NCBI RefSeq assembly: GCF_964355755.1
Contig: NC_092677.1
Location: 8,747,001 to 8,811,000 of the forward strand
Direction of reading: 5' to 3'
Source: Antedon mediterranea
Lineage: Eukaryota > Echinodermata > Crinoidea > Comatulida > Antedonidae
Length of the DNA stretch: 64,000 nt
Shown here: one piece after another, positions 1 through 64,000 of the stretch
Layout of the letters: each line of letters opens with the position of its first letter
How positions within the stretch are numbered: the stretch's first letter is position 1
Made by a program: the position numbers and the translations under genes
Notes under the pieces: generated by a model
The model's database searches: none
Seen by the model: only the letters and a program-made list of their open reading frames with translations
Told to the model about the DNA's origin: nothing

Positions 1-1345
1 ATATGCACTGTCATGACCATAATTATCTGAACATGAGTAAAAAAAATTCAGTGTGAAAGAATGCATAGCAGAAAAAGTAGTAGTAGCCGTTCAACAATTT
101 TACAAGTTATGCTTTTATTCATATTCTTTCTACAATCTGATAATTTATTCTAACCGTTCAATCCTCAAATATTAACCCATGATAATAAATAGAAAATGAA
201 CCCAACCGATTCAATACGCGTTGTTAATTTCAACCAACGTGTATCAAATGCACCGTAAACCATTTCAGTGTTTAAAAAACATCAAACGATACAACAAAGT
301 GTTGTTTTAAAAAACAAACAAAATTGCTTCATTTAATAAAAAATAATAAAACGAATTATTAATTCCTGTTGATTGAATAATTAGACTTCAATCAACCATA
401 AATAATTAAAATCCATTTACTTTGTAAATAACAACACGGTCAATCAATTTTAATAAACGAAGAAACAAAATTAAATTTTACAGACGTTCAACAAATACTA
501 TACAGAAGAATATGAATGAAAGAATTTATTTGAATTGGTTTTGTTAACGGAAAGAGCGAAACTGCCAATTTAGTACTCGCAAATTACAAATCTTTCTGTT
601 CGGACATTTAATTCAATTCAACAAACATTTATTTACGTCCAAAAGACAAAAAGTTTTTTAAAAAATGACAAGAAATAATTGAGAAAATGGACAAAGTCAG
701 AATCACAAAAAGATGATAAATTTGTAGTTTCCGGCTGACATCAAATATATATTTGATATATAATGAAATTTTTAAGCATGTGAATTGTTGTAAAATTGAG
801 TAATTACTCTGTAAAAATACAAAAGTGCTATAAGCTATAACTGTTTGAACCTTTTGTTACTAATTACATTTTTTGAAGAAAAAAAACATGATTCATAAAA
901 CATGTCCTCAATGGATCCTTATGTTTACACATGAATCGTCATTGTTCTCCAGAGGCTAAACAATGTTCACAATGTTTCATCTGTCTGGTTTTAGTGTCAT
1001 GTAGATTTCCGGACATGATTTTAATACCATTAAATACCGGCAGATAATATGTCTTTTAAAAGGCTTTTAAAAGTCGCGTCTTTGTAAATATAATGGTTAC
1101 ACTTCCGGTGTAGCATGACTGCGCAAATGTGAAATATCTTTTAAAATTCTTTCTAAAACTGTGGAATTTTTATCTGTTCTTTAAAAGAAAATAAGTATTT
1201 TTTTATAATGCATATATTATTTGTAAAAGGTTGAACAACGGTTATTTATTTCAGTTGATTCGCAAATGTTTTTGGTTTCCTTTGAGCGTCTATCTTCTTG
1301 CATAACCTTTTTAGTCGTGTGCAACGCGACTCCACAGCTCCCTAT
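1..1345. other. AT-rich non-coding sequence
   Basis: No open frame with splice-site support or recognisable protein similarity is visible on either strand. The sequence is AT-rich and I see no RNA gene. Around 1290-1345 the text (an ACGCGACTCCACAGCTC-like stretch ahead of GTCGG repeats) resembles sequence near 38070-38160, which suggests the edge of a dispersed repeat. Confidence 0.5.
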
Positions 1346-1391
1346 GTCGGTCGGTCGGATGGTCGGTCGGATGGTCGTTCGGTCGGTTGAG
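1346..1391. repeat. GGTC-rich microsatellite
   Basis: Short tandem run of GTCG/GGTCGGATG units. A similar GTCGGTCGGTC run with related flanks occurs near 38096, so this is probably part of a dispersed repeat rather than an isolated microsatellite. Confidence 0.7.
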
Positions 1392-1420
1392 CACGTATGT
1401 ATATAGTCTTGTTATTCAAG

Positions 1421-2050
1421 ACTTTCCTTTCATTCCTTGCTTCCGTTATTTCCGTCATTATTTCTACGCCATTCTTTTCTTGTATTTTTCCACACTTTCC
1501 TTCAATTTCCTTCCTTCCATTATTTCTTTCATTATTCTTTCATTTATTCTCTCTTTCCATTCCTCTCTTCCACACTTTCTTTCCATTTCTTTCCTTCCAT
1601 TATTTTTTTTTATTATTCCTTTCATTCTTCTCTTATGCATTCTCTACTTCCATTCCTCTTTTGCACACTTTCTTTCTATTCGCTTCCTTGTATTATTTCA
1701 TTTATTATTTCATTTATTATTCCTTTCATTCTTCTCGTATGTATTCTTTCCTTCCATTCCTCTCTTTCACACTTTCTTTCCATTCCCTTCATTCTATAAT
1801 TTCTTTCCTTATTTCCTTTCATTCTTCTCTTAAGTGTTTTTTCCTTCCATTCCTCTCTTCCACACTTTCTTTCCATTCCCTTCTTTTATTATTTCTTTCC
1901 TTATTTCCTTTTATTCTTCTCTTATGTATTCTTTACTTCCATTCTTCTCTTCCATACTTTCTTTCCAATCCCTTCCTTATATTATTTCTTTCCTTATTTC
2001 CTTTCATCCTTCTCTTATGTATTCTTTCCTTCCATTCCTCTCTTCCACTT
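1421..2050 (+). repeat. Polypyrimidine tandem repeat, units of about 100 bp
   Basis: About 630 bases are almost purely C and T on the plus strand. Phrases such as TTCCATTCCTCTCTTCCAC and TTATTTCCTTTCATTCTTCT recur in the same order every 80-130 bases, so the tract grew by duplication of a longer unit and not just by slippage. The long open frames here, rich in Phe, Ser, Leu and His, follow from the composition and are not genes. Such tracts can form triplex (H-DNA). Confidence 0.85.
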
Positions 2051-2655
2051 AAACAAAGAATGTAATTACAAACATCTGAAGTCTTATATACATCTGCTTT
2101 TATTCCATCGATTTTATTAACATTGATTTTATAAAGATTTCAATATTTATTATATAAAATAATTATAGGCGTCTTTGTCACTAAATAAAGTGAATTATTA
2201 TTGTTCGTATGTAGGCACACATAAAGTATTAATTTGCATATAGAGGGAGAAATGCTTTGATTATTCAAATTAGGTCAATTAATGCTTAATGTAGGCTGTC
2301 ACTTCGTATCGAACCTACACGTATTGTATTTGTTGAATTCAAAACAACGCAAACTTGAGATTTGTAATAAAATAACCATTGAATTAATACCAAATTAGAT
2401 TATCATGATGTAATAAGAATTACCTAACCTCTAACTTTGGGTCACGATAGCATCAAAGGGTCAATAGATATTAATTTGGTATTTTGATATATTTAATTTT
2501 CACTGGAATAATCGTCTTAACACGGTCATCGTCTTGAGGGCTTTTACTGGTTGTCACGGTTGATTTAATTAACTCATCTTTGCTTTATACGCATATTTGC
2601 TTTAAAATACTTGAGTTCAAACAATGTTGTACGTGTTTGTATGATAGTCTGATCT
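2051..2655. other. Non-coding gap
   Basis: AT-rich sequence with scattered stops in all frames. I see no gene, RNA or clear repeat. Confidence 0.5.
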
Positions 2656-2780
2656 AAAGCTCTGTCTACACTATCAAACTTTTGTGTCATATCACTCCCA
2701 TACTTGGGCATAATACTACCATCTTTGGGCACATCACACTTTATTTTGTCAAACTAGTTTGATAGTGTAGACAGAGCGTT
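2656..2780. mobile_element. MITE, family with AAAGCTCTGTCTACACTATC termini
   Basis: A non-autonomous inverted-repeat element of about 125 bp. The left end AAAGCTCTGTCTACACTATC and the right end GATAGTGTAGACAGAGCGTT are near-perfect reverse complements. The interior carries the family words GGGCACATCACAC and CACTCCCATA, which recur at 43.0, 46.9-47.2, 50.7, 58.4, 59.9 and 63.1 kb. No coding capacity. The transposase family is unknown to me. Confidence 0.85.
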
Positions 2781-4140
2781 ATATTAATCTACATAGGTGG
2801 ATTAAATGGATAGGACATTACGCTAAAAGCTACATTTAGACAGCACCTTTCAATTTACGTATATTATTTTGTTTTGCATTATCTAACAACACGGCGCCGT
2901 GTTGTGTGTGAACGAAACCTTAATCACAACATAATCTTTTATTTATTGTTTATACTTAATTAATACCATAATGCCTCAGCAAAAATGTATGATCTATTTA
3001 TTGTGAGAAATGTGAATAAATGGTATTTTTTTTAAACATTTTGTACCCATTTTTTATAATAAACTATCTACTTTAAAATGCGTCCTTGCAAATGTACCAT
3101 CAACTTGAATTTTATTTCTAAAAACATTTTTATGCGTTTAAAAATTAGTCCTTGACATAAAAAGGCATGCTTTGAAATTCAACAACATACATGATACTTC
3201 AATTTTATGTAAGTTTTTTTAGCACCATTGTACACTCTGCTGGTATCGCTAGGACTAATTCCTAATGATTCGCATTGATGCTCACTGATCAGCATCTAAT
3301 GGTTTCTACCCGTAATTATGTTTAGAAGACACAAAGTCTGTAATGAACCTACACACATTAAATTCAAATACTGTATTGTTAATGAACAAAGACATTTATT
3401 TGTTTGTTCTTAGTTTTTGCCTGGAGAAATAAGTATAACCGTGATGTTTGTCATTTCCGCGTGAGATGATATCCCTTAGTATGTTCTAGACTGTGTTGCG
3501 ACTTAATTAAGTAAAAAGATAAATATGTTGGCACATATGGCGGTTCATACGTATAACACTTGAACTTGAGCAGTGAACAATCGAAAAGCTGGTCTAACAT
3601 AAAAACTACATACTTGGGGAAATTCTAGATATTCACAAACAATCTGTTCGGTACCTTTTCTTGTCCGGTATCATTAGCCATAGCCTATTGTTAACCAGGA
3701 AACCATAATTATTAAATTGAGCTTTTTTGGTGACCATCCTATTGGGAAGGTTTTCACGTATATAGTGCATTTGAAGTTGTATAGTGAACACGAATGAGGG
3801 CGGATTTTTCTTTCTTTTATTTGTTCTTTCAACCTTTTGTATTGCCGCTTTCTATTGTTATAGAAAGTATAGTACGGGTACAAAATATTCTTATATGTTT
3901 CGCCATATGATATTGCAAGTCGCATTAAATTTAATTGACTAAGAATAACGATTATAAAAATGTTTTACACTTTTTTTATATAGAAAATAGCATGCATAAT
4001 TTAATTTATTTGTTGGTTGTTCGACATACATTCGAGATTTCTAAAGAGTCAATGACGCTCTATGGCTCAAAAGCCAGAAGTCCCAACTCTCTGGCTCACA
4101 CAACAAGCCACAGGTGTTAGAGCTTTAGGGCCACAACAAT
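2781..4140. other. Non-coding gap
   Basis: AT-rich sequence without a supported gene. The short open frames at 3674-3925 and 3935-4120 have no recognisable motif or splice context. From about 4060 onward, degenerate forms of the 27-bp repeat described next appear. Confidence 0.45.
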
Positions 4141-4258
4141 CCAAGAGCTGGCGCACAAACCAGAGGTCCAAGAGCTGGCTCACAAACCAGAGGTCCAATA
4201 GCTGGCTCACAATCCAGAGGTCCAAGAGCTGACTCACAAACCAGAGGTCCAAGAGCTC
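4141..4258. repeat. 27-bp minisatellite, about 4.4 copies
   Basis: Four consecutive 27-base units of the form CCAAGAGCTGGCTCACAAAC plus CAGAGGT start at 4141, 4168, 4195 and 4222, followed by a partial unit. Diverged relatives extend to about 4060 on the left and 4350 on the right. The minus-strand frame repeats a Leu-Leu-Asp-Leu-Trp phrase because 27 is divisible by three; I do not regard it as coding. Confidence 0.85.
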
Positions 4259-5410
4259 TATACGGCTAACAAGCAAGAAGTCTCAGAAACCCTATGGGTT
4301 GCAAAACAGAAGTCCAAGTCTCTATTGCGCACAAGCCAGAAGTCCAAATAACAAACAACCTCAATATTATGTATAGATATGTAAACAATGTTACTACTGT
4401 ACAATTTATTGTAAATTCAGCATGCAAAAAGAAAAGAAACATATGCACTGTCTATTGTATTATGCATCTTGTTTATAATAGTGCAGAAGCCAGAATTAGC
4501 TTCTTGAGTACTGTTAAGTTACAACAGATGGGCATCGCTATCAATCAACATCTGCCCGGAGAATGATTTATAAAATTATTACGTAATGTATAAAGTTAAT
4601 ATAAATAAACGTGTAGGCCAACCCATTTCTCACTGTTGGTGGACCTACAGATGGATGCACTTGCACAGGTCATTCGTTGAAAGTACAAATGAATTACTAT
4701 TATTGTCGTTACTTCTTTGTAAGCCTACTTGGTGTAGCCTACGTGAGAATACTGAACGGCATGTGAGGAACCCGGACCATAATCTATCGAATTACTGTTT
4801 AATATCATAATAATTATAATGAAAATTATCAGATAGACTGAATGAAAAGTAATTAAATTAATAAATAGTAATGTTGTTTACAACATTGCACTTTTAATCA
4901 TTCTACCTATAAATTTATTGTAATGTTGTTCATTTAAATGATCCTTTTATTTACCACCTGTCTATGCAAATCAACAATTATTACAATAATAGGCCAATGG
5001 TCACTGACAATCATGGATGTCACACATTATGCTAATTTCTTATTTTTTTAGACTAAGCAAAACGAAAATGATTATCCGAGCTGTTATAAATACTGTATAT
5101 TAAAAGGCCTGATTTTAATATTTCTATCAACGCCATTGGTACCCATATGGTATATAGTTTTCCCTGCTTTGAAGTAAATGGGTTTATTATCATAACCTAA
5201 CTTTCACAATGCTAATTACTGCATAAGGCCAGATATTTCTTTGATACTCATATTATATTATTTTATACAACGTTGAGTTGAGGGTTTAACTTATAATTGA
5301 TTAAACTCAATACAATTGTGTGCCAATTTGCATCACAAGCAGGCTACATGTTTAATAAATGACGTATTTGGGAGTTTCTGCCATTTGCAAAACTAACGCG
5401 TTTTGTATAT
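4259..5410. other. Non-coding gap
   Basis: No gene supported. Small plus-strand frames at 4294-4566 and 4586-4810 lack recognisable similarity and splice context. Confidence 0.45.
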
Positions 5411-5590
5411 CCATAGACGTAAAACGCGCGTTATTGTACGTTACACATGGAGGAAATAATAATGCGTGTTTTACGTTTATGGTCATTGTCTGTCACAGCA
5501 TTTAACCATAAACGTAAAATAAGCGTTATTGTAAGTTACAGGTGGAGGAGACAATAATGCGTGTTTTACGTTTATGTTCATTGTCTGTTT
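5411..5590. repeat. Tandemly duplicated palindrome (ACGTAAAA...TTTTACGT)
   Basis: Two copies, about 5412-5490 and 5506-5590. Each begins with an ACGTAAAA-type arm, passes through GCGTTATTGTA and TGGAGGA, and ends with AATGCGTGTTTTACGTTTAT, the inverse of the start. Both are followed by TCATTGTCTGT, so each copy can fold into a hairpin and the pair is a direct duplication. Confidence 0.75.
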
Positions 5591-5835
5591 TATGTTATGG
5601 ATATATTCTATGAAATAATTTTATACATAAGTAACTGTTATTAGCACATCACTTCAATTATTAAATTACAACAAAATTCAAAGAAATGATTCCGTTTTTT
5701 GTCTCGTAATTCCTAAATTAGGCTATAGATGTGTCTATGTCATATTTCTTTCATGTATCCGTAATGCAAGCTACGTCATAGCACTCACGAATCATACATT
5801 TTCATTTTGTTCTTCTGTTGTCTCTGCACAAATGT

Positions 5836-8078
5836 TCATCTATATGAATCTGTTGATTTCTGTTAAAAAAAAAACACAAAACAGCAAAAATGTAATTAGG
5901 CGCATAGTAATTGGCAAAATGCAGAAACGACAGCATTTAATTACTGAACGCACGTTACGCGCTTCCTCGCTCGTTCAGATCATTGGCAAAGTTGACCGAT
6001 GTCTATAGCAATCATATCATCCATTTATCTCTAAACTTAACCGTGGTTGTATTTAGTCTGAAAGATGTAATATCACGGAAGAGTGAGGTAAAATAATATT
6101 CCTCTTCCCTTCCTCTTCCCATGAGATGCCTAGGTCTTACCTTGTGTTTTCTATGTTTTCTCCGTGAACGTTCTGGCGATTCTGAATTTATATTCCTTCG
6201 CATTTCTTCAAGTTCTTGAACTTTTTTCTCGTACTCCTCCCTCTTGTTGTACTCTCCCGGAGACAACGAAACTTTCTTCTTTCTTGGACGCTCCCGTCTA
6301 TCGGGACTAACCGATTTGTTCCGTCCAGACACTGTATACACTGTTGATACCTTTTGGTGATCTGGGGTGACAGAGCCTTTTTTAGAATCAACACTGAGAG
6401 ATAGTCTAGGGCTCGGTGTGATAGAACCATTTAATTGTCTTGCTTTTTCTAAATCATATAACCCACGTTTAGATCCGCCATTTATATATGATCCGTTTTT
6501 ACTGACTCTCATGTCAGGACTGTACGACATGACAGGGTAGCCTGGATGATAGCCGTTAGGTGATAAATACCCATCGTATATGTCTCTTCTAGCTACATAA
6601 TAGTTTCCTTGATAAGGGCCTTCTCTAGGCTCAGCGTGGACAACGTGTTCAACAATCTTTGATCCTCGATGACGATGTTTTCTGTGTCTTTTCTTCATTT
6701 TCTTTGGAGGTTCCGGTGTTGCTTCTGGTGGAGGAAGTGCCCCTGTTGGCTTTTCATTTTCGACAACCGATGCTTCCACATCTTTTGATGGAGCCACTGC
6801 GAGAATATAATTAAAATATTTGTTTCAGTAAAATATTTTTCTAAATACATATAATGATATATTTATGTACCACTAACGACCAAATAAATTGGGATTTTTC
6901 TCCTAAAGCAGAAGAAATTTCCTTTAAGTGTAAGGCTTCCTTTGTTCAACAACCTAACCCTTTATCTACATAACACCCTCTAAGAATAATATGGTACATA
7001 TAAGTAGGTCTATCATCACCCTAGTCTAGTACCTATAATCTACTAAACATAGCAGTTTCTCCATAAATATGGTTTAGGAAAACTGTTTCTGTTAATTTCA
7101 ACTATAATGGTAATAAATATTATCAAAATAATTGTAGCAGAACCACTATTAAGGGAATACCTTCAGGACCGAACAAAGTGTCTATATAATTGGGGTGTCC
7201 CTGAATAGGAGTGTTCCAAAAGAGAGATCCTACTGTATTTTCAGCAGTAAACGTACCTTTGTTAAGTTTCTTCTGTTTTCTATAACAATAGGCTGCAATA
7301 ATACCAATCACAATCGCCGCAAGTATGACTATTCCGATTAGACAGAGCACGGCTAACACATACTTGTATAAGTCAGATTCTTCTTCTAAACACAAATAAA
7401 TGTAATAATTAAATCAAATAAAACGAAGAGAAAAGATATCTAGTTTCGATTAAAATTTTTACTGATCTGTAAAAAACAAATTGGCGAGTTTTATTATATA
7501 TTTGTTTACGCGTGGAAGTAGGCCTACTAATGTCATCATTATTTACTTAAAACACTCAGTTCGCAGGAAATTCTTGCTGGCTTGGAAGTTGTTGTAATGT
7601 CTCCACAACACCCTCATCAGATTTTAGTTTCTCTTTTTTCTTTTCTTTCAAAGCTTTCACAGTTAGTTCTACTTTAGATTCAGGTTCAATTAAGTCTTTA
7701 AAATTGATGCTGGATATATGAAACTGTCTGACAGGTAAAAACGAGGTTAAATCTACAACAGACTGGCCGTATCTGGTAAGCGACCCGGGCTGATAGGTGA
7801 GTTTTCAGAATAAGATGGGACTACATGTAAAGTTAGTTTATAAATCTTACCAATTACTTGTATAGATGACGTTAGAGATGACGTATCTATTCTGTTTCTA
7901 GCTTCACATCGAATTAAAGAGCCATCCATACTCTTCTCGGCTGACACTATACTAAGGACACTCTTTTCAGTATCCGTTGTATCAATCGTAAATCTATTAA
8001 ATAACATAATACAAGATTATTGTTTAAGACATTTTAGGCCTATAATACATCATAAGTTATTCTCTGATCGAATCTTTA

Positions 8079-8171
<93 letters not shown>

Positions 8172-11100
8172 TGTAATAATAAACTGCAGTGAAATACGAA
8201 GACTGTAACTTAAAGTTCCGTAATACAACAGTACACGATTGTTTTATGTTTCTATTATATTTATTGTATTGTTTTCTTCATCTTCTCTGTATTTTTTAAT
8301 TTTTTTTTTTAATTCACAGACTTGAATTAAAAAAATAGAAAGACTAGGTTAAATTAATCTAAAATTACGAAATTGAGGTTTATACACACTGAGAATCGTC
8401 TTATATTGTCACGATTAAATATTTGGCGTAATTAGTTTTGTCATCATTAGGAATAACGAATGTCGAAATGATATGTTATTGTTTAGAGTATATTGTATCT
8501 TCTCTCTTAAAAATTATCAGTGTAGTTTGTTCATTAATGACAATGATGTCCGGTGGTTTATTGTACCAATTGTATGATCATACTAATTAGATCTGGTAAA
8601 ACTTTAATATAATTCAATAGTATTGCTGTGTGGGTGGAAGAAGCAATTAATTCATACAAAACTTGATATTCTACACAATTACTTACCTAGAGTCGGATGA
8701 ATTAATGAGAGCACCATTCATATACCACTTATACCCGAGAACGACTGGATCACCTACGGCTATACATTCGATTGATCCAGCCTGGTTTTCTATGATTTCT
8801 TGACGTGCAGGCTCGATTGCTATTCCAATCGTAGGAATTACTGTAAATAATTAGAAGGAAGCATACTATAATAATCCAAGTGCTCAGAAACTATGCGAAA
8901 TACTTGGCAAAATGCAGGATACGACGACAGAGGGCGTTCTATTCAATATTTTGGCTCATGATAAAGATACAGATAACTCGAGATTTAAAAAAAACTTTTG
9001 TAACGTCACAATTTATCGATTTTCATAAAAAATAGACATGTTCTGTTGGGGCATAGCTGTTTCATACTAATTAAATTAAATTAAAGCTATGCCAAATACT
9101 TTTTTCTAAATCAAATAATACCATAGCCACGAACGTGTATTAGGCCAACTACAGTAGAAATTCTATTTAGGGACACCTTCGAGACCCAATAAAGTGTCCC
9201 CTAAGTGTCCCCTTAATAGAAGTATTCTCTTGAGTATGAGTGTCTCAATTGAGTGGTTCTACTGTATTACATTATTTTATTTAACTTACGTTCAAATCTC
9301 AGGGCTCCGATGTTGCATATTTTCGTTGAAGTATACGTCGGGTGGGTAGAACGACAGCTGTATTCAGCTCCGATTAAATCCGCAACCAGCTGTAGCTCAA
9401 GCGTATTTCTTGCGTAAGGTTCCGAGACGTATTCCCCATCAATGAAACTTTGGCCAACCTGCCAACTAAGCTTTGCTGCTGGATCTCCACCTTCCGACTC
9501 GCAAAGAAGCGTGACGTTCTGATTTTCGAACAAGTTAGTATTGGGGAATATACTGCATGTTGGAAAGTTATCAGCCGGTGCAACAGCATCTGAAACAAAG
9601 TAAGATAAAATAGGGGCAGTTATAAACTGTTCAATATATCGTACGATTTCGAAAGTTTTGAAAGCCGAACGTGGTTAATGCGCATGCTTACTCATATTCT
9701 AAATTTTGAAAGCTGAACGTTAAAATCTGTGATGTTGTAAACTATAAAACCAGTTTTCTACTAGACCAATTCGCGCAAATCGTTTTACTATAATTTACAG
9801 TATTCATATATTCATCTATTATTTGTGACAATGTGCAACCAACAGTATGATTCTCTTGAATAAATTTGCCTGGTGGAAAACTGACTTAGCTGATGAGCCC
9901 TTCTTACCTAAAACAACAAGTGAAGCAGGCGATGACGAAGCTGCGCCAGAAATGCCGTCAGAGTTGATGACACAGTGGTAGGTTCCAGATTCACTTTTAG
10001 TCACTTCTGATATAACCAAGTTATATTCTCCATCTGAATAATTTCCTACTACACTGTGTCTAAATGGTTGTAAAAGATAGTCTTTGTTGTAATTTCCACA
10101 CAAAATAATGTTCATAATTTTGTAAAACTAAGAGTAGGCCTACAGTAACAATAGGGCATTTAAAAGAGATAATGTTATTTTTTTTTCAACAATATTTTCA
10201 ATATTGTGATGTATGTAATTTTACCTTTCTTGATTTATAACCCAGATACTTCTTTATCTTTCAATTTCAATTCCATCATTATTTTAGAATTTATATCAAA
10301 CTTCCCCACAACGTTATGGAAATTTTACCTATCTAAATCAATTGATTCATCGTCACTGATAGACTGCCCATTGTAAAGCCATGATAATGTACCAACTTTG
10401 TCCGCTACTTCACATCTGAACGTAACATCGGACCCTTCGGTTGTTGTAACGTCACTTGGAATTACTAAAAATCTCTGTCCGGACGCTATAAACGACATGA
10501 ATAGAGTTGTTATTGAACAGCTTTTAGATGCAAGATGATGACAATTTTACCAAGCCTACTGAGCGAAGTAAGAGCAGCAAATTGGCTGAGCTATTACTGG
10601 AGCATCAGAGTCTAGTCTATTCATGAACGGCAAAGTAGTAGGCGTTATACTAATAACAATAATAGTTATAAAAATAGTATAGTAGGAAAGGCTAGAAACC
10701 AACTAATAATGTATCTCCACCATTGCGATACGTGTTACCATATTTTTTCTCTGTTGCAATTCAAACAGCCTTAGTATCCAGAGTATTGTTATGTTATATT
10801 TAATGTGTTTAAAGTCAATCCTAAATTATACATGCGATTATTCTTTGCAACAACAATTAAATCTAAGTTCCTTACTTGCTATGGTCAGCATCGCGACTGA
10901 AGAAGTGATAGCAGACGATCCACCGGCAGCAGTGACACTACACTGGTACGAGCCAGAATCGCTCTCCTCAGAGCTCACTATCTGCAGATTGTAGTCTCCA
11001 TTTGCTTGGGAACCAATAATTGAGTACCGTGTCCCTCCCGATGTAATAGTGGTGTCACTTGTAAATGGCACAGACTCCTTCAACCACTGTACGCTGCCTT

Positions 11101-12233
11101 CTTTGTTTTCGACGTTGCAGAAAAGGACGGCCGTACTGCCTTGGAACACGTTGGTGTTTGTTGGTTCAATAGTGAAACTCTGTTCGTCTGGAAATTAATA
11201 ATGAATATTTAATCAAAACTTACGCATAAGACTAGTTTTAGAAAGCTCTTTTAGGTAAATGGTAGATTTTCTTTATTTTCTTAATCTTAATGTTGATATT
11301 GCTGTATTGTAGGCCTAATGCGAATATAACCGTTTAATCATTTCTTAGTCTATCGTAGACGGTAGGTTGTGTAAAATACATCTATATAATAAAATGTTCA
11401 GCTCTGTTTCTCGCAGATGTCTATTACTTTTCCAATTGGTATCTCTCGCTCAAATAAAAACAGATACATCATCAATAATTTACAGTTTTTATAAAAATGC
11501 CTTCGTAATATGTATTTCAGATATCAGTGCTTCCTCGTTGAAATGACTGAGTTCTAACAGATTTAAATACTTTTAATTTGCTAGGCCTGCTAATGCACAG
11601 GACAATGTATTTGAAAAGTCCACTCGAAAATATTATTCCGCAAAATCTGGACAATATTAGGCTAACTTACTTTGAACAGTGAGCACTGCAACGTTTGATT
11701 CCAGCATAGGATCACTTCCTGATGCAGTCACAATACATTGATAGTTACCAGAATCTTCCTCCGCTGTATTGGAGATCACCAGATTGTATTCTCCAGAAGA
11801 CTGATCACCTCCTAAACTATACTGCGATCCACCGAAGACGTTTGTATCTGCGCTGATTGGAGTCGCCCCATCTTTAGTCCATGTTAGGACGCCTAGTTTA
11901 TTTGATACAGTGCAGAGTAACGTTGCTGTCTGGCCTACAGTAACTTGAGTATTAGTAGGTTCAACGGTAAATTGCTGCTGACCGTTGCCTAAAAATAGTA
12001 TCGATATGTCAACATTTTAATAAAATTGAAGGACAGTGAACAAACAATTCTTTATTTAAACACACTTTCAGCAGAGTATTTTGTGAAATTTTTAAAACAC
12101 GTAACTTCTCAATATCAATTACTATATTCATTACTATTATTATTATTATTAGATATATCTCTATCTACCACTTACCTGAAATTACTTGGTTCATCAAAAT
12201 AACAATTACAACGAACATCCTCAATTCGAGCAT
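5836..12233 (-). CDS. Kirrel/Neph-like five-Ig-domain single-pass membrane protein
   Basis: Cell-surface adhesion protein by family; the ligand cannot be predicted. Exons (5' to 3'): 12176-12233 (Met plus hydrophobic signal peptide), 11671-11988 (Ig1), 10876-11187 (Ig2), 10329-10485 and 9908-10059 (Ig3), 9290-9589 (Ig4), 8687-8840 and 7851-7993 (Ig5), 7257-7385 (membrane helix), 6141-6796 (cytoplasmic). All junctions keep frame, giving 793 codons. Ig1-3 each show the Cys, Trp, GEYNL/GDYNL and DSGxYxC pattern of Kirrel domain 1. Ig4 resembles Kirrel domain 2, and Ig5 has VLGYKW like Kirrel domain 3. Residues 575-793 are basic and Ser/Pro-rich. The 3' end is uncertain: the last exon may read through to a stop at 6012, or splice at AAG|GTAAGA (6140) to a small exon 5836-5859 ending KSTDSYR. 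I prefer the latter because its acceptor has a long T-run. It could instead be a lineage-specific relative of nephrin. Confidence 0.8.
7129..7250. mobile_element. MITE copy (AGGGACACC / GTGTCC family), intronic
   Basis: Contains ACTATTAAGGGAATACC, TCAGGACC and GGGTGTCCCTGAATAGG, the same word order as the copies near 9141 and 50400. It lies just downstream of the membrane-helix exon of the Ig gene, so a read-through frame there would be repeat-derived. Confidence 0.6.
7556..7789 (-). pseudogene. LETM1-like N-terminal fragment inside an intron
   Basis: A minus-strand open stretch of about 77 codons ending at TGA (7556-7558), preceded by an acceptor-like CTATCAG at about 7790. It reads VVDLTSFLPVRQFHISS, looking like a mitochondrial presequence, then ESKVELTVKALKEKKKEKLK, a lysine-rich helix. 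Both the LPVR-x-x-HSS segment and the VE-x-LK-x-LK-x-K segment resemble the N terminus of LETM1, an inner-membrane protein of mitochondria. It sits between the Ig5 and membrane-helix exons of the Ig gene on the same strand, and those exons join in frame without it. It may be a captured or retroposed exon, or a cryptic alternative exon giving a short form. The LETM1 assignment is from memory and short. Confidence 0.4.
8081..8170. repeat. (TA)n microsatellite, about 45 units
   Basis: Uninterrupted alternating TA for about 90 bases in an intron between the two Ig5 exons of the Ig gene. Confidence 0.98.
9141..9268. mobile_element. MITE with ACAGTAGAA / TTCTACTGT termini
   Basis: Begins near CTACAGTAGAAATTCTA and ends TGGTTCTACTGTA, giving terminal inverted repeats of about ten bases. 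The interior holds TAGGGACACCTTC, GAGACCCAATAAAGTGTCCC and GTGTCCCCTTAATAG. It lies in the intron after the Ig4 exon. Related copies occur near 7129 and 50400, and part of one seems to have seeded the minisatellite at 41.1-42.3 kb. Confidence 0.65.
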
Positions 12234-15200
12234 TGTTAACAATTTCTGTAAATTAAATTTAATTTAGTTTAATAAATCAGTGTTTGTAATAACAACATGA
12301 ACAAATAAAAAAATGCAACAATCACGACCCTGGGATAATGTCATTATTTCTGAAGAAACAATAGTTAGGCCCATGTACAGTTACAATGATTGTAAACAAA
12401 TATTAGGGATATAACACGGAACCAACTACATTGGAATAAAAACATTTATTGTCTAGGATTCACCATGCCTTTGAAAAATGCCTTTCTTGATGTCAATCTC
12501 TCTTGAGACAGCTTGTCAACTAATTTTAGGCTTGATAGGCCTACTCTGCAAGTATATCGACCTACAACACAATCATAAACATTATGGTTTGAGAGACTAC
12601 ATTATTCAGTTACTACTGAAGTGGCTAAAACGAGCCAAAGCACGCGTCGTGGCCTTAAATAATTCTTGTCTTTCAAAAAAGCTGTAACCTTCAATTTACA
12701 TTATCCTTAGTAATCCTACAATACAGTAGTTATGTTAGTGCTACTGAAGAGGATATCAATATTAAGTCCAGTTATTAAGTTGTTAAGTTGGCCTTTTTAG
12801 GCTAGCCTACCATGCATTTCACACAACGTTCAATCAACATGTTATAATAATTCTGATATCATCTCAAGTTGATGTATTATTCACTGAAGACGATATAAAA
12901 GCAATAAAATCATGTTGCCTAACCATCAAATGCATTCCACACAAAGCATTAGTAATATAATATAGGAATGAAGTCGTTGTTTATGGTAAAATGTGCAAGT
13001 ATACACATTTCTAGGCATATTATTACAATATGCGTAATTATCGTAGCATTAAAATACAATTTTCACAATGATAAACCTATAAAAAGTAAATTATGCAGTA
13101 CATCATAAATATCAATTTCTGTTTAACGCAAATTATTCTTAATACTATTTATGTTATTACACGTAGACCTAATTTGTAATATCACTTACCGTAGTATTAA
13201 AGCTAAATTATATTTAGTACCGTAATCGATAATCGGACGGAGAGATAAATAATTTCTAAGATACGGTAATATTATGTTTTACTAGATAGAAAATATTTAC
13301 CACTGTCGTGCTTACAATTAAATTTAGGTAACAGATTTCAGGATTTCACGCTCTCACGATAGTTGGTCTCATTTAAACCATTTTAATCAAATTATCTTTA
13401 ATATTTTAAAGTAAGTTTTTGTTTATTGTGTTGTCATGGTTATCTAATAAAGAACAGCATTTAATAATGTTTCGTTGTTGATGGTACAAAGATATTGTAT
13501 TACATTACAACAATTGCAATACGTATCAATTCATCCAATTATTATAATTCATGAATACTGGAAACATTCGGACAAGAAACCTGATACTGTACTACCAATC
13601 AAACAATACTAAACCAATTTCAACCAAACCTACAGTATAATGACATAAGTCACACGTTAGATTTAATGAAAGGTTAGTCAGAAAGGGTTGAAGATGATCA
13701 AATATTAGTTGAGTCTAATAATGATTAAAAACGATTAGAAATTTGTTGGGGTTTTTTCGGTTTCTTTCGAATTTCTTTAATAGTTGGGCACGAAAAAAAT
13801 TCTCTTTCATTTAGGCCTATGTTCATAATTTGATCTACAGAATAGTCCTTTATGATTATGATGTTGCTTATTCTCCATTTCTTTTGTTTGTTGCGGTCTC
13901 ACAAGTGTTAGTTACAAACAAGTATTCAAGATACAATTTAATAAACTTTTAATTAAACTTTTAATGGCGATATTTAGATAATATAGATGTTTAGATACAT
14001 ATACTTTATAATAATTTTCCTAAATATGTTATTACCGGAATTGAAAATCTCCAATTTGAAGTACCGTAACACGTTTGAATGATAATGAAATGGTACTAAC
14101 CTTATTAAAAATTGATATCACACGTTGAGTGACAATAACGTAATAATTATCCGTCTTTTTATAACACAGTTAGTAAATAATATCTTGTTATACTCCTAAT
14201 TAACTTGAAGGTTTTGTTGACGAACCTGTTAAATCAGCGGTATATAACATACATCCTTGATGATTATTGCCAACATGCTGCGTGTACAGTAGTATCTGAA
14301 GTTGAAAAGTGTGAGATACCATGAGACACACTACACCCAAAAAAACAAGGGGTAAATAACTTCCCTAGTAACAGTCGGTAAGACCTGACAACAAATTCCA
14401 CAAATCGCCTTCCGACATACATACTAACAAAATTCTCAGTAACAAGGTTCTTGATTTGTCAGCAACCATCGTCTACTTGGTGATGTTTGAATATCGACCA
14501 ATTGGGTAGCTATTAACAAACGATATTTGATCTCTTAAAGGATCACAACTCACAATTGAAGCGATCAATTGGTTTGCCTAGTCTTTGTGTTCAGCTCTTT
14601 GTCATTTTAATCTGGTTTCTTAAGATGTAATGTAAACTTGGTTGATTGTTGTTATTGTTTATTATTACTCAACGGCGTTGAACACGTAGATACGATACTT
14701 CGATGTAGTATGACAATGTTGAATCGAAAAAATGGAACGAGCCTTTTTTCCTTAGGTCAATACCGTACTCATACAATGAGATTAACCTTTGTTAATATGT
14801 ACTGTCATGAAGTCAGAAATGAAATAGGTCCATGGTTCGAACACGTACCAACATTTTTTTTTACTCAGTGGTTTTAACTAGGATCTGTGTCGTCGAGAAA
14901 TTGTCAATTAACAAATCCATGTATTCTAGAATTGGTCACCACAGGACCTGATGATCTCTTTTTCCATCCTCTGAAGCATCATTCATTCACACATCCCCTG
15001 ATGTCAAATCTCCGCCTCCTCATCACATTCACAGTCTGTGTCTCTGTATGGTTTTAGTGTTTACTCATTTCAGCCTTTTATGACTACTTGTTTCTTAATA
15101 ATACCTTGAGTAGGTGTAGTCTCTCAGATGACTGACGTGCGTAGTATTTTAAATGAATTTATTCCGTTAAGATTGGAAATAAGATAAAATTGAAAACTAA

Positions 15201-15543
15201 AAGATTGGGGTCACTAGGCGATGACTAATACAATTCTGCTTGAAGATCAACTAAAATCTTTTTCTCTAAAATAGAACATTCATGATCTCATGTTTGCGCA
15301 TTTTTCACGTGCCGAGAAGTTGCTAGAAATATTAATACGCATGCGTACTAAATCAACGCTTACAATGCCGCGCAAAGAAGTTTGCTTAGAGAAAACAAAA
15401 ATGCAAAAGAGGTAGAGTATAGAAAAACAGGTTGGCACCTCAAAATAAAATTAAAAACTAAGGCCTCAATCATGTCTTTATTGGTGAAAATCCCAAGTAA
15501 CATGTATAAATACGTGAGTAGCATAATACCGGATATGCCTATT
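12234..15543. other. Intergenic/upstream region of the Ig gene
   Basis: No coding region I can support. The immediate upstream bases may hold untranslated exons or the promoter of the minus-strand Ig gene; no clear core promoter motif stands out. The open frames at 12478-12687 and 14638-14877 have no recognisable features. Confidence 0.5.
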
Positions 15544-15762
15544 AAAGCTTGGTTCCCACTAGAACGTAACGCAAGGACGTAAACGCAACGCAAGCGTGTT
15601 GACCAAAGACAAGCGAAGTTATAGACAGTTAGCAATCACAAGCGAATAAGCCATCGCTTGTGATTGGTCAATTCACTTGCGTTGCGTTACGTCCTTGCGT
15701 TGCGTTACGTCCTTGCGTTGCGTTGCGTCCTTGCGTTGCGTCGCTAGTGAGAACCACGCTTA
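15544..15762. mobile_element. Foldback MITE, AAAGCTTGGTTCCCACTAG family (copy 1)
   Basis: The left end AAAGCTTGGTTCCCACTAG and right end CTAGTGAGAACCACGCTT are inverted. Internal GTAACGCAAGGACGTAA pairs with TTGCGTTACGTCCTTGCGTT, and TAGCAATCACAAGCGA pairs with TCGCTTGTGATTGG, so nearly the whole element is a hairpin. The right arm has the 18-base word TTGCGTTGCGTTACGTCC amplified by extra repeats relative to copy 2. No coding capacity. Confidence 0.85.
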
Positions 15763-16704
15763 AGTAGCAATAGGCCTAGTCTAAAATTAGCAGCCAGAAT
15801 GAATGACCACAATTAGCAGGACACGTGACAGACAAATTATATGTATCGAATTAGCAAGTTATTGTTCTCTATTCTTTTCAAAACAACAGTAAGAGCACCA
15901 CTGAGAATAAATATAAAACACAACAATAATAATAATAGGTAAACATCATTCAAAACATTCACATTATTAGGATACCAGTTACAGAGTGTAATTTCACTCT
16001 TCTCTGAGGATACTAAAGTTAAAAATAAAGAACGCGGAAGTCTAAAGAGAACACCAAAAAATACCAATTTATCACCAGAAAATATATAATGAATAAGGTG
16101 TTTAACGAAGATTACCAAACAAGAACATGAGTAAAAGAAGGAAATATATTTACGAACGACATATTCACTCTGAACATCTTTTCCATGTAGGCCTAATTCG
16201 GAAATATATTGTATGTTTTTATTTACAATTAGGCCTAATACACACTATTATAATTGTTGAGTTTATTGAAAGTCGTAAACTTATATTATTGTTGTTGGAC
16301 CTTTGTACAATTATTTTATTAGATCTACAGTTTGAATACTGATGAGCGGGTATTTTTTAATATTGTTTTGTTACTAACTTATGGTTTATGTTAATACGAT
16401 ACACTTTTGTTTTTTCAAATATAAAAATATAGACTAATAAATAATATAATACACACAATATTCTGTTTGTAACAGAAGGCCGAGATGAAATAGTAAAGTA
16501 ATTCAACCTAGTATATGTGTGTTTTATTCAATAAGCCGAAGTGTATTGTCTATGAATTAATATGTATTATATAACACCTATATAAATTCCTGTCATTTGA
16601 TTGGACGAATGTGGGTCACATGGCGTGCAATAGTACGCACTATTCAACGATCGTTAAATAGTACTTTTTGAAACATTTTTGTTTGTTATTTAGATGTTAT
16701 ATAA
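15763..16704. other. Non-coding gap
   Basis: AT-rich sequence. The frames at 15837-16118 and 16127-16342 are unsupported: no motif, no splice context, composition like the surroundings. Confidence 0.45.
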
Positions 16705-16866
16705 AACAAATAATGAATGTTTTGTATTCGTGTAATGGTACAAATAATGGCACTTGGTGAATGATGAAAGGTTATATCAACTCGGCTTTGCCTCGTTGAT
16801 ATAACCTTTCATCATTCACCTCGTGCCATTATTTGTACCATTGCACTCATAAACATTCATTATTTG
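16705..16866. repeat. Long near-perfect palindrome (foldback element)
   Basis: An inverted repeat with arms of about 75 bp and a central loop around TTTGCC near 16790. Left arm words AATGGTACAAATAATGGCAC and GGTTATATCAAC reappear inverted as GTTGATATAACC and GTGCCATTATTTGTACCATT. Arm identity is high, with a few mismatches, and the flanks show TAATGAATGTTTT / AAACATTCATTA. It looks like a foldback or MITE insertion. Confidence 0.85.
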
Positions 16867-17595
16867 TATATTACCGTATAGAATTGTCAGCAAAATATAA
16901 ATTAATAAACAATATAATAGAAACAACATTTTGTTGCGATAAAAAAAAGATGCTGACGAAATGAAAATGTAGCATTAAGTCGACCTTCTGTATGTATATG
17001 TCGACATTTAATAATGCATTATTTTGAAACTTATTGATATAGGCCAATTCGCCTCTTGTTAGACCAAAACTTGTCCAAGGAATTGTTTTCCTTAATTCCA
17101 ATCCCCTTTTCCTTAACTCCAATCCATTTTTTTTTAAATTCTGATCACTGGAAACTGTTGCTTCATTGCCAGTGATGTTCATTTTTTCATTCTTACATTA
17201 TAGGTTTTCTCACAAATTAAGCGAACATTTACTTTGTGACGGGTATATCCATTATATGCGATTGCGTCATCAAAATACGATTACGTTTGAAAAAAATGAA
17301 TACATCACGTTCCATAATGCAGATGCAGTAAGTAAATATTATATCGATTTTTGTATTTTCTTTACAATATACAGTAATTTATTCTGTTATCTAAACAACA
17401 GATTTCATTTTATAATTTCTCAATAGGCCTACTTTCAATACAAATTGTTTAGGTCCACTACACTTTTGTACATGCTTAGTAGAATACAAAATAAAGCCAA
17501 GATATGTATAATTTAATGTAATTTATTTATATCCATACACCAGTTTGAATGCACAGTACAAAATATTCAATAAGAACTATTGTCATAATCATTGT
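16867..17595. other. Region downstream of MRPL39
   Basis: No gene supported. It includes the likely 3' untranslated region and cleavage region of MRPL39 on the minus strand; a minus-strand AATAAA lies at 17522-17527, about 70 bases past the stop codon. Confidence 0.55.
17522..17527 (-). terminator. Polyadenylation signal AATAAA for MRPL39
   Basis: Canonical AATAAA on the minus strand about 70 bases 3' of the MRPL39 stop codon, a plausible distance for a short 3' untranslated region. Confidence 0.55.
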
Positions 17596-20500
17596 TTATA
17601 CTGTAATGGGTTTCCTTGCTCTGTCTTCAATTGTTGTCCATGTTGAATAATGTGTCTGAAAACAATGACATTAACATAAATTTATTTAACACTGGTGAAA
17701 TACATATTTTATTTTATTTCGGTATAAATAAGTTAAATATAAAAATAGTTTTACCTCAAACGCTGAAGGAAGGGCAATGCCCTGGAACCTGTGAATATAA
17801 TCCTATAAAGAGAATAAAATAAAATAATGATACCATACGACTTCATAACAAATTTTATCCCATTTATTAAACAAATTACGATAAATGATAAAGTTTTTCG
17901 TTATCTTACCTTCTCTGGATCCTGATCCTCATTCAGCAAATGAGTCTAGAAGATAAATAAAAATATCATTACATAAGAAATCTTGACATTTCAATAATTA
18001 AGCTAGCTTCCCTGGTAATCAGCTATTTTATAGCAGACATGATACAAATACCACCATGTTGGTGCATGTTGCTTCATTGAGATTGAATCCAAGGTTGGTG
18101 GGAATGAGTACAAAGTCCACTCAACGAACTGACCATTCAATACAGTTACATCCAAGTAGGGTAAAACATCTGACCAATGAGAAAGGGTGGAAGGGTGTTA
18201 TATGCATACTTACAGAAATTCTATATTTATATTTTAATTGAGTACTGTATTAGTTTATAATTGAATGTAGAGTTGATGGAAGTCATAACCATACCTTAGT
18301 AAATGAAAACCTGTGAATTGCCATAGCCTGCGTATTTGGAACCATAGGGCCATCACAAAGGTCAATAAACTTTCCTAATCTGTATAATGTTAAGTTATCT
18401 GTGTTCTTTTTTTCAACTTCTGAGGTTTTATACCTAAATGAAAATTTAGCAAATATAACATTAGTTGTATGAATAGTGTTTTGATAATAGAAAATAAACA
18501 GAACAAAAATCATGCGCATGTTAAGTGTCGTTTCAATTCATTTTCTGAAAGAAATTATTATTGTAAATTAAAGATGTATTGTCCCTTGAAACACAAAAAA
18601 ATGAAGCTCAAAATATTCTAAATTTAAATTGGTCATATCTAAGTAATATTAAAGTTATTCACTTTAAGTTGAAAATTCGAGCCAAAAACAAGTTTAATTT
18701 GACATTTCGTCTGGAAAATCGTCAGGAGCGAAAGTAAACAAAGATTTCAACCATGAGTATGCATTATGCATGATGCTAATTAAGATTGTTCACAACTCTT
18801 CACAGTTGAGAAGGTCTTTTCACACAGATCGCGAGGAAGTTTTACGATTATGCATACAGAGTAGCCAAATCAGCACGTTGCATTATGAGATATGTTTTGA
18901 TCGAAAACTTTGACTGGAAGTCAAAGTTATTTTTTCAACCCAAATACGTCCGTATTTCAGTTAAATGATTTTTTTTTCGACTAATTTTAGGTAACTATTA
19001 TGATACTTTAAAAATTACCCACTTTTTTTCAAAATCTTTTATTTTTTATTTTTTTGGAATTAGAGACAATACATCTTTAAGGAAAACTATTTTAAATTAA
19101 GGAATACTATTTTGACCATGTATAGTTCCAGAGTGCCTGGATACAAAATTTGGCTGGTGGGACTATACCATTGCATTACCTTTATATTTATCAAAGTCTT
19201 TTCTCTCCGAATTTAGCCTAACTTAGAAGGGGGGATTATATTTGAACATAGGCTGATATTCAGTCATATATGGTATAACCCTCTTGTTTTCAGAACATTG
19301 TGATTGAAAATAGAAGGTACTTTAAAACATACTCATTTCCTTCAAATAGTGTAATAGCAAATTCACTGGGAACCTCAAGTCGTTCAAATGGTACCCTGCT
19401 TTCAATCAGCCTGTATGCTTGACGATTTAACATTAAAAGTTCATCATATGTAGGCCGCCAATGAAACGGAAGAGAAACATCATACGCAAAACAGCCTGTG
19501 GACACTAGAATGAAATAATGATATATTAAAATGCTGATATTAGTTGTTTTTTTTTGTGACCATATTTAATGAGGGTCATCCATCCAGCAATTGCTAATCA
19601 TTAGGGACCCTCAGAGTTTCACAAGACGACCATATACACAAGATGCTCTACATAAAAAAAGTCAAGTCTTTGGGGGTGGAGTTGTAATTTTGTCCTATAG
19701 TTTATACTTTATAAATACTGACATGTGACGGACTTCAACCCAGGACCCTTGGAGTGGTAACCAAGCATCATAACCACCAGTTAACTCTTCGGAAACTAGA
19801 ATCTCTTCTAAATTACTGCAGTAATCCTACAAAAGTCTTTCTTTGACCATCCTAGTGTTTCATTACTGCATTGATCCAAAAGATAGTCTAAATATTTATA
19901 GTCATCTCTGCCTGATTACTGCAGTAATTCCATTATTATTCTAAGTCTTTCTAGTAATCCAAGTGCATCATTACTGTCAAGCAAGAACCCATTACTGCAG
20001 TAATGTCACAGATTCTTCCTAAGAACAATCTATATACCTGATAGGTCTGGTTTATGCACAGCTTTGATGTCAATTGTGTCTTTAAATGCAGTGTGCAATA
20101 TAGCACCCATTAAATGGCCACATCCTTTCCAAAATGCCTATAAATAAAGAAAACATTTATAAAATTACACTTTAAAGGGAGATACATTTTACATTGATAT
20201 TCATTTGAAAGATAGATTACCTTTAAAGGAAAATTAACTTAAATTAAATTTTAAATTGACTATAATTTTAAATGGGGATTCAAATTAAATAGAGATTCAA
20301 TTTTAAAGGGGATTCAATTTGAAGGGAAATACATTTTACCTTGTTGATTTCCTCAACATCATCATCTTTAAAGGTAAGAAACTTTACATCACAATCTTCT
20401 AGCAATGGTCGGTGCATGTGCCATGGCTCGCCATTTACAAGAGCTAAGCCAGTTGCAGATAGGTATGTTGCATTCAAGTCTGAAATACCAAAAGTGGAGT

Positions 20501-21261
20501 AAATACGTTATGTTTGATAGGATGTGTTGCTTGGTTTTTTTTCAGAGGGTTGCTGTGTGTTCAAATCTATTATTACTGTTTATAAAAAAGAAAACCGTAA
20601 TAAAAGAAAATAATAGTATTAATAGTAATAATTAGTAATAATTTTCAAATTAATTAATCTCCTAATTTAGTTTGAAATAAATATCTTACGCATTGCACAA
20701 TGATATGGTGTTGAGAGTTTCTTGTTCATTACAAATGTACATCTGTCATTTGGTCCAACGTGTTGGACTTTAATCTTCTCGATGCGTTTCACCTTCTGTA
20801 GTTGACGGTTCGCTTCTTCATTATATAGCTTGTTTTGCCTGCTGACATGTTCTGGAGTTGTTTGTTTGGCAGCATTTGTTGAACATCCTTTTCATATGTA
20901 TTAAATAAGTATCAAAATAAATCATTAAATTAAACATTTTTTAATTGTTTCAAATTGGCTCTTACGTCTTAGAAAGAAGATTATATTAAGTATGCATTTA
21001 GGTACTAGTTGCTTGCCTAGCTCTAATATAATAATAGGTGGCATGTGTACGAGTTGGGTTAGGGTACGAGCTGACCAGCACCCGGGGTGAGATCACCCAC
21101 TGCCCTCCAATGCATGGACTTAAACTCAGCCACCATCACACTAACTAGCCTAGCCTAGGCTTTATCTAGATTTTCTAGCATCTCAGGCTCTGGAAACGAA
21201 TTGAAAACTCACCCCGACAAGACACATAACATGCACGGCTAAGAAGCACAGATTTGTTCAT
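17596..21261 (-). CDS. MRPL39: Mitochondrial large-subunit ribosomal protein mL39
   Basis: Structural protein of the mitochondrial 39S ribosomal subunit, derived from a threonyl-tRNA-synthetase-like fold. Nine exons: 21213-21261, 20690-20887, 20340-20479, 20038-20137, 19333-19504, 18295-18433, 17910-17945, 17755-17802, 17596-17655. All phases agree, giving 313 aa (human about 338). The start Met at 21259-21261 opens a basic MNKSVLLSR presequence suited to mitochondrial import. Diagnostic stretches match human MRPL39: FVMNKKLSTPYHCAM, ALVNGEPWHMHRPL, KFLTFKDDDVEEINK, RLGKFIDLCDGPMVPNT and HRFQGIALP. No aminoacylation active site is expected in this family. It is divergently transcribed from CFAP45 with starts only 254 bases apart. 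Intron 5 contains a TTAA MITE and a SINE. Confidence 0.95.
18568..19080. mobile_element. MITE with TTAA target duplication (copy 1)
   Basis: TTAA at 18568-18571, then AGATGTATTGTC; at the other end GACAATACATCT and TTAA at 19077-19080. The terminal inverted repeat is at least 12 perfect bases, and the element is about 505 bp without coding capacity. TTAA duplications are typical of piggyBac and Kolobok families. It lies in MRPL39 intron 5. A relic end (GACAATATATCTTTAA) occurs near 22664 in CFAP45. Confidence 0.85.
19565..19793 (-). mobile_element. tRNA-derived SINE (copy 1)
   Basis: On the minus strand a tRNA-like head reads GGTGGTTATGATGCTTGGTT and CCTGGGTTGAAGTCC, corresponding to A-box and B-box promoter elements. 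The body contains ACTCCACCCCCAAAGAC and TAGAGCATCTTGTGTATA, shared with the copy at 52.1-52.3 kb. It lies in MRPL39 intron 4-5 territory. Confidence 0.7.
19807..20012. repeat. Cluster of ATTACTGCAGTAAT palindromes
   Basis: The 14-base palindrome ATTACTGCAGTAAT or a near form occurs at about 19813, 19915 and 20000, separated by diverged copies of a roughly 90-100-bp segment containing AGTCTTTCT. A related TTTACTGCAGTAAA stands near 37208. It is probably a degenerate tandem or MITE relic in an MRPL39 intron. Confidence 0.55.
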
Positions 21262-21515
21262 GTTATTATTTTATATTTTAACAAAATGTAAGCAAGTTTT
21301 ACACACAATATAACTCAGGGAAGAAACATGTTTCCTTTTTATATGAACTTTGACATGGTCATGGTCTATTGACTTGGGGGCGCTATATTCCTTGGTAACT
21401 AGATAAATAAAAGAGATCGCGAAACTATTGAGGCCTAGCAACTACCGATTGTAGAAGTTATTGTTCGTGTTTATGGTAGAATTTCATAGACATTAGATAC
21501 TTATAATAATACAAA
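21262..21515. promoter_or_regulatory. Divergent promoter between MRPL39 and CFAP45
   Basis: Only 254 bases separate the start codons of MRPL39 (minus) and CFAP45 (plus), so both 5' untranslated regions and core promoters must lie here. I see no convincing TATA box, consistent with housekeeping-type bidirectional promoters. The exact transcription starts cannot be read from the sequence. Confidence 0.75.
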
Positions 21516-24500
21516 ATGGTAAGTAGATGTTTTACACATAACATTAATTCTATATATAAGCTTTTTAACTCATGTATTGTGCTGAATTAGACGATTGCAG
21601 CCAGGCCTGCTGCTGCTGGATGATCTGCTCTCTCAGACATGTGATGTGCGAGTTGTTAAGGTTTCCGCCGATAGCCGAGGATAGCCTAGTAGGCCTAGGC
21701 TTGCATATAAACCTACTGATAGCTAATAACGTTGATCTTGAATAATACCAATTTGATGGATCATATTTAAACACCAAATTAGGCCTAGTCTAGGGCCTAG
21801 GCCTAGATATTATTATTGATTAGGCCTAGGCTAGGCTATATAGGCCTAGCCTAGGCCTAGGCTAGATATATTACACAATTTGTTTTATAAAAAAATAAAA
21901 TGTTTATTTTATTCCCTACCTAGCCCTAGGCTAGGCCTACCTTTAACTTTATTATTTCAGATTCAGTATTAACAGTATTATAAATTTTATTAAACAATCA
22001 TTCTTTATTCCAGTCTCGTAGTATGATAAGTTCCATAGGCTCCTCATCCAGTGCCGGATCAAGGCGAGCCAAAACCCGACAGTATTACACCGTCAGCAAA
22101 ACATCCAATGTTGACGAATCATTATTTGCAGCGAAACCGCAGCAAGCTCAAAGACAACGTAGTGCACCTGAACTCACATCTGATATTTTCTCAAATGGTT
22201 CGTCCAACAGAAGAACCAGACATTCAAATAATAAATCAAAGGAGGAGGTCCAGGTTATTACCAAAGATCTGATTAGAAAACTTATGTAAGTTTAAACACA
22301 AATTATTCCAAACCACATAAACATGTTCAGGCAGATCTAAGATTGTTTAAACTTAAATTTTGTTTCTACTGTTATAATTTGTTTCAGAGTACCAAAGGAA
22401 GATCCCTCAGGAAAATCGGTAATTCTTCCCCAAAATGAATTTTTTCGAATTCTTGGTAAATCGCATGTAATGACTGAAGAAGAAAGATATGCTGAATACA
22501 ATGCACGTAAAAGAGAAAAGCAGGACATTCTGGTAAGGATACCCATTTTTGTTTTTGTGTGAACCAATTTTTGGATTTCAGGTCAAGTCTTTTTTTTTTA
22601 TCCAATTTTTGATCAAAGTGAATAAATATTATCTGACATTGAAATGGCATATTCAACAAAGGGGGACAATATATCTTTAATGGAAATAAAATGCCATTTC
22701 TGTAAACCAACAGTTTCCATTGAAAACAAAAACTAATAACATTTTACATTATGAATCCAAAATGCAGTATACCCTGCATAACCTCCTTGCCTGTCCATAA
22801 AAATCTTGTATGAGGCTTAGCTAGTGACCATGTTTTGGCTGTTGAGTTGTTGATGTGTTCACTGTATTTTTACATTATGTTGTCAGGAGGCCAGTGCAGC
22901 TGTTAAGAATGAACTGCGAACATTAGACAAAAACAAAAAGAAGAATGAAAAACTCAACGAGCTGGAGGAAGAAGCACAAAAGCAGGCTGAGTATTTGCTG
23001 GAGAAAGCGAGGGAACAACGAGAGGAACAAGAAGATGACATAAAAAGATTAAATGAGGTTTGTGTTCTCTAAAAGATTTATTGAAAAACTCAGTTAGACT
23101 CTGACATATGATATGTTGATGTAGTAAAAACTATTAATTAACAATGAGAGTGTAGTTAACAGTAAGTAATTAGGCAAAACTTATGGGGCAATAAAACAAT
23201 TTTTTAAGAAAGACAGAAAAGAGGAAATAATGAAAAAATTAGAACATTTTCCGTACTTCATTATCATGTTAAAATATAATCAATAGATGAATGAAACAAC
23301 TATTATTGTTCTCATGGCTAGGGATGTTATTAGGTATAATGACTGAGTGATTGGTTGATATAATAATAATAATATTCTTTATAGCCGATAATTTATTGAA
23401 GCTTTAAATTAGAATTTTTCTTTCATTTTTGGAGCCAAAACAAATAATTATTTATTAGATTGTCGTTATTATCAGTTAATTAGACTTTACAAAATATCAT
23501 CTAAGAATTATCATCATTAAGCAGGACTATTATATTTCAATAGTTGATACTAAATGCTAAGTGTCATGCCATTCGAGATGCCCAGTTATTGGAGAAAGAT
23601 CAAATTAAAACAGAAATGGCTGAAGAAGAAAGAAGACTGGATGACATGATGGAAATGGAGAGACAGGATGCGCTGCTGCTGCAAGAAGAAATTGAAAACC
23701 AGAGGAAAATGGAAAAATATGAGTGAGTTGTTTGAAACAAAAGTTATTAACTGTTTAATACTAGCATGTCATTCAACGATAGCTACTTTCGTCAATGATG
23801 AATATTTTATTTTAGCTGACTTATGTGATTTTAGTATTTATTTTTTGTAAGCAAAGTTTCTTTTAATCTTAGCAAGCGCTTCTGTTACAGTAAATTAGTG
23901 TAATTTATTATATAAATCCAAAAAAAATGACAATGCTGTGGGTATCACAGACTGGATCTCAATGGAGATACAAAAAAGCGAAAAGCTAAATCAAAAAACG
24001 ATAAGTAAAACAGCCAGAAAAGTTAGAGCTTTCGAGCAACACTACACTAGCCCTTCTTCAGTACAAGTGTAATTTATTATATATAAATAAGTTGAACATA
24101 AAATATTGCACTTACTGTATATTGTTTGTTATGAACAAGGAAGTCCCATTCAAATTGTGTGTACTTACAATAAATAATACAAGACAAATTCCAAATCCTT
24201 AACTTAATACTCCAAAGATAATAATACATAGTGGGGGAGATGCAACAAATTACCATCTACTTGTTTATTAAATATACAATGAAAGTGGAAATTGAATTAG
24301 TTTGAAATAAACTGTACAGTGCTGTTTTAATGTGACATGGGTTGTTTATTATTATTTCTAAGAAAAGTTTGATTGATACTTTTACACTAATGCAATAACA
24401 AATGAAATTATTATGATTTATTTTACCAGAGGTGCAGCTAAAGTGTTGAAGCAAATTGCTAGCAGGGAAGAAGAGAGATTACTGGACCAAGAGAAAAAGG

Positions 24501-26821
24501 ATCAAGAAGCTCAACAGATGTTGCGATATCTTGAAAAACTTCAGATGGAAGATATTGAGGTAAGCAACGGACTTTGAACTTTGAAATGCTACGAGGCTTT
24601 AATTAGTGTCATTCTTTATTAATGTGTAGTCGCACAAAGGGCTGTAATGAGATCGACTGGGTTAACCAATGTCCACCACCTGTAACTTTGGCCCAGATCC
24701 AGTTATTATAAGAATAACTTTTAGTAAAAATAATAATACATTTGAATACTGTACCAAATTAAATCAAATTAGTTTGAATAAGTCTTCTGTTGTATACAAA
24801 CACAACATTGTAAAGTCTGATAAGATAAGGTAAGATTTATAAAGCGCACATATCCACAAAGTTCTCATGGCGCTTGTGAAAACCATGAAAAAGACTAACC
24901 TTAACACTAAAATCAACTAAAACATTTGCAAAAAAAACGGAATAAAAGCAGACAAATCGAACCCACATTACTGCTTCTGTTTACCGGCAATTTAAGGTGC
25001 ACAGACCTGCCAGTACATTACTCACATGTGTTCTCAGTATGTGGGTATCTAGCTAAACAATAACCTTACAAATTTCCAAATCAAATGTGTCCAAATTTCA
25101 AAATGTGTCTTAAGCGCACTCTTGAACACATCAGTAGATCTAATATGGGATGATAATGCATTCCAAAGACAAGGTGCTGCAACAACAAGTAAGCTGTTGC
25201 AGACTACTAGATTTAAAATTCCGAGTCTGTGTATTAAAATCTTCTTCTAGGGATTGGAACGTAAACGAACAATCCAATTGGAGGCCCAACGAGAGATACA
25301 ACGAGCTAATGAAGAACAAGAAGTTATGAAATTGCGTAAAGTAGAACAGGAACAGATGGCAGACCACAAAGTAATCGAGTACCAAAAACAGAAATCAGAG
25401 AGAGAGGCTAAATTTGAGGCAGAGCAAGAACTCAAGCGAATCGAGAAAGAAAAGGAAATCGCAAGACTAAGAGCAATGCAGGTACAATTCCAATCTTTCA
25501 TAGAGTGTTGTAATGCTGTTGTGTTTCTGTTTACTATACTGTGACTGTACGGCTTTGGTTAAAGAAATGAAAAAACTAATTCATCACAAGTTACTCCTCA
25601 CAACATTAATTCCACAATTGATTAAATTAAATGATAGTAGATTTATTCTCTACCTTTAAGCAACACTCATTTTTTATCCTTTCTTTATACATAACAGGAA
25701 CGTGCGAAGGATTACCAGGCAGAAAAAGATACTTTAAGAGCTAAACGTAACCAGGAACAACGAGAAAGAGAGTGGCGCAAGAAGGAACGAGAAATGGCTA
25801 TCAAAAAGGCAGAAAACGAACAAATGCTGAAAGTAGCACGTGAGATTCAAGTTCGTAATAAAGACCATTTCTTAGCAGTTCAGGCACAGCGAGAAAGAGC
25901 TGAATTTGAAAGAGTTCTCAAGTAAGTGTTTCAACATAACTTTTAAGAATTTATTCCTTATTGTTTAAAGTATATTCCTGTTTATTAACATAAAACAAAG
26001 TTTGTACAAGTTTTAGAGAGTTATGGAAACATTTTACCAACGTAGAATATTAATTTTCTGAAGAAACATTTAAAATTTTTAAATATTTACATTTTTGGTT
26101 TTTAATTATGGAAATTGTTTTCTCTGAAAGTGTAATGAACCTGTACCTTTATAGGTTTTGTAGTGTATTCCAGAGATGATCAAACTTTGCCAAGATGTAG
26201 AGAAATGATACTGTTTTATTTACCTATGAGCTCATCATGAGCTTAATTTATATTAATTTGTTAGTACTTACTACATTTGAAAGTTTTCTTTTTGACCCAT
26301 GACATAATAATACGCCAAGAGTGTCATTTGCTTGGTTCTTCTGATTTCATTGGTGAAAACATAATATGTAATTCAGTACCTTTATATTTCATTGTTCAGT
26401 GCCCAGCATTCCGCTATGGAGAAGGAGAAGAAAGCTGAAGTACAGGCGCATGGCAAACAGCGTGTTTACGCTGAAGATGTCCGTTTGCAAATTCAAGAGA
26501 AAGAGGCTCTGAAGATATCGGAAAGAAACGCATTCTTTAAAGAGGGAATTAAAATAAACGAGAAAGCACAACAAAGACGGGCTAAGCTTGATGCCATTAA
26601 ACAGAAGAAACTAAGTGAATTAAGGTTAGTACTGAGAAATAACTTTAGTGTTATATAAATAAGGAATGAATAGGAATTTTCTTTTGTGCAAAGGTCCGGT
26701 TTCCTTCCTTTCTTTTATACTATTATATTTTTTCTTTCCCCAAAACAGAGCTGTTGGTGTACCAGCGAAATATTGCAACGAGGTAGCTAGGAGGATAGAA
26801 GTACCTCCCCCAACGTTGTAA
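21516..26821 (+). CDS. CFAP45: Cilia- and flagella-associated protein 45 (CCDC19)
   Basis: Microtubule inner protein of motile cilia that lies inside axonemal doublets. Ten exons: 21516-21518, 22014-22285, 22388-22532, 22887-23057, 23544-23722, 24430-24559, 25251-25481, 25698-25921, 26400-26624, 26749-26821. Phases agree throughout, giving 550 aa (human 551). Exon 1 codes only the initiator Met (ATG|GTAAGT), and reading continues with SRSMISS in exon 2. An alternative start at the exon 2 Met (22023) would be five residues shorter than the full form. Nearly the whole protein is charged coiled coil. Diagnostic matches to vertebrate CFAP45 are LIVPKEDPSGKS-like, ILNAKCHAIRDAQLLEK, EKEIARLRAMQ, LRAKRNQEQ and the C-terminal VPAKYC. 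An AATAAA follows at 26894. The introns hold several repeats, including a short hammerhead-like motif. Confidence 0.96.
21779..21870. repeat. AGGCCTAG-rich cluster
   Basis: AGGCCTAG, GGCCTAGG and GCTAGGCC words are packed in CFAP45 intron 1, about 260 bases from the start codon. The palindromic word AGGCCT is scattered through many introns and intergenic stretches of this window but is densest here. Confidence 0.75.
24012..24067 (-). mobile_element. Degenerate hammerhead-like motif of a Penelope-like element
   Basis: On the minus strand CTGAAGA is followed by GGGC, a 12-base loop, GCTC and then GAAAGCTC. This is the order of a minimal hammerhead core: CUGANGA, stem II with one G-U pair, then GAAA. 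Similar short motifs are known from Penelope-like retroelements. Stem III would be only about two pairs, so activity is doubtful. It lies in CFAP45 intron 5. Confidence 0.35.
24826..25240. repeat. Probable dispersed repeat next to a CFAP45 exon
   Basis: The stretch starts around GATTTATAAAGCGCACATATC and ends just before the acceptor of the exon at 25251. Words such as TTCCAAAGACAAGGTGCTGC look like the decayed 3' part of a retroelement. I found no second copy in this window, so this rests on general appearance only. Confidence 0.3.
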
Positions 26822-26893
26822 AGAAAACCTATTGTGACCTCTACAAAAGTGGGATGTTAAACATGCAAAATATAATTGTACAGCTAGAGTCTT

Positions 26894-26899
26894 AATAAA
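26894..26899 (+). terminator. Polyadenylation signal AATAAA for CFAP45
   Basis: Canonical AATAAA 72 bases after the CFAP45 stop codon. Confidence 0.65.
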
Positions 26900-26931
26900 A
26901 TATCATTTACAGAAAGAAAAATTATTGTATC

Positions 26932-27083
26932 AGATATACAGATGTCTCACCAGTTTATTGATAGACATATGAGTGTCTCACTAGTTTCAATCAGAATAGA
27001 CATACAGGTGTCTTAAAAGTAAAAATCAGAATAGATATACAGGTGTCTTACCAGTTTTAATCAGAATAGACATACTGATGTCT
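26932..27083 (+). repeat. Short tandem repeat, about 45 bp, 4 copies
   Basis: GATATACAGATGTCTCACCAG, GACATACAGGTGTCTTA and related forms recur, each followed by AATCAGAATAGA. Four diverged units lie directly downstream of CFAP45. Confidence 0.65.
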
Positions 27084-27881
27084 GTTACTAAATAACTTAA
27101 AATGAACATTGTAACTAGCACTACCAGGTTTGCTCTTTATAGATTTTTCATTATCTACCAAAGATTTACTTCAAAGCTTAAAGTATGCCCAACACAACAC
27201 ATGAAAACTTTCTTATGCGATATTAATATTGTGAATCATACATCGCAGCCAATTTGGCTGAAATGCATACAGAGATTTGTTTTTAAAAAAAATCTTAGGT
27301 AATTATACATTCACTTACCTAAAAATATTCATTTTATATTAAGAAAAGTTGCTGTGTAGAGACAAAACAAAATCATTTCATTGTCACTTAGTTTTTCTTC
27401 AGTGATGCTTTACATCATCTTTTTTTATGTTTGTATCTCTGATATTATATCAGAGCCCTTCTTCCAATTAAAATCATATTGATAGATAGGTCATTAAAAT
27501 ACCCCAAAGAAAACAAACTGTACACTTCCAATTCCACAAATAGGTGTTGTCCGTCTCTTCCGTCAACACTCCGGTTCGCAATATTGAAGTTGTAGGCTAC
27601 TGTTCTTACTTCTTAAGTTGTAGGCTACTGTTCTTAATTCTTCCAAGTAAATAAACCTCTATTCTTGACTTGTAAATATTGAATCATCAGGGGCGCAATT
27701 TAGTCTAGCTCTTTATCAATAGATCATCAGATGTACAATACACATGGTTATTTGAAATTATAGCTAAAACGGCATTGGAGTTTAGTTTATTGGTGTTTTT
27801 GTCCAATCCATGAAAACTAATTATACTGTGCATATTACATCTAAAAAAAAAGTAGTAGAGCAATTACAGTGGTAGCTTGCT
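27084..27881. other. Intergenic gap
   Basis: No gene supported. A short duplicated phrase (AAGTTGTAGGCTACTGTTCTTA) stands at about 27588-27632. The frame at 27102-27302 has no recognisable features. Confidence 0.45.
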
Positions 27882-28064
27882 AAAGCTTGGTTCCCACTAG
27901 AACGTAACGCAGGGACGTAAACGCAACGAAAGCGTTTTAACCAATGACAAGCGAAGTTATAGACAGTTAGCAATCACAAGCGAATAAGCCATCGCTTGCG
28001 ATTGGTCAATTCACTTGCGTTGCGTTACGTCCTTGCGTTGCGTCGCTAGTGGGAACTACGCTTT
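27882..28064. mobile_element. Foldback MITE, AAAGCTTGGTTCCCACTAG family (copy 2)
   Basis: Starts AAAGCTTGGTTCCCACTAG and ends CTAGTGGGAACTACGCTTTA, an almost perfect terminal inversion, with the same interior as copy 1 but fewer TTGCGTTGCG units in the right arm. The flanks suggest a TA target duplication. Confidence 0.88.
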
Positions 28065-28599
28065 ATAGTACTGTACATAATGTTACATATTAATATAATA
28101 ATAATTGTTCATGGTTTTACGATTGTTTACGTGAGTTACTGTAAGTAGTTGTTTGGTATCCAATAAAACATATATTACATTTTACTATGCTTGGTGGTAA
28201 TTTGATAAATTGGGGTTTGTGAAGAAGGTGTGTCATTCTCATGTATTTTATTTAGATGAATACATAGGCCTTTTATTATAGGAAGAGTGAAATTACAGGC
28301 AAGAGTCTCACTCTCTGTACTATAATAGTACAGGGATTTTTCGAAAATCCCAAATTTTCGACTTTAGGCACAATTTTCGACAAATAAAAAAGTCGAAAAT
28401 TGTTACTATAGCATAATAAACATGCGCAGAGTCGAATAATGGCTTCTGCGCATGTCAATTGTGCTATAGTAACCAGTTTTATCGAAAAATAAAAAGGTCG
28501 AAAATTGGTCCTTTTTGAAAAAATCCCTGTACTATAGTACAGGGAAATTTTCGAAAAATCGCCAATTTTCGACTTTTGTATTTGTTGACATAAATGGGT

Positions 28600-31500
28600 A
28601 CTATATCATAATAAACATGCGCAGAGTCGAATAATGGGTTCTGCGCATACCAATTGTGCTATAGTAACCAGTTTTATCGAAAAATAAAAAGGTCGAAAAT
28701 TGGTCCTTTTTGAAAAAATCCCTGTACTATAGTACAGGGAAATTTTCGAAAAATCGCCAATTTTCGACTTTTGTATTTGTTGACATAAATGGTTACTATA
28801 ACATAATAAACATGCGCAGAGTCGAATAATGGCTTCTGCGCATGCCAATTGTGCTATAGTAACCAGTTTTATCGAAAATAAAAAGGTCGAAAATTGGTCC
28901 TTTTTGAAAAAATCCCTGTACTATAGTACAGGGAATTTTCGAAAAATCGCCAATTTTCGACTTTTGTATTTGTTGACATAAATGGTTACTATAGCATAAT
29001 AAACATGCGCAGAGTCGAATAATGTGTTCTGCGCATGTCAATTGTGCTATAGTAACCACTTTTGACATAAATGGTTACTATAGCATAATAAACATGCGCT
29101 GAGTCGAATAATGCGTTCTGCGCATGTCAATTGTGCTATAGTAACCACTTTTGACAAAAATGGTTACTATAGCATAATAAACATGCGCAGAGTCGAATAA
29201 TGCGTTCTGCGCATGTCAATTGTGCTATAGTAACCACTTTTGACATAAATGAGTACTATAGCATAATAAACATGCGCAGAGTCGAATAATGCGTTCTGCG
29301 CATGTCAATTGTGCTATAGTAACCACTTTTGACAAAAATGGTTACTATAGCATAATAAACATGCGCTGAGTCGAATAATGCGTTCTGCGCATGTCAATTG
29401 TGCTATAGTAACCACTTTTGACAAAAATGGTTACTATAGCATAATAAACATGCGCAGAGTCGAATAATGCGTTCTGCGCATGTCAATTGTGCTATAGTAA
29501 CCACTTTTGACATAAATGAGTACTATAGCATAATAAACATGCGCAGAGTCGAATAATGGGTTCTGCGCATGCCAATTGTGCTATAGTAACCAGTTTTACT
29601 AATTGTACTATAGTACAGGGAAATTTTCGAAAAAATCGCCAATTTTCGACTTTTTTATTTGTTGAAATAAATGGTTACTATAGCATAATAAACATGCGCA
29701 GAGTCGAATAATGCGTTTTGCGCATGTCATTTGTGCTATAGTAACCACTTTTGACATAAATGGTTACTATAGCATAATAAACATGCGCAGAGTCGATTAA
29801 TGCGTTCTACGCATGTCAATTGTGCTATAGTAACAATTTTTGACATAAATGGTTACTATAGCATAATAAACATGCGCAAAGTCGAATAATGGGTTCTGCG
29901 CATGCCAATTGTGCTATAGTAACCAGTTTTATCGAAAATAAAAAGGTCGAAAATTGGTCCTTTTTGAAAAAATCCCTGTACTATAGTACAGGAAAATTTT
30001 CGAAAAATCGCCAATTTTCGACTTTTGTATTTGTTGACATAAATGGTTACTATAGCATAATAAACATTCGCAGAGTCGAATAATGCGTTCTGCGCATGTC
30101 AATTGTGCTATAGTAACCACTTTTGACATAAATGGTTACTATAGCATAGTAAACATGCGCAGAGTCGATTAATGCGTTCTACGCATGTCAATTGTGCTAT
30201 AGTAACAACTTTTGACATAAATGGTTACTATAGCATAATAAACATGCGCAAAGTCGAATAATGGGTTCTGCGCATGCCAATTGTGCTATAGTAACCAGTT
30301 TTATCAAAAATAAAAAGGTCGAAAATTGGTCCTTTTTGAAAAAATCCCTGTACTATAGTACAGGAAAATTTTCGAAAAATCGCCAATTTTCGACTTTTGT
30401 ATTTGTTGACATAAATGGTTACTATAGCATAATAAACATGCGCAGAGTCGAATAATGCGTTCTGCGCATGTCAATTGTGCTATAGTAAACAGTTTTATTG
30501 AAAAATAAAAAGGTCGAAAATTAGTCCTTTTTGAAAAAATCCCTGTACTATATAGTACAGGGAAATTTTCGAAAAATCGCCCATTTTCGACTTTTGTATT
30601 TGTTGACATAAATGGTTACTATAGCATAATAAACATGCGCAGAGTCGAATAATGGCTTCTGCGCATGTCAATTGTGCTATAGTAACCAGTTTTATCGAAA
30701 AATAAAAAGGTCGAAAATTGGTCCTTTTTGAAAAAATCCCTGTACTATAGTACAGGGAAATTTTCGAAAAATCGCCAATTTTCGACTTTTGTATTTGTTG
30801 ACATAAATGGTTACTATAACATAATAAACATGCGCAGAGTCGAATAATGGCTTCTGCGCATGCCAATTGTGCTATAGTAACCAGTTTTATCGAAAATAAA
30901 AAGGTCGAAAATTGGTCCTTTTTGAAAAAATCCCTGTACTATAGTACAGGGAATTTTCGAAAAATCGCCAATTTTCGACTTTTGTATTTGTTGACATAAA
31001 TGGTTACTATAGCATAATAAACATGCGCAGAGTCGAATAATGTGTTCTGCGCATTTCAATTGTGCTATAGTAACCACTTTTGACATAGATGGTTACTATA
31101 GCATAATAAACATGCGCTGAGTCGAATAATGCGTTCTGCGCATGTCAATTGTGCTATAGTAACCACTTTTGACAAAAATGGTTACTATAGCATAATAAAC
31201 ATGCGCAGAGTCGAATAATGCGTTCTGCGCATGTCAATTGTGCTATAGTAACCACTTTTGACATAAATGAGTACTATAGCATAATAAACATGCGCAGAGT
31301 CGAATAATGCGTTCTGCGCATGTCAATTGTGCTATAGTAACCACTTTTGACAAAAATGGTTACTATAGCATAATAAACATGCGCAGAGTCGAATAATGCG
31401 TTCTGCGCATGTCAATTGTGCTATAGTAACCACTTTTGACATAAATGAGTACTATAGCATAATAAACATGCGCAGAGTCGAATAATGGGTTCTGCGCATG

Positions 31501-32550
31501 CCAATTGTGCTATAGTAACCAGTTTTACTAATTGTACTATAGTACAGGGAAATTTTCGAAAAAATCGCCAATTTTCGACTTTTTTATTTGTTGAAATAAA
31601 TGGTTACTATAGCATAATAAACATGCGCAGAGTCGAATAATGCGTTTTGCGCATGTCATTTGTGCTATAGTAACCACTTTTGACATAAATGGTTACTATA
31701 GCATAATAAACATGCGCAGAGTCGATTAATGCGTTCTACGCATGTCAATTGTGCTATAGTAACAATTTTTGACATAAATGGTTACTATAGCATAATAAAC
31801 ATGCGCAAAGTCGAATAATGGGTTCTGCGCATGCCAATTGTGCTATAGTAACCAGTTTTATCGAAAATAAAAAGGTCGAAAATTGGTCCTTTTTGAAAAA
31901 ATCCCTGTACTATAGTACAGGAAAATTTTCGAAAAATCGCCAATTTTCGACTTTTGTATTTGTTGACATAAATGGTTACTATAGCATAATAAACATTCGC
32001 AGAGTCGAATAATGCGTTCTGCGCATGTCAATTGTGCTATAGTAACCACTTTTGACATAAATGGTTACTATAGCATAGTAAACATGCGCAGAGTCGATTA
32101 ATGCGTTCTACGCATGTCAATTGTGCTATAGTAACAACTTTTGACATAAATGGTTACTATAGCATAATAAACATGCGCAAAGTCGAATAATGGGTTCTGC
32201 GCATGCCAATTGTGCTATAGTAACCAGTTTTATCAAAAATAAAAAGGTCGAAAATTGGTCCTTTTTGAAAAAATCCCTGTACTATAGTACAGGAAAATTT
32301 TCGAAAAATCGCCAATTTTCGACTTTTGTATTTGTTGACATAAATGGTTACTATAGCATAATAAACATGCGCAGAGTCGAATAATGCGTTCTGCGCATGT
32401 CAATTGTGCTATAGTAAACAGTTTTATTGAAAAATAAAAAGGTCGAAAATTAGTCCTTTTTGAAAAAATCCCTGTACTATATAGTACAGGGAAATTTTCG
32501 AAAAATCGCCAATTTTCGACTTTTGTATTTGTTGACATAAATGGTTACTA
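28600..32550. repeat. Tandem higher-order duplication of about 2 kb within the satellite
   Basis: Matching landmarks recur at an offset of 2,018 bases on the left (28796 to 30814) and 1,929 bases on the right (29889 to 31818; 30261 to 32190). The difference of 89 is one unit: the left copy has six short units in the block at 29050-29590, and the right copy has five at 31075-31520. Private variants such as GCATAGTAAACATGCGC and CAAAGTCGAATAATGG are shared by both copies, so the duplication is recent. Confidence 0.9.
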
Positions 32551-32867
32551 TAGCATAATAAACATGCGCAGAGTCGAATAATGCGTTCTGCGCATGTCAA
32601 TTGTGCTATAGTAACCACTTTTGACATAAATGGGTACTATAGCATAATAAACTGGCGCAGAGTTGAATAATGCGTTCTGCGCATGTCAATTGTGCTATAG
32701 TAAACAGTTTTATTGAAAAATAAAAAGGTCGAAAATTGGTCCTTTTTGAAAAAATCCCTGTACTATAGTACAGGGAAATTTTCGAAAAATCGCCAATTTT
32801 CGACTTTTTTATTTGTTGACATAAATGGTTACTATAGCATAATAAACATGCGCAGAGTCGAATACAA

Positions 32868-33050
32868 TGGCAATTGCACATACAATGGAATGCTCTGTTG
32901 CATTGACTTTATATATTTACATATCTTTGTTTTTGTTCTATGAGCTGTTAGATTAAGATTTTTTTTTCTCTCTTTTGCTATGGATAAAATATTATGTTAT
33001 CATGATATTCCGAAATAAAAAGATAAATGAATGAATGAAATGAATGAATA
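32868..33050 (+). mobile_element. Truncated retroelement 3' end inserted in the satellite
   Basis: About 180 bases unlike the satellite interrupt a unit after GAGTCGAATA. They end in CGAAATAAAAAGATAAATGAATGAATGAAATG, a simple-repeat tail typical of CR1/L2-type non-LTR elements, after which the satellite resumes with GAATAATGTGTTCTGCGC. A GAATA target duplication is possible. Confidence 0.55.
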
Positions 33051-34560
33051 ATGTGTTCTGCGCATGCCAATTGTGCTATAGTAACCAGTTTTATCGAAAA
33101 ATAAAAAGGTCGAAAATGGTCCTTTTTGAAAAAATCCCTGTACTATAGTACAGGCAAATTTTCGAAAAATCGCCAATTTTCGACTTTTTTATTTGTTGAC
33201 ATAAATGGTTACTATAGCATAATAAACATGCGCAGAGTCGAATAATAGGTTCTGCGCATATCAATTGTGCTATAGTAACCACTTTTGACATAAATGGTTA
33301 CTATAGCATAATAAACATGCGCAGAGTCGATTAATGCGTTCTGCGCATGCCAATTGTGCTATAGTAAACAGTTTTATCGAAAAATAAAAAGGTCGAAAAT
33401 TGGTCCTTTTTTTAAAAAATTCCTGAACTATAGTACAGGGAAATTTTCGAAAAATCGCCAATTTTCGACTTTTATTTGTTGACATAAATGGTTACTATAG
33501 CATAATAAACATGCGTAGAGTCGAATAATGAGTTCTGCACATGCCAATTGTGCTATAGTAACCACTTTTGACATAAATGGTTACTATAGGATAATAAACA
33601 TGCGCTGAGTCGAATAATGCGTTCTGCGCATGTCAATTGTGCTATAGTAACCACTTTTGACATAAATGGTTACTATAGCATAATAAACATGCGCAGAGTC
33701 GATTAATGCGTTCTGCGCATGCCAATTGTGCTATAGTAAACAGTTTTATCGAAAAATAAAAAGGTCGAAAATTGGTCCTTTTTTAAAAAAATCCCTGAAC
33801 TATAGTACAGGGAAATTTTCGAAAAATCGCCAATTTTCGACTTTTTTATTTGTTGACATAAATGGTTACTATAGCATAATAAACATGCACAGAGTCGAAT
33901 AATGCGTTCTGCACATGCCAATTGTGCTATAGTAACCACTTTTGACATAAATGGTTACTATAGCATAACAAACATGCGCTGAGTCGAATAATGCGTTCTG
34001 CGCATGTCAATTGTGCTATAGTAACCACTTTTGACATAAATGGTTACTATAGCATAATAAACATGCGCAGAGTCGAATAATGCGTTCTGCGCATGTCAAT
34101 TGTGCTATAGTAACCACTTTTGACATAAATGGTTACTATAGCATAATAAACATGCGCAGAGTCGAATAATGCGTTCTGCGCATGTCAATTGTGCTATAGT
34201 AACCACTTTTGACATAAATGGTTACTATAGCATAATAAACATGCGCAGAGTCGATTAATGCGTTCTGCGCATGTCAATTGTGCTATAGTAACCACTTTTG
34301 ACATAAATGGTTACTATAGCATAATAAAGATGCGCAGAGTCGAATAATGGGTTCTGCGCATGTCAATTGTGCTATAGTAACCACTTTTGACATAAATGGT
34401 TACTAGGGCATAATAAACATGCGCAGAGTCGAATAATGGGTTCTGCGCAAGCCAATTGTGCTATAGTAACCAGTTTTATCGAAAAATAAAAAGGTCGAAA
34501 ATTGGTCCTTTTTGAACAAAATCCCTGTACTATAGTACTATAGTAATTTTTTGTTTGTTG

Positions 34561-35260
34561 ACATAAATAGTTACTATACGTCTATAAGATGATTATAAAT
34601 CAATATATGTGCATATATAACAATATTATTGCATAATAACAGGTTTTTAAAAATTGCGTTTTTTGGCTGTTTTTGGAAAAAAATCCCTGTATCCCTGAAA
34701 AATGACCAAATTTCGACCTCCTTATTTTTTTTACAGAAATGGTTACTATTCGTCTATAAGATGACTATAAAGCAATATATTTGCATAATAGCAGTTTTTT
34801 TGGCCATTTTTTGAAAAAATCTCTGTACTATATATACAACAGGGATTTTTTTCAAAAAATAACCAAATTTCGACCTCTTTATTTTTTGACATAAATGGTT
34901 ACTATACGTCTATAAGATGATTATAATTATTATTATATTGCATAATAAGAGTATTTTAAAAGTGTGTATTTTGGCCTCTAATTGTACAGGGATTTTTTTG
35001 AAAATGGCCAAAATATCCACTTTTGAAAATTCAATAATTATTATTATTCCATATTATGCGCATGTATTATGTTATCTAACTAGTTATGTAAAAAATAAAA
35101 GGCTAAAAAATTACTATTTTTAAAAAGTATATTGCCATATATTCGCATATATTTTGTTATATTATTCCTTGGATTATTTTAGTACAGGGATTTTTTTTCA
35201 AAAATTGACCAAATATCGACCTTTTTATTTATTTATTTTAATGCGCAGAATCCCATAATA
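34561..35260. repeat. Diverged edge of the satellite array
   Basis: Degenerate units continue: ATCCCTGTA, CCAAATTTCGACCTC, ATGGTTACTATACGTCTATAAGATGA and similar phrases recur every 150-200 bases with many changes. They represent older units beyond the homogenised core. Confidence 0.75.
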
Positions 35261-35734
35261 TTTTTTGCGCATGTTACCGCAAAATGGCATGGCGTATGCT
35301 ATCTCAATGCATAATTTAAACAGTCAATATTTGGCAATTTTCGATGTTTTTAACTTCTGAAAAAAAACCTGCAGAATCATATAATGTGGCTTTCGCATGT
35401 TACCTCAGTATATATTTTAAAACTGTTGATATTTAGCCATTAAAACAAACCCATACATTATTTCGAACCATTTGAAAAAATGAGATGTGCAGAATCAAAT
35501 AATGAATAATAAAACAAAGTCCCTAGCAAATATTAGTTTGTTCCCGTTTATTTCACCAATTAAAACAATTAAAAAACACCTTTAATAATGATGAAATAAC
35601 AAATTCAAAATGTTACTTATTTAAAAACAATTAGTATAGGCTTCATTATTTAAAAACTTCTAAAAATTGATTTTTATGTTGTAGATGTAACCACGGAGGA
35701 GCTAGGGTTTTAGAAGTAGTTCCACCGCACTGGA
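35261..35734. other. Non-coding gap
   Basis: AT-rich. The first part still carries weak traces of the satellite (GCGCAGAATCCCATAATATTTTTTGCGCATG). No gene seen. Confidence 0.45.
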
Positions 35735-35965
35735 CAAAAGGGCAAAAGTCGACCCTGGGCAAAAGTCGACCCTGGGCAAAACTTGACCCTGGGCAACAGT
35801 TGACCCTGGGAAAAAGTTGACCCTGGGCAAAAGTTGACCCTGGGCAAAAGTTGACCCTGTGCAAAAGTTTACCCAGGCAAAAGTTGACCCTGGGCAAAAG
35901 TTGACCCTGAGCAAAAGTTGACCCTGAGCAAAAGTTGACCCTGAGCAAAAGTTTACCCTGGGAAA
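35735..35965. repeat. 17-bp minisatellite, about 14 copies
   Basis: Tandem copies of GACCCTGGGCAAAAGTT with point variants (GAGC, GGGA, GTGC). Because 17 is not a multiple of three, the minus strand is open in more than one frame with a 17-residue protein period (LLPRVNFCPGSTFAQGQ); I do not consider this a gene. Confidence 0.92.
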
Positions 35966-36367
35966 AAGTACACCCAAAGCATTATCCCGCCATTGGAAGA
36001 GCCCACCCTTGTTTAGAAGAATATTTGTTGGTGTCATATGAGTGCAATAATACATTATTTGAAAAAGAGGAAAGTTGCTCAGTATGAATTTCTTGTTGTG
36101 ACTGCTCTTCGACTGTCGCATGGATGTATCAAATGTTTACCCAGGAAAATAATAAATACATATTGTGTTGAAGTTGGCAGGCTATCAATAGGGTAAAAGA
36201 GAGAGAATTTATGTCACAGAACTGAAAGCAAAAAAGGAGGAAAAGGAACATCACACCTATAACAGAAAGAATTAGGAAATAATCTCAAATTTTGCATCAA
36301 TATACTGTACTGTATATAGTTAATGAAATAGCTACAATTAATGAGTAGTTTCGCCAAGAATTGTGCT
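35966..36367. other. Non-coding gap
   Basis: Nothing recognised on either strand. Confidence 0.45.
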
Positions 36368-36498
36368 AAAGCTTAGTTTCCACTTGGGTGCAACAACGTA
36401 GGCACGACATAAAGCATGTTGACCAATCACAAGTAACAGTATGGATGATTCGTCAAGCAATTACTTGTGCGCTTATGTCCTTGTGAAAACTAATCTTC
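36368..36498. mobile_element. Degenerate foldback MITE, AAAGCTTGGTTCC family (copy 3)
   Basis: Starts AAAGCTTAGTTTCCACTTGG and ends TTGTGAAAACTAATCTTC with internal TTGACCAATCACAAGTAA / TTACTTGTGCG arms. It is shorter and more diverged than the copies at 15.5 and 27.9 kb. Confidence 0.65.
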
Positions 36499-37885
36499 AG
36501 CACAAGTTTTTTTTTATTCATTTTAGCTGTTAATTTTCACAAAATACATAATGAATATTTGGATTGGAGCTACTTTCCAAACTTACAAAAAAAAAATCAC
36601 TTATTTATCACATTAAATTTGACAACAAAAACTAATTGCTAAATTGTTTAGCATTACATGCATTGTACATACATAAAATAAGTATCATGCTATTATTATT
36701 ACTACCACCAGATTAATTACAAATTATTTTAAGCAAATTTTCCTATCCTCTTTAGGCAGACTGTCTTCTAGGCTAACCATGTTGTACATTATCTCCAAAA
36801 TGTGTGTAAGGTACTTTAATTAGGACAAGTCCAAACTTCCAGAAACACCTTGCAATAAACAGGTATATAAAATTATCAAATAAAACAAGCATATTTTACT
36901 TACAGAGAGAGTTTCCAAGATAAAACTCACTTAAATCAATTAAAATTTGAGCTATACTGTTGAAAAATTCCTTTTGTTTATAGTTGTATTATGTACTGAA
37001 TGAAATATTGAATGTTTTAGCAATTTTTTCTAGCTTGTAATATTACCTTTTTAGATGTTTTTCTTTCCTTTTAGACTTTCCTAGATGGTTAGAATTCCTT
37101 TCTACAAATCTCCAGCTTACATTATTACATCAACGGGTTAACCAGACAGTCACTTTCAATCAATCGATGAAATCAACATTTCTATCAACAATTATTCTAC
37201 TACAGTTTACTGCAGTAAACTATAATATTTACTGCAATAACTTCAGTAGATTCGGTATTGACATGGTCCCTTAGTAGTTTTGCTCACTAATGACTAAATA
37301 TCTTATGCTTGTTTTCAGTTCTGGATATACTATATGGTATAACCAAACAGTCACTTATTTTTTTTCTGAGCATTTGTTTGAACAGAGGTAAACTTCAATA
37401 GCATTAATTTAATAATAAAAGTCTCCTGTAAATTAATGACTATCTAAAGAGATCAGGAGTGGAATGCAATAATAAAGAACTAGGCCTAGGCTTAAGAGCC
37501 AAGACCGTGATAAATGCTTGATTAAGACCAGCAACAAAGCCTAGGACAGGCTAAGCAAAAAGCTGTTAATTCTGATTTGTTTTAATAAAAGCATCTTTAT
37601 TAAAGGGGAGCATTAATTAATGGGCTGTGAAGCAAGCAAGCTGGGGTAAATATCCATGATTCTTATCACATGAACAGCAAGTCTTTATTAGGGGAGAGGC
37701 ACCTGTATTAGGCTTAGCTAATAGGTTGTCTAAGCTGGGTGGTATATCCATGGTCCTTATCACAAACAATTAGAGAAACAATAATCTTCAACATGGACAG
37801 CTTTAGCTGGCAAAAATTACCAGATAAGGATAGGTCTCACAAAATGCTAAAAACTACAAAGTTATTAAAAGTTAAAAATATACAA
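36499..37885. other. Region downstream of the TTC3-like gene
   Basis: Likely 3' untranslated and flanking sequence of the minus-strand TTC3-like gene; minus-strand AATAAA words lie at 37684-37689 and 37596-37601. A diverged direct duplication (AAGCTGGGGTAAATATCCATG and AAGCTGGGTGGTATATCCATG) spans about 37637-37770. No further gene. Confidence 0.45.
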
Positions 37886-40800
37886 TTAAAGTGTTGGGTA
37901 GTCATCAGGCAGAAGAACAAACTCACGACATGTTGGACAGGTCTTTTGTTCATTCATCCATCTCTGAATACACTGGAAAAAATGCAAAAGGATATAAGAA
38001 TTCAAAATTGTGTATTTGATTTTATTCATTATTAATTATGATGTTCAGATGATGTCCTTATTTCGTCGCATGCAAAACGACTCTACAGCTCACTATGTCG
38101 GTCGGTCAGTAAACACTAACTTGAGCATGCGACTGCAGCCATGTATATGGCCTTGTTTCATAATGGTATGGTCTAAAAGATGTAAAATTCTATGCTGCAC
38201 ACAATACTGCAGGAGAAAACTACTTTTCCACTGCTGTTCACACACTCATATTTTATAAGGGATAAGAAATGAATGAAAGGTGCTATTTTTAAACACTACT
38301 CCTATTTTCCATGATTAAATATACAGAATCAGTGTGGACATAGTAGTACAAGAAAAATATGCATATAACACTGATATAAATTGGTTTAGATCGAAAGTAA
38401 GAACATCTACATGGCACGGTACCTTATGTGTACACGAAAGTTTAGAAAATTTAGAGTTTTACTTTTATGTGCAGAACCAGTGAATGTACTTTTACAGTAC
38501 TGAGCGAATACTATAAAGTATACAATAAAGTGTAACATTACTTTTACAAAAATGGAAGAATGAAAAATAAACAAAAACAAACTTACATCCGTGTGGAATG
38601 TGTGCTGGCATTCCAGCGTGCTGACCGGCTTCGTCGGCATTTCCTCGTGGCATATCACACAGGGATCATCTTCTTCCAATGACAGAGGTTTTGGATTTCT
38701 AATTGGCATCGTCTTCCAGGTGCTCAGACCTGTGTCAGTTGACATACTTATTCCAGGTGGTGGCATTTTCTTTGAATAAGAAATCTTCGATGGCTGATTA
38801 AGCTAAAAATAACATTAACAAAAAATGAGCACAAAGGTCACACCAGTGGAAGATAAATTAAAAGCAAAACTTTGACCAAGTAAAAATATCTTTGAATAAA
38901 AAATAGTATAGAACATCATCCAATATAAAATATTTTATTAACCTGTCATTGTTTATTAATGTAGGTGTGTAGGTAGATTTAATTAAAAGTCAAACTTACA
39001 GAATGTTCTTCTCTCTTGAGGACCATTTTGACAACTCGCTCAATGATCTCCTTTGAAGGCATTCCAGATAGTGAATTACCATTGGCAGCACGCACTTCCT
39101 TCAGGAACATTGCTAACTGACCTCTGCAAGTCAAAGTAAGGATGATCAAGTTATTAGATATGGAACCTTCAATTTGGGACAACCTAGAAACTATGTATAC
39201 TGTGGCACTGGTCTTTGCCTGAACTTAGAAGTTGCCAAATTTTTTTCATGAATCAAGTAATGAAACATGTCACAATGTCCCCACATGCGTACAATGTTAG
39301 GTCAGGTTGAGAAATTTCTCTAATAACTAAAAAGGTCATTTTATAAAAAAATTGAAATATATGCGTTGCTTCAAATAACTGCACATTCCATGTTTTCAGG
39401 TAAAAATAGAGAAAATAGACTCACACTTGTGTATACCTGATTTTAAAAGATTTAATATCAAACTTGGTTGGAAGATCAACATTTTAATGCTGGTGTTTAT
39501 ACTACACCATTTTCGAATAGACAATTTCCAGTTTGTTCTTACTTTGTATACTGGTTATCAAGCATAACGCCAAGCTGGTAGATAAGCTTTTCAAAGCTGT
39601 TCTTCAGATGTGGTGGCGGTGCAGGAATCACTCTTCCTGAAACAGTTCCTCCAAATGCTCCTATAGAGATAAATATTTTTTTGATAACAGCTGTACTTAA
39701 AGAGAAATATTGCTGATTTTCTGTAATATTTAACACTGGTCAAAAAACTACTACTAGAAAATCTTAAAATACAAATAGAGGGTGCTATTGGAAAATTTAC
39801 AACTAAACAACCATGAGTGGTCTAGATGTGTGTGTACATTTGATTATGATTTTTTTTAAATTTAATTTATATAATTTTGCTATTGCTCAGTTATCTTTAA
39901 TTTTAGTGTGGTAAAATTTGGTAAATATACTAATAGAATGATTGCTTACCTAAGCTCTTAGTTTGTTTCAGAGAACTAGCCTCGGATTTTTCATGCACAG
40001 ATATTGGTATCGAAGCACTTGCTGAAATCGGTTGAGTTGGGTTGCTGACCGAAGCTGACTCATTGGAACCAGCTACGCTTACTTGTGGCACGATATTAGA
40101 TGGTACTTGAGGAACCACTTGGGGTAACTGAGAAACACTTTGAGGTGGTAGCTTTGGTACACCTTGAGTGGGTAATTGAGAAGCGATATGAGGTGCTAAC
40201 TCAGTATCCACTTTAGAGGGTAACGGAGGAACATCTTTTAAGGTAACTTGAGGTGCCACATGAGAACCAACTTGAGGTTGTACATGAGAACCAACTTGAG
40301 GTGGTACATGAGAACCAACTTGAGGGGCCACATAAGAACCAACTTGAGGTGGTACATGAGAACCAACTTGAGGGCCAACTTGTGCTACAAAATTAGCCAT
40401 TGCTGAAGAGGCTCCTCCTGACCTGCTTGATCCATTGGTAACCCCATGTAGACCCATCTGTCTGGTCTGCTGGTTGAATGAACCCGGAGGCATGTTATTC
40501 TGCGACATATATTGCTGCTGCTGTTGCCATTGTTGGTTGTGTGCAAAGTTCATGTTTGCCTGATGATGAAAGTTGGAAGGCATTTTAGCCGTTTCTCTGC
40601 GTTCTCGCCCACTTAGTCTAGGGTCTGTTGGGTTGGTCGGCATCGACGTTGATGAGGCTGTAGTGTGCATTTGTGGTGCAGATGTATGGCTAGCTGCAGT
40701 TGACACTGGCTTTGTAACAGGTTTGACCTAGTAATAAATAAGATAGGGAAAGATTAGTAAAAGAATATCTAAACAAAATATGATAAAAATAATGTTAGGC

Positions 40801-43800
40801 AACTACATTTTAATCTTGTTTATGCTTGCTTAATCATAAAATCTATTACAGTGACTCAAATCATATGTCATAGGCAGTAACAAACCATTTTACTGCATCA
40901 ATTGCAGTAGAATAATTTTGGGTTTGGGTTTATTCATTAGGGTAGAATAAAGTATAAAAAGAATCTTACCTGATTAGGAGGTGGCCAATAAGGTGAAACA
41001 TCACCAACTGGAGGCAGATGTTCTAAAGAAGTACCTGATAAAATCTTCTCTATCAAGACGTCATAGTTATTCTAGAAAATAAGCAAGATATATAAAATAG
41101 ATATGATACATTAATTTCATTATTACAGTATACAAACACTCCTTTGGGACACCTATATAAAGGGAGCAGGGCAATATATGTTTAAACTCTATGGCAAACC
41201 CTATTTAAGAGACACCTATATAAAGGGAGCAGGGCAATATATGTTTAAACTCTATGGCAAACCCTATTTAAGAGACACCTCTAATAAAGGGAGCAGGGCA
41301 ATATATGTTTGAACTCTATGGCAAACCCTATTTAAGAGACACCTATATAAAGGGAGCAGGGCAATATATGTTTAAACTCTATGGCAAACCCTATTTAAGA
41401 GACACCTCTAATAAAGGGAGCAGGGCAATATATGTTTAAACTCTATGGCAAACCCTATTTAAGAGACACCTATATAAAGGGAGCAGGGCAATATATGTTT
41501 AAACTCTATGGCAAACCCTATTTAAGAGACACCTCTAATAAAGGGAGCAGGGCAATATATCTTTAAACTCTATGGCAAACCCTATTTAAGAGACACCTCT
41601 ATAAAGGGAGCCGGGCAATATATGTTTAAACTCTATGGCAAACCCTATTTAAGAGACACCACTATAAAGGGAGTAGGACAATATATGTTTGAACTCTATG
41701 GCAAACCCTATTTAAGAGACACCTCTAATAAAGGGAGCAGGGCAATATATGTTTAAACTCTATGGCAAACCCTATTTAAGAGACACCTCTAATAAAGGGA
41801 GCAGGGCAATATATCTTTAAACTCTATGGCAAACCCTATTTAAGAGACACCTCTATAAAGGGAGCCGGGCAATATATGTTTAAACTCTATGGCAAACCCT
41901 ATTTAAGAGACACCTCTATAAAGGGAGTAGGACAATATATGTTTGAACTCTATGGCAAACCCTATTTAAGAGACACCTCTAATAAAGGGAGCAGGGCAAT
42001 ATATGTTTAAACTCTATGGCAAACCCTATTTAAGAGACACCTCTAATAAAGGGAGCAGGGCAATATATCTTTAAACTCTATGGCAAACCCTATTTAAGAG
42101 ACACCTCTATAAAGGGAGCCGGGCAATATATGTTTAAACTCTATGGCAAACCCTATTTAAGAGACACCTCTATAAAGGGAGTAGGACAATATATGTTTGA
42201 ACTCTATGGCAAACCCTATTTAAGAGACACCTCTAATAAAGGGAGCAGGGCAATATATGTTTGAACTCTATGGCAAACCCTATTTAAGAGACACCTCTAT
42301 AAAGGGAGCAGGGCAATATATTTTTTAACACTGGCAAAACTATGTTATGGTAGTTTTATAGTATAAATTAATCTCATACCTTTAGTTGTCGAACTTTCTT
42401 TGCATTAACTGTAACTGTAGCCTGCCAAGTTTGTATTGCAGATTGGTTGTCACTATAAATAAGCATTTATATAATAATTTTTATCAATACTTAAAAGTGT
42501 ATCTCTTCCTATCATGTGCGTATATATTTTAATTCTATTATTAAAACTATAAAAAATAAAGAATGATTGATTGGTTATCTATTGGATGATGTTTAACTAT
42601 GTGGAGTAGCTTTGCATCAGGAAGTGATCTGGAGGTCATAGGTGACCTCCAGATCACTTTTTCTCATTGTACAGTTTAAGGTAAAACATTAGGTCAGAGT
42701 AGGGCAAATGTGACCAATGGTTATTGTTATATAACTATTTAAAAAAAAAAAAAAAATACATTTACTGACCAAGTTGTTTGAGATTTGCTATTTTGGTCTA
42801 CCTTTGTATTGATATTCATTGAATGTTGTTAACAAACAAACATACATACTAACCTTTCATCAGAACTTTTTAATTTATCCCGATTTCTCTCTGCCTCTTT
42901 AATAACATCTACGAGGATCTTGCATTGGCTGTTACACATTATCTTTAGATAATTAATCTACAACAAAAAAAGTCAGAGTTTGTTTCTCTGTCTACAATAA
43001 CAAAAAAGTGTGATGTGCCCAAATATGGTAGTGATATGACTTCATCGTGTCCATATATGGGAACATTACCTTTTTTTTCACATACAGTTAGGTAGTGTAG
43101 TACAGTAAAAAAATGTATTGTTTCAAAACTTTCATTTTGTAGCTTTATTAAAGTTATTCATTTTCACCCAAAAAAAATGATTAAAATGGCTTAATCGGGA
43201 AATATATCTTTAAATTCAACTCATAAAGAATCAAAATGTTAAACCAGCTGATTCTCACCTCAGACTGTTCTGCTCGGGTCTTCAACCCTTTAGTTGACCT
43301 ATTATTTTCCTCAATAGCTTCTTTCATTTGGTTCTGCTCTGCAAAATATTTATCCCTTGGAACAAAGACCAACATGATTTAATACTGAAGCAAATTTGCA
43401 GCTTGCACAAAAGTTTTAATACATTGTCAAGATAATATTAAATGACAATAATAATTAAAAAATAAATATATAAATTTTACACTCACCTTTCTTGGTGTAG
43501 AATTGTCATCTTATGTGATAATTTGGACATTTCAGTTGTCATTCTAAAAGTATAAAGATATTGTTTCTTTAATGATTAGGAAAAACACAGTATTGTAATA
43601 AGAGCAATCGAAAGTAGCAACCTCCTCTAGGAGTAAAAAGAGAGAGAAAGAATCGTGATAAAGATCCATATTGCAGTTTTGCTTAAAATGAATAAAATAA
43701 TAAAATAAAATGTGGTCTAGAATTGGGATCCTGATCCGTCGCCACATATCTATCTGTGGTTTATTCCTGCTAACAGACAAATACACACACACATTTCTCT

Positions 43801-46800
43801 AACAAAAATATACCATTTAGTTATTTTTTCTTATATATTTTGATTTAATGAACATGAAGAGAACTAAAACGCACTGCTAATATTAACAGTGTACATAATG
43901 AGAGATATACAGTTTATGATGTTCTCCAATTAAAAATATTTAAATTAAGATAACAAAGCAATTTAATACATACTTAATTAAGTCATCATCAAGATTTTTT
44001 AACTTGTCAGCTTTTGCTTTTCCTTCTCTTTCGTAAAATGCTTGCTCACTTAACAGCTTCTTTTGGTGTTGATCAATAAGGTCTGCCTTCTCTTTAAGAT
44101 TTTTAGACAATTCCTAAAATAGAAAATGAGAAACAAATGAATATTGTTGTAAAAGGAGAATGAGGCACCATTTGATGGCAACTCAACACACAGATTTTTT
44201 ACATAAAATATGATAATACTACATGAAACAATAATCATTGAAAAGGCTTTCTTTACCATGCTTCAATGAATGAATGTTCTGTTGAGCACAGGAAAACCAG
44301 TTGATCATACAGATTCACATTTTGTTTTTTAAGGTCAATCAGGAAGTTACTTCATTAAAAAAAAAACCATGTCTATAATTTTTTTCTAAAATACAACTCA
44401 TCTTTACCTCATTTAGTAATTGAATTTTTTTATTTTCTTCTTTTAACCGAGAACTTTCTGAAACACTACTCTGCTTTAGGTGGGTATATTTTGTCAGGGA
44501 GTCTTTTAAACTTTCCTAAAAAATAATAAATAGTCATATAATAAATAACATACATATCTGTTTTCTTGCTCAATTCAGTAGTTTTGGCTTAGAAAGTAAC
44601 AATTATTTTGTTAGCCTTAAAGTTTAAGCATGTATTTGAGGATACAGCAGAACACCCACATTAAGGGGACACTACATCTTGTGAAATGAAAATGTGCAAT
44701 ATTTGTTTTAACGCCGCTGCCTATAACTCTGGAGGTATCTCAAATCTCAAATACAAAACTATATTAAAATTACCTGCAATTGATTATTCTTGGTCATACT
44801 TTCTAGAAGTTCCTGTTTGAACGGCTCATACGGTGTTGTAATCAGACACACATTCTTCGTCTTTGGTGTGCATTGTACAAACTTACTTTTCCTTTGAAAC
44901 TTCTTTTTCTCAATATCCATACAACGATTTTTAAATTTAATAAGACACTCAATCATCTTCCACCACAAACCATGTGGTATTTTTACGACATTCATTTTCT
45001 CAGAGTTGTCAAAATTTGGAAGATCAATTTTAAACCAGTCAAAATTCTCATTGAAAGAGTTAAATAATGCAGTAGCTTCAATTAAAATGTCTTCATTTAC
45101 TGGATCTTTCTCTTCTGGTACATTTTGATCCAAAGTTTTCTCTTGTGATGAATGTTCCTCTTTTGCTGGCAATGGCTCCTTTTTATCAGAAACACAAGGG
45201 TTATCAGATTTATTATTTTTTTCTTTTTCATAAGAAAATGGAGTTGGAGTGTTTAGACAGAAGCCTTTGACGATCTCTGGTGGTAGAACTGAATTTGAAT
45301 TGTTAGTTAGTTTGCCAGATGCATCTACTGATCCCATGGTCAAACCACCAGGAGATGCAGATCCTATACCAGAATCATTGACACTGGAAGTTGGTACTGG
45401 TGTTGGACCATTACTATCACTAACATTTAAACTTGAGGATTTTTGTTCTTTTGCATCGTCATCCTGAGAGGAACCAATACTAGATTCTTCCATAATATAT
45501 CTCTCCAGTTCCAACTCTTGTCCTAGAATGTCATCATCAATATATTCCTCATCTCCTGGAAATTTCTCTATGATTTTCTTACTGCTGCAGTCTTCTGCTT
45601 TACTCTCTTGACTTCCATCACTGTTTTTTAAACTATTTTCTTCTGTTGAGGTTTCTGTTGATTGTGATTCTTCATCATCTTGATCTACAGCACCGTTGTG
45701 GTCTGTCTCACTAGCTGTCGAATATCTATCCGACTGTTCTGATAGTTTCTCATCATCATCGTCATCATCATCATCATCCAGTTCATCTATCGTAATTTCA
45801 TCCACACCATCTACAGTATTGTAACTTTTATTCACCACTTTCTTTTTCAAACTCTCCATCTCAAGACTTAACAATGGTTGGAACTTATTTGGTGGAGGCT
45901 CTGGAGACTTGTGAATTCTGGCAGCTTCCATATCTGGATCGATTGGTTGGCCATGTTTTCTTGCGAGGATCTCTTTGCATCTGACAGCATGCTTTAATAG
46001 ACAGATGTGGTCCTCAAACATCGCAAATTTTAATGATTTTAGAAGGAATTGATGAAGGCCACCAGCTCCATCGACAATTACGTGAGCTTGCTCAGGAAAC
46101 GAGTTGAAATCATCTAGTAGTTTACTACTATTTATAGGAAGAGGTCCTTCTTTTTCCAAAACTGCATGAAAATAACTACAACAGAAGACGACAAAAAAGA
46201 CATAAATTTTTGTTAAAACGCTATTGTATTTAAAGATTATATTTTTTTTTTGTATTTTGTATTAATATTTGTCCTCAAGTGAGGAAATTCGGATTAGGCC
46301 CTCCACGGACCCACGGCAGCCAGCAGTGCAGCGCCTACCAGATTAGGCAATGAGAGTAAAGCATCTTGCCTAAGGATGCAATTAGTATGGTACAGATAAC
46401 CTCGAACCCATGCCTATCACATGCTAGTCCGATATTACCATTACACCATCACTCTCCAGTATATACAGCACCCGCCACGATTTCTAGACGGTCTCCCATC
46501 CAGAACGCAACCGGGCCCAATGTTGCTTAACTTCGGTGATCTGACGAGAACCGGTGTTTCAACGCAGTATGGCCGTATACGCAGTATGGCCGTATATATA
46601 TAGCCAGAACCCAATTTCTTTTAGGGATCTTGTCAACATTATTCTACTGCAGTAATTTTTTTGGGTAATCATACAGACCGTTTCAATGTTTATGTTGAAA
46701 TAAACAAACTACATGTTTCTACAGTAACATAATTTTTACACGAGTCTTATCACTACCATATTTGAAAACAATACATTTTTATGTTACATAAAGTTTGAGA

Positions 46801-49800
46801 ATAGAATAGATTTTACATTTAAAACTTTATCAATTTAAAAAGCAGTTTTGTAAAACAAACAGACCTGAGATAATGTCTTCAGTTAGGCCATTTCATATTT
46901 CAACAACTGTATCTAAAAATGCTTAAGGTTGTCAAACCAGAATATAAAGCTCTATCTACACTATCAAACTAGTAAAAAAAAGTATGATGTGCCCAAATAT
47001 GGTAGTATTATGTTGTCATGTCCATATGGACACATAACATTTTGTTGTCACATAAAGTTTGATAGTATAGACAGAGCTTAAGGTTATACCTACACTATCA
47101 AATTAGTTTGACAAAAAATTATGATGTGCCCAAATATGGTAGTGATATGTATTCATTGTGTCCATATAAGCATATCAAATTTGTTGTCACATTAAGTTTG
47201 ATAGTGTAGACAGAGCTTTACTACTTACGAATACATCATAAAAATCATTTCATCCATAGTTTCTGTGAAGGTTTCTAGAGCCTGAGGGGAAACGCCAGGA
47301 ATGGAAATGGGAGATTCATCGCTTGTGTTCGGTAATGGCGTCATGTATTTCCTATAATGGAAAAAAATTAAATTAAAAATACATTTTCACACTATTTAAG
47401 TGGAAGAGGTATCTAACTTATTTGTTGCAAACTCTTGAAAAAAACAAAGTTATACTTTATACTATACCAAGTGTCGCTGAGTGCCTGGTACCCTGACAAT
47501 AACAATATCGATATGCAATAGAATAGGCTTTAATATTGTTGAAAGACTTGCATTGTGAATAAACAATGTGAATTGCCTTTTATTAGGTTATATGCATGAT
47601 ATGCATATAACCTCTTGATTCTGTCAGAATCTTTATTTATTTCTTTATTTATTCTTTCCTTAGCACTATTTTGTCCGTGAATTATCTTGATATCAGTTTC
47701 ATCTATCTAAGTCAATTTTTCAGAGTATATTCCTTATGGCCAGGAATCGATGTGGTTATGTTTTCAGGGTGCGCAATCAAACATTACGCGGTCTACGCGC
47801 GATTTAACGAAATCACGTTTGTAATCATATCTTCACAAGCATGAATCACTTTTAAACAAAATTTGGTACTCATAAATTTCAGGTCATATTTCATCATATG
47901 GCAATACAATTACGTGCGTAGCGCATATAACGCATGCGTACGCGCGCTTAAAATGTTGAAAATTGTCAGAATTTATTTTCGATGAAATTAGAGTACGTTT
48001 CAGGCAATTTTAAGCGTTTAAAAAATTGCCATGAGTGCGCAGATTTTTGCACGTGCACTGCGCGTCAAACGTTAATGCGCACTGTTTTTGTCCGATTCCT
48101 GTTGTATAACCTTTCTTTAATAATATCATCATATTTTATTCACTTTTCAACGCGAAACAGCGTTATACGAGCACGTCAAAAGTGACAGGCTACGCACGTG
48201 TAAGTTAACAAAATGGTGAAAATATGCTAAATTTTAAAATTAATATATATCGTTAGAATGCTCGGGAACACCTATTTTTTATTTAATTTTCTTGAAGTGT
48301 ATGTATCATATGTATGATTTATTATGAAATTAGAAGAACAAAAGTTGATTAAGTCATCATTAATGGCATATTAAATTTAACAAAATTAATTTCGACAATC
48401 AAACAAATTATAACATTTTCTTAGGCCAAAATAACAAACTTAACATAAACTTTCTTCCTTAAGAAGTTCATATATTAAAGTTAAAAGTATATAGTTTGAC
48501 AGTGCATCATTTTTTTCAATTTTTAAAGATGTCATCATAGTAAAACATTATAATCCATTGCGGTATGTAATAATCTATCTGCACCAAAGTGGTTACTGCA
48601 TAGTAAATACACGGAGGAATTTTTCTCCAACTTTTAGTCAGTTGTGTATGGCTCGATGGGCTGTGCTCGTGCCTATGCCATTCAAGGTACCGAGATCGAG
48701 TCTCACCTTGGGAAACGAAATAAGATTTTTTTTTTATTATCCGTATTGTTTGTTCAAATTTATTTCTTAGTGTATAGATTATACACATGATTTATTATGA
48801 AATCTAGATAAAAATTAACTTATGTCTTTATTATTATGTAACAACAAATGTGGTTTATGACATTATACGCATATGGATCTTTGATCGGATTGTGATACCG
48901 GCTATGGTGTTCGCGTTAGCAAGGTCCTATCATATATTATAAATAATTAAAGATTCTGAGAAAATCAATCAATCACTATATCTTTTAAAAATCAATTATC
49001 TTTATTTAAATCAATGCATATAACCTATAATTCGTCATAGTGACGAATTAAATCTAGTTATATATTTGTATTTTGAACTATGAGCTCAATGTAATTTCCC
49101 AAACAGATGAATAAAAGTGACATTGACTTTGACACTGGTAAAGTTGGTGTACCACAAACCTAACTATTAAATTTTAGAAAAGTAAAAAAAAAAAAAAAGA
49201 GATTCACTTACGTGTATTCGATAAAACCGTTTTCATCTGCATCTTCATGGCCCCAGAATCGTCGATCCTCATCACCAGTAAATTTAATTTGAAAATCAGA
49301 AATGGCTTTCTGTTTATAAACAAAAGTTCAGTATTTAGTGAAAAATACATATTGAAATCATTATTTATTAGGCCTAAAAATGTTTCTTAAAATGTTAATT
49401 ATTTTAATAATAATAATAATAATAATTAAAAAATATAAATAAATTTGAAATAGTTAGTTACTAAAATCTGAAATACATATTGAAATCATTATTTATTAGG
49501 CCTAACAAATGTTTCCCTGTCCTTTTTTCCTCTGTTTTTAATAAAATAATATATAATTAATTATAAACATTTTAATAATAAAATACTATAGATTTAATCT
49601 ATAAAGATACCACAAATTTAAAATTATTTAATTAGCTACTAAATCTTTTAATTATTATTTTGTTCCAAATAGTTAATTAATCATCAATCTCTGGTAATAA
49701 AAACAAATAGGAAAACACAAAAATGTGTAGCTCAAACAAACTAACACTATGGCCTGCAAAAAAAGCAGCCTTTAACAGGTGCCCAAGCACTGGCTCAGCC

Positions 49801-52800
49801 TGCTCACAAAACATGGCCTAGTACACCTCACTGCCTGTCTGCACACCTCACTCTCTGTCTGCACACCTCACTGTCTGCTAAACAATAACAAGCACCACAC
49901 CACACTAGCCTTTTAAAGCAGTCACATGCATTTACATAACAAAAGAAATTTGCATAACACCTGCAATTTTTTTGTCAGGTTTTCTTTAAAACATTTGTAT
50001 TATAATACTGTAGTAGATTTGATCTATGATTAAACAAATTATATTCTCTAAAAAAAATATTATTTTGTATTTTAATAAAATTATTTAACATTTTTATTAA
50101 AAATGTTTATACAAAGCTTATTTAATTTTTTCTATTGATTAGATGTTTATTAATTTCAGTACTTGATAAAAACATTTTTTTTTATCTTTTATCAAATTGC
50201 AGTTCAAATGTTGGTTATCATTTGATTTTTTTTATTGTTTTTGTTATTTTTATCTGATGATTAATGTTTTTTATTTTATTAAATATGTTATAAAAGAATG
50301 TCTTAATATTTATTTTAAAATGCAGTGTCATAATCAATCAAATAACCAACACAGTATAATGTGTGTACATGTTGGTAACCATACAGTATCTAATGATAGT
50401 AGTACCCCTATTGAAGAGACACCCTCAGGACCCAACAAAGTACCCTCTTAGACGTGGTGTCCCCTTAATAGGGGTTAGCACTTAGTTAGTTAGTTAGTTA
50501 GTTAGCATTTTTTTCTTGTTTGTTTCACAGAAGTGTCCCCTGAATCGGAGTATCCTAAAGAAGAGGGTCTATGGCACTTTTTTAATAACCCTCCAAACAA
50601 GGGAAACTTTTGCACCAATAAAGTTTCCCCTCTGAAAGCTCTGTTTACAATGTCAAAAAAGTGTGATGTACCTAAACATAGTAGTAATATAACATCACCG
50701 TGTCCATATATTGGCACATCACATTTTTTTGTTACATAAAGATAGACAGAGCTTTATATTCATCTACAGTTAAAGAAATAAGACATTTGCAAACCTTTGA
50801 CTTTTGTTTCTTCTTCTTTGTTGCTTTTGAGTGAGTAGGAAACACTTCTTCGATATCATCCTTCTTTAATACATACTCGTAGTTGACCTGCTCCTTGGGT
50901 ATTTCCTCTTCCTTCTTCTTTGTTGCTTCTTCCTTCGGCTTTTCCTCAGTCACTGTCGCTGCATCTATTTCAGGAGTTGTCGTCGTTTCTTTTTTAGGTT
51001 TCATATCCTTTGACTTAGTTTGCAGTTCTAAAATGAAATCAATAGATTGGCTAGTTTATTTATTTTAAAAGGTTGTTAGTGTATTTATTTATTGGCCCTC
51101 ATTAACTTCAGTGTGAACTTGTACTGCAAGGATCTTAGAGATAAAGTTATTTTCTGTAATGTTATTGTATTTTCATGACTATCTGATAAATATTATCAGC
51201 AAATTTTAAAACAAAGGCACCCCTATTAGGAGGACAAACAAAAAAATATCTCCCCTTATTAGGGATATCCTTTTGAAAGCAGTAGGTTGTCATGTCAAAT
51301 ATGTCTAACCTTTTGTTTCACTGGTGGCTTCGGTAATTTTAACTTCTGGTTCATCTTCAGATATTTTTTTTTGCTTCTTTTTCAGTCGCTTTTTCTTAGA
51401 TTTTCTATCAAATAATGAAGAAAAAAAAATTAAATAACAAACAATTATTTGTTATATTTAAATGTATCATTTCACCCTGTACCCCCAAACTGTATTGTTA
51501 GTTGTACTTACGAAGTAGTTGGCTGTTGTGGCTGGGAAACCTTCGGAGGATGCTTAGCCTTACTAGACGGTTCAGCTTTGGCCTAAAAAAAGATAAATAA
51601 TTTTTAAATGTTCTGTCACAAGTTATACTTGAATATACATATTTACAGATGAAACCAAAACGTGTACAGATTAGAGCAAGAAAAACAAACTACAGTAAGA
51701 CGTTAAGTATAGTATAGTTAAACATTGGTTTTTTTTTTCATAGTAACTTATGACATTATGTAAATGTATTTTATATATATCATTTTGTATCATTTGATGT
51801 ATTATTGTTATTACTATACTGTATAGGAAACCATTTCAATTTTAACTATCATGATAATTTTAATAGCCTCATCAACAATTATTTTTGTAACTACTTCTTC
51901 TTTATGTATATATATATATATAAATATATGAGAAATATTGCCACAGTATATAGTACTAATTTTAATTTTTTTTTTTTAACCTTGTAAATTTGCTTAAGTG
52001 TCCCTATCCGTCATTTTATATTAATTGTGTTCAATATGGATTTTTTTTTTTTTTAATATTCTCATTTTAGGCAAATTGCCAAGGATTACCACAAGTGAAT
52101 TCATTCACTATCCTTCTCAAAGGTGGCAATTCCATTCACAAGACAAACCTATACACAAGATGCTCTACATAAACAAAGACTTATTACAAGTCTTTGGGAG
52201 TGGAGTTGTAAATTGTCATGAGAAAAAAACCCTGACATATGGCAGGACTTAAACCCAGGACCCTTAGATTGGTAGCCAAGCATCATAACCACCCAGCCAC
52301 AGCTCCACTTCCTGTGTGTGCCACTGATGTAAAGGTGCAATTTCCAAATAAATTGATTGATTGATAAGAATGGAATAACTAACTTAATAAATCTTTATTA
52401 CAAAGTGAATAAACATTTTTTAGAAATATAGGCCTTACGGCGAAGCTGAAATGATGCCTGGAAAAGCAATCCCGTTCCTCATCAAGCATAATACTTTTTT
52501 ACCACATATACTGTTCTAAATAAATACTAATAGTACAAAAAGTAAAAGTTCCACAAAAAAATACCTGGCGTTTGGTAGAAAATTACCGTTAAAATTGGTA
52601 AATATGCCAACGATTTCTTACGAAATAGCGAGGCTGAAACAACTGGTGGCGCACTATAACTAGACTGTACTATTATTATCACGGTTTATAAGAAATATAT
52701 AGGCAAGTTATTTATTATCAAAATAGATTTATTCTTTATTTTTTTAAATAAATTTGGTGAATACAAATTTATATTAACTCTAAAATTAATATTTAGAGTT

Positions 52801-55800
52801 AATAATTATCCCCCGACATTAAAACATTTATAATTACAAATGGCTTCAACTGTTCGTATAATGGTTTCTCCCGACAGGTAGGCTATTAATAGCAGTAGAA
52901 ATACAGCAGCAATATTATGCGAAGTTTATACCGTAGGATGTACAGAGTGACTGATATGATTTAACTGTGAAACATATAGAACACATATTCCTAGTAATAA
53001 ACACCAATGCAATAGTAAATTTAAATTATTAAATAAAATACAAACATCAAATATTTGTTTTGTTTCAATGTAATTGTATTTATTCTCATGGTTAATATTT
53101 TTCTTTATATTCTCATGGTTACACAATTTCTTTTAATGGTTACACAATTTCTTTATATTCTCATAGTTACTATTTTTCTTTATATTCTCATGGTTACAGT
53201 TTTTATTATTATATTCTCATGGTTAAATTATTTATTTATATTCTCATGGTTACAGTTTTTATTATTATATTCTCGTGGTTACATTATTTATTTATATTCT
53301 CATGGTTACAGTTTTTATTATTATATTCTCATGGTTATATTATTTATTTATATTCTCATGGTTTCCATTTTGTTTTCATTTTTTTTAAATCTTTTTTTTT
53401 ATTCACATGCTCACAGTTTCTGTTTGCATAACCATGGTTAGTGTTTCACATTGGTTATAGTGTAGGCCTATTACATTACAGTTACTTTTTATGATGATTT
53501 TGTTGCATTCAAAACCGTATAAACTATATTTCATATTCATCTTCCTCATAGTCTAATTCACCATAGTCTAATTCATCATCTTCAATGCCATAGTCTGGTG
53601 TGTCTTCTTTTTCTTCTTCTTCTTCTCTTGTCCTGTTTTCACACTCATCTCATTCACACTCGAACAGTTAATCCTAGAGCAAGTGACTTTGGAGTCTGCC
53701 TTCTTCCTTTCCAAGCAAGGTACAGGATGTCCTGGCATATCGATAAAATTTTCGTTCGAGTTTCTTCAGTAACATCTGAAAATGAGGTTTGTATAGTATC
53801 TTCTGCAGCACCAACACACTTTGCGATTAGATTAAACAACTCATATGGCACAATTTCAGATATGTCAACATCATTAATGTCCGCTGCTCTTGGAGGCCAT
53901 TCACTCTGCATACCTTTGTTTGATTTGATGGCATTATTTACTATCGTACCTGCAAGTACATTTTATAGCATTGGGTGAATGAAACATAGTAATAATAAAT
54001 TTATATAAAGCATATACTGTATTGTGTACAGCATTTATGATCGACACCACTTACTATCATAACAGTTTTGTTTTTTGAGTGCATACAGCTTTCACCTCTT
54101 TGATCCACAGCATTTCCTTAATTATGCAATAACATTTATTGTTGTTATTTAAAAATAAACCAATATATACAAGTTATTGTATTTTAACCGTACCTGCAAA
54201 ATATAGAGTCCTTAGTTTGTCTCTATTGTCACCATCAGTGGAGATTTCGTGTGTTGTAGAAGTAGTTGGAATATCTATGTCATACTTTGATGATTCATCT
54301 GTCTCCGTTGTACTTTTTCCTGATGACAAAAATGGATCAGCCACAAATCCTGGGGATACATTGCTAAAGTACACCAGAACTGATTCATTTCTAATTAAGA
54401 AAAAATAAATAAAATATTTAGTTTGACCAATCCACAAAAAGATTTTTTTTTTTAAATTATCCCTGGTGAAATAATCATTTAATATAAACACACTAAGCAA
54501 CTAACCTTCTTGTGGGTGAATGAAAAATTAGGTTAGGATAATCCATCCTGAGCTTCTTCTTCAACACGTCTGATCTATAAATAACACATTAATTGATTAT
54601 AATTAATTGTAACACAGATAAAATGAAGAAATTATTACAGTAACTGGATCTCAAAAATATTACAAAATTATTTCATCGTTTTTAAGAAGGGATTGACAGC
54701 CTACCTTATAGTTGACAAGTAAACTTTTTCTGTTTTTTTCAATTGATTTCATGAAAAGCTTTTGGAGTTTTGCGAGTCTTAGTATCTCCTGTCCATACTG
54801 TAACCGTTTATCAATTACATCTCTGCAAAATACCTTATAGCTTTGCTTATATGTTAAAAAAACACTTTCCAATTCCCTGTAAATAATAATAAATACTGTA
54901 TTATTAAAATATATTTTAATATTTTATAGATTTTGGTGTTTAAAAATTCAACATTTAGACTGAAGCAAATAAAAAAAAAATTTAAAATGTAAATTTAAAA
55001 AACCAACAGAGTTTTAGAAAGTTACGTTTTACTCACTTTCCAGAATCATGTCATTTACGTGAATTAACAACTATTTTGGTGTAGTTTTTGTAACATTGGT
55101 CATGATATCGCACTTCAATACAAGCACAGCTTTTGCCTCGAATGTCTTTTAAAATACTTTCGTCCTCTCTCATTTCTGCAGCTTTTCGCAACATTCCTGT
55201 CATAAATCAAATCAACAAAAGCAATAGTGTGTAATTCCTAAATGATTGAAATGATATTTTGTTATGCATAACTACAGCATGGAGATATAAAATGTATAGC
55301 TCCATGATTACACTATATAGCAAAGGTTCACATGGAAGAAATGTCCTGGAACACCTCATTATGCTGTACAGTAGGAAGGTTTTCTAATTGGATTACATCA
55401 GTTGAGCCTGCAAAACTCATTATAGGATGGGGATTAGAAAGCAGATTGATTAATTAACCATATGTTTACAAATTTCAAGGATAGGAGAAACAACAATAAC
55501 AAGTGAATTTTTTTTCTTCAAATAATTACCTGCATCATCTGTTAAAGCCTTTCTTAATTTATCATGACCTCTTTTGCCTTGGATCGTCACTAATTTGTCT
55601 TGCAATTTACAAATGATACATTTCTTTGGCAAAATTGTGGCTTTTTGAACCATTGCTGTGGCTGAACTACTTCTCAAAAAATGCTTGGCCCTCTTAACTG
55701 GTGGCTCATCTGGGCTCTCACTGTCTCCTGCTTGGGATCTCTTTTTGGCAACTCTTGTTTCAGCCTAAACATCAATTTCAACGTATAATTAATTTATACA

Positions 55801-58800
55801 GCATTTTATTTTGTCTTATATAGAGCCTATATTGGTATTTAACTAAAATTAATTTTGTAGCCTACTGAATAATATATACTGTATAATATAATATGGCCTA
55901 GGCCTAGGGCCTAGGCCTACGTAGTAGTACTGGTACTAGTAGAAAGCCCAATCAACAACCAAGCACAGAAACTAAGGGCACAATATAGATCTATAAGTAA
56001 GTGCAGTAGCACCCTATATACTGTATCATTTAACTATATTATTAACTCTTAGAGTATTCTGATAATAATAAACCAAATATTACCTTTTTTAGTCGAGATG
56101 TATCAGTATATCGCCTGTAACAGGTAGCATGAAAACCTAAGCCTGGATGCTCGCGTACGACATCGTCAAACGATTTACCTTCATCAGACATACCAAGCTC
56201 CGTCAAATGTATGGCGATTTCCTTGCCGTCGCCATCTAATTTTATCCAACTCTTTGAACAGAGCAACACTTTATTCCATCGAATCTCAGTAATTGGACTG
56301 ATAATTTCATTTGAATTAATTGAATGCTTGTAAATTTGGAAAAAACATTTCAACTTTACTTTGTCTGAGCGAGAAGATCCTTCCTCGTCGGACGCCATTT
56401 CGTGTTTACATCGTGCTGATTTTGACGTCTGCTGCCTAAACGTCGCGTATGATTGGTTTAACTGATGTCATGTGATACAAAATGGCAACTGCGAAAATAT
56501 ATTCTTTTATACTTTTAAAATCAAGATTTCTTTAAAATGTCAGGAAAATTTTCGTGGAACTTTTTAATACGTGATTAATTTATTTTTATGTATATGAATC
56601 AAGAGAGTTCACTTATTATGCTTAATGAGGAACAAGAAAAAATGTTTTCATCTTCACCGTAAGGCCTAATACAGTACAATACAGTATAACAAAATAGTTA
56701 AAACATACATATTATTGTCCCTCATTTATTTCACAGGAAGGGCTTAATATTGTTCTATTTTATAATTAAGATTTTATCTCACCTCTGACCTCACTAAGCC
56801 ATCGCTTCCATAAGTTGAAATTGTACAGACTGTACCCAAACAGTCAGGAGTAGTGCAGTTTTTATGTAAAATATCCTATAAAAAACATCCTCATTTAATT
56901 ACACAGTTACTGCCTGCTTAAAGATGTAATATAAAATTTGATATTCTTCAAGAGAATTATATTTTCTAAGGGGATTATATTTCCTTGAAGCCATGATAGA
57001 ATAGGAAAGGCAAATACATAGTCTGCAGGCCTGCACAATGAGTGTTGTAATGTTTATGATTGATGACACATGATGATGCATTTCGATCAATCACATTTAT
57101 ATATTCATATAGGCTATTTTTTTACACTTGACTAAAAGTGATGACAATAAAAAGTTATATAAAATACTAACCTTTTCATGGGAATAATTATAATTCTCTA
57201 CTTTAAAATGTTTCCAGCAAAGTATGTGATAGTCCAGTCTGCAATCCTCTGTACAGATAGTGTGAACATAACCTTTGAAATCTATATCAGTCAAGTATAT
57301 CTCTTGCTTGATAAAAATACACTGATCAAAGCTGCAGACAGCTAATGGTTTGGGCGGGTTCTTGCACTCATGAATAAGGTCTTCAAAAGATTTCTGTAAA
57401 TTATAGTGAAAAAATATAAAATTAATTGATATTCATTGGAGTGATAATATAAAGTAATAATATTTTTAATTCTAGTGAAGGGGAAAAGGATTTTAAGAAT
57501 ATTTTTTATATAATTATAATAATAAATAAAATATGTAATTATATAATTTATTATGTATTAATATATTAATAACAATTGATATAAAAAAGTAGTTGATAAT
57601 TTTATTTTAGCTGTCAAAAGTGGGGAGTGTGTACCACTAGCACTATACAATGGATCCACCCCAAACTACTAGCACAATGCACATACCAACTTAATTCCAG
57701 GAAGACTTTCTCTTACTAGTTCCGTAGTGCCTGGCCAAAATATTGGATGAGATTCTCCTTCACCTAATTTTACATGATTTTCTCCTTTTATTAAATATTC
57801 TACTGCTACAGAAAACCTACACAAACATACAAAAAAAATATTTAGTTTAAATTTTTGTCAATAATAACACCCCATATAGATGTATATGTAATACTACTAG
57901 AATAATAACCTTAACAAAAGTATGTACCATTACCAACCTGTTAATCCTTTGATAAAAGCAACCAAATCCATAATAAACCAATGGAAACAAGATATGTTCA
58001 TGTTCTTTTAAAATCTTTCTAAAAAGCTGTTGAGATTTCATAATTTCCTGTAAAAAAGTAAACATTTTAAATGAGTTTTTAATTAATTAATCATGGAATC
58101 ATGGATTCGTGTTGATATTGTGCTTTATACGTAACAGTTTCAATGAATTATATGGTACACAGCTTTAATTTCTCATAAGAGTCTATTTGTGTCGAGTGGT
58201 GCCACCAAATGGCACTCATTTATCTGTAAGTAAACAACAAAGGCTGAGATGAACCAGTATACCGAAAGTGCACCAGGTTCTTTATAATGCACAAATTTTT
58301 TAGGTCCTTATCCGAGAATTGTTCTACAATATCACCAGTTATGGTTGAGGAGAGGCTTGAACACGTCGATATTGCGGTTATGGTCAGTGTGGAAATGATA
58401 ATGTCATATCACTACCATATTAATTAAGCATATCACTACCATATTTGAGCACATCACACTTTTTTATCTAACTAGTTTGATAGAATAGCTAGAGCTTTAC
58501 ATCCTTTTATGGACATATACAATACACTTACATCTGGAATATCAGTACTAAGACATATATGAGCATGACAGTATGTAATTTCCACATATCTGACTTCACC
58601 CATTCCGCCAAACTGGAAAAACAAATAAAAAATTCAAGTCAGTTATGGCATACACAGATCACACATATCTGACAGTATTTTTCAATTTAGTACAACGTAT
58701 AAAAGTTCTGTTGGTAAGTTGGAAGACTGAACTTCTCTGCAGTCACTGATTGGTTTTTCAGTATCAACTGACTAGAGGAACTGACGAAGTCAAGCTGGTT

Positions 58801-61800
58801 AGCTAGTCGAAACTGTCTTGTTTATTATTGGTTTAAATCATAATAAACTTTACCTATTACTACATTAAAACCAGATGAAATCGTAATAATAATACTAGTC
58901 TTATATAGTGCTTAATACAATGTTCCTAAGCACTATACACTAAACAATGATTCATAATATATCCTAAGATAACCAAAAAAATAAGAAAAGCAGGGGAACT
59001 ATTTAAACTGCTCCGTCCTCCAGCACCTTGAACCGGAACAGTTTTTTTTTTTTTGCGCTTTTCACATTATGCAACTTTATATTCGACTCAGCTTTCATTG
59101 CCTAGCATTACTAGAAAACTGTAGCACAGCAAACAAACATCAAGACATTCTCAACCTTACTTCTTTTCTGGAAACACATGGTGTCAAGCCTGACTTCGCT
59201 AGCACAATTTTTCATCTATAAACATTGTTGTACTGTATGGTCTGTGGAGTAGACAATCTTACCTTTTCAGGAGCGTCGTGCAAAATTTTAACTGCTTTCT
59301 GATAATGGCTCAGAGCGTTACGATACTTCTTCGCTGTATAACTCTTATACCCATGTTCAAATTCTTGGTCCATTTCACTTTTTTCTGATTTTCGTATAGG
59401 AGATTGAATTGATACAGCAGCTGGCTTTGTTCGCCGTTGTAGTTTTACTTCTATTTTTATATCCTGACACTAAAAAAAAAAAAAATACAAGCGAATAGTA
59501 ATTTAGGATCCTGCAGTAAGTACCTAAATGAGTCAACAATCGAGCAGTTAATCATCTTAATTTAAATCACTGAATAAAATTTGAAGTATTTTGAAATTTT
59601 TTTAAAACAAAATCAAGTATGGTGCACTTGCATATCAGACCCATCACTACCACAATATTTATTTTAATTAATTCTTGCCAAAAACAGGAAGTAGGATAAA
59701 CTGGGCACATAAGTCACTAATAGTGATAAATTTCAGGAAATAGTTTCCAATTAATAAGCCACTCCCCAAGGCTTCTTTGTCAGACTTCCTTGTGGAGTAT
59801 TCAAGAGGACAACCACAAAGTAAGTATCAAGTAAGTACTACAACCGTTACTTATTCACTATCCTATAACTAGCACAAATGTCACTAAAGCTCTGTCTAGT
59901 TTGACAAAAAAGTGTGTTGTGCCTAAATATGGAATTGATATGCCCAAATATGGTACTGATTTGACATCATCATGTCCATATATGGGCAAATCACATTTTT
60001 TTGTCACACTATTTAAACCACAGTCACTATCATTGTCCCTACCACTACCCAGTTTAAATGTAATCAACAAATATATAATGAATAAATAATACATTTCACA
60101 CTTACTGGTTTCTTTGATTTTGATGATGCTGGTGTACTATTTGTTCTAGATTTCTTTTTATTTTCTTCTTTCCGAAGTCTCTCTTCTTTTTCTTTCTTTT
60201 CCCGAATTGCTCTTTTTTTCCTTATTGCAGTTAGACGAGCTATAGTTGGCTGTAAACAAATATTATTAAAATAACTAAGTTGTATGGTTCAAAATACAAT
60301 CTCCTATTGAAGACCTAAGATTCATGAAGGAAATCAAAATCAAGTTTTGGGATCAATGACTTTGGACAAACTAGGTCAAATCGAAAAGTCCCTACTAAAA
60401 ATTAACAATTTGTTTTTTACCATTAAAGCTTGTGAAAATGTCAATTAATTCATTTGTGTAGTATTCCTATCTTGCATATTCTAACTTTACAATTGAACAA
60501 TATTTATTTAGCGGGCCATGTTGATATTATTCGATAAAATCACTAACTTCAAAAAATTCTGAATCAGAGGCATCATCAGAAAAAGATTCCAATCCATCAG
60601 ATACTAGTTCCGGCATAGGACTGGATTCAGAGTTGTCTTCATCAGAGGAACCACTTGAGCCACATTGCTCTACTAAGTCTGGGACATCATCGTCATTCAC
60701 TAAAGGTTTTTCTAGTTTGAAAGTAAGAAAAGCATAGTTTAGTAACTTCATAATCTAGTAGACACAAGACATAAAGTAGTGTAGTTTTCGCAAAAAAGGG
60801 AAGAATCTCTGTTTAAGCCAATGGGTTGTTAAAGGTGGTCAGGTTGAAACCTTACCAACCAAACTGGTGGTTACGACCCTGCTTAATATAAAGTACAAAA
60901 TTATGTCAGGGAAACAATTAGTTAATAGAATAATTACCACTATGTTCATCAAACTTGATCTTTTGAAGAGTCAAATCTCTCTTTTCATTGCCATCATCAA
61001 CAAATTGCAATCCCACAATGTTTTCTCTTTTGGCACGTTCAAGAAAATTTAATTCATATAATGCTTGTGCATATCTATAGTAAGCCTTCGCCCAAGTTGG
61101 TTTAAGAATTAACGCTCTACGACTGTCCCATAAAGCCTCTCTGAACATGTTTTTCTTTAAGTAGGTCTGTGCTCGATTACCATACAGATAGTGGTTATAA
61201 GGACTACAAAGAAATTAAAGAAAATTATCATTATTATTTGAAGAGATACAGGTGAAGGCGAGTCCTATATTCACTCTTGGAATGAGCTGGAGCTCATTGT
61301 AGCCATTATGTGGTAGGGTGACCAATTCCTTGCCATGCAGCCATATCCTCCCAACCAGGTACTCATTTACAGACTGGGAGTTATCGGGAAACAGTCAACT
61401 ATCCTAACCACTAAGCTACCCAAGTGGTTTGTCCTCTAAAATATGAAAACTAAATATGAATAAAGTTAAAGACACCTTCCCTACGTTTTTTAAATCTATT
61501 TTAAGATCACAAACTATATTTAATGTAAAAATAATACTATATGGTCCTATTGCGATAACTTTTTTTGTCTTTAAATGGTTAAAAATGTGAAAAATAAGTC
61601 GATTCTAATAATTATAGCGCACCACTATAAATCCCAAAATGCATTGCGCGCGGATTGATATTTCTGCTTTTCTTCTGTAATTAACCCACTTTTCGATCGA
61701 TCGCGAGGCCAAAACAAATGGAAGACTCCTAACTTCAGCAAAAATACCGGGTTTTCCCCAATTTGTATCAACGGAGTCTGGCAAGAATAGAAAGACAATT

Positions 61801-63809
61801 AATGCAGCAACTATACAACGTCAGGCTAGGTATATAGCTAGCGTACGATGTTCGTACGTTACCGATGTTTACCAGCTAGGCCTACAAAACTAAGCCTAGC
61901 TAGGCTAGGCCTAAAGACCGTCCACGAGAGGTCAGTCGCCGCGAGCTACTTAGGTAGTGCATTGTTTCTCACTTTTTATCATACTTTACCATAGAACGTA
62001 CATTTAAGACAAAGAATGACCTGGTTTAATGTTTTGAAAGTAATGTATATGTATTATTTTTACAAAACGTCACAAATTGTAGGGAAGGTGTCTTTAAACT
62101 TTAAATACCCATGCAAACTTATTTATTAATCTATGAAAGTTTAGAGAGGCCCAGTAAAGTATTGCAAAATGTAGTTTTAAACTTATTATCTTTTGTCAAA
62201 ACAATAAAATATTTCGCTTACTAAAAAGTTAAATTTAACCAAAAACCAACTGTTCCAGATAATGGTTATTTTTTCTTGATATTAACTTTTATCAGGAAAA
62301 ATGTGTTCTTTTTTATCCTTTTAAATTTTTGACTAAATGACTAAAAAATACTTACTCCAAGTCAATTGCTTTAGAATATAAAGCAGTGGCTCTTTCAATT
62401 AAACCTTCTTTAAATTTGTCGTTACCTTTCTGTCTGTATTTTTCTATCTAATAAAAAAAAAAACATTTTAAAATATTCAACAGATATCAGCAATTTTTAT
62501 GAAACATGCTCATCTGTTAAGCGGATATTTTTGTTTTGGTCTCGGCTATTTTTTTGTGTCTAGGCCTGTAAAGTTAGTTACCTCTGTAAGTTCCTATACA
62601 CTTACTCTCTTAGTCGTCATAACCATGTAGTAATAACACGAGACAGGTTAACTCTATTTAACACAAACAACGGTGCATTTATTATCGATACTTCGTGCTC
62701 GCAGCACAACAAAACCGCACACACTCTTTATGTGCTCAACAACCTTTGACCTCTATCTATAGACACTACAAGGCCTAGGTTAGAAGCTTTCTTAAATCAT
62801 GCGTATAAAATGGTGTGTACCAATAATTGTCTCGCTTTTTTTGATACAGTAGATTCAAGCGATTATTTATCTAATAATGTATTGGTATACCTTCTTCTCG
62901 GTCTCTGGAGAATTTTTCATATCACTGATTCTAGATTTACCTAACTCCAGCACATAAACCACATATTCTACATCTGCAATGAACAATGAATGACAAAGAC
63001 ACCATAATACAATAAATGGGATAAAACAATAATGATTGTTAGCAATTGGAGTATTAAATACACTATATAAATACATCAAACTTTATGTGATGTGCCCATA
63101 TATGGACATGTTGACATCATATCACTTCCACACATTTTTTGTAAAACTAATTTGATAGTTTAGACAGAGCTTTACGTATTACTATAGTCTATTTCATAAG
63201 ATCCCTACCTGTACAGTATATAAAGGTAGGTAGATCACACATAGACTTCTAACCAGTGGCATAACACAGGAGGCAAATGCCCCTGGTTTAGCACTCCTAA
63301 GAGGCCTACAATGATGGGTAGTTGCATTGGGGCTAATTATGCTCTGGGTTCCTTAAGCTAGCATCTAGGATTATAGCCAGTGGGCGTTCATAGATGTTAC
63401 GGTCATGATGTTCTAATTTTTATAAGAGTCGTTTTAATTGGTGTATATGGGTGTTAAGAATCAAGCTGAGTTAATAATTAGGGTATAGGCAAACTATCTT
63501 GCAGCCCTCTAGCATAGAAAAAAATTACATTCATATCATATTACATTCATATCATGTTACATTCATGATTCCTGCCTGGAAATAAATGCATCCAGGCTTG
63601 GATAAAGTCAAGTGTACTTGGATTATTTTTTTATTTTTTTTTTGCTGAATAAGGAATCAATTCTGTGTATTAGAAAAAATGTACATCAATTTGGGTAAAA
63701 CATCCTTCTAAACTCTAGATGTATTTGACATTACATCTTACATGCTTTTGCGCAATACAGCACTGCCATCTTCCTTTCAAAAGTTGCACCGTGATCGTTT
63801 AAAAAATCA
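37886..63809 (-). CDS. TTC3: TTC3-like E3 ubiquitin ligase (TPR repeats, C-terminal RING-H2), 5' partial
   Basis: Ubiquitin-protein ligase of the TTC3/DZIP3 type. Thirty in-frame exons give 1,894 residues. Exons: 63742-63809, 62891-62973, 62356-62447, 60938-61203, 60548-60711, 60106-60249, 59263-59469, 58532-58612, 57938-58047, 57687-57816, 57172-57393, 56783-56875, 51512-51582, 51310-51404, 50795-51027, 49212-49309, 47229-47351, 44774-46175, 44408-44515, 43974-44113, 43487-43543, 43259-43355, 42854-42957, 42380-42452, 40970-41071, 39950-40727, 39543-39660, 39000-39123, 38587-38802, 37886-37972. TPRs lie near visible residues 55-165 (YGNRAQTYL, YYRYAQALYEL). A Cys-rich module with DFKGYVHTICTEDC matches TTC3. 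GGLHQFLLKSLKFAMF, an acidic linker, coiled coils, a PQVGSHV-repeat exon, NSLSGMPSKEIIERVVKMVL and RING-H2 (CVIC, CxHxxHxxC, CPTC) follow. The first visible exon has an acceptor, so the start codon is outside. Confidence 0.9.
40253..40392 (-). repeat. In-frame coding repeat PQVGSHV in the TTC3-like gene
   Basis: Within the 778-base exon, a 24-base unit encoding PQVGSHVP/A is repeated about six times; the plus strand shows GAACCAACTTGAGGTGGTAC. It keeps the frame, so the protein has a Pro-Gln-Val-Gly-Ser-His linker likely to vary in length between individuals. Confidence 0.8.
41149..42322. repeat. 63-65-bp minisatellite, about 18 copies, intronic
   Basis: Tandem units of AGAGACACCT, ATATAAAGGGAGCAGGGCAA, TATATGTTTAAACTCTATGG and CAAACCCTATTTA. 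Unit variants (AATAAAGGGAGCAGG with CTTTAAA; ATAAAGGGAGCCGGG; GGGAGTAGGACAA with GTTTGAA; AATAAAGGGAGCAGG with GTTTAAA) recur in the same order three times from about 41550, a four-unit higher-order repeat of roughly 257 bp. It lies in an intron of the TTC3-like gene. The unit resembles the AGGGACACC MITE family. Confidence 0.93.
43003..43101. mobile_element. MITE relic (GATGTGCCCAAATATGG family)
   Basis: Carries AAAAGTGTGATGTGCCCAAA, TATGGTAGTGATATGAC and GTGTCCATATATGG but lacks intact CTGTCTACAC termini. Intron of the TTC3-like gene. Confidence 0.65.
46262..46597 (-). mobile_element. Composite SINE: 5S-rRNA-like head plus tRNA-like part
   Basis: Read on the minus strand, 46597-46463 resembles 5S rRNA: ACGGCCATACTGCGTTGAA, CGTCAGATCACCGAAGTTAA, GCAACATTGGGCCCGGTT and GATGGGAGACCG, including the internal pol III promoter. 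The first 17 bases are duplicated. Next, 46457-46391 reads like a tRNA with A-box TGGTGTAATGGTAA and B-box GGGTTCGAGG. A tail to about 46262 follows. It is an intronic insertion in the TTC3-like gene and not a functional 5S gene, as the pairing partners have diverged. Confidence 0.75.
46945..47220. mobile_element. Two adjacent MITEs, CTCTGTCTACACTATC family
   Basis: Two copies lie end to end (46945-47079 and about 47080-47220). Each has ACACTATCAAACT/ATT at the left, ATGATGTGCCCAAATATGG inside and TTTGATAGTGTAGACAGAGC at the right. They differ by point changes, so this is either insertion beside an older copy or an old duplication. Intron of the TTC3-like gene. Confidence 0.85.
47585..49057 (+). 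mobile_element. Non-autonomous Helitron-like candidate, about 1.5 kb
   Basis: The left end begins with the palindrome AGGTTATATGCAT-GAT-ATGCATATAACCT (47585-47613). The right end repeats TGCATATAACCT, then shows a hairpin AATTCGTCA-tag-TGACGAATT (49029-49049), four bases, CTAG (49054-49057) and T. A 3' hairpin just before CTAG followed by T is the Helitron signature, but a 5' TC end is not clear. The middle is rich in CG-containing words (GCGCATGCGT, ACGCGCG) unlike the surrounding intron. No protein is encoded. Confidence 0.45.
48647..48712 (+). mobile_element. tRNA-like SINE head inside the Helitron-like candidate
   Basis: TATGGCTCGATGGGCTGTGC and CGAGATCGAGTCTCACC are spaced like A- and B-boxes of a tRNA gene. 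No acceptor-stem pairing is evident, so it is a SINE remnant and not a tRNA gene. Confidence 0.4.
50398..50478. mobile_element. MITE copy (AGGGACACC / GTGTCC family)
   Basis: TAGTACCCCTATTGAAGAGA, CACCCTCAGGACCCAACAAA and GTGTCCCCTTAATAGGGG; the ends are inverted (CCCCTATT / AATAGGGG). It is followed by a (GTTA)n run at about 50482-50503. Intron of the TTC3-like gene. Confidence 0.65.
50648..50756. mobile_element. MITE relic (CTCTGTCTACAC family)
   Basis: AAAAAAGTGTGATGTACC, GTGTCCATATATTGGCACAT and GACAGAGCTTTA; the left terminus is decayed. Confidence 0.65.
52082..52315 (-). mobile_element. tRNA-derived SINE (copy 2)
   Basis: The minus strand begins with a tRNA-like head containing GCTGGGTGGTTATGATGCTT and CCTGGGTTTAAGTCCTGCC (A- and B-boxes), followed by a body with CTCCACTCCCAAAGACTTG and TAGAGCATCTTGTGTATAGG. 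The same family stands at 19.6-19.8 kb. Intron of the TTC3-like gene. Confidence 0.75.
53085..53365. repeat. Tandem repeat TATTCTCATGGTTAC, irregular unit
   Basis: The phrase TATATTCTCATGGTTACA recurs about ten times with AT-rich spacers of two alternating lengths (TTTTTATTATTA and TTATTTAT). The overlapping plus-strand open frames rich in Phe, Ile and Tyr reflect the repeat. Confidence 0.85.
53654..56398 (-). pseudogene. Nested, interrupted copy of an uncharacterised invertebrate multigene family
   Basis: Seven exons inside one intron of the TTC3-like gene, same strand: 56084-56398, 55530-55764, 55037-55196, 54664-54876, 54506-54574, 54194-54390, 53654-53949. All phases fit. The N-terminal region ends in a GFHATCYRRYTD motif; a second Cys-rich unit has KKCIICK and RYHDQCYKNYTK; the C-terminal part has ICQDILYLAWKGRRQTPKSL, familiar from large, functionally unknown proteins in cnidarians and echinoderms. 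It begins at an ATG (56396-56398). Exon 3 carries an in-frame TGA (55051-55053) where Arg is likely, and the protein stops early after LGLTVRV compared with longer relatives as I remember them. I therefore call it broken, although a sequencing error or polymorphism at one base could explain the first stop. Confidence 0.65.
58405..58499. mobile_element. MITE relic (CTCTGTCTACAC family)
   Basis: ATATCACTACCATATTTGAG, CACATCACACTTTTTTATC and TTTGATAGAATAGCTAGAGC; rearranged and decayed. Intron of the TTC3-like gene. Confidence 0.55.
58781..58817 (+). mobile_element. Degenerate hammerhead-like motif
   Basis: CTGACGA, then an AGCT-GGTT-AGCT hairpin, then GAAACTGTC. The order resembles a hammerhead core, but the bases next to the core (10.1 and 11.1) do not pair and stem III is absent. 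Probably a retroelement relic. Confidence 0.25.
59886..60012. mobile_element. MITE relic (CTCTGTCTACAC family)
   Basis: AAGCTCTGTCTAGTTTGAC at the left, then GTTGTGCCTAAATATGG, CATGTCCATATATGGGC and AAATCACATTTTTTTGTC. The right terminus is lost and an internal segment is duplicated. Confidence 0.65.
61240..61435 (-). mobile_element. tRNA-like SINE, diverged
   Basis: The minus strand starts CCACTTGGGTAGCTTAGTGG, TTAGGATAGTTGACTGTTTC and CCGATAACTCCCAGT, an A-box-like and decayed B-box pair, then a body with CTGGTTGGGAGGATATGGC. Intron of the TTC3-like gene. Confidence 0.5.
61466..62097. mobile_element. MITE with TTAA target duplication (copy 2)
   Basis: TTAA followed by AGACACCTTCCCTAC at the left and GTAGGGAAGGTGTCT followed by TTAA at the right: 15 perfect terminal bases and a perfect TTAA duplication, element about 624 bp. 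The interior has an AGGCCTAG cluster and CGATCGATCGCGAGG but no coding frame. The TTAA duplication suggests piggyBac- or Kolobok-type mobilisation. Its terminal bases differ from the copy at 18.6 kb, so it is a separate subfamily. Confidence 0.88.
63070..63174. mobile_element. MITE relic (CTCTGTCTACAC family)
   Basis: CAAACTTTATGTGATGTGCC, CATATATGGACATG and TTTGATAGTTTAGACAGAGC; the left terminus is missing. Confidence 0.65.
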
Positions 63810-63875
63810 CTATAAAAGAAAAATATTTTTAAAATGTGAATGCTAGATTCAAATATATATATAATATATATATAT

Positions 63876-63910
63876 CTGACGAGATCTAATAAGATCGAAA
63901 CAGTACTGTC
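63876..63910 (+). ncRNA. Hammerhead-ribozyme-like catalytic core
   Basis: CTGACGA (63876-63882) supplies the CUGANGA box. GATCT-AATA-AGATC (63883-63896) makes a perfect 5-bp stem II starting with the conserved G-C pair. GAA (63897-63899) follows, then ACAG-TA-CTGT (63900-63909), a 4-bp stem III closed by A-U, and C (63910) as the cleavage residue of a GTC triplet. All invariant core residues are present. Stem I is the weak point: the bases after the cleavage site (TGCAGATTGG) do not pair with the (AT)n just upstream; their complement lies downstream at 63967-63976 instead. Short-stem hammerheads are known in Penelope-like elements and retrozymes; that origin is inferred. Confidence 0.6.
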
Positions 63911-63933
63911 TGCAGATTGGTTATATATATATA

Positions 63934-63965
<32 letters not shown>

Positions 63966-63981
63966 ACCAATCTGCAGACAG
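63906..63981. repeat. Hairpin with (TA)n interior
   Basis: CTGTCTGCAGATTGGTTATA (63906-63925) is the exact inverse of TATAACCAATCTGCAGACAG (63962-63981), with alternating TA between. The left arm overlaps the 3' end of the hammerhead-like core. Confidence 0.9.
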
Positions 63982-64000
63982 ACAGTCTCGGTTGGGGCGA

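Follow-up and report, generated by a model that had tools for sequence, protein, structure and literature searches.

A 5'-truncated retrozyme with a hammerhead core, and the TA-associated insertion record of its family, in the crinoid Antedon mediterranea

INTRODUCTION

Penelope-like elements (PLEs) with hammerhead ribozymes in their pseudo-LTRs were reportedly described by Cervera and De la Pena in 2014. Metazoan non-LTR retrozymes, as portrayed in the accessible text of Cervera and de la Pena 2020 (PMC7229834), are small tandem units of low GC content with one type I hammerhead, which form multimers, are accompanied by PLEs and produce abundant circular RNAs, and the discussion of that paper puts PLEs forward as a strong helper candidate. 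A 2020 review (PMC7761336) describes, in the passages available, repeats without a conserved motif that would reveal the helper, yet favours PLEs/Terminons for this role.

Here, we analyse a locus at the right-hand end of a 64,000-nt stretch of A. mediterranea DNA (hereafter the window), in which an earlier note, made from the letters alone, had recognized a hammerhead core and suspected kinship with retrozymes or Penelope-like terminal repeats. The suspicion was right in kind, as the core is that of a 285-nt retrozyme family associated with a Penelope-like family that we call PLE-B. This family resembles the retrozymes of PMC7229834, as far as the accessible text describes them: its units are small, tandem and of low GC content (41% here), they have a single type I hammerhead, multimers occur, and PLEs are found alongside. 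Unlike those retrozymes as presented in that text, it displays a readable preference for TA targets, and its 3' end can be read as fixed, at 10-14 nt beyond the cleavage site. Our searches of the open-licence PMC literature, including the accessible portions of PMC7229834, PMC11167929 and PMC7761336, met no account of retrozymes inserted into TA microsatellites, and a pattern search of IMG/VR returned no relatives, near records possibly having been excluded. The family is of a known kind, and what is informative about it is its insertion record.

RESULTS

A hammerhead core without stem I

A descriptor comprising core, stem II, GAA, stem III and NUH was run over both strands of the window and matched at 63876 only; its stricter form gave no match in 100 first-order Markov shuffles and its loose form 0.16 matches per shuffle, on which grounds a chance origin was rejected. 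The core at 63876-63910 is a genuine hammerhead core. It reads CTGACGA GATCT AATA AGATC GAA ACAG TA CTGT C, and the core residues listed in the earlier note were all recovered there, both in the sequence itself and by the descriptor scan (Table 1). The stems named in that note are also present, with a correction to their lengths: the supposed 5-bp stem II consists of 4 bp and a closing U-A, and stem III can close just 3 bp in cis, because full pairing of ACAG-UA-CUGU would leave a 2-nt loop. The cleavage position, which we placed by applying consensus hammerhead numbering to the window sequence, presumably lies after C 63910.

A search with the Rfam hammerhead models, as the earlier note had proposed, did find a match, yet one below the gathering score: Hammerhead_HH9 matched the window site weakly at 20 bits (E 0.18; gathering 52), and no Rfam hammerhead reached gathering score in the window. 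The same model matched in all 10 family loci scanned, at 21.9-33.5 bits (best E 5e-5), with none of these 10 reaching the gathering score of 52. Matches to miRNA families at about 63895-63991 outscore HH9 there, yet are also sub-gathering; being mostly on both strands and lying on the TA hairpin, they were rejected. A pattern search with an overlong spacer missed the site and was uninformative (8 matches versus 4.46 expected).

The window copy has the conserved CUGANGA...GAA...NUH core of a type I hammerhead and is without the three helices around it. TGCAG follows the cleavage position, its CTGCA partner is absent, and (AT)n stands directly 5' of the core, leaving a stem I of 0 bp. The copy, set in (TA)n, is truncated at the first C of CTGACGA, and stem I is missing because the insertion was truncated at the core beside (AT)n, as is also the case in other family copies. 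The earlier note had considered a ribozyme disabled by microsatellite growth; the disabled look is borne out, and 5' truncation at the core, rather than growth of the microsatellite, accounts for it. The window copy is a cut-off, 5'-truncated and probably inactive retrozyme fragment, ordinary in itself, with a length of 45-49 nt depending on whether its last 4 nt belong to the TA tract.

Table 1. Coordinates of the features discussed, in positions of the window
Feature	Position	Strand	Remarks
PLE-B 3' region	23922..24069	-	diverged copy (87% identity)
(AT)n target microsatellite	63851..63875	+	flanks truncated 5' end; longer family copies have ...CCTGAGCTGCA here
5'-truncated retrozyme copy	63876..63924	+	unit 251-285 then 1-14; 97.96% identity over 49 nt
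Hammerhead core	63876..63910	+	CTGACGA, stem II, GAA, stem III, GTC
CTGACGA	63876-63882	+
Stem II	63883-63887/63892-63896		GATCT/AGATC; 4 bp and closing U-A
GAA	63897-63899
Stem III	63900-63903/63906-63909		ACAG/CTGT
C of GTC	63910		followed by TGCAGATTGG
Predicted cleavage position	63910..63911	+	after C 63910
TGCAGATTGG	63911..63920	+	3' strand of stem I (TGCAG) and element 3' end
TA tract	63921..63966		no strand; hairpin between inverted arms
Inverted 15-nt retrozyme tail	63967..63981	-	CTGTCTGCAGATTGG on minus strand
5'-truncated tRNA-derived SINE, start	63984..64000	+	after 2 nt AC

Elsewhere in the window, a 5S rRNA match on the minus strand (46460-46580; 68.7 bits, gathering 38) could represent a gene, a pseudogene or a 5S-derived repeat, and is adjoined by a TTC3-like winged-helix coding stretch (44759-46159, minus strand; PF24812). 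An ORF at 35702-36121 (minus strand) resembles the translation of a minisatellite, with a repeated VNFCPGSTFAQGQLL-like peptide, and is probably no gene.

A 285-nt retrozyme family

The genome searched comprises 354,431,138 bases in 18 contigs. It holds 83 exact occurrences of the 35-nt core (reversed control 0) and 66 exact occurrences of the core with both 5-bp stem I strands, CTGCA and TGCAG (control 0). With window positions 63850-64000 as query we obtained at least 91 matched pieces (40 of 280 candidates scored), and with the 285-nt unit at least 61 (40 of 316 candidates scored), from which 70 loci were read, 40 for the window query and 30 for the unit query. The matches listed with the window query include 39 core-bearing places besides the window's own, and for 29 of these the alignment begins at the first C of CTGACGA, because the window copy has (AT)n, not element, upstream.

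Longer copies continue with ...CATTTCGAAACCTGAGCTGCA directly before the core, and the CTGCA within it pairs with the TGCAG after the cleavage site. Family stem I is an ordinary local helix of 5 bp, tandem copies included, and in complete copies the hammerhead spans the unit junction with stem I CTGCA/TGCAG, stem II GATCT/AGATC and a minimal stem III. Retrozymes are recognized by a unit of 150-450 nt with one type I hammerhead and low GC content, and by tandem multimers in the genome. In this family, two cores lie 285 nt apart in locus L011, giving a unit of 285 nt with 41% GC, and 14 of 65 aligned stretches run over more than 1.05 turns. On the basis of small size, type I hammerhead, tandem multimers and low GC, we assign the family to the metazoan-type non-LTR retrozymes with a type I hammerhead and a unit that looks non-coding. 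A target-site duplication of the retrozyme would be hidden by TA targets.

Pairing potential for three helices, with stem I open, is present in the genomic family, as core and all pairs are kept in 42 of the 74 copies in the fetched loci, and the core with both stem I strands is exact at 66 places in the genome. The earlier note had looked to a family of genomic copies with compensating stem changes; the family exists (the 83 exact cores), and the 74 copies hold no two-sided (compensatory) change of a stem pair. Conservation of the ribozyme does not exceed that of the body, with 51 of 1970 bases differing (2.6%) versus 134 of 6643 (2.0%), and given this lack of excess conservation together with the lack of two-sided pair changes we do not claim selection on the ribozyme. 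In the minimum-energy folds of two complete copies stem II forms, but the core ACUG is paired to the stem III CAGU and no hammerhead junction appears; these folds are no better than those of shuffled sequences, 24 of 200 of which equal or surpass them. Such predicted folds count against a ready hammerhead fold and are not decisive.

Copy ends and TA flanks

We aligned 69 stretches in the 70 loci (42 from the window query and 27 more from the unit query) and dropped four unit-query rows that came from duplicated segments, leaving 65, with unit positions numbered from the cleavage site. The window query is biased towards the tail and TA; the unit query has no TA beyond the unit and no chosen end. 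The 3' ends fall at unit 10-14, that is, 10-14 nt past the cleavage site, in 59 of the 65 stretches (41 of 42 window-query and 18 of 23 unit-query stretches), and the six exceptional ends lie at 5, 7, 35, 186, 264 and 267. A TA-rich 3' flank follows 39 of 42 stretches found with the TA-bearing query and 11 of 23 found with the TA-free query, against a background of 0.48% of window 12-mers. Since 12 of the 23 TA-free-query stretches, including three of one array (L073), are without a TA-rich 3' flank, (TA)n is a preference at most.

Unit positions 11-14 are ATAT, where a TA primer could pair. Other TATA/ATAT sites stand at 35-37, 42 and 200-203 of the unit, and only one of the 65 stretches ends near any of them (at 35), from which we infer that TA content alone does not choose the end. 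The 5' starts vary, with 6 of 65 at unit 10-11 (one full turn) and 12 of 65 at 243-252, six of the latter at 250-252; the window copy starts at unit 251. Because copies run through the junction of unit positions 285 and 1, the cleavage junction was intact in their template, a circular or an uncleaved RNA; uncleaved multimers would leave the same ends as circles.

The SINE, PLE-B and fused insertions

The element to the right of the palindrome, a 5'-truncated tRNA-derived SINE, is separated from the TA tract by just the 15 nt of inverted retrozyme tail and AC; from 63984 it continues beyond the window to about L009:1110 and finishes in (TA)n. Across 40 loci we counted 16 places with its marker, one of them that of the window, and ARAGORN reports tRNA-Asp(atc) twice in L010. 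Like tRNA-derived SINEs it extends upstream into a tRNA in longer copies and is 5'-truncated to varied extents; set against them, its 3' end is often (TA)n, as in the retrozyme and PLE-B. Among fetched loci, 3' contexts are TA-rich in 22 of 39 SINE cases and in 24 of 34 distinct PLE-B cases, several rows counted as non-TA holding shorter TA runs or sitting inside arrays. L010 contains a further SINE copy whose truncation likewise falls at AGTCTCGG, here separated from TA by CC.

The tRNA-Asp-like SINE also forms head-to-tail arrays with short TA at the joints (L010:1233-2100, 364 nt apart, and L037:400-1000), and no hammerhead was seen by eye in the unit of the SINE array.

PLE-B, the third family, ends in ...GCCTTTGGAT(TA)n. 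In L066 and L085, ORFs that end in GIY-YIG precede its 3' region, and a 650-aa ORF in L096 matches RVT_1 at 37.4 bits (cut-off 29.6) and GIY-YIG at 22.5 bits, just under the cut-off of 22.6 (E 1.5e-4), placing reverse transcriptase and GIY-YIG in one ORF as in Penelope-like elements. The C-terminal part of PLE-B as query gave at least 150 matches (150 of 456 candidates scored), whereas a Pfam search for GIY-YIG, in which 150 of 355 candidates were scored, gave at least 7 places with E values of 0.001 or less, far below the 150 PLE-B matches. Other Penelope-like sequences are present (at least 94 matched pieces with the L081 protein); the L081 element itself was set aside as a partner, since its locus (3.2 kb) lacks a (TA)6 run.

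PLE-B is like hammerhead PLEs and the PAc element, as the latter is described in the accessible part of PMC11167929, in its RT and GIY-YIG, its preference for AT-rich targets and a hammerhead-like motif, and likewise an internal start of reverse transcription would leave a 'tail'. Unlike hammerhead PLEs, the retrozyme has a unit of only 285 nt, and the resemblance of the PLE-B motif, CTGATGAAGGGC..GCCCGAAAGCTC, to a hammerhead is one seen by eye only, Rfam giving no hammerhead match on PLE-B. In 15 of 32 PLE-B copies with the CACTGATGAAGGG core the PLE-B match stops at most 5 nt upstream of that core, which is also where the window retrozyme is cut; some of these loci had been selected by a query that begins at that place.

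PLE-B and the retrozyme, two unrelated families, are often cut at a CACTGA(T/C)GA core beside TA (L020, L037, L070/L088, L092, L094 and window position 63876), for which a reverse-transcriptase stop, labile CpA and TA microhomology are candidate causes. The PLE-B insertions of L086 and L089 are not in long TA tracts and probably have target-site duplications (ATTCGGAGAC and TTGTTATTATACAACTA).

Across 88 loci, some of them overlapping, junctions of at most 5 nt between different families occur in L015, L037, L046, L070 (=L088), L078, L085 and L092, of which those in L046 and L070, one of the two in L078 and perhaps that in L092 have TA/TAA where the elements meet and possibly represent nested insertions. 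In L037, PLE-B runs straight into unit position 238 of a retrozyme that has the orientation of PLE-B, and in L015 retrozyme and PLE-B stand head to head with their tails outward. Fusions of this kind would be expected from a single enzyme that jumps between templates and primes twice. The window junction of inverted retrozyme tail, AC and SINE is, judged by its arrangement, of the same kind, and the fusions suggest an enzyme common to retrozyme, SINE and PLE-B.

DISCUSSION

The (TA)n ends and the fusions among three families suggest that circular or uncleaved retrozyme RNA is copied by a target-primed mechanism of the Penelope type. We propose that retrozyme transcripts would cleave between GUC and UGCAG, as expected from the motif, and that the monomers would be ligated into circles, or that uncleaved multimers would persist. 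A putative Penelope-like RT/GIY-YIG endonuclease would open (TA)n, and a TA primer would anneal at the AUAU of unit positions 11-14, which is the end point displayed by the copies. Copying would proceed back through the ribozyme and often stop early, giving the varied 5' ends that we observed, and in the window copy it would have stopped at the first base of the core. A second event would have brought the inverted arm and the SINE into this TA tract: either two TA primers were extended on two RNAs (retrozyme and SINE) and the cDNAs fused, or the TA end snapped back, copied itself and then joined the SINE. Either course may have produced the palindrome; GGTTATATA, common to both its arms and in no other of the family copies compared, speaks for snap-back over two independent primings. 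As a whole, the locus is very probably best explained by a dead, truncated retrozyme insertion, PLE-type TA-primed copying, and a second event for arm and SINE.

The earlier note was correct that a complement lies downstream across the TA hairpin: CCAATCTGCAGACAG, at 63967-63981, is complementary to 63906-63920 and belongs to an inverted repeat (63906-63943/63944-63981) with 38-nt arms that are 97% complementary. It had suggested that this could be a displaced stem I that would form only between neighbouring copies of a circularly permuted or tandem-dimer element, and both the complement it called upon (CCAATCTGCA, 63967-63976) and tandem copies in the family do exist. Stem I in the family is nevertheless made locally, tandem copies included, from CTGCA before the core and TGCAG after the cleavage site; no CTGANGA core follows the complement, either in the window or within 3 kb downstream (L009, to 4001), where the note had suggested looking for a second one; and the predicted fold of 63844-64000 locks complement, TA tract and stem III strand in one long hairpin, not a hammerhead. 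Pairing between copies is thus highly improbable, and the downstream complement is, by its sequence and position, an inverted copy of the retrozyme 3' tail beside the SINE and no stem I in waiting. Could this arm be a retrozyme that inserted tail to tail in an event of its own, at a time that has nothing to do with the arrival of the SINE? Copies of retrozyme, SINE and PLE-B do stand tail-to-tail over TA spacers elsewhere (e.g., L027, L040 and L060), but in the window just 15 nt of retrozyme are present, with no TA before the SINE, and a T at the tail junction occurs in both arms and in no other compared copy, which makes separate insertion unlikely.

As for the TA-primed copying itself, PLE-B may be the helper on account of the shared targets and the fusions. 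In the joint reading, a Penelope-like RT/GIY-YIG would nick TA microsatellites, prime at the AUAU of religated, circular retrozyme RNA, copy one or more turns, and during the same reaction fuse retrozyme, SINE and Penelope cDNAs; we give this tentative scheme slightly less than an even chance, its weight being lowered by the 12 of 23 TA-free-query stretches without a TA-rich flank. Mobilization might instead be due to a LINE or to a Penelope-like family other than PLE-B, with TA targeting reflecting abundant open TA repeats. The genome does hold further Penelope-like sequences, and LINEs or PLEs are named as possible helpers in the accessible text of PMC7229834, but PLE-B and the retrozyme have a TTGGAT-TA end, TA targets and fused insertions in common, and we regard such another helper as a real, if lesser, possibility.

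One dominant end past the junction, a preferred target and RT/GIY-YIG fusions provide a defined RNA, a defined protein and a defined DNA target with which the question of the helper can be tested. If true, the joint reading of nicking, priming and fusing would identify the helper, the site of priming and the form of the template, which PMC7229834 and PMC7761336 leave open in their accessible text.
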